This document shows positions 1-55,593 of a stretch of 55,593 bases of DNA, one piece after another. Origin of the DNA: Pirellulaceae bacterium (GTDB lineage Bacteria > Planctomycetota > Planctomycetia > Pirellulales > Pirellulaceae); the NCBI GenBank assembly GCA_020852965.1, contig JADYZV010000098.1:1-55593 (forward strand), read 5' to 3'. The notes beneath the pieces are model-generated. The model had not been told where the DNA came from, ran no database searches, and saw nothing but the letters and a program-made list of their open reading frames with translations. Each line of letters opens with the position of its first letter. Within the stretch, counting starts at the first letter, position 1. The position numbers were made by a program, and so were the translations under genes.

Positions 1-43
1 ACCCCCCCCCCCCCCACCCCGGGGGGGGGGGGGGGGGGGGGGG
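1..43. repeat. C/G homopolymer pair at the left edge
   Basis: The window opens with A, fourteen C, A, four C and then 23 G before normal sequence resumes. C-run followed by G-run would form a perfect hairpin and is typical of a contig edge or a sequencing/assembly artefact. I see no biological feature in it. Confidence 0.8.
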
Positions 44-579
44 TCGAGGCGACACTGGGAGCCCGGATCTATTCCGACCAGCGGAGCAACCGTATCGACA
101 CTTTGCAAGGTTCCCGTCATTGCCTCACGGATTTTCAAATAACGTGGATCAACGCACCGCGTCGTGAGAATTTCTTCAGGTGACCGACCAGAAGACTGCA
201 AACTTGTTCATCCTTTCTGTCAGGCTTCCTCAGTTTTCTACGGTAAATGCTGAAACCGTGCGGAACTTTACCGCTACTTGTCGCTCTAACATGGATGGCA
301 TAGTCCAAATATGCTGGCCGTAGTGGATGATTGGCCGAGGGGTGGAGAGTTAGCCGCAATCACAAATTGCCCAATCTGCCTTGATTGCAATAAACTCCTG
401 CTTTGACTAATCTACAGTATTCCACATTAGTTCGAAGAACTCACTTCGACGGTCGTGTCGGGTTAGACTCCTCAGTTGCACCCGCTGTGAATGCACAATA
501 ATGGAATCGCTAGAAGCAGCTCTGCCGCTTCCAACGGACGGTTTACTTCGCAAACTCCTCGACGTCACTAGGCGCAGTA
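44..579. other. Leader region of the giant surface-protein gene, no gene seen
   Basis: About 530 nt upstream of the first gene. A plus-strand frame stays open from position 45 to a TGA near 180 (46 codons, beginning VEATLGARIYSDQ), so the 3' end of a gene cut by the contig edge is possible, but the peptide matches nothing I recognise. The minus-strand frames show no recognisable protein. No clear promoter or Shine-Dalgarno sequence stands out before the ATG at 580. Confidence 0.4.
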
Positions 580-3500
580 ATGAAAAAACAATTCGGTAAA
601 TTGCTCGGCGGCATGAACAGCGGACGGCGGCAGCGTTCCTCAAGCGGCCGTCGATTGCGGCTCGAATCGCTCGAAGCTCGCCGACTCTTGGCAGCCGATC
701 TCTCGCCAAATCATAACTATTTCATCGCCGAAGACGTCAACATGGACTTCGTCGTATCGCCGATGGATGCCTTGTTGGTGATCAACGCACTCAATCAGGG
801 TGGCGCGCGAAGCTTTGGCGAAGGTGAGTCCGGCGGCCGGTTGACCACTCTGCTCGATGTCAACGGGGACAAGATGTTGACCCCCATGGATGCGCTGACG
901 ATCATCAATCGGCTCAACGCCGAAGGAGAAGATCCCGCAGTCCCATATGTGGCATTTAGCTACAACGTCACCGACACTTCGGGCGTTCCAATCGTCGGCA
1001 GCAGTGTTCAGATTGGCCAAACTTTCCGTATCAATGTTTCCGTACAAGATGTTCGCCCGAATTCGGCGCGTTCCATTACCGATCCCAACGATCCCCGCTA
1101 CAATTTGGAAAATGGAATTTTTACCGCGTCGCAAGATCTTGGTGTGAGCAACCTGAACGTGGTTTCTTACGTTCATCCCACCACTTTCTTTTCGGGAATA
1201 CGTTTCGACGCTGAGTTCGGCGTTGGTCGCGAGGGCGGACAGGGTGGTGGAATTCAGATCGCAGGTGCCCTTAGTCCGACCGTCTCGGATGGACAATTCT
1301 TTAGCCTTACCACAGCCAGTGGCACTAAGACCTTTGAGTACGATATCACTGGGACCCCTGCGGTAACCAGTGGGAGAATCGCCATTCCCCTCCCAACGGT
1401 TGTGAATTTCCAGCCGATGATCGACGCGACAATCAATGCCATTCAAGGAGCTGGACTGGGGCTGACTCCGGTCGATCGTGGTTACCAACTGATTGGATTG
1501 CCGACTGGCCAATTCACCTTTGACGCCGGCAATAGCGCGTTGACGTTGAGCGTTCCCAGTGAAGAGTACTTTAACGAGATTCGCGGTACCGTGGATCGTT
1601 CCCGTTCAATTGACCCAGTGGGGCCTGTCGCGCTCTATTCGGTCGATTTCCTAGCAACGGCAAGCGGTGCGGTAACCTTTACTCCTAACAAGGCCGATCT
1701 ATCGACATCGGAGACATCGGTGTTTGGTGGTCAGGCCCCGATTCCTGCTAGCCTGATCGCATATGGAGCGCCCATCACGATCAATGTAGTGGCCGACCCC
1801 ACCGCGCCGGTAGCCGTTAACGATACGCTTAGCAGTCCTGAAGATGCCGTACTAATTCTCGGTGCCAACGTGACGGCCAACGATACGGTGACTGCGGGTC
1901 GCACGCTCAGTATCGACTCGGTTTCGACGATCGCTGGTGTCACGGTCGGTACCGTTAGCGGCACAACCTATACTCCGCCCGCGAATTTCTTTGGGCAGGA
2001 TAAGCTGACTTACGTGGTCAAGGATAGTACGGGGCTAACTTCCTCAGTGGCCACGATCACCATCAATGTAACCCCAGTCAACGATCCGCCCACAGCATTT
2101 AATGATTTGCTTACCGTCGTGGAAGGTTCCACAGCTAACTCACTAAATCTGCTGGCCGACAATGGCTCTGGGGCTGACATCGCCGGTCCCGCCAACGAGA
2201 CGAGCGATACGATCACCATCACTCGTGTGGGCCCAGCCAGCGGTGGCGGAACCACCTTTACCACAACCAATGGTGGCGTGGTGACCATCGCCACCGGCGG
2301 CAAGACCGTCAACTATGTACCTGCCTCGACTTTCGTCGGAACCGATACCTTTGTCTACACCATCACCGATAGCGGCGGACTGACCGCTTCGGCTACCGTG
2401 ACGGTCGCCGTAGTTCCTCTCGCGCCTCACGCTCGCGACGATTCGGCCACCGGTCCTGAAGGCGCAGCGGTCTCGATTACGGTGCTGGCCAACGATACGG
2501 CCCATGACGGTGCAACCGGCATCCTCAAAAGCTTCACCAATGGAGCCAACGGGACAGTGGCTCGGAAGAGTTCTAACACAGCGTCTGCCGACTATAACGT
2601 GCTGGTCTATACTCCGACCGACTCGAACTTCTACGGCATCGACAAGTTTACCTACGTGTTCAACGATTCGGCGGCGACCGGAGCCGACTCGACTGCAACC
2701 GTGACCGTCACCATTACCGATGTCAATGACCCGCCAGTTCTTACCAACGATTCGGCAGCGACCAACGAAGACACGGCACTGACCATTCCCATCACCACTT
2801 TGCTGTCCAACGATTCGCCTGGACTAGGCGAAGCGACTTATACCCCCGTGCAGACGCTCAAGATCAATAGCGTTTCTGCGGTAACGGCGAATGCGGGCAC
2901 CGTTCAGATTGTCGGTACGAATGTAGTCTACACGCCGGCGGCTGACTTCAACGGGCAATTCTTGTTTACCTACGTCGCTCAAGACAGTGGCACCCCAGCC
3001 CTGAGCGCTACGGCTACGGTGACCGTGACCGTGGCTGCTGTAAATGACAATCCAATCGCCAATCCCGATACGGTCAATGGCACCGAAGATACGACCCTGA
3101 ACATCCCTGCCGGTGGGACGCCGATTGTCGCGGGTGACGTGCGTTTCAACGATAGGCCCGGACCAGCCACGGCTACCGATGAAGCTGGCCAAACGCTGAC
3201 GGTTACCGGCGTATCGACTGGCAGTACCAAGGGTGGCTCCGTCAGCCTTGCGGCTGGCATGATTAGCTATACGCCCGCTGCAAACTTCAACGGTACTGAC
3301 ACCTTTACCTACACGCTCAGCGATGGTGCAGGTGGCACGGCCACCGGCACCGTGACCGTCAACGTAGCGGCAGTAAACGACAATCCAATCGCCAATCCCG
3401 ACACCTTCAATGGCACCGAAGATACGACCTTGAACCTCCCCGCCGGTGGTACACCAATCGTGGCGGGTGACGTGCGTTTCAACGATAGGCCCGGACCAGC

Positions 3501-6117
3501 CACGGCTACCGATGAAGCTGGCCAAACGCTGACGGTTACCAGCGTATCCGCTGCCAGCAGCAAGGGTGGGACCGTCAGCCTCGCCGCCGGAGTGATTAGC
3601 TACACACCTGCCAAAGACTTCAATGGTAGTGACACCTTTACCTACACGCTCAGTGATGGTGCAGGTGGCACGGCCACCGGCACCGTGACCGTCAACGTAG
3701 CGGCGGTCAATGATGCGCCGACAGCATTCAATGATTCGTTTTCCGTCGACGAAGATTCCACAGCTAACTCACTGGATCTTCTGGCCGACAATGGTTCGGG
3801 AGCCGACATAGCTGGGCCAGCCAACGAGACAAGCGATTCAATCACCATCACCCGCGTCGGCCCTGCCAGCGGTGGCGGGACTACTTTTACCACCGCCAAT
3901 GGTGGCGTCGTTTCCATTGAGGCTGGCGGAAAAACAGTCAATTATGTGCCTGCCCCAACTTTCAACGGGAACGATACTTTTGTCTACACCATCACCGATA
4001 GCGGCGGTCTAACCGCTTCGGCTACCGTCACCGTCGACGTAGCCCCCGCCACACTGCCTCGCGCTCGTGGTGATTCGGGCTCAGCTACCGAAGGTACAGC
4101 GGCTACGATTGCTGTACTGGCCAATGATACGACCAACGTCGGTGCAACCGGTATCGTCAAGAGCTTCACTAATGGTGCCAACGGAACGGTGGCTCGAAAG
4201 AGTTCCGACACAACCTCTGCCGACTACAACGTGTTGGTCTATACATCGACCGACCCAAATTTCTACGGCATCGACAAGTTTACCTACCGGATTAACGATT
4301 CGGCAGCGATCGGTCCCGACTCGACCGCAACCGTGACCGTCACCATTACCGATGTCAATGACCCGCCAATTCTTACCAACGATACGGCTTCGACCAACGA
4401 AGATACTGCACAAACGATTCCAATCACCACTTTGCTGTCCAACGATTCCCCCGGACTAGGCGAAGCGACTTACACCCCAGTGCAGACACTGAAGATCAAT
4501 AGCGTGGCAGCCGTAACGGCGAATGCTGGCACGGTTCAGCTTGTCGGTACGAATGTGGTCTACACGCCGGCGGCCGACTTCAACGGCCAGTTCTTGTTCA
4601 CCTATGTGGCCCAAGATAGCGGCACTCCCCCTCTAAACGCTACGGCGACCGTGACGGTCTCTGTCGCGGCCGTGAATGACAATCCAATCGCCAATCCCGA
4701 TACGGTCAATGGCACCGAAGATACGACCTTGACCATCCCCGCTGGTGGTACACCGATCGTGGCGGGTGACGTGCGTTTCAACGATAGGCCCGGCCCAGCC
4801 ACGGCTACTGATGAGGTCAACCAAACGCTGACGGTTACCGGCGTATCGAATGTCAGTACCCAGGGTGGGACCGTCAGCTTCGCCGCTGGTGTGATTAGCT
4901 ACACACCCGTCAAAGACTTCAATGGTACCGACACCTTCACTTACACGCTCAGCGATGGTGCGGGTGGCACGGCGACAGGGACGGTGACCGTCAACGTCGC
5001 AGCAGTTAATGACCCTCCAGTAGCGGGCGCAGATAGCATAAGCGGCTTCCGTAATCTGCCTATCACACTGACCGCTGCCAGCCTACTAGCCAACGACAAT
5101 CCTGGCGGTGGAATCTATGAGGCTTCACAAACGCTTTCCATTACTGCCGTCAGCGCAACCGCCGACACTCATGGCAGCGTAGTTTTGGCCAGCGATGGTA
5201 CGATCACTTACACCCCCGATACGGGCTTCTCCGGCGCGGCCTCGTTCGTTTACACATTGCGCGATAGCGGCGGTGCCACGTCGACGGGTACTGTAAGCGT
5301 CAACGTCCGAGAGTTTGTCCCGAGTACAATTCAAGGCACGGTCTATTCCGACAACGATGGCGACGAAGTTATCGATAGTACCGAACGCAAATTGGGAGGG
5401 ATGAAAGTTACGCTAACGGGTCAAGCGCCCGATGGTTCCGCGTTGCCATCGCAATCGCAACTTACCCTGGCCGATGGCAGCTACTCATTTACAGGTCTTG
5501 GCCCAGGCACCTATACGGTCAGCTTCACGCCGCAGACTTTTCTGATCGATGCACCCGGGCCGAATTCGCGCGGTAGTATTCTCGTCAACAATCCAGCGGG
5601 AACAACTATTTCCAATCAGAACTTCACCTTGCAAGGGAGTTTTGACCTGAGTCACGTGGCGAACGGTGCGGCGTACCAAATGATTATCGACCAATTCGCT
5701 TCGAGTCGTTTTCCGGTCAATGGCTCGTCGAACCTGGGAACCGATGTGCAAAACGTACTTGGGGGCTATTTCGCCCTCGGTGCTGACAATTCGCTACTAT
5801 GGTCGACGCTACGGAACGTCCCCACCAATCCTGCTGGCAAAGTCGAATTCAGCGAGCTCGTGCTGGCTTCCAATGGCACTGACACACTGGCCTATCTGAC
5901 CGTCGTTGACACCAGCCACAAAGTGACAACTCGCACGCTCAGCTTGGCCAACAAAGATTTCTTTATCATCGAGGATAGCAGCGGTGCTAAATTGATCGGT
6001 GTCCGTGGTGCCCCAGCAGAGTTCGAGATGGTCGATTTATCTACCCCGCCGTTCACAGCCAATAAGTACCTCGATTCGGTTGACCAAGTCTTTGCCGAAC
6101 ATGGCTGGGATTCATAG
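580..6117 (+). CDS. Giant cell-surface protein: dockerin-like, tandem Ig/cadherin-like repeats, SdrD B-like domain
   Basis: An 1845-aa extracellular protein, probably an adhesin or cell-surface scaffold. Residues 28-40 read LESLEARRLLAAD, the N-terminal surface/secretion motif shared by many planctomycete giant proteins. Residues about 45-115 hold two EF-hand-like dockerin type I motifs (DVNMDFVVSPMDALLVIN and DVNGDKMLTPMDALTIIN), so calcium binding is likely. From about residue 405 to 1580 there are eleven tandem modules of about 90-110 aa with the pattern NDxPxAxxDxxxxxEDxxxxI...LLxND...YTPxxxFxGxDxFxYxxxDxxG, typical of tandem-95/VCBS/cadherin-like folds. About 1580-1700 is an SdrD B/Cna-B-like domain (IQGTVYSDNDGDEVID, then GSYSFTGLGPGTYTV). 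The last 140 residues are unassigned. Modules 2-5 and 7-10 are a block duplication. Family and exposure are well supported; the ligand is unknown. Confidence 0.85.
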   Translation: MKKQFGKLLGGMNSGRRQRSSSGRRLRLESLEARRLLAADLSPNHNYFIAEDVNMDFVVSPMDALLVINALNQGGARSFGEGESGGRLTTLLDVNGDKMLTPMDALTIINRLNAEGEDPAVPYVAFSYNVTDTSGVPIVGSSVQIGQTFRINVSVQDVRPNSARSITDPNDPRYNLENGIFTASQDLGVSNLNVVSYVHPTTFFSGIRFDAEFGVGREGGQGGGIQIAGALSPTVSDGQFFSLTTASGTKTFEYDITGTPAVTSGRIAIPLPTVVNFQPMIDATINAIQGAGLGLTPVDRGYQLIGLPTGQFTFDAGNSALTLSVPSEEYFNEIRGTVDRSRSIDPVGPVALYSVDFLATASGAVTFTPNKADLSTSETSVFGGQAPIPASLIAYGAPITINVVADPTAPVAVNDTLSSPEDAVLILGANVTANDTVTAGRTLSIDSVSTIAGVTVGTVSGTTYTPPANFFGQDKLTYVVKDSTGLTSSVATITINVTPVNDPPTAFNDLLTVVEGSTANSLNLLADNGSGADIAGPANETSDTITITRVGPASGGGTTFTTTNGGVVTIATGGKTVNYVPASTFVGTDTFVYTITDSGGLTASATVTVAVVPLAPHARDDSATGPEGAAVSITVLANDTAHDGATGILKSFTNGANGTVARKSSNTASADYNVLVYTPTDSNFYGIDKFTYVFNDSAATGADSTATVTVTITDVNDPPVLTNDSAATNEDTALTIPITTLLSNDSPGLGEATYTPVQTLKINSVSAVTANAGTVQIVGTNVVYTPAADFNGQFLFTYVAQDSGTPALSATATVTVTVAAVNDNPIANPDTVNGTEDTTLNIPAGGTPIVAGDVRFNDRPGPATATDEAGQTLTVTGVSTGSTKGGSVSLAAGMISYTPAANFNGTDTFTYTLSDGAGGTATGTVTVNVAAVNDNPIANPDTFNGTEDTTLNLPAGGTPIVAGDVRFNDRPGPATATDEAGQTLTVTSVSAASSKGGTVSLAAGVISYTPAKDFNGSDTFTYTLSDGAGGTATGTVTVNVAAVNDAPTAFNDSFSVDEDSTANSLDLLADNGSGADIAGPANETSDSITITRVGPASGGGTTFTTANGGVVSIEAGGKTVNYVPAPTFNGNDTFVYTITDSGGLTASATVTVDVAPATLPRARGDSGSATEGTAATIAVLANDTTNVGATGIVKSFTNGANGTVARKSSDTTSADYNVLVYTSTDPNFYGIDKFTYRINDSAAIGPDSTATVTVTITDVNDPPILTNDTASTNEDTAQTIPITTLLSNDSPGLGEATYTPVQTLKINSVAAVTANAGTVQLVGTNVVYTPAADFNGQFLFTYVAQDSGTPPLNATATVTVSVAAVNDNPIANPDTVNGTEDTTLTIPAGGTPIVAGDVRFNDRPGPATATDEVNQTLTVTGVSNVSTQGGTVSFAAGVISYTPVKDFNGTDTFTYTLSDGAGGTATGTVTVNVAAVNDPPVAGADSISGFRNLPITLTAASLLANDNPGGGIYEASQTLSITAVSATADTHGSVVLASDGTITYTPDTGFSGAASFVYTLRDSGGATSTGTVSVNVREFVPSTIQGTVYSDNDGDEVIDSTERKLGGMKVTLTGQAPDGSALPSQSQLTLADGSYSFTGLGPGTYTVSFTPQTFLIDAPGPNSRGSILVNNPAGTTISNQNFTLQGSFDLSHVANGAAYQMIIDQFASSRFPVNGSSNLGTDVQNVLGGYFALGADNSLLWSTLRNVPTNPAGKVEFSELVLASNGTDTLAYLTVVDTSHKVTTRTLSLANKDFFIIEDSSGAKLIGVRGAPAEFEMVDLSTPPFTANKYLDSVDQVFAEHGWDS

Positions 6118-6172
6118 CCACAATTGCGATTTACCAAGCTAACTTTTTTAGGGCTAGCTGGCTAACATCCTG

Positions 6173-6211
6173 CGGTCGCTGAGGTATGCTTACTTCAGCG
6201 ACCGTTTTTTT
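6173..6211 (+). terminator. Rho-independent terminator of the giant gene
   Basis: A perfect 10-bp stem (CGGTCGCTGA / TCAGCGACCG, 6173-6182 with 6195-6204) with a 12-nt loop is followed by seven T. It lies 55 nt after the stop of the giant gene. It also overlaps the beginning of the longest possible frame of the next gene, which argues for the internal start at 6291. Confidence 0.85.
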
Positions 6212-6290
6212 GTTGGTTGCAATTGCGATTTTCCAGCATCCTCGCAAACCGCGCGTTCGAAAGGACTTCACAAGTTCCAGCCGCAATCCT

Positions 6291-6860
6291 ATGCCCGTGC
6301 CAAAGTTACTAATCGACGGTTACAACGTTCTCTTCCAGAGCCAGCTTGTTGGTCGCGGAAGAGGTCGGCAGTGGCTGCCCGCTGCTCGAGACCGATTGAT
6401 GCAAATGCTGACCAGTCGACTGACGCCTGCCGAGCTATCGACGACGCAAGTGGTCTTTGATGCACCTCGAGTGGGCCAGGCCCCTCCTGCTGTGACCCAG
6501 CCATCGGGGCTGTCAATTTGTTATGCTGTCGATCATCATGAAGCGGACGACTTGTTAGAAAAAATCATGCGCGAGCACCCAACTCCTAAACAGTTGACGG
6601 TGGTCTCAAGCGATCAACGCATCCGCCGCTGCGCGCGAGCCCAGCGAGCTACGTCAATCGACTCGCAGACGTTTCTCGACCATCTCGAACGGCGACCAGC
6701 CTCCCCTGCCCCGGCGACCAATCCGTCGCAAACCGTCCTCTCGCTCGTGGACCCTACGCAAGGCGACCTGGCCACTGATGAGAGCCTGCTGTCGGCGGGC
6801 GAAGTCGACTATTGGCTCCAACAATTCCAACCCAATCGCCGGCCAACCGAACCTCAATAA
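6291..6860 (+). CDS. YacP-like NYN-domain protein (putative RNase)
   Basis: A 189-aa cytoplasmic protein of the YacP/DUF901 type in the PIN-like NYN nuclease superfamily. The start MPVPKLLIDGYNVLF at 6291 is chosen because the longer frame from 6186 would begin inside the upstream terminator, and because family members start just before the first catalytic Asp (LLIDGYN). Further acidic residues of the active site are visible in HHEADDLLEKI and VVSSDQRIRRCA. The C-terminal 60 residues are Pro-rich and end in a DYWLQQF helix. B. subtilis YacP (Rae1) is a ribosome-associated endoribonuclease; that role is only an inference here. The next gene follows after 21 nt. Confidence 0.78.
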   Translation: MPVPKLLIDGYNVLFQSQLVGRGRGRQWLPAARDRLMQMLTSRLTPAELSTTQVVFDAPRVGQAPPAVTQPSGLSICYAVDHHEADDLLEKIMREHPTPKQLTVVSSDQRIRRCARAQRATSIDSQTFLDHLERRPASPAPATNPSQTVLSLVDPTQGDLATDESLLSAGEVDYWLQQFQPNRRPTEPQ

Positions 6861-6881
6861 GACCAAATTTCGACAAGCAAG

Positions 6882-7142
6882 ATGAACGCACCAGACTTTA
6901 CTGCAATGGCCGAGCAGACGCAGCGGGTATTGGCCTTTCGCCGGCGACAAGCTCACGCAATGAGTCCCGCTGCTCGATTGGAATTGTTGGCGACTCTTCA
7001 GCAGCAAGCCTTTAGCAGCATGCGTTCCAATCCCGCTGCTATTGAAGCTTTCGTGCGCCGCAATCACCATCAGCGCCGCCTCTCCAATGTCCGGAGGCTA
7101 GAAGCCGAAATGAGAAGGTGCGTCGAGGAACCTAATGCATAA
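6882..7142 (+). CDS. Small basic helical protein preceding a nucleotidyltransferase
   Basis: An 86-aa protein that I do not recognise. It is rich in Arg, Ala and Gln, predicted largely alpha-helical (SPAARLELLATLQQQAFSSM; NVRRLEAEMRRCVEEP) and has no signal peptide or membrane segment. Its last 8 nt overlap the start of the nucleotidyltransferase gene, so the two are translationally coupled. This arrangement is like that of toxin-antitoxin or MNT-type pairs, where a small protein precedes the enzyme. The pairing is seen in the sequence; a shared function is inferred. The protein is neither a HEPN nor an AbiEi homologue that I can identify. Confidence 0.6.
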   Translation: MNAPDFTAMAEQTQRVLAFRRRQAHAMSPAARLELLATLQQQAFSSMRSNPAAIEAFVRRNHHQRRLSNVRRLEAEMRRCVEEPNA

Positions 7143-7614
7143 CGCGCAACCACTCGATATTGCTCGACGCCTGGTCGATGCGGGGGTCCCTTCGATCATC
7201 ATCGGAGGGCACGCCGTTAACTTTCATGGCTACCCACGCTCGACGCAAGACGTCGATATCATTTATCAACGCACGCCCGATAGCATGCGCGCTTTGCATG
7301 AAGTATTGACTGAGCTAGACGCTTATTGGATCAGTGACGAAATAGATTCGAGCACCGGCATTGAAAAAATCATGCCGGTAACCGTTGACTACATCGAACG
7401 TGAGCACATGATGATGCTCGGCACGAAACTGGGCTATGTCGACTTGTTCGATTTTATCCCCGGCATGCCCACTCAACCTCTTGCAGATATATTTTCGTCG
7501 GCTTCATCGAGTGGTTCACTTAAATTTGCCAACCTTTATTGGCTCCGACGAATGAAGGTGTCCGCTGGTCGTCCTCAGGACTTGATCGATCTGGCCAATT
7601 TGCCCGATGCATAG
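7135..7614 (+). CDS. MNT/AbiEii-like nucleotidyltransferase
   Basis: A 159-aa protein with a minimal nucleotidyltransferase fold. The GG motif and metal-binding DxD are seen in IIIGGHAVNFHGYPRSTQDVDI (residues about 21-42), and a third acidic residue in the GYVDLFDF segment near 103-110. All catalytic elements therefore appear intact. Families with this layout (DUF6036/AbiEii-type, MNT) transfer AMP or other nucleotides to tRNA or protein and often act as toxins. The start ATG overlaps the previous gene by 8 nt. The C-terminal LANLYWLRRMKVSAGRPQDLIDLANL segment is typical of the family. Substrate and toxin activity are not known. Confidence 0.72.
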   Translation: MHNAQPLDIARRLVDAGVPSIIIGGHAVNFHGYPRSTQDVDIIYQRTPDSMRALHEVLTELDAYWISDEIDSSTGIEKIMPVTVDYIEREHMMMLGTKLGYVDLFDFIPGMPTQPLADIFSSASSSGSLKFANLYWLRRMKVSAGRPQDLIDLANLPDA

Positions 7615-7653
7615 TCGAGTGAAAACGTACGAGGAATTGGTTGTTAGGCTGCT

Positions 7654-7773
7654 TCCTTGCTGACGCTGCGGGTTACGATACCAAAGCAGACTGTTTTTTA
7701 CTTTCAGGACGTAAATCTATTGACTGCCATCGTTTACTTCGATTTCAGGCAAACTCATGAATAATCCGGGTTA
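7654..7773. repeat. Dispersed intergenic element, family C copy 1
   Basis: Between the convergent nucleotidyltransferase and sialidase genes lies TCCTTGCTGACGCTGCGGG followed by TTACGAT (7654-7679), then GCAGACTGTTTTTT (from 7686) and GACGTAAA (from 7709). The same succession recurs at 25797-25865. At 7757-7773 ATGAATAATCCGGGTTA is the reverse complement of 25683-25699. Both copies sit between convergent genes, so a role as a bidirectional terminator or a mobile palindromic element is plausible. Confidence 0.7.
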
Positions 7774-7780
7774 CACGATT

Positions 7781-8989
7781 TCACCGAGTCGCTTCCAAAC
7801 CTGAAAGGTCATAGACCACAAACTCGATGCGGTCGCACTTTCCCCCACCCTCTGGGCCACTCTCGAAAAGAATGCCGATGCGATCCGAGTCCAAGCAAAC
7901 CATGTCGCTGTAGGCGGCAGGGCCTTGGTGAATCAGCGGCCCATCGTGCCACGTGAGCGTCTCATCAACAGAATAACGCAAGCGGAGATCGCTACGGCCC
8001 GGTCCGCTGGGACCATTTTCGTCGGGGCCGCAAAACAGAATCATATTGCGATTTGCGCCATCTAGGGTCGATGCGAAACGCAGCAGCGCACATTGGACCA
8101 CGGGCGGATCTAGCACGGCAGGTGCAGGTGAAAAGAAACGATAGCCGCTCTCAGTGGGAGGCTGCCAGCTCGCACCACCGTCGCTGCTAACCGCCTCGCC
8201 ACGCGTGCCCGTCGCCCGACCATTTTGATCACGCGTGTTAAAGTACAATTTGCCATCGTTCAATTCGACTACGGTTGTCTCATTGGCTTCCAAGTCGTCG
8301 TCGTAACTGTCGTCGACCGCTCCCAGCCGCCATGTTCGTCCGTGGTCGTCACTCAACAACACTTGCGCGCCTGCCGATCCGCCATCCACACCATCCTCGC
8401 CCAAGCGATGATCGGCGGGAACTACCAAACGACCTCGATGCGCTCCACGTTGGATTTGAATGGAATGCACAGGGCCGGTTGCAACCCATCCCCAAGGATC
8501 GAGCTTGACTTGTTTGGTGATCTCGCGCGGCGATGACCACTGGCGACCATGGTCGTCGCTGAACGTCACAAAGACCCGGTCATTCTCTAACGTAAATGGC
8601 AACCATAGCCGTCCGCGATGCTGCGGATCGAACAAGTCGACCACCGGAGCTGGATTGCCCACGCTGATCGAAGGATTCGGCTCTGTAAAGTACTTCTGAA
8701 AATCGTCGCTCTCTTGCACCACTTCGAGAGTCTGCCACGTGGCGCCCGAATCGGACGAACGCTTGAGCACTAGATCGATCTCGCTGGCATCTCCACCTAC
8801 CCTAGCTTCGCAGAAGGCTAGCAGCTGTCCGTCAGCGGCGGTCACGATGGTTGGAATGCGGTAGACGTTGTAGCCCTCGGTTCCATTTTTAAAGACCGTC
8901 ACTCGGCTTGTTTCCTGAGCGTGGGTGACTAGGCTTCCTGTCGACAGTGCGAACAAAGTAACCGCCGCTATCGAGACGCGTGGTGTCAT
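7781..8989 (-). CDS. Secreted exo-sialidase (BNR/Asp-box family)
   Basis: A 402-aa secreted six-bladed beta-propeller hydrolase of the sialidase family, which would release terminal sialic acids from host or algal glycans. Residues 1-25 are a signal peptide ending at THAQ. The YRIP motif that carries the first catalytic Arg is in GYNVYRIPTIV (about 42-52), followed by LLAFCEARVGGDASEIDLVLKRS. Four Asp boxes (SxDxGxxW) are visible: SSDSGATW, FSDDHGRQW, LSDDHGRTW and SSDGGASW. A good Shine-Dalgarno (GAGGGAG) lies about 6 nt before the ATG. It stands alone on the minus strand. Some planctomycete members act on other sugars, so the exact substrate is less sure than the fold. Confidence 0.82.
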   Translation of the reverse strand: MTPRVSIAAVTLFALSTGSLVTHAQETSRVTVFKNGTEGYNVYRIPTIVTAADGQLLAFCEARVGGDASEIDLVLKRSSDSGATWQTLEVVQESDDFQKYFTEPNPSISVGNPAPVVDLFDPQHRGRLWLPFTLENDRVFVTFSDDHGRQWSSPREITKQVKLDPWGWVATGPVHSIQIQRGAHRGRLVVPADHRLGEDGVDGGSAGAQVLLSDDHGRTWRLGAVDDSYDDDLEANETTVVELNDGKLYFNTRDQNGRATGTRGEAVSSDGGASWQPPTESGYRFFSPAPAVLDPPVVQCALLRFASTLDGANRNMILFCGPDENGPSGPGRSDLRLRYSVDETLTWHDGPLIHQGPAAYSDMVCLDSDRIGILFESGPEGGGKCDRIEFVVYDLSGLEATR

Positions 8990-9317
8990 ATCTTCTCCCT
9001 CTAAGATTTACAGTTGAATTAAAGTCTAACCTCAAAGGCCCAAGCTAGTTCATACTCTATCCTTTGCGGGGCTCTGCTTAGCGTGAGTTGCGATTTTAGT
9101 CCAATTTCAACGCTTGAAGTAGGCTGCGTGGATGTGCCGCAATTTCATTCCAACAGGATTGTGCAACGAAGAAGCGCTGGCGCGGTTAAACAGAAACCAT
9201 TTTTGGCAGCCGCTTCGCGCAGCCGAGGAGCTCAACTGTTTGACCGCGTCAGCGGTATCGCACGAATTGGGCTCTGTGGATGATGCCTCAAATGGTCGCT
9301 CTCCTGGAGTAGGCTCG
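8990..9317. other. Intergenic, nothing recognised beyond the sialidase leader
   Basis: About 330 nt between two minus-strand genes. It holds the sialidase Shine-Dalgarno region near 8990-9005. Short open frames on both strands encode nothing recognisable, and I see no strong hairpin with a T-run. Confidence 0.4.
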
Positions 9318-11057
9318 TCATGATCGGATGGGTGTGCGCAATTGTTCATCGATGCGGCTGTGCAAATCGGCGACTTTGGAAACGAGGCTCGGATAACGCT
9401 CAGCCAGGAATTGCAAGGCCGCTTTGAAACGCTCGGCAACTCTCACTGCCTCGTCTGGGCTCCGGTGGCGATAGTCGACGAACGCAGCATTGAGCGTTTT
9501 GATATCTGCCGCTGGTGCCGACTGACGTTGCAGGTCGCCGACAATCTCCGCCAATAGGAAGGCCAATTGCAAGTGACCGTCGGCATCACCCGGCAAGGGC
9601 TCGTCGGCTGCACTGCCCGACCAAGCCGACGCGAACTCGTCGGAGTCTAGGCCAGCGTCTGCCTTGTCGTGTGCGACCACCTCGCTGTCGCCAGAAATGC
9701 TCTGTGCGGACTGACCCACGGGAGCCATTGCTTCTTCTGGGCTACACTCTTCGTCGTCACCGCACTCAAACTCCGACTCGTCTACAAATTCGGCTTGCAT
9801 CTCTTGCCACTGCTCGCGCGTGGCGCACATCGAAAAGGCGAATTCTTCATCCAGTTCGAGATGGTGTCCATCAACGCCCATGAAGGCGACTCCGAACATG
9901 CCTTCGGCCATCATAATGCAAAGCGGGCAGTCGCAGTCGAGCACATGTTCTGCAGGGGCGGCCTGGCTCATCCCCTCGATCGTCACTCCAACCCCCTGCG
10001 GCACGCGTCGCCGACAGCACTCGATGGAAAAGCTAGGCGACGCGCCCCCTTCGAAGGGACTCGCCATCCACATCGCTTCGACCTCGCGCAAGAACGCTAC
10101 AAGCTCTGAAAGCGTGCTCTCCAGCCCTCGTTGGGCGTGCCGATCCCCTTGGGCAATGCACCACATCCACCCGGCGTCGATCAGCTCGCGACACAGATCG
10201 AAATAGAACACCATCTCTTCGCGGCCCATCGGTGCCGTGTCGAAGTCGGCACCGCTATCGGGAAGTGCGATCATCTGTTTCGTATAGTTAAAACGTTGTT
10301 GCTGTCCCTCGATAATCCGGTCGATCCAATCCACCGCCCCATGCAGCAATTGCCGAGGCTTGCGTCCGTCGAGATCGGGTCTCCCAGTCATCAACCACTG
10401 GCGATGCACGGCCACCGTGAATGGGTAGCGAGCTCGTTCGTCGGTCGCCGCCTTCTTTGTCCTCCATAGAGAGCTCTCTACTGCTGCCAAGATACGCTTG
10501 GCCAGATCGTTCAAGAGCGCGTCGCCGTAGAGTACTTTTCGATCGACGTGTGGCTTGTCGATGGGCGTACTGCGTGGCTGGCACACCGCGCTGACGGGGA
10601 CTTGTTCCAGCATTTCCCACCACGGCGGCAGATGGATAAACAGCGGGCAACTCGGTGAGTCCTCGCCCGCAGCACACATGTCGTAGGCTGGATCGCGCCC
10701 GATCAACGACATCGCGGGAGCAGTTAGCACTCGTTTTTGTACCAGGTCGAACACGATCCATTGGTCGCGGGATTCGAGTGCACCGAACGCCGTGGCCGAG
10801 TCAACTAAGGTCAGCGGTAGGCTGCTTGGGAATTCACATACCACCGGCGAACGGTAACGCGGCCAGTAGTCGAGCGCCTCCTCCCACGAGCTCGGGTCCT
10901 CCGACATCAGCCCCAGCAGCGTCAAGCCCGTATCGCTGTCGAGCCGTTCAGCCAGTCTAGTACCGCTAGCATCGATGACCACCATCGTCCATAGTTCTGC
11001 CTCACCGTTGGCGTTGTCCGGTAAAAGCGAGTTCTCGCGAACCGTGTTTTCGTTCAT
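9318..11057 (-). CDS. Unrecognised 579-aa acidic protein with a CxCxxC motif
   Basis: I do not recognise this protein. It has no signal peptide or membrane segment, so it is probably cytoplasmic. It begins with a 150-residue alpha/beta part (ELWTMVVIDASGTRLAERL), followed by a helical middle with many Trp residues. Around residue 400 is VLDCDCPLCIMMAEGMFG, where CDCPLC could bind metal, followed by a HHLELDEEFAFSMC segment. Residues 430-500 are very acidic and probably disordered (ESEFECGDDEECSPEEA), and the last 80 residues are helical. It is flanked by unrelated genes and has its own leader. It is most likely a planctomycete-restricted protein; no function is assigned. Confidence 0.6.
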   Translation of the reverse strand: MNENTVRENSLLPDNANGEAELWTMVVIDASGTRLAERLDSDTGLTLLGLMSEDPSSWEEALDYWPRYRSPVVCEFPSSLPLTLVDSATAFGALESRDQWIVFDLVQKRVLTAPAMSLIGRDPAYDMCAAGEDSPSCPLFIHLPPWWEMLEQVPVSAVCQPRSTPIDKPHVDRKVLYGDALLNDLAKRILAAVESSLWRTKKAATDERARYPFTVAVHRQWLMTGRPDLDGRKPRQLLHGAVDWIDRIIEGQQQRFNYTKQMIALPDSGADFDTAPMGREEMVFYFDLCRELIDAGWMWCIAQGDRHAQRGLESTLSELVAFLREVEAMWMASPFEGGASPSFSIECCRRRVPQGVGVTIEGMSQAAPAEHVLDCDCPLCIMMAEGMFGVAFMGVDGHHLELDEEFAFSMCATREQWQEMQAEFVDESEFECGDDEECSPEEAMAPVGQSAQSISGDSEVVAHDKADAGLDSDEFASAWSGSAADEPLPGDADGHLQLAFLLAEIVGDLQRQSAPAADIKTLNAAFVDYRHRSPDEAVRVAERFKAALQFLAERYPSLVSKVADLHSRIDEQLRTPIRS

Positions 11058-11209
11058 CGTTAGAGTCCTTTGGGAATTAGATCAAGTGAACTCCTATATA
11101 GACGTAGATGGACCTAGTTTCCTTACAGATAATACGTGCATTTCGCAAATTTTGTTGAAAATCGTCTTGGATTTACTCGAACGGGTGAATATGAGAACCG
11201 TGCTCTCAG

Positions 11210-11517
11210 CTATTCATCACTGATGACGTCGCGTTCATCAAAGATTCGTGCGCTATGAAACACAGCGAGAATGTCGATTCTCAGATCGGAAACACGATAG
11301 ATGATGCGGTAGATGCCTTGGAGTACCTGACGCAAGTCCTCACGTCGAACCTCGGGCACAACTTCTCCAGAAAAAGGGTATTGTCTCAATCGACCAACGG
11401 AAATTCGCAATTTTCGCACATACGCAGATGCAGTGAAGGTGCATCTCGCGCGATGTGAGCGCGAATCGCTCGCAAATCCTCACGTGACTGCCGTGTCCAG
11501 TAGATACTACTGGGCAT
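11210..11517 (-). pseudogene. parE/relE-family toxin gene broken by a 1-nt frameshift
   Basis: Two frames together give a complete ParE-like toxin. From the ATG at 11517 the first frame reads MPSSIYWTRQSREDLRAIRA followed by HIARDAP. At about 11435-11440 the reading must slip by one base to continue FTASAYVRKLRISVGRLRQ, followed by the typical YRIIYRVSDLRIDILAVFHSAR core. The sequence has CCTTC where CCTTTC would restore the frame, so one T is missing in a short T run. The start overlaps the upstream antitoxin gene by 11 nt, as in functional parDE pairs. The gene is either inactivated in this strain or carries a sequencing error. The downstream part alone could start at a GTG (11419) but lacks the N-terminal helix. 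Confidence 0.8.
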
Positions 11518-11692
11518 CTTCAGCCTCAAGCTCATCCATGAATGCGTCATGTTCCATCACGTCGCCAGCGTCGGCTTGGGCGATACCAAGTTCGATCTTG
11601 CAAAGTAGGTAATGACGATCGATGACTTCGTCGAGCGAAACATGATCATCGAGCGTTTGAATCAGCGAAATAGCCTTTTCTTTGGTTGTCAC
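11507..11692 (-). CDS. Antitoxin of the broken parE pair
   Basis: A 61-aa protein with a GTG start. The layout ISLIQTLDDHVSLDEVIDRH, then IELGIAQADAGDVMEHDAFM, is that of the short acidic antitoxins found next to ParE/RelE toxins (pattern LixxLpddxsLdxIxxxLxxxxKIexGlxdxxxGxvixHexxm). These neutralise the toxin by direct binding, and usually repress their own promoter only weakly or with the toxin. Its 3' end overlaps the toxin start by 11 nt. The antitoxin looks intact although its partner is frameshifted. Confidence 0.68.
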   Translation of the reverse strand: MTTKEKAISLIQTLDDHVSLDEVIDRHYLLCKIELGIAQADAGDVMEHDAFMDELEAEDAQ

Positions 11693-11887
11693 AGCCGGCC
11701 CTTTGATTTATTACTTACGACACAAGGATTTGCCAACACTAGTGGCGAGCGCAGCCAAGGACGAAGTAGTCCCGGATTGTACCAATGACGATCGGTGTTG
11801 CCAACGAAATTCCGTTGAGAGGAGTGAATTGCCCATGGAAACTACCCGATGAAAACTGTGCTACGACCGTTCTTCCGCTGCAGGCGA
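11693..11887. other. Spacer between two toxin-antitoxin modules
   Basis: About 195 nt between the hicB stop and the parE-type antitoxin start. It should contain the promoter of the second module, but no clear -35/-10 pair or palindrome is evident to me. Confidence 0.3.
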
Positions 11888-12100
11888 TTACGCCTCGATG
11901 TACTCTGCAATCGAAGTTGGTGGCGGTATGGCGATGCCATCTTCACGCATGCCGTCAAGGTGCATACGGATGGCATCACGCATGCGTTCCTCGACTTCGG
12001 TTTGCGTCGAGCCAGTTGCAACGCAGCCGGGAAGGTCAGGAGTAAACGCAGAAAAGTTGTTGGGCATCTTTTCGATGACAATTAAATACTTGGTTTGCAT
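11888..12100 (-). CDS. hicB: HicB antitoxin
   Basis: A 70-aa HicB-type antitoxin. The RNase-H-like HicB fold is recognisable in YLIVIEKMPNNFSAFTPDLP followed by GCVATGSTQTEVEERMRDAI and the final PPPTSIAEYIEA. It lacks a separate C-terminal HTH or RHH domain, so it belongs to the short HicB class. It is the second gene of the module, 4 nt after hicA. It would bind and block HicA and, as a complex, may regulate the operon. Confidence 0.88.
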   Translation of the reverse strand: MQTKYLIVIEKMPNNFSAFTPDLPGCVATGSTQTEVEERMRDAIRMHLDGMREDGIAIPPPTSIAEYIEA

Positions 12101-12104
12101 GGTT

Positions 12105-12293
12105 CTAGTCTTTCAGTCCAGCTTGACGCAAGATGCTATTGAGCGTCCCAGGAGCAATGTCATCCTTTGGATGACCAGCAATCGTCACACGTCCAGGTTT
12201 GGTCGGATGTTTGAATTGGCGATGGCTGCCTTTTTGTGTGGCCATTACCCAACCATCACCTTCAATTATACGCTGAACTTCACGAACAGTCAT
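12105..12293 (-). CDS. hicA: HicA toxin (mRNA interferase)
   Basis: A 62-aa HicA toxin with a double-stranded-RNA-binding-like fold, which cleaves mRNA on ribosomes. The conserved GSHRQFKHP contains the catalytic His, and the flanking VREVQRIIEGDGW and VTIAGHPKDDIAPGTLNSIL are typical. Length and order (hicA before hicB) match the usual module. The start ATG is unambiguous. Nothing indicates inactivation. Confidence 0.9.
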   Translation of the reverse strand: MTVREVQRIIEGDGWVMATQKGSHRQFKHPTKPGRVTIAGHPKDDIAPGTLNSILRQAGLKD

Positions 12294-12513
12294 GAATTAC
12301 CAATGCTGCTTGTGGACGAGTAAACGTATCATTCTGCCAGCTATTATGCTGCCTTGAGTCGAGCTCGGTTATAGGCAGAATCATGGTTGGCAGAATGATA
12401 GGGCATTTCGGAGTGTGGCGAGAAGCGTTTGGTTTCATAGCTTTTTCGCTCGGCCCATTTACCCCTTACCCCCAGCCACCCTCCCCAGAACACTGAGGCG
12501 AGGGGAGCCAGGA

Positions 12514-12729
12514 CTAATGGGTGTCGTGGAAGCCGGGTTTCTTGGGAGAGAGGCTGCCGAGTTGTACCAACGGCAAATCTCTGGCACTGCTGCACGTCTT
12601 GCTCGAGGGACAAGTACCGCAGCCACGCGAATCAGGGCGTGTCACAAACAACACGACTAGACGCAGCAAGTAGACGGCTGCCATGGCGACAATCGCTAGA
12701 GATAAAACGGTTTGCCAATCTGTGTTCAT
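12514..12729 (-). CDS. FeoB-associated Cys-rich membrane protein
   Basis: A 71-aa protein beginning MNTDWQTVLSLAIVAMAAVY. One membrane helix (about 6-28) is followed by a short cytoplasmic tail with GCGTCPSSKTC, the Cys-x2-Cys-x5-Cys pattern of small FeoB-associated proteins. Its ATG overlaps the feoB stop codon (ATGA), which shows translational coupling. A longer frame upstream is open but reads through the feoB end and is not needed. It probably assists FeoB in the way FeoC does, but the mechanism is not established. Confidence 0.75.
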   Translation of the reverse strand: MNTDWQTVLSLAIVAMAAVYLLRLVVLFVTRPDSRGCGTCPSSKTCSSARDLPLVQLGSLSPKKPGFHDTH

Positions 12730-15020
12730 GCCATTGCTCCCAATATCAGTGTACCCACTTGATAGGTCAGCAGCGCAGCAACATAAGCCAGCGCGGTCAT
12801 GTAGAAAAATGTAAATACCGGCCAGCGCCAAGAGTTGGTCTCGCGTTTAATCACCATCAACGTGGCCGCGCACTGGGCGCACAGGGCAAAGAAGACCATG
12901 ATCGACAGGGCGACCGGCAACGTATAAACGGGGCGACCATCGGGCCAGCGACTGCGGACAATGGCGGCTCGCAGCCCTTCGTCCTCTTCACCAACGTCCC
13001 CTCCCAGCGAATAGATCGTCCCCAACGTAGCGATGATCACCTCACGGGCAGGAAACGAAGCGATGACACCGACGCCGATCTTCCAGTCCCAACCGAGCGG
13101 TTTCACCACGGGCTCGATCAGCTTGCCCGACCGCCCCAGCAAGCTCTGTTCAATAAGCTGGCCACTGAGCTGCCGCCGCTGGGCGGTCAATACTTCCAGG
13201 GGCAAACCATCTAGGGGCAAACCATCGAGCGATTTCTCTGTCGAAGCGTCTGCTTCCGCAGACTCTGCGGCTTGAGCTTGAGCTTGTTCAATCTTCCGAG
13301 TGAGTTCATTCAGCGGTCGGTGATCGCCGGGGAAATAACCAGCCGCCCAAACCAATACGGCCGTGCAAAAGATCAACGTGCCAGCCCGCGTCAAAAACGC
13401 TTCGGCTCGCTCCCAGACACGATAGAACACCACACGCGGCGAGGGGACTTTGTAACTCGGCAACTCCATCACAAACGGTGGCACGTCACCTGGAAAGAAG
13501 AACTTCTTCAGCAGCCAGGCCACCGGGACAGCGACCGCCAAGCCGACTAGGTGCATGGCAAACAACACGCTCCCTTGCAGCCCAATCCAACCGCCGAGCC
13601 AACTGACTTGTGGCACAAAGGCGGTCACCAGCAAAACATAAACCGGCAATCGCGCTGAGCAGCTCATTAGCGGGGCGATCAGGATGGTGACCATGCGATC
13701 GCGCCGATCTTCAATCACGCGCGTGGCCATGATACCCGGTACCGCACAGGCAAACGAGGACATCAACGGTAAAAACGACTTGCCGCTCAAGCCGAGCTTG
13801 GTCATTAACTTGTCCATCACAAAGGCGGCGCGCGCCATGTAGCCGCAGTCTTCGAGCAGCCCAATAAAGAAGAACAACATTAAGATCTGAGGCAAAAAGA
13901 CGATTACCGAGCCGACACCCGCAATGATTCCGTCGTTGACCAAACTGCGCAGGGTGCCCGGCGCAAGCAGGCTCTCGACGCCCGATACCAACCAGCTTTG
14001 CAAACTGCCGGTGATCCAATCCATGGCCCACACCGTTCCCGAGGTAATGGCTTGGAAAATGGCAAACATGATCAAGCCAAACATCAGAAAACCCCACACG
14101 CGATGGGTTAGCACTTGATCGATGCGATCGGAGAGCGATCTGGACTGTTCGTCGGGGACCGACGCAATGCCGGCCAATTGCGAACGAATCCACTTGTAGC
14201 GCTCCCGCGTCTCGAGGGCGGGAACCTTTTGGCCGGCAACGGCCAGTCGCTCACGTATTTGGGCCAGCCGCGCGGGAAGCTCACTCAGCTTGGGACGCCG
14301 CGCAAGCTCGCTGGCGTGCGCCCCACCGATGTCGAAGATTAAACGCTCGACCAGGAACGGTTGCAGCTCGATATCAGCGGTCTCGCGCAGCCACTGCGAG
14401 AGCTCATTTACTTCACCTTCCAGGATGGGTGGAAAGAGCGATGCAGCGGTCGCGTGCGGTTCGCCTGCGACTTGGCGAATCATCTTTTTCGCCTCGTCAA
14501 TTCCCTGACTACGGCTGGCCGAGACAGCTACTACGCGCACGCCCAACCGCCGCGAAAGCTCGTCCACCTCAATGGTTCGCCCCTCCGCTTGCATGCGATC
14601 CCACATGTTGAGCACCAGCACGATCGGTCGATTCAATTGCCGAAGCTGCGTGAACAGATACAGGTTGCGTTCGAGGTTGGTGGCATCGACGATGGCGACG
14701 ATAACATCGACGTGAGCCACGTCAGCTTGGCGCCCCAGCAGCACGTCGACCGATACCATTTCGTCAGGCGTACGAGCAGACAGGCTATAGGTACCGGGGA
14801 GATCGACGACGGTCACCGTGCCCTGTGAGTCGCGATACTTGCCGATCTTCTTTTCGACGGTAACTCCTGGATAGTTGCCAATTCGCGCGGGAACTCCACA
14901 CAAGGCGCTGAAGAAAGTGCTCTTGCCCGTGTTGGGATTTCCTACCAAGGCCACGGTGAACTTGGCCGCCGGTGAGGAGACTTGGCGCTCGATCGAAGAG
15001 GCGGGGATAGTGGAATCCAT
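12726..15020 (-). CDS. feoB: Ferrous iron transporter FeoB
   Basis: A 764-aa inner-membrane Fe(II) transporter. The N-terminal G domain shows G1 GNPNTGKST (about 27-35), G2 YPGVT, G3 DLPGT, G4 NMWD and G5 SAS, followed by a helical GDI-like spacer. The polytopic part starts near residue 310 and contains the gate repeats (PLMSSFACAVPGIMATR; SFPAREVIIATLGTIYSLGG). A hydrophilic insert near residues 560-600 (KIEQAQAQAAESAEADASTE) is longer than in E. coli FeoB. It lies downstream of two feoA genes and overlaps the small Cys-rich gene by 4 nt. Confidence 0.95.
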   Translation of the reverse strand: MDSTIPASSIERQVSSPAAKFTVALVGNPNTGKSTFFSALCGVPARIGNYPGVTVEKKIGKYRDSQGTVTVVDLPGTYSLSARTPDEMVSVDVLLGRQADVAHVDVIVAIVDATNLERNLYLFTQLRQLNRPIVLVLNMWDRMQAEGRTIEVDELSRRLGVRVVAVSASRSQGIDEAKKMIRQVAGEPHATAASLFPPILEGEVNELSQWLRETADIELQPFLVERLIFDIGGAHASELARRPKLSELPARLAQIRERLAVAGQKVPALETRERYKWIRSQLAGIASVPDEQSRSLSDRIDQVLTHRVWGFLMFGLIMFAIFQAITSGTVWAMDWITGSLQSWLVSGVESLLAPGTLRSLVNDGIIAGVGSVIVFLPQILMLFFFIGLLEDCGYMARAAFVMDKLMTKLGLSGKSFLPLMSSFACAVPGIMATRVIEDRRDRMVTILIAPLMSCSARLPVYVLLVTAFVPQVSWLGGWIGLQGSVLFAMHLVGLAVAVPVAWLLKKFFFPGDVPPFVMELPSYKVPSPRVVFYRVWERAEAFLTRAGTLIFCTAVLVWAAGYFPGDHRPLNELTRKIEQAQAQAAESAEADASTEKSLDGLPLDGLPLEVLTAQRRQLSGQLIEQSLLGRSGKLIEPVVKPLGWDWKIGVGVIASFPAREVIIATLGTIYSLGGDVGEEDEGLRAAIVRSRWPDGRPVYTLPVALSIMVFFALCAQCAATLMVIKRETNSWRWPVFTFFYMTALAYVAALLTYQVGTLILGAMA

Positions 15021-15082
15021 TTATTTTGGTGAGCTCGTTTGAGAGCGGGTTAGCACGTTGGTTATCGGTGGAGACCACCGAG

Positions 15083-15343
15083 CTACGTTACGTCGCTTGC
15101 CTTCTGAGCTTGTACTCGAACGCGAGCCGCTTCGAGCTTGCGCAGGGAAAGTTTGTAACCGCGAATGGAAAGCTCGATTGGATCTCCCAAGGGAGCGCGA
15201 CCGACGACGCGCACCGTTTCTCCGTCAGTGAGACCCATCTCCATCAATCGCACCGCGATTGCATCGTCGCCTATCACTTCAGAAATGGTGGCTGTTTGGC
15301 CGGGTGCGATGTCAGCCAGAGTGAGCAGAGTGGGCGAGGACAT
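15083..15343 (-). CDS. feoA: FeoA-domain protein
   Basis: An 86-aa cytoplasmic SH3-like FeoA protein. The core reads TLADIAPGQTATISEVIGDD, then VRLMEMGLTDGETVRVVGRA and a final IRGYKLSLRKLEAARVRV. FeoA binds FeoB and modulates its GTPase. The gene lies between the second feoA and feoB, with 62 nt to feoB. Confidence 0.9.
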   Translation of the reverse strand: MSSPTLLTLADIAPGQTATISEVIGDDAIAVRLMEMGLTDGETVRVVGRAPLGDPIELSIRGYKLSLRKLEAARVRVQAQKASDVT

Positions 15344-15370
15344 AAAAGCGAAACCTTTACTCCGAAACCC

Positions 15371-15625
15371 CTACGCTGGCACGGCGGCAGCGACCAGTAC
15401 TTCCAGGTCTTGGGCGAGGCGAATACTCAATCGCTTACCATCGAGAGCTAGTAAACAGGGGGTTCCAGGACGCACCATGCGAATATTGGCACCCACCCGC
15501 AGACCCATTTCGGCCAATCGGTGAACTTGCGATTCATTGCCGATCAACTCGACAATACTGGCTTCTTCGCCTGCCTGTAGCAAATCCAGTGGGAGAATTT
15601 CTTCTGCGATTCCGCGAGCGATCAT
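15371..15625 (-). CDS. feoA: Second FeoA-domain protein, first gene of the feo operon
   Basis: An 84-aa FeoA-like protein (LDLLQAGEEASIVELIGNES, then VHRLAEMGLRVGANIRMVRP and LLALDGKRLSIRLAQDLEVL). The frame is open to 15667, but the start MIARGIAEEI at 15625 is preferred because the longer N-terminus would be encoded by the 17-bp palindrome at 15645-15661, which looks like an operator. Two tandem FeoA proteins before FeoB are common and may form a heteromeric regulator. The gap to the next feoA is 27 nt. Confidence 0.85.
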   Translation of the reverse strand: MIARGIAEEILPLDLLQAGEEASIVELIGNESQVHRLAEMGLRVGANIRMVRPGTPCLLALDGKRLSIRLAQDLEVLVAAAVPA

Positions 15626-15644
15626 TGTACGACTCGTTTTGCAA

Positions 15645-15661
15645 TTGAGACTCAGTGTCAA
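15645..15661. promoter_or_regulatory. 17-bp palindrome at the head of the feo operon (candidate metalloregulator site)
   Basis: TTGAGACTCAGTGTCAA is an interrupted palindrome in which 14 of 17 positions are symmetric (TTGAnACTnAGTnTCAA). It lies 19 nt upstream of the first feoA start. Its position and length suit an operator for an iron-sensing repressor of the Fur or DtxR type, although the bases match neither textbook box closely. Assignment to a regulator is inference. Confidence 0.5.
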
Positions 15662-15744
15662 TAACACTGTTCTATTTATACTCGGAATGATGTCGGATGG
15701 GAATAACAGTATGCAGAAAGTTTACACTGCCCAAAAAGTCGCAC

Positions 15745-18700
15745 CTACCCCTTCGGGGGGAACGGACTTTGCTTCTTCCACATTCGAGAAATATCGTCGA
15801 AGTACGAATACAACACCGGGACGGCCAGCAGAGTCAGCAGCAGCGACATGGTCTGCCCGCCGACCGCCAGTACCGCAATACTGCGTCGCTCCTCAGCTCC
15901 TGGACCATTGGCAATCAGTAGCGGCATCAACCCGGCCACAAAGGAAATGGTGGTCATCAGAATCGGCCGGAGTCGATCGCGGTTGGCTTGTAGGATCGCT
16001 TCCGCGCGCGGCACTCCCTGTGATCGCAGGGCGTTGGTATGGTCGACTTGCAAAATGGCGGCCTTCTTGACCACTCCAAAAAGGACCAGCAAGCCCAGCG
16101 CCGAGTAGACGTTGAGCGTTTCGCCCCCCCAATAGAGACTAATCAGGCCGAATGGAACCGCCAGCGGGAGTGTAAACAATATGACCAGCGGATGGGTCAA
16201 ATGTTCGAATTGCGCCGCCAAAACGATGTACATGAAAACGAACGAGAGCAGGAACGTCCAACGGAATTCTTCCAGTGTTACTTCCAATTCGCGACCACGC
16301 CCGAGCACGCGCGTCTCAAATCCGGGCGGTAAGCCGATTTCTTCAGCGGCGGCATGTAGCGCGGCTAAGCGATCCGACAGTGCATAGCCCGACTCGACGT
16401 TCGCTCGGATGGCCACCATGCGTTGACGGTCGAGTCGATCGATTCGCGCAGGGGCGTTGGCAAAACTGAAGCGGACCACGTTGTCGATACGAGTCAACGG
16501 CGTCCGCCCTGCTAAACCGCGCGCGCCATCGACAGAGCTGCCGAACGAGATCGGTGTCAGTTCGCTGGCGCTTGGATTGCAGCGCACGTAGAGTTGCGAG
16601 ATCGATTCGGCGTCGCGGCGGTCGATACCATCGAGTCGCAATTCGACATCGTAGGCATCATCTACGGTCACATCGCGATAGCGCGACACGCGATCGTCTC
16701 CGCCCACGCCAACGCGTAGCGTGTCGGCGATCTCTTGCACGGAGACACCCAGCGCGGCGGCTCGTTCGCGATCGATAATGGCCAGCATTTCTGGTTTATC
16801 GAGTCGCAACGTGGTGTCGACATCGACGATGCCCGGAATGTCCATGGCTTTCAAGCGCAATTGGCTACTCAACTCGGCCAAGGCTTCAATATCGGGACCG
16901 GTAATGGAGAAATCGATATCGACCGGTGCGCCTTGTCGGAACGAGGTCAGGTTGCGAACCGAGACGCGCAAGTCGGGGAGCCGGCCCACTCGTTTTCTCA
17001 ATTCTCCCATCTTTTGTTGCTGAGTGAAATTCCCTTGCCAAGCTGCGGATGGTTTGCCTGCCAGTAGTCCATGAAATAGGCGTCCGAGCGAAAAGCTGCG
17101 TGTGGCAGCATCGGTCAAACGCACATAGATTTCCCCGCTGTTGACACCACCCACGCCTCGTGAGCCGATGGTAGTCAACGTGAATTCGATACCATCGATC
17201 TTTTGGAGTTCTTGCTCGACGACTTGCATGGCTTGGTCCATCGACGTCAAGCTGGCACCTTCGCGAGCGGAGACACGCATTTCAAATTCCGATTCGTCGA
17301 CGTTGGTCGGAATGTAGTCTTGATTTAGGTTGCGATACAGGGGAACGTTAACTGCGATGACGCCGATGCACAGCAACAACACCAGCCAGCGGAATCGCAT
17401 GGCACCGCGTAGGGAAGCCATGTAGCCGAGTTCAACCAGGTGATACAGCCCGCGACGCGACTTCGCTTCCGAACCTGAGCTGGATTTAGCTGTCTTCAGC
17501 AAACGACTGCACATCATGGGAGTGAGGGTAAAGCTGACTAGCATCGATAGCAGGATGGCTGCCGTCGCGGTCACGCCAAACTCGAACAACATGCGGCCAG
17601 TAACACTCGACAGAAACGACACGGGCAGAAACACAATCACCAGCGAAACCGTCGTTGCCAAAACAGCCAGGCCGATCTCTCGAGTTCCTCGAATGGCAGC
17701 AGTCGTGGGATCCATCCCTTTCTCTTCAATGCAATGAAAAATATTTTCAAGCACGACGATGGCATCGTCGATCACCACGCCGACCATCAACACCAGGGCC
17801 AACATGGTGACGTTATTGAGGGTAAAGCCGAACAGTCCCATGACGGCAAAGGTGGAGATAATCGAAGTTGGAATGGCCACGGAGGCGATCAATGTCGATC
17901 GCCACGACTTCATAAACAGCAGCACGGTCAAGCAGGCCAGGATCGAACCGGAGATCAAATGCCCTTCGATCTCGTGAAGCGCGGCCAAGATATAGCGCGA
18001 TTGATCTTGTATGATGGTGACTTTGACATCTGCGGGGAGCAAGGCGTCGCACCGCTTGAGTCGCTCCTTGATACCAGCCACCACGCGCACGGTGTTTTCT
18101 CCGGCTTGGCGCTGAACGCGCAGGGTAACTGCCGTCTCGCCGTCCAAGCGTGATACCGTGCGTTGCTCCTTGGTCGCATCGACGACTTCTCCCAAGTCGC
18201 TCAGGCGAATTGGGACACCACCCACCGTATCGACCACCAACTGGGGGAAGGAGCGACTATCGGCCACCCGTCCCAGCGTGCGCAATGAACGCTCGCGAAA
18301 ACCTTCATCTACGCGTCCGCCGGGTACCTCGGTATTCTGCCGGGACAGCGCCTCGCGAACTTGCAAAATCGATAGTCCATAAGCGGCGAGCCGATCGGCA
18401 TCCACGCGGACCTGTACTGCGCGATCGGCCGAGCCGGCGATCGAAACCTCCCCCACACCATGCGACGATTCGATAACCCCTTTGACAAAACGATCGGCCA
18501 AGTAAAAAAGCTCGCTCGGTTTGCGCGGCCCGGAGACGGCAAGCGTCATCACGGGCGAAGAATCGAGGTCGCTCTTCTTGACCACCGGCGGATCGACCTC
18601 GGGGGGGAGAAGATTGAGAGCACCGGCAACTGCATCGCGAACATCTTGAACGGCCGCATCGACGTTGCGATCCAGGCCAAAAGTGACGATGACGAAGGAG

Positions 18701-18966
18701 CCTCCATCGCTGGAGATGGAACGCAGTTCTTGGATTCCAGCGACGGTTGCCACCGCGTCTTCGATAACCTGGGTGACTTCTGTCTCGACTTCAACGGAAG
18801 CCGCCCCTGGATAAGTGGTGCGGACGTAGACGGTTGGTAAGTCGATATTGGGAAAGCGGTCGACTCCCAGACGTGGAAAGGCAGTCAGTCCAGCGCAGAC
18901 CATGGCGGCGATAATCATCAACGCCAAGATCGGTCTGCGGACACAGATTTCTGCTAGCCAATACAT
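15745..18966 (-). CDS. RND efflux permease (HAE1/AcrB-like)
   Basis: A 1073-aa inner-membrane proton-driven exporter, length and layout as for AcrB-type pumps with 12 membrane helices and two large periplasmic loops. The start MYWLAEICVRRPILALMIIA is typical. The paired Asp residues of the proton relay are seen in GVVIDDAIVVLENIF (about 400), and the conserved second-half start is LVLLLCIGVIAVNVPLYRNL. The end PVLYSYFDDISRMWKK is normal. It follows the adaptor gene after 139 nt, which contain a family A palindrome. No outer-membrane channel gene is adjacent, so that part is presumably encoded elsewhere. The substrate cannot be read from the sequence. Confidence 0.92.
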   Translation of the reverse strand: MYWLAEICVRRPILALMIIAAMVCAGLTAFPRLGVDRFPNIDLPTVYVRTTYPGAASVEVETEVTQVIEDAVATVAGIQELRSISSDGGSFVIVTFGLDRNVDAAVQDVRDAVAGALNLLPPEVDPPVVKKSDLDSSPVMTLAVSGPRKPSELFYLADRFVKGVIESSHGVGEVSIAGSADRAVQVRVDADRLAAYGLSILQVREALSRQNTEVPGGRVDEGFRERSLRTLGRVADSRSFPQLVVDTVGGVPIRLSDLGEVVDATKEQRTVSRLDGETAVTLRVQRQAGENTVRVVAGIKERLKRCDALLPADVKVTIIQDQSRYILAALHEIEGHLISGSILACLTVLLFMKSWRSTLIASVAIPTSIISTFAVMGLFGFTLNNVTMLALVLMVGVVIDDAIVVLENIFHCIEEKGMDPTTAAIRGTREIGLAVLATTVSLVIVFLPVSFLSSVTGRMLFEFGVTATAAILLSMLVSFTLTPMMCSRLLKTAKSSSGSEAKSRRGLYHLVELGYMASLRGAMRFRWLVLLLCIGVIAVNVPLYRNLNQDYIPTNVDESEFEMRVSAREGASLTSMDQAMQVVEQELQKIDGIEFTLTTIGSRGVGGVNSGEIYVRLTDAATRSFSLGRLFHGLLAGKPSAAWQGNFTQQQKMGELRKRVGRLPDLRVSVRNLTSFRQGAPVDIDFSITGPDIEALAELSSQLRLKAMDIPGIVDVDTTLRLDKPEMLAIIDRERAAALGVSVQEIADTLRVGVGGDDRVSRYRDVTVDDAYDVELRLDGIDRRDAESISQLYVRCNPSASELTPISFGSSVDGARGLAGRTPLTRIDNVVRFSFANAPARIDRLDRQRMVAIRANVESGYALSDRLAALHAAAEEIGLPPGFETRVLGRGRELEVTLEEFRWTFLLSFVFMYIVLAAQFEHLTHPLVILFTLPLAVPFGLISLYWGGETLNVYSALGLLVLFGVVKKAAILQVDHTNALRSQGVPRAEAILQANRDRLRPILMTTISFVAGLMPLLIANGPGAEERRSIAVLAVGGQTMSLLLTLLAVPVLYSYFDDISRMWKKQSPFPPKG

Positions 18967-19013
18967 CGATGCCGAGTCTCTTATCTAGTAATTTGTCCAA
19001 GTTCAATTTCAGG

Positions 19014-19080
19014 GTAGTGGACGCGGTTACGAGTCCGTTTGACCTGGTAGAGGGCCGGGACTCGTAACCTCGTCCACTAC
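19014..19080. repeat. Dispersed palindromic element, family A copy 1
   Basis: Arms GTAGTGGACG-cGGTTACGAGTCC (19014-19036) and the inverse (19058-19080) match at 22 of 23 positions around a 21-nt loop starting GTTTGA. It lies between the RND adaptor and permease genes. Related copies are at 40879, 42162 and 46637. Confidence 0.85.
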
Positions 19081-19105
19081 CTCCATGTTTCATTTGGTTG
19101 AAGCA

Positions 19106-20413
19106 CTAATGAGTTGGGCTAGCTTTTGAAGTGGCCTCTTGAGGCGAGGCGGTGGATGTGACCAGCTCGGCTTTTTCTGACGCCGCTAGAGTTTCCTCTA
19201 CGTACACCCCCGCTTGACCGTCGGCAGCTATCTGCAAGATCGTATCACCACTGGCTAGGCCGTCGATTATCTCGATCAGCCCATCGGCTTCGCGTCCGAC
19301 GAGCACCACCGCTTCACTAACCTTTCCATCCGCCACGCGCCAGACCTTATCGACACCTGCGAAGCGGACGAGTGCCGAACTGGGGATAGCAATGGCAGTT
19401 GACCGCTGGTCGAGGATAACCTCCGCTTGCCCGAACAATCCACTACGAAGGGCATTGTTTTCGTTGAGCACGTTGGCTTCAAAGACGAGTGAGCGGCTGG
19501 CCGGGTCGAGTGCGGGGCTAATCCGGGCGACTTGTGTCTGTCGCTCGTCACCGGAAAAATTCAACAAAACCGGTTGGCCGACGCGCAATTGCCGTGCAAA
19601 ACGCTCAGGGACCGAGGCACGGAAACGCAGGGGACTAATCTTAGCCAATTCCACAATGGGTTGGCCCGCTTGGACATAGGTTCCCACTGCCACGCTTCGA
19701 CTGAGGACTACGCCGTCCAGTGGAGCGAGTACCACCGTGTCATTGAGTTGCTGTTCGGCCAATTGAAGTTGCGCGGCTTGTACTTCGACCAGGGCCATTT
19801 TTTCACGCACGCTGTTGAGCGATGAGTTATAGCGCGCATCGGCCACTTGTTCGACCGATTGAGCAGCCTCCAAATCGGTGGCGACGATGGCACCCTGATC
19901 GAACAACTTCTTGAGACGCGCCACCTGCTGTTGGGCCTCGTCGAGCAAGGCTTTGGTCTCGCGCACGGGTGGTGAATTGAACGGGTTCAAACCGTCGACA
20001 GGTTCATCGCTTTTGAGGCCGATGGCCGCGCGAACTTGGGCCAACTGCGCTTCAGCTTGGATGACTTTCAATTTGTATTCGGTATCATCCAGTCGTACCA
20101 GGACAGAGCCGGCAGCCATGCTGTCCCCCAAATCGCAATCGACTTCGACGATCCTCCCAACCACGCGCGCGGCAATGGTTGAGACCTCGTCAGCGAATAG
20201 GCTCCCTTGCACGCGCGCCACGATGGGCCAAGGGATGGCTTCGATGGTTAAGAGCGGGCCGCTAACCGGGGCCACCGCACTGGGTGGCGGGGCGGGTGGC
20301 ATTTCGCTGGATTGACACCCCGCCGCCGTTAGCACTAGCATTCCGAGCACTAGCCGTAGGGCCGGCGCACCAATCTTCCTGAGGCATTTGAAGGTCATTG
20401 GACGACGGGGCAT
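19106..20413 (-). CDS. RND efflux periplasmic adaptor lipoprotein (membrane fusion protein)
   Basis: A 435-aa adaptor that would link the RND permease to an outer-membrane channel. The start at 20413 (MPRRPMTFKCLRKIGAPALR) is chosen for the ATG with an AAGG upstream; the frame is open farther but without a better start. The lipobox LTAAGC gives lipid attachment at about residue 33. It is followed by a beta-barrel/lipoyl half (IPWPIVARVQGSLFADEVST, then GRIVEVDCDLGDSMAAGSVL), a coiled-coil hairpin about 100-180 (AEAQLAQVRAA; QQVARLKKLFDQGAIV), and the second lipoyl half LAPLDGVVLSRSVAVGTYVQ. It precedes the permease in the same direction. Confidence 0.9.
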   Translation of the reverse strand: MPRRPMTFKCLRKIGAPALRLVLGMLVLTAAGCQSSEMPPAPPPSAVAPVSGPLLTIEAIPWPIVARVQGSLFADEVSTIAARVVGRIVEVDCDLGDSMAAGSVLVRLDDTEYKLKVIQAEAQLAQVRAAIGLKSDEPVDGLNPFNSPPVRETKALLDEAQQQVARLKKLFDQGAIVATDLEAAQSVEQVADARYNSSLNSVREKMALVEVQAAQLQLAEQQLNDTVVLAPLDGVVLSRSVAVGTYVQAGQPIVELAKISPLRFRASVPERFARQLRVGQPVLLNFSGDERQTQVARISPALDPASRSLVFEANVLNENNALRSGLFGQAEVILDQRSTAIAIPSSALVRFAGVDKVWRVADGKVSEAVVLVGREADGLIEIIDGLASGDTILQIAADGQAGVYVEETLAASEKAELVTSTASPQEATSKASPTH

Positions 20414-20743
20414 AAATGGGGCGCCTTGTCGGCAGTGGTAAGCAAACGTCGCTGGGCAAACACTCAAGCGGTTCGTCTTGCTTTGGCAACGTGGAGTGTC
20501 CGGACTGTGAGGAAACCGAGTGCTCTGTCATTCATGATTACTCGCCTTAACAAAAGCACTCGAGCCAAGCGTTGGGTGGGAAAATCCATTGTGATTGGTT
20601 GTGGACAGGAAATCAATTGCACTGAAACCCCCAGTATCTTGGAGTGCAGCAACCGCAGTCGCCTGGCCGCAAGCCACCCTACGCGCCGACGCTGACTATC
20701 CAACGGCGCGCATTGAGCGCGAAGAGTGCAATATATGCCGCAA
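20414..20743. other. Intergenic between the efflux operon and the oxidoreductase gene
   Basis: About 330 nt. Open frames exist on both strands but encode nothing recognisable. It presumably contains the efflux operon promoter; no local repressor gene is present. Confidence 0.35.
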
Positions 20744-22045
20744 TTACATACTGACCGCTTCGACCCAGGCGGGCTCGTAGTCACGTTGCCAGAGTGCTAA
20801 TTGCTCGGGAATGTCCCCTAGCAGTCTGCCTGTTTTCGAGTCGCTTTGGACGGTTTCGCCTGTGCGATAGGCGATGTTCCCCAAGTGGCAAAGCAGCGTG
20901 CTCTTATGGCCTTCGACGATCGGCTGATTCAAACGCGAGGGATTGCCCGCGCGCACCGCGTCGATGAAGTTCTGTAGATGCTCAACGTCACCTTGGTTCG
21001 CCTGTTCTCCAGCCTCGATCTGCTTGTCGTTGCGGTCGAAGATGCGATACACGCCATTGGGGTCGAGCTCCAATGAACCATCATCGCCATAGAACGCGCA
21101 GATATAGTCTGGGCCATGCCTATTGCAAGACAGCGCGCTCCAAGTCGCCTGCTTGCCCCCGTCAAATTCGAAACAGGCCGATTGTACGTCGGGGGTTTGC
21201 TGGTCGTCATCGTACCAGTAACGTCCACCTGAGCTGACGGTGCGAACGGGAAAGTCGACATCGAGCCCCCAACGACATAGGTCGAGTCCATGCACGCCGT
21301 TGTTGGCCATTTCGCCTCCCCCCCAGTGCCAAAACCAATGCCAATTGTATGGCAGGATATTGTCGCGATAGGGGACGTGCGTCGCAGGGCCTTGCCACAA
21401 ATCGTAGTCGAGCTCTGCTGGTGGCTGCGCCTCGGCTCCATGGCCGATGGGCCCTCGCAAACTGTTGTAGTAACAGCGCGCTAGATGAACTTTGCCAATC
21501 GCACCTGCGTGCAGTTTCGATATGGCAGCTTGTGTGCCCGGTGAACTGCGGCGTTGGGTTCCCATCTGAACACAGCGTTTGAACTGATTGGCCGCTGCGA
21601 TCATCCATTCTCCTTCGCGTGGATTATGGCTACACGGTTTTTCGACATAGACGTGCTTGCCGGCTTTGCAAGCCATGATAGTAGCGGGTGCGTGCCAGTG
21701 ATTGGGAGCTGCACAGACGAGTGCGTCGAGATGCGGGTCGGCCAGCATGTCGCGGAAGTCCTTGGTCGTTTGTGGCGCGGCCTTTCCGCCCCCCTGCTCT
21801 TGCAGTTGCTTTACAGAACTGCTCAGCCGGCGACCATCGACATCGCAAACCCAGGCCACCTCCACGCCATCGAGTTTATTGAAGCCGGTCGCCAGTGCTT
21901 GGCCACGACTGAGCCCCATGACACCGACTCGCACCGTTCGCTCGTTGGTTTCGGACTGAGCGTGGGCATTGCTGTTGGTAATCGCCGCAGTGGCAGCGGC
22001 GGAAAGTGCGGCGGATGAAAAGACAAAATCGCGGCGTGGGACCAT
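20744..22045 (-). CDS. Tat-exported Gfo/Idh/MocA-family oxidoreductase
   Basis: A 433-aa NAD(P)-dependent sugar or polyol dehydrogenase-like protein. It begins with a twin-arginine-like signal (MVPRRDFVFSSAALSAAATA, cleavage after AHAQ). The Rossmann part shows VRVGVMGLSRGQALATGFNK and WVCDVDGRRL, the EKP motif is HVYVEKPCSH (about 135-144), and the C-terminal alpha/beta domain holds NNGVHGLDLCRWGL with the usual catalytic HxxD. Planctomycetes have many such secreted proteins, presumed to act on sugars from sulfated polysaccharides. An AAAGGA Shine-Dalgarno lies about 9 nt before the ATG. The substrate is unknown. Confidence 0.88.
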   Translation of the reverse strand: MVPRRDFVFSSAALSAAATAAITNSNAHAQSETNERTVRVGVMGLSRGQALATGFNKLDGVEVAWVCDVDGRRLSSSVKQLQEQGGGKAAPQTTKDFRDMLADPHLDALVCAAPNHWHAPATIMACKAGKHVYVEKPCSHNPREGEWMIAAANQFKRCVQMGTQRRSSPGTQAAISKLHAGAIGKVHLARCYYNSLRGPIGHGAEAQPPAELDYDLWQGPATHVPYRDNILPYNWHWFWHWGGGEMANNGVHGLDLCRWGLDVDFPVRTVSSGGRYWYDDDQQTPDVQSACFEFDGGKQATWSALSCNRHGPDYICAFYGDDGSLELDPNGVYRIFDRNDKQIEAGEQANQGDVEHLQNFIDAVRAGNPSRLNQPIVEGHKSTLLCHLGNIAYRTGETVQSDSKTGRLLGDIPEQLALWQRDYEPAWVEAVSM

Positions 22046-22620
22046 GGCGGGATTCCTTTGGGTGGTTGGTGGGATGGACTTGATCCGATTGCATCGGACT
22101 TGGGAGTTGGGAGTTGGGAGTGTACCGCTCGGTTCACAAGTGGAACCAGCTCGTCCTCGTCCGTTGCGAGGCCGCTTGCCCTAGTCATAGCGTAGTATAT
22201 ATGGAAGCCGCTGGCCTTGTGCGCCCGTCAGGGTGCGGCAAGCGGTTTAGCTTTCGAGATTTTCCGACCGCAATGAGCTCATGAGCTCAAATCAGGGCTA
22301 GTCAATAGCGTCGTCGCGCACCAAACCAACGCTGCCGAGGCGGCAGAAGTCGTAGGTAGATTGCCTTCGTGAGTATCAACGATTATGCATGAAGCGAGCG
22401 CTGCCAACGAAAAAAGTCCACGCCCGCAGTAGAATCGGAAAAAGCCTTCCCGGCGTGACGGTGCAATTCCTGTGGCCGCGATAAAAGTGCAGGCAGCCTT
22501 TTCCCGGCTGATGTATAATACAGAGGTGGTCACAGCATGGCTCGAATTGGATGCTGCGGCAGTCACTTTGGCAACGATTTGTTTCTGGTTTCTTCCGCTC
22601 CCTGCAGGACGCTGCGACTC
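22046..22620. other. Divergent promoter region; possible -10 box
   Basis: About 575 nt between divergent genes. A 9-bp inverted repeat (CCGCTTGCC near 22168, GGCAAGCGG near 22234) and a TATAAT hexamer at 22514-22519 are visible. A GAGGTG Shine-Dalgarno-like sequence lies before an ATG at 22537, in frame with the next gene; the alternative start is 22621. No other gene is recognised. Confidence 0.4.
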
Positions 22621-25600
22621 ATGAGCTCCCTTCCCAACTCGGCGCCACAACGCGCGGCAACCGCCGATGTTCAGACGGGCTTGTTGCCATCGACCGAGTC
22701 GGTTCGCCAGGCGCTCCACCAACATTTGAAAAAAACAGCTTCGTTCATCAAATTCATGGATGCCTTGGTGCTATTGTCGGGCTGGATTGCGACGATGCTG
22801 TTGATTTGGTTGGCTGCCTGCGTGATCGATCACTGGCTGTGGCCATTGTCCACAGCAGGACGCTGGGCATTTTGGGCGACTGGCGTGGCCGCGTGCGGTT
22901 GGTGGCTGCTCTGGCAATGCCTGCCACTACTTCTCGGACGCATCAACCCGCTTTATGCAGCCAAACGCATCGAACACTTGGTCCCCGAATTTAAGAATGG
23001 CCTGATCGCGTGGTTGGAATTGGAGAGGATGCCTGAGCAGCGCGTGCCGCGCGGCGTAATGTCAGCACTGGCCCATCGTGCGGCGCGCTACATCGGCGGC
23101 CAAGATCCCTCGGCCACCGTCGATACTAGCCCGCTAATCAAAATGATCGGCTACGTACTCGTGCTCACCACCAGCCTAGCGGTGTATACCATGCTTTCGC
23201 CGAAAAGTGTGTTTGCTACAGGCCAGCGTATCTTGATGCCGTGGAGCTCGCTCGCCGCACCAACGCGCGTACAGATTTTGGAAGTTTCTCCCGGCCCTGT
23301 GGAACTGACCCAAGGCAAGCCGCTACAGGTTGCGGTAGCTGTCAAGGGACTTCGCCACGACGAACCAGTTAATGTTCGTTTCAGTACGCTCGACGGACAA
23401 CTGCAAAACCAACGCAGCCAATTGTCGGCCAGCATCGAGGGCTTTCGCTACCAAGGTGATGTGGCTACCAGCGGTACGGGCGTTGAACAACCGCTCGACT
23501 ATTGGATCGAAGCCGGAGATGCCCAGCTCGGGCCGTTTCGCGTCACGATCAGTCCCCTGCCCGCCGTGGTATTACAATCGATCGAACTGCAATATCCGCC
23601 ATACACTCGCTTGCCCAAACGGTCGATTAACGACGATCAAGTGGAAGCAGTCGAAGGCACGCGAGCTACGATCACCGCGCGCGCTAATCAGACTTTGCAA
23701 CGCGGCCGCTTGGAGATCAACCCCACGCTAGACGCCACAGGTGAACTGGTGCGCGCCGATCGCTTCTTGGACATGACCAGCAACCAACGTCAGTTGCAAG
23801 CGACCGTGCCGCTTCTACTAGACTCGGAACGCAATAATCCAACACGGATTGAATATCGAATTCGCGGTACCAACCATCGCGGTGACTCCAACGCAAGGCC
23901 CATTACACACAAGATATCAGTGCTGGCCGATGTCCCTCCTGAAGTGGATCTATTGGGCCCCGATAGTCGCGTCTTGCGTGTGCGCCCCAAGGCACACGTC
24001 AATCTGGAAGTGCGCGCGTCGGACCCCGATTTCGGGCTGACAAAATTGACACTTAACGCCAGTCGCGACGGTGTCGACGCACCGCCAATTGTGCTCTTCG
24101 AAAACGCTGAAGGTGCGCTCGGACGACAAGTTAAAACCTATCGCATCGATTTGGCCAAATGGAAAGCGGCCGTGGGCCAACGTTTTGAGCTGCGCGCACA
24201 CGCGATGGATAATCGCCATGACCCAGAAAGCGGACAACCGGCTGCGGGAGCTACCGAATCGAAATTGCTCACGCTATTGGTTGTTGCCGACGATGAACCC
24301 GCCGACGCAGCCTCACAACCTCCACCCGCTGAAAACGAACCTCAATCCGACTCGCATAACGGCGACAACACCGACAGTGATCCGCAGTCTTCACCAGAGC
24401 AATCAACACAAAAAGATGACGGACAGAAAGATGGGCAGAAAGCTGCCAGTGAGAAAGTTAGCGGACAAAAGGGTGATGGCTCAAACGATAGCGCGCAAAA
24501 TGACAGTAGCTCCCAAAACAATCGGCAAGAAAATGGTGGGCAAGAAGATCCTCAGGGCGGCGACGCCGGCCAGCAAGACTCGGGCCAGCAGGACGGTAGC
24601 CAACAAAATGGTACTCAACAGGGAGGTACTCAACAGGGAGGTACTCAACAGGGTTCCGAACAACAGAGCGACCGCCAGCAAGGAGGTAGTCAGCAGGGCT
24701 CTGGTCAACAGAGCGGTAGTCAACAGGGAGGTAGTCAACAGGGAGGTAGTCAACAGGGCTCTGGTCAACCGTCAAATAATGCCGCGAGTGGCCAACAATC
24801 TTCAGAATCGACAACACGAAGTAAACCGTCCAGTGATGGCGAAGCGATCGAACGGGTAAGCGAGTACTTGGAATCACAACCCGGCGGCAAGCCATCCGAG
24901 AATGCTCCCCCTTCGCCGCAGGGCTCCGAGTCGGAAGGTTCACCAGCGCATAGCTCCGAGTCGCAGGGGTCGAAGCCGGAAGGTTCACCAGCGCAGGGTT
25001 CCGAGTCGCAGGGGTCGAAGCCAGAAGGTTCACCAGCACAGGGCTCCGAGTCGCAGGGGTCGAAGCCAGAAGGTTCACCAGCACAGGGCTCCGAATCGCA
25101 GGGGTCGAAGCCAGAAGGTTCACCAGCGCAAGGCTCCGAATCGCAGGGGTCGAAGCCGCAAGGTTCACCAGCGCAGGGCTCCGAGTCCCAGGGGTCGAAG
25201 TCTTCGGGTTCGAGTGCAGCTCCAAACCCGAATCAACCCACTGGCTCGGGAACGGGGACGCAGGGAGGCGAGGGAGGGGCAACCGGGACGCGTGAGGAGG
25301 CCAATAGAGAGTTCGCGGAGAAGACGACAAACATGGTGCTCGACTATCTCAATCGACAAAAGGACCAACCTGATCCTGAGTTGCTGCGGGAGCTCGATTG
25401 GACGCCCGACGACTTGAAGCGTTTTGTCGATCGTTGGAATCAGGCGCGCGACCTAGCCGACTCAGACCAGCCCGCGGAGCGACAGCAGTGGCAGGAAATG
25501 CTCGAGCAACTCAACTTGCTACCTCCCGATCAGCGTGTGCGGAAAGGCTCCGCACGCAACGACGATTTTCAGCAAATGCAAGACAGTGGTGATCGACTGC

Positions 25601-25668
25601 GAGCTCCAGCGAGTCTGCGTAAACAGTTCGAAGCTTACCGCAAAGCCATCGAAGCCGCTCGTAATTAG
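22621..25668 (+). CDS. Large membrane protein with Gln/Ser/Gly repeats (DUF4175-like)
   Basis: A roughly 1015-aa protein (1043 if started at the ATG at 22537, which has the better Shine-Dalgarno; 22621 is preferred because MSSLPNSAPQ looks like a natural N-terminus). Two or three membrane helices lie at about 45-115 and 170-190 (DALVLLSGWIATMLLIWLAA; IGYVLVLTTSLAVYTML). They are followed by AAKRIEHLVPEFKNGLIAWL, typical of DUF4175-like proteins, and a periplasmic beta-rich region to about 570 (VVADDEP). Residues 575-880 are low complexity: SQQGG-type repeats, then five 15-aa units SESQGSKPEGSPAQG. The C-terminal 120 residues are helical (ANREFAEKTTNMVLDYLNRQ) and probably bind a partner. A cell-envelope role is likely but unproven. 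Confidence 0.72.
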   Translation: MSSLPNSAPQRAATADVQTGLLPSTESVRQALHQHLKKTASFIKFMDALVLLSGWIATMLLIWLAACVIDHWLWPLSTAGRWAFWATGVAACGWWLLWQCLPLLLGRINPLYAAKRIEHLVPEFKNGLIAWLELERMPEQRVPRGVMSALAHRAARYIGGQDPSATVDTSPLIKMIGYVLVLTTSLAVYTMLSPKSVFATGQRILMPWSSLAAPTRVQILEVSPGPVELTQGKPLQVAVAVKGLRHDEPVNVRFSTLDGQLQNQRSQLSASIEGFRYQGDVATSGTGVEQPLDYWIEAGDAQLGPFRVTISPLPAVVLQSIELQYPPYTRLPKRSINDDQVEAVEGTRATITARANQTLQRGRLEINPTLDATGELVRADRFLDMTSNQRQLQATVPLLLDSERNNPTRIEYRIRGTNHRGDSNARPITHKISVLADVPPEVDLLGPDSRVLRVRPKAHVNLEVRASDPDFGLTKLTLNASRDGVDAPPIVLFENAEGALGRQVKTYRIDLAKWKAAVGQRFELRAHAMDNRHDPESGQPAAGATESKLLTLLVVADDEPADAASQPPPAENEPQSDSHNGDNTDSDPQSSPEQSTQKDDGQKDGQKAASEKVSGQKGDGSNDSAQNDSSSQNNRQENGGQEDPQGGDAGQQDSGQQDGSQQNGTQQGGTQQGGTQQGSEQQSDRQQGGSQQGSGQQSGSQQGGSQQGGSQQGSGQPSNNAASGQQSSESTTRSKPSSDGEAIERVSEYLESQPGGKPSENAPPSPQGSESEGSPAHSSESQGSKPEGSPAQGSESQGSKPEGSPAQGSESQGSKPEGSPAQGSESQGSKPEGSPAQGSESQGSKPQGSPAQGSESQGSKSSGSSAAPNPNQPTGSGTGTQGGEGGATGTREEANREFAEKTTNMVLDYLNRQKDQPDPELLRELDWTPDDLKRFVDRWNQARDLADSDQPAERQQWQEMLEQLNLLPPDQRVRKGSARNDDFQQMQDSGDRLRAPASLRKQFEAYRKAIEAARN
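24608..24768 (+). repeat. 15-bp imperfect repeats within the membrane-protein gene
   Basis: Runs of GGTACTCAACAGGGA and GGTAGTCAACAGGGA encode Gly-(Thr/Ser)-Gln-Gln-Gly. The variation between copies is mostly in single bases, so copy number probably changes by slippage. Confidence 0.75.
24955..25179 (+). repeat. Five 45-bp tandem repeats within the membrane-protein gene
   Basis: Units of 45 bp begin at 24955, 25000, 25045, 25090 and 25135, with a degenerate sixth at 25180 and a shortened one before 24955. Each encodes SESQGSKPEGSPAQG. Near-identity between copies suggests recent expansion, and the 45-bp length keeps the frame. Confidence 0.85.
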
Positions 25669-25682
25669 AATTCGATACCCTT

Positions 25683-25865
25683 TAACCCGGATTATTCATA
25701 ACCCGCAGCGTCAGCAAGGACGTTTGAGTCAGAGTCAAAAATTAAAAGCATGAATTACCTTGGTTTTTCGCAACCCACTTGCAGTTGCATCAAACGTCCT
25801 TGCTGACGCTGCGGGTTACGATTGCATAGCAGACTGTTTTTTCTCGTATGACGTAAACCTATTCG
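25683..25865. repeat. Dispersed intergenic element, family C copy 2, with a perfect 29-bp inverted repeat
   Basis: Between two convergent genes. The arms at 25699-25727 (TAACCCGCAGCGTCAGCAAG, then GACGTTTGA) and 25790-25818 are perfectly inverted around 62 nt. The right arm continues into ACGATTGCATAGCAGACTG with a T6 run and GACGTAAAC, as in copy 1 at 7654. The left flank TAACCCGGATTATTCAT is the inverse of 7757-7773. The T-run after the hairpin could terminate plus-strand transcripts. Confidence 0.85.
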
Positions 25866-25872
25866 CTAGTAT

Positions 25873-28254
25873 TTAGTATTCTTTGCGAGCGACGTACCAG
25901 CAGGAGAAACCGAGCACGACGATGACGAAGATTGAATTGGTAACAATCGGCGTCCACAAGTCGACTTGCATCTGCGCGGCTTCCAGATCGACGGTCACTA
26001 GACTCAGCGATTGCGTTTTATTGCCGGTCAAGGCGTAGCTCATAGCGGTATCTAGGGCGGCAGGCTTTGGATTGATGATATAGAAAGGTTTGATAAGCCA
26101 GCGGTAGACATTTTCTAAAGTGGTGGCTCGCGGTGAATGATCGGCAACTACTTGACTTGACGCCAAGTTGAATTGCACGACACGATTGGGCTTGACGCCC
26201 AACCAGAGCTCGTGGTCATTCTTCCACAGCAGGCTGGTGATCCGGCCGCTCAGTGGGGCGGCAAGAGGGCTGAGCATGGCCCCCTGGCAGTCCAATCGCC
26301 AAAGATGTCCGGTATGAGTCAGGACGGCCAGATCGCTGCTATCGGGAATCCAGTCCATTTGGCGCACTTGTTGTTTGTTCGGAAGCGTCAATTCGCTCAA
26401 GGGCTGCAATCGAGCGTCGAGTATCTGAAGCGGCTTGCCATCGCGGGCAACTACGCAGAACTTCTCGTTCATAGCCAGCAGCGTGGCCTCGGTGCCATCT
26501 CCGTCGAGTTTTCCGCTGTTGACGATCGACAAACGCGAGCCGTCGAAAGCCAAATGATCCAAGTTGCCCGAGCTGAAAACGATCAACCCGTCACCGGCTC
26601 GAGTGGCGGCGGCTCGTGTATTGCCACCCAGGAAGTAGTCAGGGGGCGCGATGTTATCGAAAGCGCTCAGCATGCTGATTGGAAGTTGGAAACCGAACAA
26701 GCCCTTTTGACCGACTGCGACCAAATCGAGTCTATTGAAATCAAGACGAAACAAACCGCTACGACAGACTGCGATGACTGTCTCGCCCAAGCTGACTACG
26801 TCGAAAAGCTCTGGCGGCAAATCTGGACCAGCATCGGCCAGCCAGACCGGCGTCTCCCGAGCTTGTTTGATCGACATGGGAGCATCGCTAGCGAGCTTCG
26901 ATTTCTGCTGCGACAGATCACCTGCGCTTTCGTCGCTCACTTCATCTTCAGCCAAATGAATGATTGCCAATCGTCGATTCTTTGCATGCAGGCCACCAAA
27001 TGGGTCGCGAAAAAATGACTTGGTCAAAATCAGTCGCCGCTCGGAATTGTAGATCGGGCCAAAAGTGCGCGCTTGGCGTTGCTGTTCGTCATTGATGGCT
27101 GGTTGCCAAATCGAAAACTGTTCATTCCAAACGCCAAGCCTTCCCCGTTGGTCAACCGTCATTAGATGCCCCTCGATGGTGCGAATTCGACTGATCTGCG
27201 GCATGACCTCTACTTGAGGCCCGATAGCATCGTGCATGACTCCCAAGGAGAAGCAGAACAGCCAAAACAACATGCAAGCAACCACACACACGATGGCATT
27301 GCCCCAAATCAAGCCCACCAAGGCTGAGACACTGTAAAAGATGACGAACACGAACATCAAGATCGGTATACAGGCCAGCAGACCCAGGTTCCAAACGTCG
27401 AAACGCAAGCCCGCGATGAAGTATAGGCCGATCAGGACGAAGGTGATATTGACGAGTACAAAAATGCAACCTCCGAAAAATTTGGCGAGGTAAAGCCATA
27501 CGCGCGAGATCGGTTTGCTCAGCAATAGGTGCAATGCTCCGGAGCTGAAAGTATCAGGAATCATCGGGCTGGTAACCACAATAGCCACAAAGACGGCTAA
27601 GATTCCTAATCCAAATTTGATGATCCCCGCCAACAATACTGGCTCGATGAACTGCCTAATTTGTCGGCGAGAGGCTGGGAGCGGATCACCGATTTTGAAT
27701 CCCGCGTAGCCAATCCACAAATGTTCGCCACGGGGGCTCGACAGCTCGAGCGGGAAGGCTTGTTGCAACAACTCACGATTGAGCTCTTCGGCTTCGTTCT
27801 CATCCAGCTTGCGGCGCTCGGCCGATTCGATCAAGGGTAGCAAGCGATCACGTGCTTTGGCCGTAGGAAAGGCTTCTGGAGTATACAGTTCTTCGGAGGA
27901 GAGTACTTGATTGAGCTGCTCGGCCAATTCGCTGGAAGTAATCGGATTTCGACTCTGCGATTTATCGCTGTCTTCGGCTTGCCTGAGCCTCTCAACAAAC
28001 GACTCGTCCAAGAGTTTGGCAACGGCTACAATTGCGAGCCTCCCTTGGTCGCGCGAGCCTTTAGCTAAGCGGCTGATCAACTGGCCTCGGTTGTCGATAT
28101 CAGAGCTCGTCAAACGGTAACTGCGCTCGGTGACATAGCCGAACGGTGCCAAGCCGATCAGCACCAACGACCACCCTAGCAGCAGAGCCCACAACACACG
28201 ATTGCCCACCGCTTCCCAAAACGAATCGATCAGTATGGCCAAGTAGGGATTCAT
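25873..28254 (-). CDS. ABC-2-type permease with an inserted beta-propeller-like domain
   Basis: A 793-aa membrane protein. The start MNPYLAILIDSFWEAVGNRV at 28254 overlaps the stop of the ATPase gene (ATGA), which fixes it and shows coupling; the frame upstream is only read-through. One helix lies near residues 20-40. A cluster of five or six helices follows at about 185-355 (GIIKFGLGILAVFVAIVVTS; ISRVWLYLAKFFGGCIFVLV). Then about 400 residues of beta-strand repeats look like WD/YVTN blades (GHLMTVDQRGRLGVW; MDWIPDSSDLAVLTHTGHLW; LLWKNDHELWLGVKPNRVVQ). A final helix (SIFVIVVLGFSCWYVARKEY) ends the protein. ABC-2 permeases usually lack the propeller. The partner ATPase is next door; the substrate is unknown. 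Confidence 0.8.
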   Translation of the reverse strand: MNPYLAILIDSFWEAVGNRVLWALLLGWSLVLIGLAPFGYVTERSYRLTSSDIDNRGQLISRLAKGSRDQGRLAIVAVAKLLDESFVERLRQAEDSDKSQSRNPITSSELAEQLNQVLSSEELYTPEAFPTAKARDRLLPLIESAERRKLDENEAEELNRELLQQAFPLELSSPRGEHLWIGYAGFKIGDPLPASRRQIRQFIEPVLLAGIIKFGLGILAVFVAIVVTSPMIPDTFSSGALHLLLSKPISRVWLYLAKFFGGCIFVLVNITFVLIGLYFIAGLRFDVWNLGLLACIPILMFVFVIFYSVSALVGLIWGNAIVCVVACMLFWLFCFSLGVMHDAIGPQVEVMPQISRIRTIEGHLMTVDQRGRLGVWNEQFSIWQPAINDEQQRQARTFGPIYNSERRLILTKSFFRDPFGGLHAKNRRLAIIHLAEDEVSDESAGDLSQQKSKLASDAPMSIKQARETPVWLADAGPDLPPELFDVVSLGETVIAVCRSGLFRLDFNRLDLVAVGQKGLFGFQLPISMLSAFDNIAPPDYFLGGNTRAAATRAGDGLIVFSSGNLDHLAFDGSRLSIVNSGKLDGDGTEATLLAMNEKFCVVARDGKPLQILDARLQPLSELTLPNKQQVRQMDWIPDSSDLAVLTHTGHLWRLDCQGAMLSPLAAPLSGRITSLLWKNDHELWLGVKPNRVVQFNLASSQVVADHSPRATTLENVYRWLIKPFYIINPKPAALDTAMSYALTGNKTQSLSLVTVDLEAAQMQVDLWTPIVTNSIFVIVVLGFSCWYVARKEY

Positions 28255-29234
28255 GAATTGGTTGACCCAGGTTGCACGCGTTTGTCTTCGACGGCGGAAA
28301 GAAAGACTTCTTCTAGGCTGGGGCGAGTGCGATCGAGTTTCAGCAGACTGATGTTCTTTTGGCGGATACGGTCGACAAGCTGATCGATTTCGCTTTGCGT
28401 TTCGGCGGTGGTCGAGAATTGCCACTTGCCCTCAGGCAGCTTCAGCAGCTCGTGCTCATGTCCCGCACGCAGGCTTTCGATCGCGGCCAATTCGCCGCCG
28501 AGCTCCATGCGCACGCGGGAGCTGAGAGCGCCATGAAACTGAGTGGTCAACTCGCGTGGCGTGCCTACGCCGCGCAGTGTGCCGTCAGCGAGGATCGCCA
28601 CGCGATCGCACACCAGCTCGACTTCTTGCAAGATGTGGCTGTTGAGAAACACCGTCTTGCCCTGCTCGCGCAGGGCAGAGATAAGTCGTCGTATTTCAGA
28701 GCGACCGACTGGATCAAGACCATCGGTCGGTTCGTCCAAAATCAGCAGCTCGGGCTCGTGCAGTAGGGCTTGGGCTAGTCCCAAACGCTGGCGCATGCCT
28801 TTGCTGTACTTGCGTACCAACTCATGTTGCCGACCGGCCAAACCGACCAGCTCAAGCAATTCCAATGAGCGACTGTGAATCACCCGCTCCGAAACACGGC
28901 TGAGGCGACCGTAGAGCTGCAGTGCGCGCACGGCGGTATGGTGCGAGGGGAAACTCAGGTTTTCCGGCAAATAACCGATGCGTTGTCGAGCGGCTCGCGA
29001 ACCAGCCGGGGCACCGAGCAGACTAGCGCTCCCTGCAGTGCAGCGAACGATCCCCAGCAGAATCTTGATCAACGTCGTTTTGCCAGCACCGTTGGGGCCG
29101 AGCAAACCAAAAACCTCGCCACGGCGGACCGTCAAGTCGACCCCCTGTAACGCCTCAATGCTGTGCCTGTTCAGCCAGCCATCGTGATACGACTTGCGCA
29201 CTTGCTGTACATCAATGGCAGGAGATTCAAGCAT
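28251..29234 (-). CDS. ABC transporter ATP-binding protein
   Basis: A 327-aa cytoplasmic ATPase of the ABC-2 type. Visible motifs are Walker A GPNGAGKTTL (about 48-57), the Q-loop region GYLPENLSF, signature YSKGMRQRLGLAQ, Walker B LLILDEPTDGLDP and the H-loop NSHILQEVE. About 95 residues after the core form the usual C-terminal regulatory part. It pairs with the downstream permease (4-nt overlap), so together they form one exporter or membrane-integrity complex. Confidence 0.93.
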   Translation of the reverse strand: MLESPAIDVQQVRKSYHDGWLNRHSIEALQGVDLTVRRGEVFGLLGPNGAGKTTLIKILLGIVRCTAGSASLLGAPAGSRAARQRIGYLPENLSFPSHHTAVRALQLYGRLSRVSERVIHSRSLELLELVGLAGRQHELVRKYSKGMRQRLGLAQALLHEPELLILDEPTDGLDPVGRSEIRRLISALREQGKTVFLNSHILQEVELVCDRVAILADGTLRGVGTPRELTTQFHGALSSRVRMELGGELAAIESLRAGHEHELLKLPEGKWQFSTTAETQSEIDQLVDRIRQKNISLLKLDRTRPSLEEVFLSAVEDKRVQPGSTNS

Positions 29235-29435
29235 GAAGTGATTGGGGGGAGCGTGTTGGTGGAGCCTGCTGGGCTGAGAGCCTAAATTCTACCCCGTTTT
29301 CCGCTTTGGTGACACAGCGCGACGCCCGAACAACAGCCTGGTCGTGGGTCGCTCGGCCGGTCCATGGTTTTCGCCAATGGCCAATGGATAGAGTCGACTC
29401 AATGAGTAACACGTGAGCGGCTGACCGACGGTGCG

Positions 29436-29487
29436 GTTAGCGACCACCGTTAGCGACCACCGTTAGCGACCACCGTTAGCGACCATC
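29436..29487. repeat. Four 13-bp tandem repeats covering the cutA stop
   Basis: GTTAGCGACCACC is repeated at 29436, 29449, 29462 and (as GTTAGCGACCATC) 29475. The cutA stop codon lies inside the fourth copy, so the array starts within the last cutA codons and spreads downstream. This suggests slippage expansion from the gene end. Confidence 0.85.
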
Positions 29488-29808
29488 GTCGGGAGCGACC
29501 TGTTCACGCCACCACTGGGCGTAGCTGGGGTCGCAGTCGGTGACCGGCATGACGATGATTTGTGGAGTATCATAGCTGTGCGCTTGGCGTATGATCTGCA
29601 TGAGCTGTTCGGCGTGAACCGCTAACGATTTGACGCTACAGTGGAACTCGACCGCATCGCACAATTCCCCTTGCCAGCGGTAGATACTGCGAATGGGACC
29701 GGAGATATGTACGCAGGCGGCCAGCCGCCGATCGACCAATAGCTGGGCCAGCTCGAGAGCTTCCTGTTCCGAAGCGGTGGTCGTCGTCAGTTGGATAAAC
29801 TCAGTCAT
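29476..29808 (-). CDS. cutA: CutA divalent-cation tolerance protein
   Basis: A 110-aa trimeric ferredoxin-like protein. The start MTEFIQLTTTTASEQEALEL at 29808 fits the family length of about 105-115 aa; the frame is open much farther but the extension overlaps the divergent SRAP gene. Family features are ALELAQLLVDRRLAACVHIS, IRSIYRWQGELCDAVEFHCS, and YDTPQIIVMPVTDCDPSYAQ followed by WWREQV. It was historically linked to copper tolerance; the molecular role is unsettled. Confidence 0.93.
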   Translation of the reverse strand: MTEFIQLTTTTASEQEALELAQLLVDRRLAACVHISGPIRSIYRWQGELCDAVEFHCSVKSLAVHAEQLMQIIRQAHSYDTPQIIVMPVTDCDPSYAQWWREQVAPDDGR

Positions 29809-29858
29809 CGTGGTATAGGTATATTTCGTCGCGGGGATGATAGCAGGAGTGATTCTTG

Positions 29859-30593
29859 ATGTGTGGTCGCTTGACTCTAAAAACCCCGCCCAGCCAGTGG
29901 GCGCAGTTGTTGTTGCCAGTGCTTGATTCTGAACCGCTGTGGGCCGCTTGGCAACCACGCTACAACATCGCACCCAGCCAGCAAGTGGTCGTAATTGCCA
30001 ACCAAACCGATCCAGAGGCTGATCCGGTGCCCAGCAATATCGATTCGCAACCTCAATTTGCACACCACCGCTGGGGGCTGGTGCCGAGCTGGGCCAGCGA
30101 CTTGTCGATCGGGAGCCGCATGATCAATGCGAGGCGTGAGACCCTACAAGAAAAGAAATCGTTCATTGGCCCATTGCGCAAGCGGCGTTGTTTGATTGTA
30201 GCCGACGGTTACTACGAATGGCAGCAGCGCCAGGGAGCAGCCAAACAGCCGTACTGGATTTCCCCTCAGCACGGCGGCATGCTGCAATTGGCAGGCTTGT
30301 GGGAAGTCAACCAGCGGGCCACAGGCACTCCCGTTGCCACTTGCACCATCATCACGACCGCAGCCAACGCCAGCCTGAATGCCGTCCACGATAGAATGCC
30401 AGTGGTACTCCCCATCTCCGAGGCAGCTCGTTGGTTGTCTCCACAATGCTCCGCAGAGGAAGCGTATCAATTGCTCGAGCCCGCCGCTGCGGCAGCCGAA
30501 CTGCAGTTGCACCGCGTAGGTACATTTGTCAACAACGCGCGGCACGAAGGACCGCAGTGCTTGGCGGATTGCACCGGTCCCCTTTTCCCATAA
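29859..30593 (+). CDS. SRAP domain protein (YedK/HMCES-type abasic-site shield)
   Basis: A 244-aa protein that forms a covalent thiazolidine link to abasic sites in single-stranded DNA. Translation should start at the ATG at 29859 rather than the TTG just before it, because the catalytic Cys must be residue 2 (MCGRLTLKTPP). The other conserved residues are present: the Asn in MINARRET, the Glu in DGYYEWQQ, and the His in AVHDRMPVVL. It is divergent from cutA with only 50 nt between starts, so the two promoters overlap. Length is normal. Confidence 0.93.
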   Translation: MCGRLTLKTPPSQWAQLLLPVLDSEPLWAAWQPRYNIAPSQQVVVIANQTDPEADPVPSNIDSQPQFAHHRWGLVPSWASDLSIGSRMINARRETLQEKKSFIGPLRKRRCLIVADGYYEWQQRQGAAKQPYWISPQHGGMLQLAGLWEVNQRATGTPVATCTIITTAANASLNAVHDRMPVVLPISEAARWLSPQCSAEEAYQLLEPAAAAAELQLHRVGTFVNNARHEGPQCLADCTGPLFP

Positions 30594-30722
30594 CCGTTCG
30601 CGTGAAACGTGGGAATTGAGTCGTTGTAGAACCCTGGCCCCAATGGTTCACCGCTGCGGATGGCTTGCCCCCCCGTCAAAGCGGCTGAAGACTGGGCTTC
30701 AGCGCTATGTGGAGCAGGCCAG

Positions 30723-31085
30723 CTATTGATGCTTGCCAACCAGTTGATCGATCAGCCCGTCGAGTTCGTTTTTTTCGATTCCCATTTTGGCAGCCGCCAA
30801 AGCAAATAGGCGCTTTTCGACTTCCGACAATTTACCATCAGCGGCCATCATTCGGATCAAATCGCTGAGCATTTGATCCTGTTCGAGCCGATCGATGGGG
30901 AATTGCAGCTTCGCTTTTCCACTGAGGGCAAAGTCGATCGCCTTCTCTAAATCCTCTTCCGCTAGCCCCAAATCGGAGCAGCGGTCAACTAGCAAAGCGA
31001 TTTCCTGTTCGGAGAGCGCCCCATCGGCGGCAGCCATGATTACGAGATTCTTTAAATGGTCCAAACGCTGCACTGCGAGCTCCAT
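30723..31085 (-). CDS. TerB-like helical protein
   Basis: A 120-aa cytoplasmic, all-helical protein with two TerB-like EF-hand-like acidic turns: MAAADGALSEQEIALLVDRC and MMAADGKLSEVEKRLFALAA. This DGxLSxxE pattern is typical of TerB/DUF533-like domains, which bind metal in some members. The ATG at 31085 is chosen over a TTG at 31100. The C-terminus ends NELDGLIDQLVGKHQ. No ter operon is nearby, so tellurite resistance is not implied. Confidence 0.75.
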   Translation of the reverse strand: MELAVQRLDHLKNLVIMAAADGALSEQEIALLVDRCSDLGLAEEDLEKAIDFALSGKAKLQFPIDRLEQDQMLSDLIRMMAADGKLSEVEKRLFALAAAKMGIEKNELDGLIDQLVGKHQ

Positions 31086-31392
31086 AACTGATGTATTCAA
31101 AAATGCTTAGAGTAGCTGCAATCGCCAGACCGCAGACAACTTCTACCGAGTATTGCATAAGACTACCATCTGGCGAGGGTAGCTACGGGGTTCTGACTCA
31201 AAGCCAAACTTACCCCAATCGGAAAAGTCTCGCTGACTGGCGCAGGACAACCTGACTCGCTACAACTCGATTCTTCAGGGCAATTGGATCGATGAGTAGT
31301 AACTGCCATGATATCGCGAAACAAGCGAGCGGTGTTGTTGAACAGAGCAAATTTCCTCTACCTGAATTCCCGATTCCCTAGCGAGCAGGCCC
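31086..31392. other. Intergenic between divergent genes, nothing specific seen
   Basis: About 305 nt separating the TerB-like gene from a small plus-strand gene. I see no repeat, strong promoter or RNA in it. Confidence 0.35.
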
Positions 31393-31599
31393 ATGTCGAA
31401 CGAACTCAAGCCCGCGGATTCCAGCGCCACCCCGCTATCGGGAGCCCAATTCTTGGAAGCGCTGGAAAGCAAGCATACCTACGTGCTCGACGAGCTCGAT
31501 GCACTCAATGCGCGCATCGAGAGTGTGCTCAAGCTGTACGTGGAGAGTCGGCAAACGGCCGCCATCGTAGCCACCCAACCCGCCGCCGCTAGTTCTTAG
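31393..31599 (+). CDS. Small protein with one amphipathic helix, unrecognised
   Basis: A 68-aa protein (MSNELKPADSSATPLSGAQF, then LEALESKHTYVLDELDALNA, ending in Ala-rich VATQPAAASS). The centre is a single heptad-like helix and could form a coiled coil. There is no signal peptide. The stop codon is the TAG of the first heptamer of the adjacent TTCTTAG array, so expansion of the array could alter the end of the protein. Planctomycetes often have small conserved proteins like this; no function is assigned. Confidence 0.5.
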   Translation: MSNELKPADSSATPLSGAQFLEALESKHTYVLDELDALNARIESVLKLYVESRQTAAIVATQPAAASS

Positions 31600-31627
31600 T
31601 TCTTAGTTCTTAGTTCTTAGTTCTTAG
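31593..31627. repeat. Heptamer array TTCTTAG, five copies
   Basis: Five perfect TTCTTAG units start in the last codons of the small gene. The same heptamer, with TTCTTGG variants, forms the long array after recR at 55454-55593. Confidence 0.9.
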
Positions 31628-31820
31628 TAGGCACCAGTATTTTTGTGAGGCTGAGCAACCGCTGAAGTGATCCCTACAGCGATTCGCTTGATAGAATACT
31701 GCATTCGATCTGTAACCTACTCGACATAGCTGTCGCACACTAATCCCCACGATTTCATTCCAAATCAACTTCCGATGGTTGAAGTGTTACTGCTTGCATT
31801 TCACAGCAAAGAATGATTGA

Positions 31821-34064
31821 ATGAACAATGCTGTAGGGATTCGCGACAGGACCTTCGAGCGGATCGCATGGATCACCCTACTGGTGCTATTGCCGACGAT
31901 CGCCCCGCTTGCAGTGGGTGCGTATCGTGGATGGGTTACCAGTAAAAACGACATTGTCGATTGGGGTGCCGAAGACCTGGCTACTCAACAAGCCTTTCGG
32001 ACGTTCATTGAGCGATTCGGTCGCCTAGAAACCATTGTATTCTCATGGCCGGGCTGTGTCCTTGAATCGAAAACAACGGCCGCATTGACAGCCCATCTGG
32101 ACTCTGCAGATTTGCGGCCGTATTTCCATCGCATTTATTGTGCGGACAATGTCTTACAAGAACTATCTGAAACTAAGTTTTCGATAGACCGTAGCCAGGC
32201 GTTGCTGCGAATGCGAGGTGTGCTTGTAGGCCATGATGGCAACTCCTGCGTTGTTGTTGCCGTATTGAGCGAACGTGGGTTTTGCGAACGAGGAAAAGCA
32301 GTCGCGGCCATCCACACAGCCGCAGCCAAGTCCGGCATTGACTCGACTGAACTCCGTCTAGCAGGAGTTGGAATGACTGCATATCGCTTGGATGAGGAGA
32401 CGCGCAACAGCCCCCAGCGAACCGCACCGTTTGCCGGCCTATTGATGCTCTCACTGACATGGCTGGCAACACGCAGTTGGCAAGTGACACTCACCATTTC
32501 TTGCCTTAGCGGTTATTGTGGGCTAGCTTGCGCAGCCCTTCCGTACTGGTTTGGCATTCCTACCAATTCGCTGCTGGCAATTCAGCCGACACTTGCCAGT
32601 CTGCTGGCCGTCAGTCTATCACTTCACTTTGTACGTTATGTTAAGCACGCAAGTGGCGCGAAGCACAAGAGCTCGCCGGTCCGTACCGCCTTCCGCTTAG
32701 CATTGTGCCCCTCGCTGGCGGCCGTGACGACAACTGCGGTGGGCATCGGCTCATTGATCCTCAGCGAAACTCAGCCGATACGCCAGTTCGGCCTCTTTGG
32801 AATGCTGGGGGTATGGCTCGCACTGGCGCTTGTACTCCTTATTCTTCCTGGCGTTCTGAGCAGATATCCGTTGTCGGAAAGAAGGAATCCATCTGCTTGG
32901 CCCGCCTACACATATGAATGGGTATCGCGGCGAAGGACGTTCGTGCTCGGGGCAACATACGTCGTGTTTGCGTTCGCTGCTTGGGGGCTGCCCCGCATAC
33001 AAACTGGTGTGGATATCTCAAATCTGTTCCCCAATTCACATCGAGCAATCACCGATACGAAGTGGATTGAAGAACGAGTCGAGGGACTCATTGCCGTAGA
33101 AATCACGTTGAGGTTTGCCAACCCATCGTTTGATGGAATAGTCGATCGCATGAATGTGGTGCGGCAAGTTGAACGCTGTGTTGCACAGCAACCAGGCGTC
33201 ACGGGAACCGTCTCCGCGTGCTCCTTGCTCCCCCCTTTGCCTTCTGAAGGGCAATCGATTCGTGCCGTTGCGCGCAGGAGATTTGCCAAGCTGCAACTCG
33301 AAAACCAGCGAGAGCAGTTTACCAACTCGGGCTACCTTTACGAAACAAACGACGAGGAGTTCTTTAGGATTTCGGCGATGGTCAGTACGATGAATTGGCT
33401 CCAACATCGAGGAATCGAACGTCGGCTCGCGGCGACCGTAAGCGAAACGCTTGAAGAGTTACCACGCATTGCAGCCGATCAAGTTTCATTTGATGTCACG
33501 GGACTCGGGGAGGTCTACGAAGACATCCAGCGACAACTCGTGGATGATCTGCTTATGACCTACGCGACCTGCGTGGGGGCCGTCTTCGTCATGGTGTGGA
33601 TTGGCTTTCGACGATTCACGATGGCGCTAATCCTGATGCTACCCAACTTGATGCCGGCGGTTATTGTCCTGGGATTGATCGCGTGGATTGGTGTTCGATT
33701 GGATGTCGGCTCTGTCATTACAGCCAGCATTGCTTTGGGAATTGCAGTCGACGACACCTTGCACTTAACGATGGCTGTAACCCGTCACGTTCGCGCGGGC
33801 ATGTCACGGATTGATTCCGTTCGCGAATCGATGATTCAGTGTGCGCCTGCGATGGTGCACACGACTTTGGTATGCGGGCTTGGCTTGCTCACGTTTGCAT
33901 CGGCGCCGTTCCTGCCGACGTCGCGATTTGGAATACTGATGTGTGCCATGCTGTTCGTCGCGTTGATCGGCGACTTAATCGTCTTGCCGGCGCTGTTGCT
34001 GAGCCCGCTGAGTCGCAAATGCCTCGAACCCAACGCCAAGGCCCACAGCCCGTCTTGCTTATAG
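31821..34064 (+). CDS. RND-superfamily exporter (MMPL/HpnN-like)
   Basis: A 747-aa inner-membrane protein with the duplicated layout of RND-superfamily exporters of the MMPL or hopanoid-transporter (HpnN) type. One helix lies at about 15-36, a periplasmic domain to about 210, five or six helices to about 355, then a second copy beginning TFVLGATYVVFAFAAWGLPR. The sterol-sensing-type motif GIAVDDTLHLTMAVTRH near 640-656 carries the paired Asp. Each half is shorter than in AcrB-type pumps, so lipids or lipid-like molecules are likelier cargo than drugs. Its stop overlaps the convergent cytochrome gene by 6 nt. Confidence 0.82.
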   Translation: MNNAVGIRDRTFERIAWITLLVLLPTIAPLAVGAYRGWVTSKNDIVDWGAEDLATQQAFRTFIERFGRLETIVFSWPGCVLESKTTAALTAHLDSADLRPYFHRIYCADNVLQELSETKFSIDRSQALLRMRGVLVGHDGNSCVVVAVLSERGFCERGKAVAAIHTAAAKSGIDSTELRLAGVGMTAYRLDEETRNSPQRTAPFAGLLMLSLTWLATRSWQVTLTISCLSGYCGLACAALPYWFGIPTNSLLAIQPTLASLLAVSLSLHFVRYVKHASGAKHKSSPVRTAFRLALCPSLAAVTTTAVGIGSLILSETQPIRQFGLFGMLGVWLALALVLLILPGVLSRYPLSERRNPSAWPAYTYEWVSRRRTFVLGATYVVFAFAAWGLPRIQTGVDISNLFPNSHRAITDTKWIEERVEGLIAVEITLRFANPSFDGIVDRMNVVRQVERCVAQQPGVTGTVSACSLLPPLPSEGQSIRAVARRRFAKLQLENQREQFTNSGYLYETNDEEFFRISAMVSTMNWLQHRGIERRLAATVSETLEELPRIAADQVSFDVTGLGEVYEDIQRQLVDDLLMTYATCVGAVFVMVWIGFRRFTMALILMLPNLMPAVIVLGLIAWIGVRLDVGSVITASIALGIAVDDTLHLTMAVTRHVRAGMSRIDSVRESMIQCAPAMVHTTLVCGLGLLTFASAPFLPTSRFGILMCAMLFVALIGDLIVLPALLLSPLSRKCLEPNAKAHSPSCL

Positions 34065-35831
34065 TGATTTCAGGAACGCGATCAGCTCCCTGCGTTTGCG
34101 ATCGTTCATCACGTTAACACCGTTCACTATGAAAATGCCTTTGTCATGGCCCTTATTGCTCAATCCTGGAATACGCGTGTCAAAGAAGCGTTCAGGTGAT
34201 CGCCAGTGTTGCTCAACGCGGTCCTCGGTCGGAAACCCAACTCGATCCGAATCGAAATCGCAAGTCCGGTCGATCGCTGGAACCACGTAGAATGCGGTCG
34301 GCCTTTGGTCCTCAGGAGAAAGCAGATCCGCAAGTGAGGGCACCGAGTTATTATGAAGATACGGCCAACGGGCCCAGATTCCGTCCAGTGGCGGTGGAAC
34401 GTACGAATCTGTAGCACCGGGTTCGAGATAGAGTCCAAAACGCTGAGTAAAGTGCAGCCGATTGATCTCTGAAGATATCATCTTTGTGGCGGCTGCCCGA
34501 TGTCCGTCGGTTCCTACGTTCTTCAAGCGTGTGTCCGGAAAATACTGGACGCCCACCGTCTGGAACTGGTCCGCCGGACTGAGTTCGTCGGCGTTGGGCA
34601 AACTCCAAGCCTTCGAATACGTTCCATGGCACCTGGCACACAATGCCCTGTAATGCTGCTCGCCCGCTTTCGCCATTTCAACCTGGCCGGCATGGACGGG
34701 AAAGAAGTCGGACCATCGTGGCGGCTCGGCACCAAAAACGGCTGCAGTAAGGTCACGGATCACTTCGTCGTTCTCAAGCACCCAGTCTTCCAGTTCCTCT
34801 AGGTCGGCTCCTTGAACTAATTTGATCCACAGAAAGTTCGTTAGTACTGGATTGCCGCTAACCGAACCATCCACGAAAAACTTGTTCTTGTATCTTATCG
34901 TCCACCAATTGGCGATCTTGACATCGCTAGGCCAGGTCGCGAGCGGAGTTTTTCGAGGAGCGAGTCTATATTCGTCGTGAGTTAGCGCGTATGGATCTGT
35001 CCCCCGCTTCATCAGACTTAACGCGACAGAAGCGTGTGGCGTGTCGAGCCCCAGTGCGACGGGGTCTTTGGCAGCATGAAACGCCAGCTTGCGCTGCGCC
35101 GCTCGGAACGTCAAAAACTCTTCGTTCTTCCCGCCTGCAGCGTGCTCGACAATGAATGCTGGAATATGCGCGATAGAGTGACCGAAGTTTAAAAACTCCT
35201 GTGATCTCGGTTGCAAATTCGCTGCTCCCAGCACAGGTGTTCCAAAAAGATTGCGACAGTGGCAACTCGCGCACGATTGCGTGTACACCTCGGCGCCAAG
35301 TGCGTTTCGTCCGATCGCCACTCCTATCGGGAGAGACGGTCGACCACCAACGGGAAACGGAATGAAGTAAGCTCCCGAAGCCTCATGTTCCGGGTAAGAA
35401 AAAAGCCCCAGACGTTTGTAGAGCTCGTCCCACGACGTTCCGAATTTGTTGCCGTCCGACAATAGCAATAAGCTACGAGCCCATGGTGCACTTTCCGCCA
35501 TTCGCAGAGCGTTGTCGAGCGTCTGATATGGCATTGCCAAACCATGGTTGGTCTCTGGATCGGCGAGTGCGTGACGCAAACCCTGCCGTTGAGCGTTCGC
35601 GAAAGCGATGGGGGGCAAGGAGTACGGATTCGCCCGGCCTCCCAACGGCACGGCTTGACTAAAGTCAAAGCGAAACGCTTCAACATCTGCAGCATCTCCG
35701 CGGTCCACGAAGGAAATCCATATCCCAATTAATATCAGTACAATTGACTTCACGTAGCTCAAAAATGCACCCACTATCCACGGAGAAAACCAACTCATAC
35801 ATGTAGCCAATGGAAACTCGCCAATACCCAT
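34059..35831 (-). CDS. Di-haem cytochrome c protein (RoxA-like)
   Basis: A roughly 590-aa exported electron-transfer or oxygenase-type protein. Two CxxCH haem sites are visible: SCASCHCRNLFG near residue 200 and LCARCHGTYSKAW near 400. The segment LDGIWARWPYLHNNSVPSLA is typical of di-haem cytochromes related to the rubber oxygenase RoxA and to cytochrome c peroxidases. The N-terminus has an anchor helix (WIVGAFLSYVKSIVLILIGI). ATG codons at 35831 and 35798 are both possible starts; the frame is open to a TTG at 35858. Electron partner and substrate are unknown. Confidence 0.78.
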   Translation of the reverse strand: MGIGEFPLATCMSWFSPWIVGAFLSYVKSIVLILIGIWISFVDRGDAADVEAFRFDFSQAVPLGGRANPYSLPPIAFANAQRQGLRHALADPETNHGLAMPYQTLDNALRMAESAPWARSLLLLSDGNKFGTSWDELYKRLGLFSYPEHEASGAYFIPFPVGGRPSLPIGVAIGRNALGAEVYTQSCASCHCRNLFGTPVLGAANLQPRSQEFLNFGHSIAHIPAFIVEHAAGGKNEEFLTFRAAQRKLAFHAAKDPVALGLDTPHASVALSLMKRGTDPYALTHDEYRLAPRKTPLATWPSDVKIANWWTIRYKNKFFVDGSVSGNPVLTNFLWIKLVQGADLEELEDWVLENDEVIRDLTAAVFGAEPPRWSDFFPVHAGQVEMAKAGEQHYRALCARCHGTYSKAWSLPNADELSPADQFQTVGVQYFPDTRLKNVGTDGHRAAATKMISSEINRLHFTQRFGLYLEPGATDSYVPPPLDGIWARWPYLHNNSVPSLADLLSPEDQRPTAFYVVPAIDRTCDFDSDRVGFPTEDRVEQHWRSPERFFDTRIPGLSNKGHDKGIFIVNGVNVMNDRKRRELIAFLKSL

Positions 35832-36160
35832 TATCGCAAACTCGTGATCGGCCTGCAATTTCCTAACCCCAGTTGACTGCCGAGGCTAAAACAAACATGG
35901 AAACAATCTGCTACACGACAACTGAGCGATAAGCTTACCAATAATAAAATCAAACGCCACGAACTATGGACATCGTCCGATGCTAGTTCGGGCAGTTGCG
36001 GCGTTCAACTGGAAAGCAATAGCGTCGAAGCTCCAAGCATTTCCGGCCTGCCATTTGCGTGTAGATGAACCGGTGCTAGGCAGCGGCAGCGGACTCAGGA
36101 ATAGATGCGGGCCCAAGGCGGTCTGCGGTTGCTTCCTTGAATCGACTAGGAACCAAGCAC
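35832..36160. other. Intergenic between cytochrome gene start and yraN end
   Basis: About 330 nt. An AT-rich patch near 35935-35955 may hold the cytochrome promoter. No gene or repeat is recognised. Confidence 0.35.
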
Positions 36161-36640
36161 TCAACGAAAGAACTGTCCATGGCCGACGGCTTCGAAGGCG
36201 GAGGGGAAGTGGCGGATGGTGGGCCGGCAGCCCTGGCCTGCGGGCCAAACGATGGAAACAACGTCAAAGCGGCATTGCTGCTCCAGTAACCCGCGACGCT
36301 TGAGATAGACCAGCGCGGCGCGGCTGAGCCTCTCTTGCTTGCGGCGATCGACGGCCAACGACGGATCGCCGTCGTCGCCCGAACTCCATGTTTTGACTTC
36401 GACAAACACAAGGCAGTCGCCATCGAGCGCAATCAAGTCGATCTCACCCAGGCGCTGACGATGGCTTCGAGCCAGGATGCGGTAGCCGAGCTGTTGCAGG
36501 AAGCGCGCGGCGGCTCGCTCCCCAGCGGGGCCGAGCCGCCGAGGGGCGGTCGGGCTGCGAAATGCTGACAGACATTGCAAAAAAAATCGGCCGCAGGAAA
36601 CAATCCAGCGACCGATCGAATTGAGCTTGGTTTTAGACAT
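36161..36640 (-). CDS. yraN: YraN-family nuclease-like protein (UPF0102)
   Basis: A 159-aa protein of the YraN family, restriction-endonuclease-like fold. The catalytic-type motif is clear: GERAAARFLQQLGYRILARS, then GEIDLIALDGDCLVFVEVKT, which contains E, D and the EVK triad. An extra N-terminal 30 residues precede the core. The ATG at 36640 follows a TTG in frame. It lies 39 nt after rplS in the same direction, a common neighbour. DNA repair or recombination roles have been suggested for the family. Confidence 0.9.
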   Translation of the reverse strand: MSKTKLNSIGRWIVSCGRFFLQCLSAFRSPTAPRRLGPAGERAAARFLQQLGYRILARSHRQRLGEIDLIALDGDCLVFVEVKTWSSGDDGDPSLAVDRRKQERLSRAALVYLKRRGLLEQQCRFDVVSIVWPAGQGCRPTIRHFPSAFEAVGHGQFFR

Positions 36641-36679
36641 CAATGAGCTGTTCTTAGCATCAATGACTTAGTCTGTGCG

Positions 36680-37039
36680 TTACCTACCTACGACGCGGCG
36701 TTCTTTGAGGCGTACTGCCTTGCCGCTGCGTTCACGCAAGAAGTAGAGTTTCGCACGGCGAACAACGCTGCTGCGTTTGACTTCGATCTTCTCGATTTTA
36801 GGCGAATGCAGTGGAAACTTGCGCTCGACACCTTCGCCTGCCACGATGCGGCGGACGACAAACATCTCGCGTGTACCACTGCCGCTGCGAGCGATGACTA
36901 CGCCGGAGAAGACTTGCACCCGCTCCTTATTGCCTTCCAGAATTTTGGTGTGAACATCGACCGAGTCGCCAATGTCAAACTTGGGAACGTCGGCCTTCAT
37001 CGACGCCTGTTCGACCAGCGCCATTAGTTTCTGACTCAT
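36680..37039 (-). CDS. rplS: Ribosomal protein L19
   Basis: A 119-aa large-subunit protein at the 30S-50S interface. The sequence starts MSQKLMALVEQASMKADVPK and contains the invariant FDIGDSVDVHTKILEGNKER, VQVFSGVVIARSGSG and RRAKLYFLRERSGKAVRLKE. The start at 37039 gives the normal length; the frame is open 11 codons farther. It precedes yraN. Confidence 0.97.
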   Translation of the reverse strand: MSQKLMALVEQASMKADVPKFDIGDSVDVHTKILEGNKERVQVFSGVVIARSGSGTREMFVVRRIVAGEGVERKFPLHSPKIEKIEVKRSSVVRRAKLYFLRERSGKAVRLKERRVVGR

Positions 37040-37502
37040 ACTCAAACTCCAACACAGAACGGACGATATCAACGAACTCGGCAGGAAACTGACTTGAATT
37101 CCACTTGCGGTAAGCAGACTTGCGTACAGTAGACGTACCTGCGGCGAGCTAAAATGCGGACTCTTGGCGGATATCGTCCACGAAACGGGCTAGTTTGACT
37201 AGGGCAAATGCTGCTTGCCCCCCAAAAATTCATGGTTGAGGCGAGTGCTAACTCAGGGATTCAGGCGTCCAAGCGGTCTTGCGCTCCAACTTTTTCAGAT
37301 GAGCTGATACAATCCTCGCTTTCAATGTGGCCCGTTTAATGTGGCCCGACGCTCCGCCGTCGGAAAGTTGCACTTATGGCTTAATGTGGCCCGACGCTCC
37401 GCCGTCGGAAAGTTGCACTTATGGCTTCTGGCTTAACACACCCTACCAAACGAGTGGGATGACAAGAGTTTAGCTGGTACGGGAACGGAATGACTTAGGG
37501 AG
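37040..37502. other. Divergent rplS-metG promoter region with a repeat element
   Basis: About 460 nt between divergent genes. It contains the family B repeat described separately. No T-box, tRNA or other RNA is recognised. The metG ATG at 37503 is preceded by GGGAG with spacing that is too short to be sure of. Confidence 0.4.
37336..37425. repeat. Two perfect tandem copies of a 45-bp unit (family B)
   Basis: Units 37336-37380 and 37381-37425 are identical. Each starts TTAATGTGGCCCGACGCTCC and ends AGTTGCACTTATGGC. The core CCGACG-CTCCGC-CGTCGG is a 6-bp stem with a 6-nt loop. A related copy lies at 48136-48163, in the start region of the TPR lipoprotein gene. Confidence 0.9.
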
Positions 37503-39650
37503 ATGGCGAACTTGAAGCAGATAGAAGACGCGACCAGCACTGCTGGAACACGCCGCGCGGCGAAAGCAGAGACCTTGGCCAAGCGGCAGTTATTGGTGAC
37601 CGCGGCCCTGCCGTACGCCAACGGACCGATCCACTTGGGCCACTTGGTCGAATACATCCAGACCGATATTTGGGTCCGTTTTCAAAAACTGCGAGGGCAT
37701 CGCTGCCTGTTCGTGTGCGCCGACGATACGCACGGTACGGCCATCATGCTGCGGGCCGCCAAAGAGGGACGCAGCGAAATCGAGTTGATCGCTGAAACGC
37801 AGCAGGAGCACGAGCGAGATTTCGCTGGCTTCGGCATCGCATTTGACCATTACGGAAGTACCAATTCGGATGAAAACTACGAGCTGTGCAAGCAGTTCTG
37901 GGCGTCGCTGCGCGCAGCGGGACTGATCGTCGAGCGGGAAGTTAGCCAGTTGTTCGATGCGACCGCCGGAACCTTTTTGGCCGACCGCTTCGTCAAAGGA
38001 ACCTGTCCGCGCTGCAAGTCGCCGGATCAGTACGGAGACAATTGCGATAAGTGCGGTGCGACCTACTCTCCCGCCGATTTGATCGACCCGGTGAGCGTCC
38101 ACTCGGGAGCAACTCCCGAAGTTCGCAGCGCACCGCACCTATTTGTCGAACTCGAACAACTGCACGCCTTCCTGGCAGAGTGGACGCAGTCGGGAGAGCA
38201 CTTGCAGACCGAAGTGGCCAATTACCTCAAGGGACATTTCCTGGGGGAGCCGCTGCGCGACTGGGACATCTCGCGACCGGCTCCATATTTTGGATTCGAG
38301 ATTCCCGACTCGCCGGGTAACTACTGGTATGTGTGGTTCGATGCACCGATCGGTTACATCGCCAGCACGTGGCAGTGGTGTAAGCAGCACGGCGAAGACT
38401 TGAACGATTGGTGGAAGAATCCCGAGACGGAGATCCACCACTTCATCGGCAAGGACATCACCTATTTCCACACGCTGTTCTGGCCTGGCATGCTCAAGAC
38501 GGCGGGTTTCACCCTACCGACGAAGGTCCACATTCACGGCTTCCTCAATGTGGCCGGGGAGAAGATGAGCAAGTCCAAAGGGACGTTCATCAAAGCCGAG
38601 ACCTATTTGCAACATCTCGATCCGGCCTTTTTGCGCTACTACTTTGCCAGCAAGCTAGGGCCGCGACTCGATGATTTAGATTTGAACATGGACGAGTTCG
38701 TCAACAAGATCAACGCAGACCTGGTAGGCAAAGTGGTCAACTTGGCCAGTCGCTCGGCCAAGTTCGCCGCCAGAACGGGCTTGGCGGAAAAATACCCCGA
38801 CGACGGTGGGCTGTTCAAGCAAGCAGCCGCCGCTGGGGAAGATATCGCTGCCGCCTACGAGCATTGCGACTACGCCAAAGCCATGCGGTTGATCATGGAA
38901 TTGGCCGATCGAGCCAATCCGTACGTTGAAAACGCGCAGCCGTGGGTACTGGCCAAAGATCCAGCTCGCACTGGTGAACTGCAAGCAATCTGCACGGCTG
39001 CCTTGAATTTGTTCCGACAGTTGGTCGTCTACTTGGCTCCCGTGCTACCACGCCTGGCCGAGCAGTGTGGCGAATTGCTGGGTGAAAAAATCGAGCACTG
39101 GAGTCAAAGCCAGGAGCCGTTGTTGGGTAAGTCTGTCAATGCGTTCGAGCACATGCTCGCGCGCGTCAAGAAAGAGGATGTCGACGCGATGATTGAAGAT
39201 TCCAAAGAAAAAGAAGCTTGTTCCACCTCGACACCAGAGGTAGTGGGTAGTGGTGCAGTCAGTGGCGCGAGCGACCCCTGGAAGGATTCGGCCGAACCGC
39301 TACAAGCGGAACCGCTGGCGGAGACCTGTTCGATCGACGACTTTGTAAAAGTCGACTTGCGCGTAGCGCGTGTACTGTCCGCCGAACACGTGCCCGAGGC
39401 GCGCAAGCTGCTCAAGCTGACGTTGAGCTTGGGGGGAGACGTGCAGAAGACAGTTTTCGCGGGAATCAAAGCGGCTTATGAGCCCGAGGCGCTGGTTGGA
39501 CGCCTAGTCGTCTGCGTCGCCAATTTGGCTCCGCGACAGATGAAGTTCGGTCTGAGCGAAGGAATGGTCACAGCCTGCGGCCCCGGCGGTGCGGAAGTCT
39601 ACTTGCTCTCGCCCGACTCCGGTGCCAAACCTGGACAACGCGTGCATTAG
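37503..39650 (+). CDS. metG: Methionyl-tRNA synthetase
   Basis: A 715-aa class I synthetase that charges tRNA-Met. The HIGH-type motif is in [16 protein letters not shown] (about 38-52), the zinc knuckle CPRC...CDKC near 160-180, and the KMSKS loop is [12 protein letters not shown] near 355. After the anticodon-binding domain and a linker, the last 110 residues form the Trbp111-like OB-fold tRNA-binding domain ([20 protein letters not shown]). The length is normal for the fused form. Its end overlaps the convergent lipoprotein gene by 4 nt. Confidence 0.97.
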
Positions 39651-39916
39651 AATCCTGGACGCGACGGCAGCCTTCCGTCGAAGGCGCGAACCGGTTCGGG
39701 TTGCGGATTAAAAAAATCGCGGGGGCGGCCACCGAGCACTTCGGGGCCGATGTCATTGAGCGGGTAGGGGTCGACCGCAGCGGCGCGCGCTTTCTGCCGC
39801 TCGATTGTCCCCTGCCCCGAGCTAAATCCCCAACCTTGGCGATTGGCACAACCTGCAGACAAAGCTAAGGCTGCGCAGGAGAGAAAAAATAGTCTAATTG
39901 TCAACATCCGTGACAT
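39647..39916 (-). CDS. Small lipoprotein, planctomycete type
   Basis: An 89-aa precursor. The start [20 protein letters not shown] at 39916 is chosen for its AAAGGGA Shine-Dalgarno. The lipobox LSAGC gives a mature lipoprotein of about 68 aa that is Pro/Arg-rich with the segment [20 protein letters not shown]. It seems membrane-anchored and extended. Similar short proteins are found in other planctomycetes; the function is unknown. Confidence 0.7.
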
Positions 39917-40379
39917 GGAACATCCCTTTCCGAGCATTCATTGCTCGTTTTGCCTCGTGCCAATCGCAATTCCATCCTATGAGGCTGAGCTGATGGTGGC
40001 TAGCCCGGACTCTGCAATGCTATCATCGGCCCGCCCCGCCTCCCCTCGCGAGCCTCCGGTCCCTGGCAATTACGACACTCCCATTCGTCACAACTAGCGA
40101 GCTACTTCGTGTCATTCTGAATCCTGGCCGTGTGTCATTTCGACTCCCCCAGTAGCACTCACGCCCGGTGACAATGAGCTCTGTGCACCACTTCCGATGC
40201 AAACACAGGGAAATTCCATACGAAATCACCGCACCAGCGATGAGTATTCGTCACGCGCAGCCAGCAATCGACGCGCCAAGTTGGGATTGGCATGCAATGT
40301 GCTCCCTACAGAGTCGCAGCGCCGGACCCGACCATGGTGGAAGGCCCGCTAGCGTATTTCTATTGGGGAGCATAAGAAA
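39917..40379. other. Divergent leader region of the His/Gly-rich protein gene
   Basis: About 460 nt with no gene recognised. It contains a candidate sigma-54 promoter at 40287-40303 and a GGGGAG Shine-Dalgarno at 40365-40370, 9 nt before the next ATG. Confidence 0.5.
40287..40303 (+). promoter_or_regulatory. Candidate sigma-54 promoter of the His/Gly-rich protein gene
   Basis: TTGGCATGCAATGTGCT has the invariant GG (40289-40290) and GC (40301-40302) separated by exactly 10 nt, as required at -24/-12. The predicted start site is near 40313, about 65 nt before the ATG at 40380. Confidence 0.5.
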
Positions 40380-40757
40380 ATGAGTAAATACACGTCGATT
40401 GCCTGTTTGGCCGTCGCGCTCGCGCTGGTAGGCATGGGTGCCCAAGAAGCCAAGGCTCAGCACGGACATCACGGTCACCACGGACATCACGGTCACCACG
40501 GACATTTTGGCCATCACGGACATCATGGTGGCTTTCGGGGTTACGGAGCGCACTTTGGAGGTTATGGCAGGCTCCCCGTGTATGGCTATGGCAGCTACTA
40601 CGCTCCGGGGCTGAGCTTTTCTCGCAGTTCGTATTACTCTGGCGGCTCGTTCCCGAGCACACTTGGGCCATTCGGAGGGCTCGGGGGCTACGGGAATTAC
40701 GGCTACCTGTCGCACCAACCCGCCGCACCGCGCGTACGACTCCGCATCGGTTTTTGA
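40380..40757 (+). CDS. Secreted His/Gly-rich protein
   Basis: A 125-aa precursor. The signal peptide MSKYTSIACLAVALALVGMG ends near AKAQ. The mature part begins with about nine repeats of Gly-His-His (QHGHHGHHGHHGHHGHFGHH), then a Gly/Tyr-rich tail (GGYGRLPVYGYGSYYAPGLS). The His cluster could bind Ni, Zn or Cu; the Gly/Tyr part suggests a structural or surface protein. A strong Shine-Dalgarno, a terminator and a candidate sigma-54 promoter frame it as a single-gene unit. Confidence 0.72.
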   Translation: MSKYTSIACLAVALALVGMGAQEAKAQHGHHGHHGHHGHHGHFGHHGHHGGFRGYGAHFGGYGRLPVYGYGSYYAPGLSFSRSSYYSGGSFPSTLGPFGGLGGYGNYGYLSHQPAAPRVRLRIGF

Positions 40758-40782
40758 GTTACCTGAGCTTCTAAGCTAAATG

Positions 40783-40816
40783 AAACGGTCGCGAGCTTAC
40801 CCCCGCGACCGTTTTT
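40783..40816 (+). terminator. Rho-independent terminator after the His/Gly-rich protein gene
   Basis: An AACGGTCGCG / CGCGACCGTT stem (40784-40793 with 40804-40813) and a 10-nt loop are followed by TTT. It lies 25 nt after the stop codon. Confidence 0.85.
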
Positions 40817-40878
40817 CGTTAGGTGAATTGACTTTTGACGCGCATACTGGAATATAGCTGGACGAACTCAATTATGCT

Positions 40879-40945
40879 GTATGGAACGAGGCGACGAGTC
40901 CATTTGTTTTGAAATTCGCCTGCGACTCGTCGCTTTGTCCACTAC
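40879..40945. repeat. Dispersed palindromic element, family A copy 2 (divergent)
   Basis: Arms GTATGGAACGAGGCGACGAG (from 40879) and the inverse ending TTTGTCCACTAC (to 40945) form an imperfect palindrome related to family A, with GACGAGTC in place of TTACGAGTC. It lies between the terminator above and the ECF sigma gene. Confidence 0.65.
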
Positions 40946-40965
40946 AACTTTGTTTTGATCGCTAG

Positions 40966-41565
40966 TTGAATTCCCATGCTCCACCCACCGTCGAGTCAGC
41001 TCCATTGAAAGCGGAACAAGATCTGATTCGCGAAGCGCTTGAAGGTCGGTCCAGCAGTTATGGTGAATTGGTGGAGCGTTTCCAACTCCGTTTGTATAAC
41101 TCGATGGTTCAGATGATCGGCTCGCACGACGAAGCCGAAGACGTGGTGCAAGAATCGTTCGTCCAAGCCTATCTAAAGCTGGACACCTTTCAGGGGAACA
41201 GTCAGTTCTTTACTTGGCTGTACCGCATCGCCTTCAACATTGCGCTGAGTCGTGGGCGGCGCAAGCGACAGCCACTGTCGCTCGAACAAGGCCGTGAGGT
41301 ATCGGGCGCCGATCCCGAGGACCGCTGCGAAGCGCCAGATCAACCACTACTTCGCGCCGAGCAAATCGCGATGGTTCACGCCGCCCTCGATCTGCTCAGC
41401 GAGGAACATCGGGCGATTCTAGTACTGCGCGAGATGCAAGACAGCTCGTACGAGGATATTGCTGAGATTCTCGATATCAATATTGGCACGGTGCGCAGCC
41501 GGCTGTCGCGGGCGCGAGGGCAGCTCAAGCAGCATCTGGAAGCGCTGGATAGCCCTCAGCCCTAG
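40966..41565 (+). CDS. ECF-type RNA polymerase sigma factor
   Basis: A 199-aa sigma-70-family factor. Region 2 is seen in VERFQLRLYNSMVQMIGSHD, then EAEDVVQESFVQAYLKLDTF and the WLYRIAFNIALS segment. Region 4 is AALDLLSEEHRAILVLREMQ, then YEDIAEILDINIGTVRSRLS and RARGQLKQHL. The only in-frame start for the full conserved N-terminus is a TTG at 40966; an ATG at 40976 is out of frame. No anti-sigma gene is adjacent. The last 41 nt overlap the convergent rhomboid gene. Confidence 0.9.
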   Translation: MNSHAPPTVESAPLKAEQDLIREALEGRSSSYGELVERFQLRLYNSMVQMIGSHDEAEDVVQESFVQAYLKLDTFQGNSQFFTWLYRIAFNIALSRGRRKRQPLSLEQGREVSGADPEDRCEAPDQPLLRAEQIAMVHAALDLLSEEHRAILVLREMQDSSYEDIAEILDINIGTVRSRLSRARGQLKQHLEALDSPQP

Positions 41566-42115
41566 TTTTCGTCTTTACGACTCGGTAGCCCAACCAAGCG
41601 CCAGCAATGGCGCTGCACAAATGTCCGTCCCACGAGACGTGAGAGCCAATGGTGGGGAGCACGCTCCACAATAGACTCCAGCCGTAGAGAAAGCCTACAA
41701 GCATAGCGACTAGTAGCGAAACGAGCCGCTTCTCTCGAAAGCCCGCTACGATCAAGAAAGCGATCAAGCCATAGACCAAACCGCTGGCACCCACATGATC
41801 GGCGGAACGTCCGAACAACCACAATAATCCACCGCCAGCCAACACGATTTCGGCGACGGTCTCCCAACTCCTTGTGCGACTGCCAGCCAGCAGCATCAAC
41901 AGGATGACTAGCGGCACGGTATTCCCGACCAAGTGGGTCCAGGAGGCATGCAGAAACGGGCACAGCGGTATGCCCACCAGTCCCCACAGCGTGCGCGGCA
42001 CGATGCCCCAAGCAGCAAGCCGAATCGGCAAAATCAAATCGAGCAGGTAGACAGCCCACATGGCACCCACAAAGACTGCCACGCCATGAAATTCGTCGCG
42101 GATGGAGTGCTTCAC
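41525..42115 (-). CDS. Rhomboid-family intramembrane serine protease
   Basis: A 196-aa membrane protein with about six helices. The catalytic Ser lies in GASGLVYGLIAFL (GxSG) and the catalytic His in SHVSWDGHLCSAIAGAWLGY; a conserved Asn is in HASWTHLVGNTVPL. The GTG start at 42115 (MKHSIRDEFHGVAVFVGAMW) is preferred because the open frame upstream is encoded by a family A palindrome. Substrates are unknown. It runs 41 nt into the convergent sigma-factor gene. Confidence 0.85.
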   Translation of the reverse strand: MKHSIRDEFHGVAVFVGAMWAVYLLDLILPIRLAAWGIVPRTLWGLVGIPLCPFLHASWTHLVGNTVPLVILLMLLAGSRTRSWETVAEIVLAGGGLLWLFGRSADHVGASGLVYGLIAFLIVAGFREKRLVSLLVAMLVGFLYGWSLLWSVLPTIGSHVSWDGHLCSAIAGAWLGYRVVKTKTRAEGYPALPDAA

Positions 42116-42161
42116 AGTTCGCTTGCCTAGTGCTCTGGCACAGAAAAAAGCTGGAGTTGCA

Positions 42162-42258
42162 GTAGTGGACGAGGTTACGAGCCCCTGACACATACCGAAT
42201 CAAACGGACTCGTAACCTCGTCCACTACGCAATACGGACTCGTAGCCTCGTACGCTAC
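42162..42258. repeat. Dispersed palindromic element, family A copy 3 plus a half copy
   Basis: Arms at 42162-42184 and 42206-42228 (the inverse, ending CCTCGTCCACTAC) surround a loop whose reverse complement begins GTTTGATTCGG, as in copy 4. A further half copy (GGACTCGTAGCCTCGTACGC) lies at 42236-42258. It fills the gap between the rhomboid and DUF3127 genes. Confidence 0.88.
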
Positions 42259-42259
42259 G

Positions 42260-42649
42260 CTAGAACGGTACGTCTTCGTCGTCTTCGTAGGCCGCTTCGG
42301 ACAGTGCATTATTTGGGTCGCTACTAAACTCGTCGGACGCAGGGCCGCCGGCAGTACCGCTGAGAACGCGAAAGTTGGTCGCCTCGCAACTCAAAAAGTA
42401 CTTGACTTCGCTGGCCGCATCGCGCTGCCACTTGCGTCCACCCAGTCGATAAGTGATCTCCACTTCGTCGCCAACTTTCAAACTGTCCACTTGGTCGCAG
42501 GCATCCTGGATGAAATCGATCGGAATATAGTTTTGGAAGCGACCGTTGTCCTGCTCCAAGACAACCATGCGTTTGCGGAACCCTTTTTGGCCGAAAGTCT
42601 TGGTTTCTTCTACGAGGTGGACATGGCCCTTGACTTTTGCTTCACTCAT
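42260..42649 (-). CDS. DUF3127 OB-fold protein with an SSB-like acidic C-terminus
   Basis: A 129-aa cytoplasmic protein. The DUF3127 core is seen in VKGHVHLVEETKTFGQKGFR, then KRMVVLEQDNGRFQNYIPID and DEVEITYRLGGRKWQRDAAS. The domain is a small OB-fold thought to bind single-stranded DNA. The protein ends in EDDEDVPF, very close to the acidic tip of SSB (DDDIPF), which recruits replication and repair proteins. The start at 42649 (MSEAKVKGHVHLVEE) is chosen over an open extension. This is a different protein from canonical SSB. Confidence 0.82.
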   Translation of the reverse strand: MSEAKVKGHVHLVEETKTFGQKGFRKRMVVLEQDNGRFQNYIPIDFIQDACDQVDSLKVGDEVEITYRLGGRKWQRDAASEVKYFLSCEATNFRVLSGTAGGPASDEFSSDPNNALSEAAYEDDEDVPF

Positions 42650-42909
42650 TTTGTCGATCCGAAAAGCGGTTGCTGCGAACGTTCGATGTAATACGTTTAG
42701 CATATCGCCGCTAGCAGTCGCCGAAAAGCCTTAACAGGCCAATGCTAGCTTAGAGCGAGATATTTGCATTTGCGACCGATGGGCGAATTGTTGTAATAAC
42801 AGTGAAACTAAGTTGGAGCGTAGCCTTTAGGCGATTTTGGGAAGGCACGAGGATCGGCTAAAGCCTAGACTCCAGCGCTTGCGTGGCTAAATTTAAGGAG
42901 CGGATGTCG

Positions 42910-43521
42910 ATGGCATTGCGTGCGATTTGCTTGTGGCCTGGGCTGCCTGCGGCTTGGTTGCTGGGAGTGTCCCGCAGTTTGTTGATCGCATTGGTCTTTG
43001 CATGGTGCGTTTGCGGACTGCTGTTGGCGACGTTTGTATGGCCCGACTGGATCGCGGTGAGTTTGCTGCGTTTGCTGTGGCTTACGGCCATAGCGACTTG
43101 GATTGGCGCCGCATTGAAAAACTGCCTACGGCTACCTGGGATGTTGGCGACGAGCGATGCACACAGTTCGCTGGCGTTGGTGGGTGCACAGCAGGAGTAT
43201 CTGCGTGGCAATTGGTTTGAGGCGGAGGCGAGCGTCCTGCAAGTATTGCACCAGCACCCTCGCGATGCAGAGGCCATGTTGTTGCTGGTAGGTATCCTGC
43301 GCCGCACACGGCGATTTCAACCCGCCCTGCGCCGCCTGAGACAGCTCGAACTGCTCGAAACGGCAGCGGTTTGGCATTTTGAGATCGAGCGAGAAAAGGA
43401 GTGGATAGCGCGAGCGATGGCCGATGACAGCAAAGCGCTCGAGAACGAGGCCGGTAAGCGAGCTACCGACGAGCTCACTGACAAGGGGGCTGATCCAGAT
43501 GTTGCCGAGACGGCGGTTTGA
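42910..43521 (+). CDS. Membrane protein with TPR-like repeats, unrecognised
   Basis: A 203-aa protein starting MALRAICLWPGLPAAWLLGV, with an AAGGAG Shine-Dalgarno at 42895-42900 spaced 9 nt from this ATG (an ATG at 42904 is too close). Two helices lie near 10-50 and 55-80 (LLIALVFAWCVCGLLLATFV). The cytoplasmic part has two TPR-like units (QQEYLRGNWFEAEASVLQVL; LVGILRRTRRFQPALRRLRQ) and an acidic tail. The role is unknown. Confidence 0.62.
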   Translation: MALRAICLWPGLPAAWLLGVSRSLLIALVFAWCVCGLLLATFVWPDWIAVSLLRLLWLTAIATWIGAALKNCLRLPGMLATSDAHSSLALVGAQQEYLRGNWFEAEASVLQVLHQHPRDAEAMLLLVGILRRTRRFQPALRRLRQLELLETAAVWHFEIEREKEWIARAMADDSKALENEAGKRATDELTDKGADPDVAETAV

Positions 43522-44057
43522 GGAAAACTGACAAAGATTGATGTTTCGCGCGCTGCGAGGTACAAGCTGATCTGACAACAGGGAGCAATTATGGGTACGA
43601 TAGAGACTGAGATGCCGCATCGTTCGAGAGTTCAGGTTCGGCGATCAAATTCGGCCTAATTCGCGTACTAGCTGCCAAAACGGACCTAAACGCAACAGCC
43701 GAGCCGTGCGTTTCGTACGACCTTGACGCAAAACGATGCCCCACGTGAGAGTTTTGAAATCCATTTGCCCCTACTTGCCTTAATTGCGCCATTTTGACAC
43801 CCTTTGGGGATTGGCATAAGGTTTGCAAACCAGAGGGTGGGGCGGCTGGGATTCCTGTCGATTCCAATTCCTGTCGACTTCGGTCGCTCGCGGGAAAATG
43901 AATCAGGCTCGTGGGTCTTTATTTCCGATCCAAACAAAACTTGTGATTGCTTTTTTTTCGTATGGCGAAGTTTGTGGCTAGGAAGGCTGGCAGTGCCTAG
44001 TGCGGCTCTGCGGTCGGATAGCTCGATGGCTGCGTACGATTCATTTAGGGGTTAACC
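43522..44057. other. Long 5' region of clpC
   Basis: About 535 nt without a recognised gene. It contains a candidate sigma-54 promoter at 43811-43827. No CIRCE-type palindrome is seen. The AGGGGT at 44046-44051 may act as Shine-Dalgarno for clpC. Confidence 0.45.
43811..43827 (+). promoter_or_regulatory. Candidate sigma-54 promoter upstream of clpC
   Basis: TTGGCATAAGGTTTGCA fits the TGGCAc-N5-TTGCA consensus with GG (43813-43814) and GC (43825-43826) exactly 10 nt apart. The predicted start lies near 43838, giving a leader of about 220 nt before clpC. Confidence 0.55.
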
Positions 44058-46607
44058 ATGTACGAACGTTTTACCGACCGTGCTCGCAAAGTAATGCAGT
44101 TGGCCAATCAAGAGGCTCAGCGGTTCAACCACGAGTACATTGGAACCGAGCACATCCTGTTGGGCTTAGTCAAAGAGGGGAGTGGTGTCGCAGCCAACGT
44201 CCTCAAAAATCTCGATGTCGACCTGCGCAAGATTCGGCTCGAAGTCGAGAAGCTAGTGCAAAGCGGGCCCGAGATGGTCACGATCGGCAAATTACCGCAA
44301 ACGCCGCGAGCCAAGAAGGTCATCGAGTACTCGATGGAAGAGGCTCGCAATCTCAATCATAATTACGTCGGCACCGAGCATATTTTGCTGGGGCTATTGC
44401 GCGAGCAAGAAGGGGTGGCCGCCCAAGTGCTAATGAACTTGGGGCTGAAGCTCGACGATGTGCGTGAAGAGGTGCTCAACCTACTCGGCCACGGCATGGA
44501 AAGTGGTGACGGGGGTGGTGGCGAGCGCGGAGGTCGCGAGGGGAGCAGTAGCGAACGCGAAACGGGCGGTTCGTCCAAAGGCTCGAAGAGCAAGACGCCC
44601 GCGCTGGATAGTTTCGGTCGCGATCTTACCGAACTGGCCAAGCAAGGCAAGCTCGATCCAGTGATCGGTCGCGCGCGTGAAATTGAGCGCGCGGTGCAGA
44701 TCCTATGTCGCCGAAGCAAGAACAACCCAGTTCTATTGGGCGAAGCGGGTGTCGGCAAGACGGCCATCGTCGAAGGCTTTGCCCAACGCGTCATCTCCGG
44801 AGAGGTTCCAGAGATCCTGGCCGATAAGCGCATCGTCGTGCTCGACTTGGCCATGATGGTCGCTGGCACCAAGTACCGCGGCCAGTTCGAAGAGCGCATC
44901 AAGGCGGTGATGAACGAGGTTCGCCGCGCTAAGAATACGATCCTGTTCATCGACGAACTACATACGCTCGTCGGCGCAGGTGGTGCCGAAGGTGCCATCG
45001 ATGCAGCTAACGTGCTCAAGCCCGCGTTGGCTCGCGGTGAGATCCAGTGTATTGGTGCAACCACCTTGGACGAGTACCGCAAGTACATCGAGAAGGACAA
45101 CGCGCTAGCGCGTCGCTTCCAAGAGATCATCGTTGAACCGACCAGTAAGGACGAGACGATCGAGATCCTCAAGGGTCTGCGCGAACGCTACGAAGAGCAC
45201 CACCGCGTCAAGTTCACCGACGACGCGCTGGTCGCAGCAGTCGAGATGAGCGAGCGCTACATTACGGCGCGTTGCTTGCCGGACAAAGCGATCGATGTGA
45301 TCGATGAATCTGGTGCGCGGATTCGGCTGCGCAATATGTCCAAGCCACCCGATCTGAAAGAGCTCGACGAGGACATCGAGAAGCTCAACAAGGACAAAGA
45401 GGACGCGGTTGCCAATCAGGACTTCGAGAAGGCCGCTTCGCTGCGAGATAAAGCCGACAAGCTGCGAAAGAAGAAGGACGAGATCACTCGCGACTGGCGT
45501 GAAAAGAGTCGCGAGACCGATGGTATCGTCGACGAAGATGTGATCTGCGAAGTCGTCTCTAAGATGACTGGCATTCCGCTAACGCGTTTGAGCACGGAGG
45601 ACAGTGCGCGGCTGATGCAAATGGAAGGCGAACTACACAAGCGAGTCGTCAGCCAAGAGCAAGCGGTCGCGGCCGTTGCCAAAGCGGTGCGCCGTAGTCG
45701 CAGCGGATTGAAGGATCCGCGACGTCCGACCGGATGTTTCGTGTTCGCCGGTCCAACCGGGGTCGGTAAGACCCTGCTGGCCAAGGCGCTGGCCGAGTAC
45801 ATGTTCGGCGACGCCGATGCACTCGTGCATATCGACATGAGCGAGTATATGGAGAAGCACAACATCAGCCGTCTGATCGGTGCTCCTCCCGGCTACGTGG
45901 GCTACGAAGAGGGGGGACAACTGACCGAGAAAATCCGCCGTCGCCCCTACGCCGTGGTGCTGCTGGACGAAATCGAAAAGGCTCACCCCGATGTCTTCAA
46001 CATGTTGTTGCAAGTCATGGAAGAAGGACGCTTGACCGATTCCTTCGGGCGCAACGTCGACTTCCGCAATGTGATCTTGATTCTGACCACCAATGCGGGT
46101 GCTGATGCGATCAAGAACGAATCGGCCTTCGGCTTCCAAAAGCCCGATGACGACAGTTCTTACGAAAGCATGAAGGCTCGAGTCATGGATCAAATCGAGC
46201 GAGTGTTCCGCCCCGAGTTCCTCAATCGACTCGACGACACGATCATCTTCCGCCACTTAAACCACGAAGATTTGAAGAAGGTCATCGACTTCGAATTGTC
46301 CAAGGTACGTGCGCGTTTGAACGATCGTGGCTACGAACTCGATTTGACCGACGATGCCAAGGAGTTCCTGATCAAGAAGGGGGCCAACCTCGACTACGGA
46401 GCCCGTCCACTACGTCGCGCGCTAGAACAGCGAATTGAAGATCCATTGGCAGAAGAGATTTTGCGAGGTGCCTTTGAAGGGGTCAATGCGATTGTGGTTG
46501 ACATCGCCAAGGACGAAGCGGGCAAAGCGGTCCGCCTAGTCTTCCGTGGCGAGGTTCGCCAGCCCGAGGAAGAGCCCGTAGCAGTCGGCGGCTCCGAAGA
46601 GAAGTAA
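44058..46607 (+). CDS. clpC: ClpC AAA+ unfoldase
   Basis: An 849-aa Hsp100 chaperone that feeds proteins to ClpP. The N-domain repeats are [20 protein letters not shown] and [21 protein letters not shown] hydrophilic Gly/Ser/Glu-rich linker follows (about 150-180). NBD1 Walker A is GEAGVGKTA, Walker [11 protein letters not shown]; the middle domain has a UVR-like coiled coil ([20 protein letters not shown]). NBD2 Walker A is GPTGVGKTL, Walker [11 protein letters not shown]. The C-terminal GAR-type ATPase sensor ([12 protein letters not shown]) and clamp loop are intact. Confidence 0.97.
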
Positions 46608-46636
46608 ACCGCTAGCTCATCCACGTTAGTTTTGAT

Positions 46637-46702
46637 TAGTGGACGGGGTTACGAGTCCGTTTGAATCGGATGGCGCCAAGGACTCGTAACCTCGTCCACT
46701 AC
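46637..46702. repeat. Dispersed palindromic element, family A copy 4
   Basis: Arms TAGTGGACGG-GGTTACGAGTCC (46637-46658) and the inverse (46680-46702, with one more base) surround a loop beginning GTTTGAATCGG. It lies 30 nt after the clpC stop and, as a hairpin, could end or stabilise the clpC transcript. Confidence 0.88.
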
Positions 46703-46734
46703 GACTAACCTGAAAATCAGGAAAGGATGAAACT

Positions 46735-47073
46735 TTACGCTTGCTTGGCATAACCGAGTTGGGTAATGACATGCAGCATCTCTTCGAAAGTAATGTAGCG
46801 ACGACGGTTGTTGACTTTGTAACGGTCGATGGCTTCTGCCAATTCGCGTGCGTCGGGCGAGAGGCTAGCGTGCGAATTGGTGAACTGCCTGCGTTCGGTG
46901 CCGGTCGATGTACTATGTTCGCTGCGGCGATCTTCGAAGTTGATTAGCGGAGCTGCGACGGGAAAGCTGGCAGTGAGAGTGCTGGGTAGAGTGGTCAATT
47001 TAGGTCTCCGCAGTGCAGTGCTTTCCACCCTTAACCAATGAGTGGGCAGAACGAGAAAGTTGGGGGCTGTCAT
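46735..47073 (-). CDS. Small protein with a conserved C-terminal helix-turn segment
   Basis: A 112-aa protein starting MTAPNFLVLPTHWLRVESTA at 47073. The first 60 residues are variable. The conserved-looking end is SPDARELAEAIDRYKVNNRR, then RYITFEEMLHVITQLGYAKQ, a helix-strand-helix unit that I have seen in planctomycete proteins of similar size. There is no signal or membrane segment. The function is unknown; a DNA- or ligand-binding role is possible from its basic/aromatic core. Confidence 0.6.
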   Translation of the reverse strand: MTAPNFLVLPTHWLRVESTALRRPKLTTLPSTLTASFPVAAPLINFEDRRSEHSTSTGTERRQFTNSHASLSPDARELAEAIDRYKVNNRRRYITFEEMLHVITQLGYAKQA

Positions 47074-47130
47074 CCACTGAAGACTAGCTCCTGAAACGGA
47101 GGCTGGCAAAGAAAGTTGGCCGGTTTTTGA

Positions 47131-48174
47131 TTAGTTCGCAGGAGGCGCGCGCTCAAAACCGACCAATCGCGCCGGAACTGTCCCAAGCAGGCCGCCCGCG
47201 GCGCCTCCGACCGGGGCTCCGGCAGGCCCGCGATCCAACATGGCTTGCAGTTGCAGGGCGGTCGGATTGTAGGGATCGTGCTGAAAAGCGCGACACAAGC
47301 AAGTGCGAGCTTCTGCGATGTCGCCCGCTTCCATTTGCAAGCGGGCTATGCTGATGATGGTGCTGGTATCTTCGTCGCGGCAACACAACGCAGCGTTACG
47401 TAGGCAATGATTGGCAGCGGAAGCCTCCCCCAAGTCGGCCAGCGCTTGCCCCTTGAGCATCCACGCTTGCGGGCTGATTTGCTCACCCGTTTTGCCGTCG
47501 GTCATCCTATCGAGTGTAGCCAGCGCGCGTTGCGGACGCCCCAAATCGCGGTAGATTTCCGCCAAAGCGACTTGGACTTGCGGCGCATGCGGTTGTTCGT
47601 TTAAGGTGCGATGATAGCAGCTCATGGCGGCTTCCAATTCGCCGCGCTGCTGCAACACCTTGCCACGCAAGGCCCATGCCCCCGCATGGCTTCGTTGACC
47701 TTCGAGAGCCGCGTCGGCTTGTGCCAACGCTTGCTTCAAATTCCCTTGCTGCAGATTCATCTCGCCCAGACGGACGAGGTAGTCAGGGTTACCGCCGCTG
47801 ATCACGGCGGCTTGGGTCATGTGCTCGATGGCTTTGTCCGATTCGTCACGTTGCCACAATACTTCAGCCATTCCCGCCTGGGCGCGTTCGTCGGCAGAGC
47901 TACTGCGCAGGGCATCGGTAAACAGCAGCTCCGCTTCGTCGAGCTTGTGTTGCTGCAGTTTCTCCGCGCCGCGCAACGAACTTTGCCGAGCGTCGGACAG
48001 CTCGCGAGTCTGCCGCCGAGCGCGCAGTGAATGGCAGCCGCTCGTTGCCAGCAAACACAACAGAAGGCTGGTCAAAAGAAGACGTCGAGCGCTCCCGGAA
48101 AGCTCTTCGGCAGCGCGGTCGACTGGTCGATTGAGAATGTGGCCCGACGCTCCGCCGTCGGAACTAAGTTTCAT
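47131..48174 (-). CDS. TPR-repeat lipoprotein
   Basis: A 347-aa precursor. After an N-terminal stretch (MKLSSDGGASGHILNRPVDR), the hydrophobic core RLLLTSLLLCLLATSGC carries a lipobox. Residues about 60-330 form eight or nine tetratricopeptide repeats (QSSLRGAEKLQQHKLDEAEL; LVRLGEMNLQQGNLKQALAQ; VALAEIYRDLGRPQRALATL). The first codons after Lys-Leu-Ser-Ser come from a family B repeat copy. The protein is probably an outer- or inner-membrane scaffold. The C-terminal 40 residues are Gly/Ala-rich. Confidence 0.82.
   Translation of the reverse strand: MKLSSDGGASGHILNRPVDRAAEELSGSARRLLLTSLLLCLLATSGCHSLRARRQTRELSDARQSSLRGAEKLQQHKLDEAELLFTDALRSSSADERAQAGMAEVLWQRDESDKAIEHMTQAAVISGGNPDYLVRLGEMNLQQGNLKQALAQADAALEGQRSHAGAWALRGKVLQQRGELEAAMSCYHRTLNEQPHAPQVQVALAEIYRDLGRPQRALATLDRMTDGKTGEQISPQAWMLKGQALADLGEASAANHCLRNAALCCRDEDTSTIISIARLQMEAGDIAEARTCLCRAFQHDPYNPTALQLQAMLDRGPAGAPVGGAAGGLLGTVPARLVGFERAPPAN
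48136..48163. repeat. Family B repeat copy in the start region of the TPR gene
   Basis: AATGTGGCCCGACGCTCCGC continuing to CGTCGGAA matches the core of the 45-bp units at 37336-37425, including the CCGACG/CGTCGG hairpin. It encodes residues 5-12 (SDGGASGH) of the TPR lipoprotein. Confidence 0.85.
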
Positions 48175-48255
48175 CAAAACGGCTGATCCTAAAACCCTAA
48201 GCTGTGGTTGCTACAACCTTCCATGTCGATTGATTCAGGCGCATCGTCGAAACAC

Positions 48256-48600
48256 CTACGGGTTTCCGCGAAGTTCTTCGAGGACATTCTCAATTGCCTT
48301 GTGCGCATCCTGGGTTGTGACTATTACGAGAGACCGTTCGTTAGCAAATGGCACAATCTTATTCTCGTCGTTCCATTGCCCTGGGATCACTCTAGATTGG
48401 AGCAATGCAATGAGAATGGAAGCATCAAACTTTTCGCCGTTCTTGGACCACACGGGAAAATCTTTGACGTTGTAAGTTCTCACGACGGCTATTTGCGCGA
48501 CATTGGCAATCGGATCGTTTGGCGCCCGCTGTTGCGCAATCAAGGTTCCAACCGTTGAAAGACCACCGATGAGCCCGACGATGATGGCTGTTTTACGCAT
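48256..48600 (-). CDS. Secreted protein with an STN/secretin-like fold, small
   Basis: A 114-aa precursor with a signal peptide (MRKTAIIVGLIGGLSTVGTL, cleavage near IAQQ). The mature 90 residues follow the pattern seen in many planctomycete proteins: VRTYNVKDFPVW, then FDASILIALLQSRVIPGQWN, then IVPFANERSLVIVTTQDAHK and IENVLEELRG. This resembles one secretin N-domain-type beta-alpha-beta unit. An AAGGA Shine-Dalgarno lies 8 nt before the ATG. Confidence 0.65.
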   Translation of the reverse strand: MRKTAIIVGLIGGLSTVGTLIAQQRAPNDPIANVAQIAVVRTYNVKDFPVWSKNGEKFDASILIALLQSRVIPGQWNDENKIVPFANERSLVIVTTQDAHKAIENVLEELRGNP

Positions 48601-49141
48601 TTTGGAATCCTTCGAAGTTTAGATTTAGGACGCTGACACAATTCCGGAAACAGTAGCCTTTGCAAGGTTTTCCGGCAAAATGAACCACGAACAACCAGCT
48701 CACCGTAGCAGATTTAGGTACAACAACGGAAGAGCATTGCCCCGCCTTACGCGTCCGGGCACACGTCACCTTCCATTCTTCAATTCACTACGCAGCGATT
48801 CACAACGCAGCGATTCACAACGCAGCGATGGCATTCGCCTCGCTCCTTCTGCATCGATCGACTTAAGCAAATTGCCTAAGGATAGGTGGCAATTAGTGCA
48901 GATTAGTGTTCCAGACAGTCATTTTTTTAAAGGAACACAAATCTTCACTAATTACCACCAAAACCATGTGCGGCTTAAATTGTTGCCTAGGGTATTTCCT
49001 CTCACGCTGTCGCAGGCCCGAATCGACAGATACCCATTGCCAGCGCCCCGCTGACAACTGGCCAGCTATGAATGCAGGGCGGGCGTCGCTTGTCGCCGGG
49101 CAGCCTTGGGCGCACAATGTACTCACGTTCATTTTATCCCA
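48601..49141. other. Gene-poor stretch with a hairpin and short direct repeats
   Basis: About 540 nt with no convincing gene. CGCAGCGATTCACAA occurs in tandem near 48792-48825. A large hairpin lies at 48885-48959. The 5' part of the adjacent GNAT relic may have decayed here. Confidence 0.5.
48885..48959. repeat. Imperfect hairpin with 28-nt arms
   Basis: Arms 48885-48912 (GGTGGCAATTAGTGCAGATT, then AGTGTTCC) and 48932-48959 are complementary at about 25 of 28 positions around a 19-nt loop with a T7 run. It is probably a decayed mobile palindrome or an attenuator-like structure. Confidence 0.75.
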
Positions 49142-49360
49142 GTAAGCGAGCACGGACGCGGACTCGGCAAGGGAATGCTCAAAGACGCTATCCAGAGAAC
49201 TCTACAAGCGGCGTAAGTTGGCGGGCTGCGCGCGATGGTGGTCCACGCAAAAAACAAAAATGCTCAGGCGTTCTACGCAAAATTTGGATTTGCTCCGTCT
49301 CCGACAAACGAGCTCCACTTGGTGTTGCTCATCACGGATATGCGAAAGTCGATCGAGTAG
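49142..49360 (+). pseudogene. GNAT acetyltransferase toxin relic (TacT/AtaT-like C-terminus)
   Basis: From 49142 one frame reads VSEHGRGLGKGMLKDAIQRT, then LQAA, a TAA stop at 49214-49216, and VGGLRAMVVHAKNKNAQAFY, then AKFGFAPSPTNELHLVLLIT before TAG at 49360. This is the acetyl-CoA-binding (RGLGKG) and C-terminal half of TacT-type GNAT toxins that pair with DUF1778 antitoxins. The N-terminal half and the antitoxin are missing upstream, and the in-frame stop interrupts the remnant. It is therefore a decayed toxin gene. Confidence 0.78.
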
Positions 49361-49397
49361 TCATTACCCTTCATTACCTCAGCAAACCTGAAAACAC

Positions 49398-49838
49398 ATG
49401 CCTGGAAATTTTGAAGGCTTCGGAATCGCCTTCCTTTACCCCGACTCCTGGACACTTGAGTCGGATAGCGACGCCAAGAGCGTTTCCATCGAGAGTCCTG
49501 AAGGGGCCTTCCTTACAGTGACCCGATTTGAGAATTCCATCGATGCGGACACCGCCATCGAGCGCGGCGTGTCCGCCATGCAGCAGGAATACGACGAGAT
49601 CGAGAACGAGGCGCTCGTAAAGAATTTCGCTGGCCTGCGGCTCGAAGGCTCGCTGCTGCGATTCATTTATCTGGATCTGATTGTCGCTTCGCAACTGTTG
49701 GCCATCGTTCATGGCGGGGCCACCTATTTGGTGCAAATCCAAGCCGAGGATCGCGACTACGAGCGACTCGGGCCCGTGTTTGATGCCATGCTGACCTCCC
49801 TCTGCCAACATTTGGCCAGTAGTGACACTTCTTGCTGA
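49398..49838 (+). CDS. Conserved PsbP/DUF-like small protein, function unknown
   Basis: A 146-aa protein without signal peptide. The layout (FGIAFLYPDSWTLESDSDAK, then SVSIESPEGAFLTVTRFENS, then ATYLVQIQAEDRDYERLGPV with FDAMLTSL at the end) resembles PsbP/Mog1-type beta-sandwich proteins, in which a YPxxW strand opens the domain and a final helix reads FxxMLxS. It starts 37 nt after the GNAT relic. The role is unknown. Confidence 0.65.
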   Translation: MPGNFEGFGIAFLYPDSWTLESDSDAKSVSIESPEGAFLTVTRFENSIDADTAIERGVSAMQQEYDEIENEALVKNFAGLRLEGSLLRFIYLDLIVASQLLAIVHGGATYLVQIQAEDRDYERLGPVFDAMLTSLCQHLASSDTSC

Positions 49839-50299
49839 AAGTCACTAGCCCCCTCGGTGAACTCTGTGCCTCTGTGTTTCAATTTGCCGTACTCGTACTC
49901 GAAGCGAACGCGGCTACGAGCACGAGCACGAACTTGCAAGCGACTTTGCGATTTTGGTTGATTCCGCTCGACAAGCAGGGTGGTGATCAGTGAAAAGTGT
50001 CGCAATAGCTGTCGAATTCTCGACAAACTGCCACGAATGGGCAAAAAGACTCAAATTGACTGGCTGGAAGGCCAAGTGTGTGGCGATTTAGACAATCCGC
50101 TGTTTCGCCTTTTTTCTTAGGCTGTTATCGCTATAATTAAAAATCTCTAAATAGACATTGCCAAGATTTGGCGGGGGACCGCCGAGATAATTTGGCTAAT
50201 CGCTATAATTAGAAGTCTCCTAAAGCGTTTGTCGTAGCGGATCACAATCGGCACCGACTTGCGAAAAACACCTAGTCAATCTCATTACGAGTCTGCATG
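49839..50299. other. Leader region with duplicated TATAAT-containing blocks
   Basis: About 460 nt. ATCGCTATAATTA followed by A/G-rich TCTCTAAA occurs at 50127-50151 and again (TCTCCTAAA) at 50199-50224, each containing TATAAT. Neither has a clear -35 box. Short repeats of ACGAGC and GAACGC near 49885-49940 encode nothing recognisable. Confidence 0.5.
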
Positions 50300-52198
50300 A
50301 TGGCGGATCATTGGAAATCGATCGCAAACCGTTTAGGCGCGCCCGGCGTGGACGAGCCCGAAGTGGAAACGCCGGCCGAGCAGCCGGCACCCAAAGCCGT
50401 TGGCCCCTCCCCGGCATCGTCCAACAAGCCGCCAGTGCGAGATACAACTCCCACGACTGCGGAAGCTCCCAAGGCTAGGCGTGAGACTGCGAGCCCTGAT
50501 TCTGCGATATCACCGGAGGCTCCCGCAACCAAGCCGGCTGAGTTTTACTTCGACCCCAACCAGCCGATTCCCGATGAAGCACTGTCGTTCAAATCCTCGC
50601 GTCCCTCGCTAGCTCCAAACGAACCGGCTCAGCCGCGTGAGCCGGGCAGGACCACTTCGACACCCTCCACTCCCCTACCGGCCGCCAAATCGTACAGCGA
50701 GCCATCCCCACCCTCAGCAGCGGAAGCAAGACGGGAAGCTCCAAGTATGCCTGATCGATTCGAACCAGAAACACCACCCGCCGCACCACCTCCCAAGCGC
50801 AAGTCGTCTTGGGAGTCGCTGGCCAATATGTTCAATATCAAAGTCGACCGTTCCAAACCGGTCGAAGCTGCACCGGAACCCAAGGCGGCTGAGACCAAAC
50901 CAATAGATACTCGGACCAGCTCGTCTCGCCCTGTGCGCCCCGCCGCCGAGGACGACCAGCAGTTGTCGATTTTTGCGGACGATCGACCACCGCGCTCCAA
51001 TCCCGCGCTCGATGCGATGTTTGGCGATGCTCCGCAAGGCGGCACGCAGGCTCGCAGCGACGAGTGGGGCAAGCCGCGCGTGATCGACGATCTCGGCTGG
51101 GATAGCGACGACGATACGCCCGCACCTATGCGCGGGGGGTTCGCGGAGAGCGATGAGCCGCAAAGTGACGCTATGTCAGGTTCCAGCCGCGAGGATAGCG
51201 AACTCGGTGACGAGGAGGAGGCACCGCGCCGTGGCCGCCGCCGTCGTCGTGGTCGTCGCGGTGGACGTGGCGATAGCAGCGGAGAATCATCTGCGGCTGG
51301 CGCTTCACGTGGCCCTACCGCAGATCGAACTAGCGCCACTCGCTCGAGCACTTGGGGTGGCTTAGACGACTCGCTGGAAAACGAAGAGGATCTGAGTGTC
51401 GGCGACGATCCCTGGGACGAACCCGAGAGCTTTGAAGTTGCCCAGTCTGACGCCCGGGACGAGCTCGGCGATGACAGCGACAGCGACGATGCTGCAGATG
51501 AACTGTCGGCAGACGGAGAGGTCTTGCGACGCTCCTCGCGTAGACGTCGGCGCGGACGTGGCCGTAGTGGAAGGGACCGCGAAGCGGGCGAAGTGACAGA
51601 CCAAAGGACAGACGAAAGGCCCGTCGCGCGTCCTGCAGAACGTGGGCGTTCGGCGCCCGCGCGGACAAGCTCCGCCCCACGCAATACCGATGCTTTGAGT
51701 AAGTCTGTCGGCTTCCGTTCCGATTCCGACGATGAAAATTTTAGCGACTCCTCCGATCGGCTCGATGCACCGCGTTCCGCACCCTCGTCGCGACGCGCAG
51801 AACCGCGAGGTGAGGGACGTTCCGAAGCGCGCGACAGCGAAGAACGAGGTTCACGCCCGCGTCGACGCCGCCGCGGTGGCAGCAGCAGCAGCGACTCAGT
51901 GAAAAGCGCTGATTCGCGACGCGAGACATCGTCCACTGGACGCGGCCGCACAGAGGGACGCGCGACCGGTCGCCCATCGGACGAAGAAGGCCCCATCGAA
52001 GACGCTTTCGATGATATTTCGCTCGGCCCAGCTTTCGATGGCGAAGAGGACGACATACAACCTGGAGATGGACTGCATAGAAGCATCCCAACATGGGCCG
52101 ATTCCATCCAGTCACTGGTCGAAGTCAACATGGAAAACCGCAAGCGCGGAGACAATCGCGGTGGTACCCCTCGCGGGCGCCCCCGCGGACGACGATAG
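50300..52198 (+). CDS. Disordered Arg/Asp/Ser-rich protein, possibly nucleic-acid binding
   Basis: A 632-aa protein (an ATG just before at 50297 is equally possible). Only the first 15 residues (MADHWKSIANRLGAPGVDEP) and a short segment SSWESLANMFNIKVDRSKP near 170-190 look like structured helices. The rest is low complexity: Pro/Ala-rich to 170, then alternating acidic stretches and basic patches such as RRGRRRRRGRRGGRGD, RRSSRRRRRGRGRSGRD and RRRRRGGSSSS. It ends in GGTPRGRPRGRR. The RGG/RG patches suggest RNA or ribosome binding. It lies about 120 nt upstream of the SRP RNA gene in the same direction. Confidence 0.65.
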   Translation: MADHWKSIANRLGAPGVDEPEVETPAEQPAPKAVGPSPASSNKPPVRDTTPTTAEAPKARRETASPDSAISPEAPATKPAEFYFDPNQPIPDEALSFKSSRPSLAPNEPAQPREPGRTTSTPSTPLPAAKSYSEPSPPSAAEARREAPSMPDRFEPETPPAAPPPKRKSSWESLANMFNIKVDRSKPVEAAPEPKAAETKPIDTRTSSSRPVRPAAEDDQQLSIFADDRPPRSNPALDAMFGDAPQGGTQARSDEWGKPRVIDDLGWDSDDDTPAPMRGGFAESDEPQSDAMSGSSREDSELGDEEEAPRRGRRRRRGRRGGRGDSSGESSAAGASRGPTADRTSATRSSTWGGLDDSLENEEDLSVGDDPWDEPESFEVAQSDARDELGDDSDSDDAADELSADGEVLRRSSRRRRRGRGRSGRDREAGEVTDQRTDERPVARPAERGRSAPARTSSAPRNTDALSKSVGFRSDSDDENFSDSSDRLDAPRSAPSSRRAEPRGEGRSEARDSEERGSRPRRRRRGGSSSSDSVKSADSRRETSSTGRGRTEGRATGRPSDEEGPIEDAFDDISLGPAFDGEEDDIQPGDGLHRSIPTWADSIQSLVEVNMENRKRGDNRGGTPRGRPRGRR

Positions 52199-52255
52199 CT
52201 GGCAGTGCTTGATTGCGCGTTGAAAGGGACTCTGCCCACTACGATTTGGAATAAC

Positions 52256-52286
52256 TTGACAATTAACCGCTAGGGACACTTCTAAT
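52256..52286 (+). promoter_or_regulatory. Possible sigma-70-type promoter for the SRP RNA
   Basis: A perfect TTGACA at 52256-52261 is followed after 19 nt by TCTAAT at 52281-52286. The spacer is longer than ideal and the -10 is weak. Transcription would begin about 25 nt before the mature RNA end. Confidence 0.4.
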
Positions 52287-52317
52287 ATCTGTCCCAGCGG
52301 CGTACCATCTAGTTTGA

Positions 52318-52431
52318 GAAACCTGCCTGACAGTGGCTCTCGCGAGGGGGAGCCGTGAACCTGGTCAGGACTTAACTGTAGCAGCCATAAGCGGGGTACT
52401 CTTGTGCGAGGGCCTCTGACGGGCAGGTTTC
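52318..52431 (+). ncRNA. ffs: Signal recognition particle RNA (small bacterial type)
   Basis: The roughly 114-nt RNA closes with a 10-bp stem (GAAACCTGCC with GGCAGGTTTC). The conserved domain IV is GGTCAGGACTTAACTGTAGC followed by AGCC, which keeps the Ffh-binding internal loop (GGTCAGG / AGCAGCC). The apical loop is UAAC, closed by ACU/UGU, rather than the usual GGAA. It lies 22 nt upstream of dnaX, the classical position in many bacteria. It forms the SRP with Ffh for co-translational targeting. Confidence 0.85.
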
Positions 52432-52453
52432 ATTCTTTCTGAGATTCGCTGCG

Positions 52454-54319
52454 ATGGACAATCCCGCTACTGCTCCTAAAGATTCCAGCGGTTACACGGT
52501 CGTCGCTCGCCGTTACCGACCGCGATCCTTTACTGAGCTGATCGGCCAAGATCACATTGCCCACGCCTTAGACGCCGCAATCGCTACCGGGCGTGTGGGC
52601 CATGCCTATCTATTTACCGGCGCGCGAGGAGTCGGCAAAACCTCGTCGGCGCGCATCTTTGCCAAAGCGCTCAATGCGTCCGACGGCGTCGAACAAGAAC
52701 TGGCGGCCGACATGGCCCAGTCGATCGATGCGGGCGACGATATGGATGTGATCGAAATCGATGGTGCCAGCAATCGCGGCATCGAAGAGATCCGCACGCT
52801 GCGGGCCAACGTCAACGTACGTCCGAGCCGAGCGCGATACAAGATCTACATCATTGACGAAGTGCACATGTTGACCAATCAGGCCTTCAATGCACTGCTC
52901 AAGACCCTGGAAGAGCCGCCGCCGCATGTGAAGTTCATCTTCTGTACGACCGACCCCGACAAGTTGCCGATCACGGTTCTGTCGCGCTGCCAACGCTTCG
53001 ACTTTGTGCCCATTAAGCTCGATGCCATCCAAGCTCGTTTATCAGAGATCTGTAAGGCAGAGGGTTTTGAAGCCGACGAGGACGCGCTAGCACTGCTGGC
53101 TCGGCGCGCTGCCGGCTCGATGCGCGACAGCCAATCGCTGCTCGAACAAGTGATGAGCTTTTCGCAAGATCGCATAAGCGTCGAACAAGTCCAGCAGTTG
53201 CTCGGGATCGCCGACGAAGGACGTTTGCTCGCGCTGGCCCAGACGTTGGCCGATCACGATGCGCTGCGCGCGATGGAATTGGTGGACGAAGCGGCCCGCA
53301 GCGGGGCCGACGCGGGGCAGTTGGCCGAACAACTGCTCAACTACTTTCGCGACGTGATGGCGGTAGGAGTTGGTGGCGGCCCTGAACTGCTCAAGCTGGC
53401 CAATCCCGCCGGCCACGCTGAACTCAAGGAGCTGGCCGCAGGCTGGGGAGTGCAATCGATCCTATCATCGATTCAGATTCTAGACGAGTCGTTGGTGCGC
53501 ATGCGCACGAGCGTATCGGCTCAAGCCTTGCTGGAAGTCGCGTTGGTGCAAATTTGCCAGTTGTCACAACTGGCCTCGATCCCCGCGTTGTTGGAAGCGA
53601 TGCGCGCTGCCGGTAGTGGACCAGCCGCTATAGCTCCGCATGCAGTCAGGCAAACCCCTGCTAGCCAGGTTGCATCCGCGCAATCCACTGGTGAAAAAAA
53701 AAACATTGAACCGACCGCCGAAGTCACTTCCACGCGCAGCATAACCGCGCCCAGTCCCCTCCCGTCGCCCGCAGCCTCCCCTGCGACACCACCTTCAACA
53801 ACCCCCGCTCCAGCGCCCGCAGCAGCGCCCGCAGCAGCGCCCGCAGCAGCGCCCGCAGCAGCGCCTAACAGCGGCGGCTCGCCCGCCGTGCCGCTGGCCG
53901 ACGAGCAGGGCTCGCTGGAAGCGCTACAACAGTGGAAGAAAGCGCTGGGTTCGATTAACGACATGTTGGCCGACTACGCCGGACTGGCGATCGCCGTGAT
54001 TCCCAATGGTGCCGACCATTGGAATGTGCTGTTTCCGCCCGGTGCGGTGCGACCTCGCGAGGTGTGTGAGCAACCCGAACGGCGGCAGGCGCTCGAAAAG
54101 GCCGTAGCCCAAATCTTGCAACGCGCAGTGCGATTGACGTTCGCGGTCATGCCCGGCGAGCCAGTGCGGACTGTCGCTGCGGCGCAACCTTCGACCAATC
54201 GCGTGCAGAAGATGCGCGAGGTTTCGGAGAATCCGTACGTCAAGAAATGTTGCGAAGCACTCGATGGCGAAATACTACGCGTCGATGCATCGGCGACGAA
54301 CATGGCTAGTAGCAGGTAG
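52454..54319 (+). CDS. dnaX: DNA polymerase III subunit tau/gamma, without the zinc module
   Basis: A 621-aa clamp-loader subunit. It starts with the typical YTVVARRYRPRSFTELIGQD. Walker A is GARGVGKTS (residues 57-65), Walker B IYIIDEVHML and the SRC motif LSRCQRFDF; domain III runs to about 375. The usual zinc-binding segment between KALN and DVIEIDGASNRG holds no Cys here (residues 74-91 read NASDGVEQELAADMAQSI). A linker (400-480) contains an A10 run at codons 414-417 and four APAA repeats, then a tau-specific C-terminal domain (SLEALQQWKKALGSINDMLA). Slippage on A10 would end the chain after about 418 or 430 residues, giving a gamma-like form. It is followed by ybaB. Confidence 0.95.
   Translation: MDNPATAPKDSSGYTVVARRYRPRSFTELIGQDHIAHALDAAIATGRVGHAYLFTGARGVGKTSSARIFAKALNASDGVEQELAADMAQSIDAGDDMDVIEIDGASNRGIEEIRTLRANVNVRPSRARYKIYIIDEVHMLTNQAFNALLKTLEEPPPHVKFIFCTTDPDKLPITVLSRCQRFDFVPIKLDAIQARLSEICKAEGFEADEDALALLARRAAGSMRDSQSLLEQVMSFSQDRISVEQVQQLLGIADEGRLLALAQTLADHDALRAMELVDEAARSGADAGQLAEQLLNYFRDVMAVGVGGGPELLKLANPAGHAELKELAAGWGVQSILSSIQILDESLVRMRTSVSAQALLEVALVQICQLSQLASIPALLEAMRAAGSGPAAIAPHAVRQTPASQVASAQSTGEKKNIEPTAEVTSTRSITAPSPLPSPAASPATPPSTTPAPAPAAAPAAAPAAAPAAAPNSGGSPAVPLADEQGSLEALQQWKKALGSINDMLADYAGLAIAVIPNGADHWNVLFPPGAVRPREVCEQPERRQALEKAVAQILQRAVRLTFAVMPGEPVRTVAAAQPSTNRVQKMREVSENPYVKKCCEALDGEILRVDASATNMASSR
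53694..53703 (+). promoter_or_regulatory. A10 slippery run in dnaX
   Basis: Ten A in a row cover codons GAA AAA AAA AAC. An extra A gives ...AAA CAT TGA (stop at 53707-53709); loss of one A gives a stop at 53742-53744. Both off-frames end at once, as in dnaX genes that make gamma by slippage (A9 in Thermus). Confidence 0.65.
53813..53860 (+). repeat. Four 12-bp repeats in the dnaX linker
   Basis: GCGCCCGCAGCA is repeated at 53813, 53825, 53837 and 53849, encoding Ala-Pro-Ala-Ala. This lies in the flexible linker between the ATPase core and the tau domain, so copy-number change would keep the frame. Confidence 0.85.
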
Positions 54320-54472
54320 ACGGGGCTCTCCCCAAAACAACGTGCGAGCGTAGCTGCGGTCACCAGACCACAGAACACTCCCGCCTGGTGACAGTCGCTA
54401 CAAGGTTTACGAGACGATGATTAGAACCACACGTCAACTCCGAAGTTTTTCACTTATAAGGACCAAAGTTTA

Positions 54473-54814
54473 ATGTTTAAGAATCTTAGTGGTCTGGCCC
54501 AATTGATGCGTCATGCGGGCTCGATGGGAGAGCGCGTCAAAGAGCTCCGTGCCACTTTGGCCGAAGCTCAGGCGACCGGCAGTGCGGGCGATGGACAAGT
54601 CCATGTGGAAATCACTGGCTTGGGTACCGTCACGCGGCTCCGCCTGTCGCCCGAGTTGATGGACGCCAACGATGTCGAGCGGCTAGAGGAACTGATCCCA
54701 GCGGCACTCAATGAAGCGCTGACCAAAGTGCGAGCAATGCACATCGAGAAGATGCGCGAGGCGACCGGTGGTATCGACCTGCCGGGGCTGGATGAAGCGC
54801 TGGCCAATCTTTAG
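54473..54814 (+). CDS. ybaB: YbaB/EbfC nucleoid-associated protein
   Basis: A 113-aa dimeric DNA-binding protein. The N-terminal helix (MFKNLSGLAQLMRHAGSMGE) is followed by the strand core HVEITGLGTVTRLRLSPELM and a C-terminal helix (LNEALTKVRAMHIEKMREAT). The order dnaX-ybaB-recR is the standard bacterial one. It has 150 nt upstream to dnaX and 35 nt to recR. Confidence 0.95.
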   Translation: MFKNLSGLAQLMRHAGSMGERVKELRATLAEAQATGSAGDGQVHVEITGLGTVTRLRLSPELMDANDVERLEELIPAALNEALTKVRAMHIEKMREATGGIDLPGLDEALANL

Positions 54815-54849
54815 CACCGGCCATTCAACTCGGATAATGTGGATTTGTG

Positions 54850-55449
54850 ATGAACACTAACAATGGATCTGTCAATGAACTGATCGATCAACTCGGACGG
54901 CTTCCAGGAGTAGGGCGCAAGTCGGCAGAACGATTGGCCTATCACCTGTTGCGAGTCAGCAAGGGGGAAGCGCTCGCTCTAGCGAAAGCGATTCGTGATG
55001 TGCGCGAAAATGTCAGTTACTGCAGCGTCTGCTACAACTTGGCCGAGGGCTCACTGTGCGAGATCTGTCGCGATCCCAATCGCGATACGTCAAAGCTGTG
55101 TGTGGTCGAGCAACCCCGCGACTTGATGGCGCTCGAGCAGGCCGGCGTGTATCGCGGGATGTACCATGTATTGCTCGGCCGCCTCGCACCGCTCGAAGGC
55201 ATCGGCCCCGATCAGTTGACCATCGACCCGCTTGTCGAGCGGGTTCGCCGTGGCAATTTTTCCGAGATCATTATGGCCACCAATCCAAACGTCGAAGGGG
55301 ATGGCTCGGCGCTATACATCACCAATCAATTGTCCGAATTCCCGATCGAAGTCACTCGATTGGCGCGTGGCATCACCACGGGGAGTGTGTTGGAGCATAC
55401 CAACCGCGAGATTTTGGCCGACGCGCTCTCAGGCCGCCAAAAGATATGA
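54850..55449 (+). CDS. recR: Recombination mediator RecR
   Basis: A 199-aa protein that acts with RecO/RecF to load RecA. The HhH motif is LIDQLGRLPGVGRKSAERLA (about 12-30). The Cys4 zinc finger is CSVCYNLAEGSLCEIC, and the Toprim domain starts at LCVVEQPRDLMALEQAGVYR and continues through YHVLLGRLAPLEGIGPDQL. The C-terminus (LARGITTGSVLEHTNREILA) is normal. The ATG at 54850 is taken; a GTG directly before it is also possible. Confidence 0.97.
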   Translation: MNTNNGSVNELIDQLGRLPGVGRKSAERLAYHLLRVSKGEALALAKAIRDVRENVSYCSVCYNLAEGSLCEICRDPNRDTSKLCVVEQPRDLMALEQAGVYRGMYHVLLGRLAPLEGIGPDQLTIDPLVERVRRGNFSEIIMATNPNVEGDGSALYITNQLSEFPIEVTRLARGITTGSVLEHTNREILADALSGRQKI

Positions 55450-55453
55450 GTGG

Positions 55454-55593
55454 TTCTTAGTTCTTAGTTCTTAGTTCTTGGTTCTTGGTTCTTAGTTCTT
55501 GGTTCTTGGTTCTTGGTTCTTGGTTCTTGGTTCTTGGTTCTTGGTTCTTGGTTCTTGGTTCTTGGTTCTTGGTTCTTGGTTCTTGGTTCTTGG
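55454..55593. repeat. Heptamer array TTCTT(A/G)G, at least 20 copies, at the right edge
   Basis: From 5 nt after the recR stop to the window end there are exactly 20 units. Units 1-3 and 6 are TTCTTAG; the rest are TTCTTGG. The array runs off the end, so its true length is unknown and the contig probably broke here. Confidence 0.95.

Follow-up and report, generated by a model that had tools for sequence, protein, structure and literature searches.

A conserved A10 run in planctomycete dnaX as a probable transcriptional slippage site for tau and gamma

The dnaX gene of a Pirellulaceae bacterium contains ten consecutive A's between its clamp-loader domains and its C-terminal part (the window analysed is the whole stretch of 55,593 nucleotides of contig JADYZV010000098.1). 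This raises the question of whether the run serves to make a short gamma subunit next to full-length tau and, if so, whether the shift would occur during transcription or translation. Transcriptional slippage in Thermus thermophilus dnaX was reportedly described by Larsen in 2000. In that species, according to parts of PMC1088944, PMC3711429 and PMC5009743, slippage on an A9 run yields a short gamma and a long tau. In E. coli dnaX, a −1 ribosomal frameshift takes place on A_AAA_AAG, with a Shine-Dalgarno sequence and a hairpin as stimulators (parts of PMC3711429 and PMC5009743).

The gene lies in the order SRP RNA, dnaX, ybaB/ebfC, recR (Pfam, NCBIfam, Rfam), and the following features are relevant to the question:

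52329-52423: bacterial small SRP RNA, directly 5' of dnaX (RF00169, 47.3 bits, gathering threshold 40)
52454..54319, + strand: dnaX, DNA polymerase III gamma/tau subunit, 621 aa if there is no slippage (tau); from Pfam, NCBIfam and E. coli similarity
52454..53578, + strand: codons 1-375, AAA ATPase, lid and clamp-loader domain III, common to both predicted products (PF13177, PF22608, PF12169)
53694..53703, + strand: putative A10 slippery run, codons 414-417 (GAA AAA AAA AAC), with G and C flanks; from the sequence and an AlphaFold2 model
53707..53709, + strand: TGA in the −1 frame, which would terminate the short product encoded by A11 or A8 transcripts; from reading the sequence
53742..53744, + strand: TAA in the +1 frame, which would terminate the short product encoded by A9 or A12 transcripts; from reading the sequence
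53811..53865, + strand: 12-bp tandem repeat, 4.6 copies, encoding a Pro/Ala linker that separates the run from the tau domain; from a repeat search
53867..54319, + strand: tau-specific C-terminal region, absent from the predicted short products; from the AlphaFold2 model and conservation in the class

Elsewhere on the contig, an open reading frame of 633 aa at 50297-52198 is of low complexity and rich in Arg, Ser and Pro, and matches nothing in Pfam or NCBIfam at E 0.001. The contig opens with long homopolymers (C14 and G23, positions 1-43), perhaps an assembly-edge artefact, and past recR a 7-bp tandem repeat (TGGTTCT, 20.4 copies, 55451-55593) runs off its end.

The dnaX reading frame matches TIGR02397 (dnaX_nterm, 417 bits) in the NCBIfam search, and the Pfam AAA, lid and domain III matches span residues 32-375. 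The protein resembles the E. coli clamp-loader subunit, since a profile of 45 relatives aligns along residues 2-635 of E. coli tau. In the AlphaFold2 model, built from 45 sequences (mean pLDDT 76.8, pTM 0.55), the N-terminal part is folded, with helices, to about residue 385; residues 396-478 all have a pLDDT below 50 and are predicted to be disordered; and a folded C-terminal domain follows, with elements at about residues 484-603 and a pLDDT mostly above 90. This last region had zero Pfam matches in the search and is kept across the class in a profile of 126 genes, the present one among them. The A10 run lies inside the disordered linker after domain III, so that short forms would retain domains I-III but none of the tau domain; the initial annotation had proposed the same, and the end of Pfam domain III at residue 375 bears it out.

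Re-reading of the sequence reproduced exactly the run and the two stops that had been described before, at 53707 in the −1 frame and at 53742 in the +1 frame. As in Thermus-type slippage, a run of at least nine A's lies past domain III and ahead of the tau region and is followed by near stops in both non-zero frames. Predicted translation gives 621 aa (65.8 kDa) from an A10 transcript, 418 aa (44.9 kDa) from A11 and 429 aa (46.0 kDa) from A9, in agreement with the forms of about 45 and 65 kDa expected earlier; A8, A12 and A13 transcripts would give 417, 430 and 622 aa. The short forms are predicted to end in KKKH or KKTLNRPPKSLPRAA.

The A10 run is very probably a programmed transcriptional slippage site that yields tau and gamma. 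According to the proposed mechanism, RNA polymerase would gain or drop A's while copying the run, generating a mixed population of dnaX mRNA. Transcripts with A10 or A13 would encode tau. In those with A8, A9, A11 or A12, a stop would follow the run at a distance of one to about thirteen codons, and the products would be gamma-like proteins (417-430 aa), that is, clamp-loader domains I-III devoid of the C-terminal tau domain. We infer that both DnaX proteins would be produced.

If the run has such a role, it should persist among relatives, and its absence from them had been named beforehand as an observation that would speak against gamma synthesis by slippage. Quite the opposite was found. 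An A9-A11 run occupies the corresponding position of the linker, past domain III, in 186/215 dnaX genes of the class (102 A10, 81 A9 and 3 A11), in 107/117 genomes and 57/62 genera of the family, and in all ten readable linkers of the genus, own genome counted (A10 in nine, A9 in one). Outside the class, a run of at least nine A's was present in the zone in 8/61 genes of the phylum, roughly half of which belong to AT-rich loci. In other phyla, it was present in 15/72 usable loci, and in every one of these the two remaining frames are stopped within 35 nt; the majority of these loci are AT-rich, and three (L284, L324, L351) have a G+C content of 58-61%. The run is missing from 29/215 class genes, including that of the family genome G060, and an alternative slippery motif sought in these 29 genes gave none common to them. 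Together with the low count in the rest of the phylum (8/61), these absences imply that gamma made by this route is not indispensable.

These counts rest on the following samples. DnaX-like matches, paralogues counted, were obtained in 118/119 genomes for the family, 15/15 for the genus, 114/117 for the order, 148/148 for the class and 119/119 for the phylum. In the family, 109/119 genomes were used, the other 10 being without a usable gene (G056 has a piece lacking the N-terminal part); seven genomes from the genus search and four from the order and class searches brought the sample to 120, of which 117 remained once three genes truncated at contig ends had been removed. The genus search covered 15 genomes, in four of which no gene ran through the linker. 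The order outside the family contributed 58/102 genomes and the class outside the order 40/113 (class loci L356-L360 uncounted). From the phylum outside the class, 64/113 genomes were taken, 61 of them with enough sequence. For other phyla, 80/557 loci were kept; removal of five with planctomycete titles and three short ones left 72. Loci were partly best matches and partly picks for spread, chosen before the linkers had been seen, and a few of the phylum picks had already been noted for short open frames.

Several single loci in these samples deserve mention. The dnaX gene of the phylum relative G450 (L382) contains two A10 runs, each with both other frames stopped within 26 nt. Genome G127 has three dnaX copies with near-equal scores on separate contigs (L036, L043, L055), perhaps owing to assembly duplication. 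For four short, run-less loci from outside the class (L391, L393, L394, L396), none of the frames yielded a convincing match to tau.

Within its own genome, the run is exceptional. It is the only exact A10 on both strands of the 8.37-Mb genome and also the longest poly-A run, and runs of at least nine A's number 14, the 13 besides dnaX having exactly nine A's each. Scaled to 8.37 Mb, a first-order Markov estimate derived from the window, a crude null, predicts about 15 runs of at least ten and about 58 of at least nine, versus 1 and 14 observed. Runs of nine or more A's therefore look depleted in this genome, which fits the earlier claim that selection normally removes them. The exact A10 count ranges from 0 to 22 per genome among 119 family genomes; hence, the single A10 is peculiar to this genome rather than general. 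One of the other 13 A9 runs is at codon 5 of an ATP-synthase-like reading frame, another (L071, 1502-1510) falls near codon 254 of a glycosyltransferase reading frame of 425 aa with Pfam support, and the remaining ones sit in putative reading frames of at most 172 aa.

Evidence that the run acts as a signal comes from its codon phase and from the stops behind it. Among class genes, the run occurs in all three codon phases; since the phase is free, it is the nucleotide run and not the peptide that is conserved. For the stops, one gene was taken from each of 127 genera whose tau part is in the zero frame. The median distance from the run to the first stop is 6 nt in the −1 frame and 11 nt in the +1 frame, and both other frames are stopped within 30 nt in 81% of the genera (the +1 stop of the present gene, 38 nt past the run, falls outside this mark). 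In comparison, both frames are closed within 30 nt at 6.3% of 3810 control sites in the linker and 4.8% of 3810 control sites in upstream gene sequence, and in run-less genes (n=29) at 3.1% of 1305 sites in codons 395-439. Moreover, a synonymous-codon null gives median distances of 51 and 82 nt versus the observed 6 and 11 nt (Wilcoxon 1e-17 and 1e-12), with single genes seldom significant (mean p 0.35 and 0.37) because the amino acids past the run themselves favour the stops.

This double closure bears directly on the rival that comes closest, namely a programmed −1 shift of the ribosome at the A run, of the kind known from E. coli dnaX, with termination at 53707. Long A runs allow tRNA-Lys to re-pair, the −1 stop is very near both here and in the class, and A_AAA_AAG stands in frame in 19/127 genera; a −1 ribosomal shift on A_AAA_AAA may also occur without stimulators. 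However, slippage of the transcript needs both other frames closed, whereas a −1 ribosomal shift needs only one, so that the closure of the +1 frame, almost as tight as that of the −1 frame and superfluous for a −1 shift, points to transcript slippage. The free codon phase of the run is likewise at odds with a ribosomal shift. Nor did the stimulators of the E. coli site appear in excess. A Shine-Dalgarno-like motif precedes the run in 3/127 genera versus 3.3% in controls and is absent from the 24 nt before the present run. Downstream structure in the 127 genera is slightly weaker than in controls (p 0.02), and at the present site folding is no better than in shuffles (z +0.75), unlike a hairpin of the E. 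coli type. The in-frame A_AAA_AAG shows no excess either, the next base being G in 19/68 genera of that phase versus 38/127 overall, and the present site reads AAA AAA AAC instead of the E. coli heptamer. An Rfam search of 50000-55593, with matches considered up to E 1, gave no frameshift element. Ribosomal frameshifting is thus unlikely to be the programmed event, and the comparative signature favours slippage by RNA polymerase, the Thermus type, over the E. coli type. The initial annotation had left open whether an added A or a −1 ribosomal shift was involved; the former is favoured by the two closed frames and the latter is not.

Genomes in which the tau frame has moved provide another argument. 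In five of them, the tau domain past the run lies in another frame: −1 in L097, L147, L412 and L416, and +1 in L133, a mixture not expected of a −1 ribosomal shift. E values of tau matches obtained with the DNA after the run alone lie between 2e-52 and 3e-12 (search set of 15 frames); for L416, whose first match began before the run, the DNA past the run alone confirms the frame (E 2e-13). Mixed shift directions are considered a mark of transcriptional slippage in the main text of Antonov 2013 (PMC3711429). Three of these genomes have one A more or less than a congener, and the others stand alone; homopolymer assembly error is therefore possible. A further locus with tau in the −1 frame (L419), which has no A run, was set aside as a likely sequencing frameshift, though this is unproven.

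The one-A differences between congeners, together with a zero frame that is closed just past the run in G115, G047 and G102, might also be read as phase variation at the DNA level, in which replication slippage toggles cells between a tau-making and a gamma-only state. Tau is normally essential, and gamma-only cells would be expected to die unless their transcripts slip; run lengths are confined to 9-11, and transcriptional slippage accounts for the same facts, which makes phase variation highly improbable. It is scarcely credible that the run has no role, arising by chance or from a lysine stretch kept at the protein level in an unstructured linker, for although the linker is Pro/Ala rich and predicted to be disordered and 29/215 class genes dispense with the run, it holds the same position in the other 186 even though an exact A10 is single in its own genome, its codon phase varies, and double stops accompany it and are rare where it is missing.

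Transcriptional slippage being the preferred reading, its history was traced on a DnaX tree (FastTree, 214 rows: 153 from the class, one per genus and state, and 61 others). The class forms one clade with a support value of 97, and parsimony places the run at its base; one parsimony reconstruction comprises 29 changes, namely 9 gains and 20 losses. When labels are shuffled across the whole tree, the average is 63 changes versus the 29 observed, and shuffling within the class gives 29.5 versus 29, indicating that absences are unclustered within the class on this tree. It may be tentatively suggested, at somewhat less than even confidence, that dnaX slippage was present in the class ancestor, has since undergone about 20 losses, and is sufficiently robust for the frame to drift, so that in some lineages gamma is templated and tau slipped, in either direction.

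The present gene resembles Thermus thermophilus dnaX in its poly-A run within a single open reading frame and in the near stops in both other frames; it differs in having A10 instead of A9, in class-wide conservation, and in that the Thermus products were measured, whereas those described here are predicted from sequence. From E. coli dnaX, which shifts in the −1 direction only, it differs in that heptamer, Shine-Dalgarno and hairpin stimulators are not enriched, and shares with it an A-rich site and, as the predicted outcome, gamma and tau from a single gene. The main text of Antonov 2013 (PMC3711429) describes two-ORF dnaX genes of nine species with A10 between the gamma and tau parts and predicted transcriptional slippage. 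There, tau requires a shift, whereas tau is the unshifted product here; the five shifted-frame genomes correspond to that two-ORF type. The same main text mentions the phylum once, in a count table, and among the papers listed by literature searches there was no account of slippage in planctomycete dnaX. Slippage in dnaX is already known; its class-wide conservation with repeated losses seems to be new.

If this reading is correct, production of gamma by slippage would be a trait of the whole class rather than a Thermus curiosity. The approximately 20 losses would represent natural experiments on the purpose of gamma, which has long been debated in E. coli. In addition, class dnaX records with an apparent frameshift at an A9-A11 run may be real genes.
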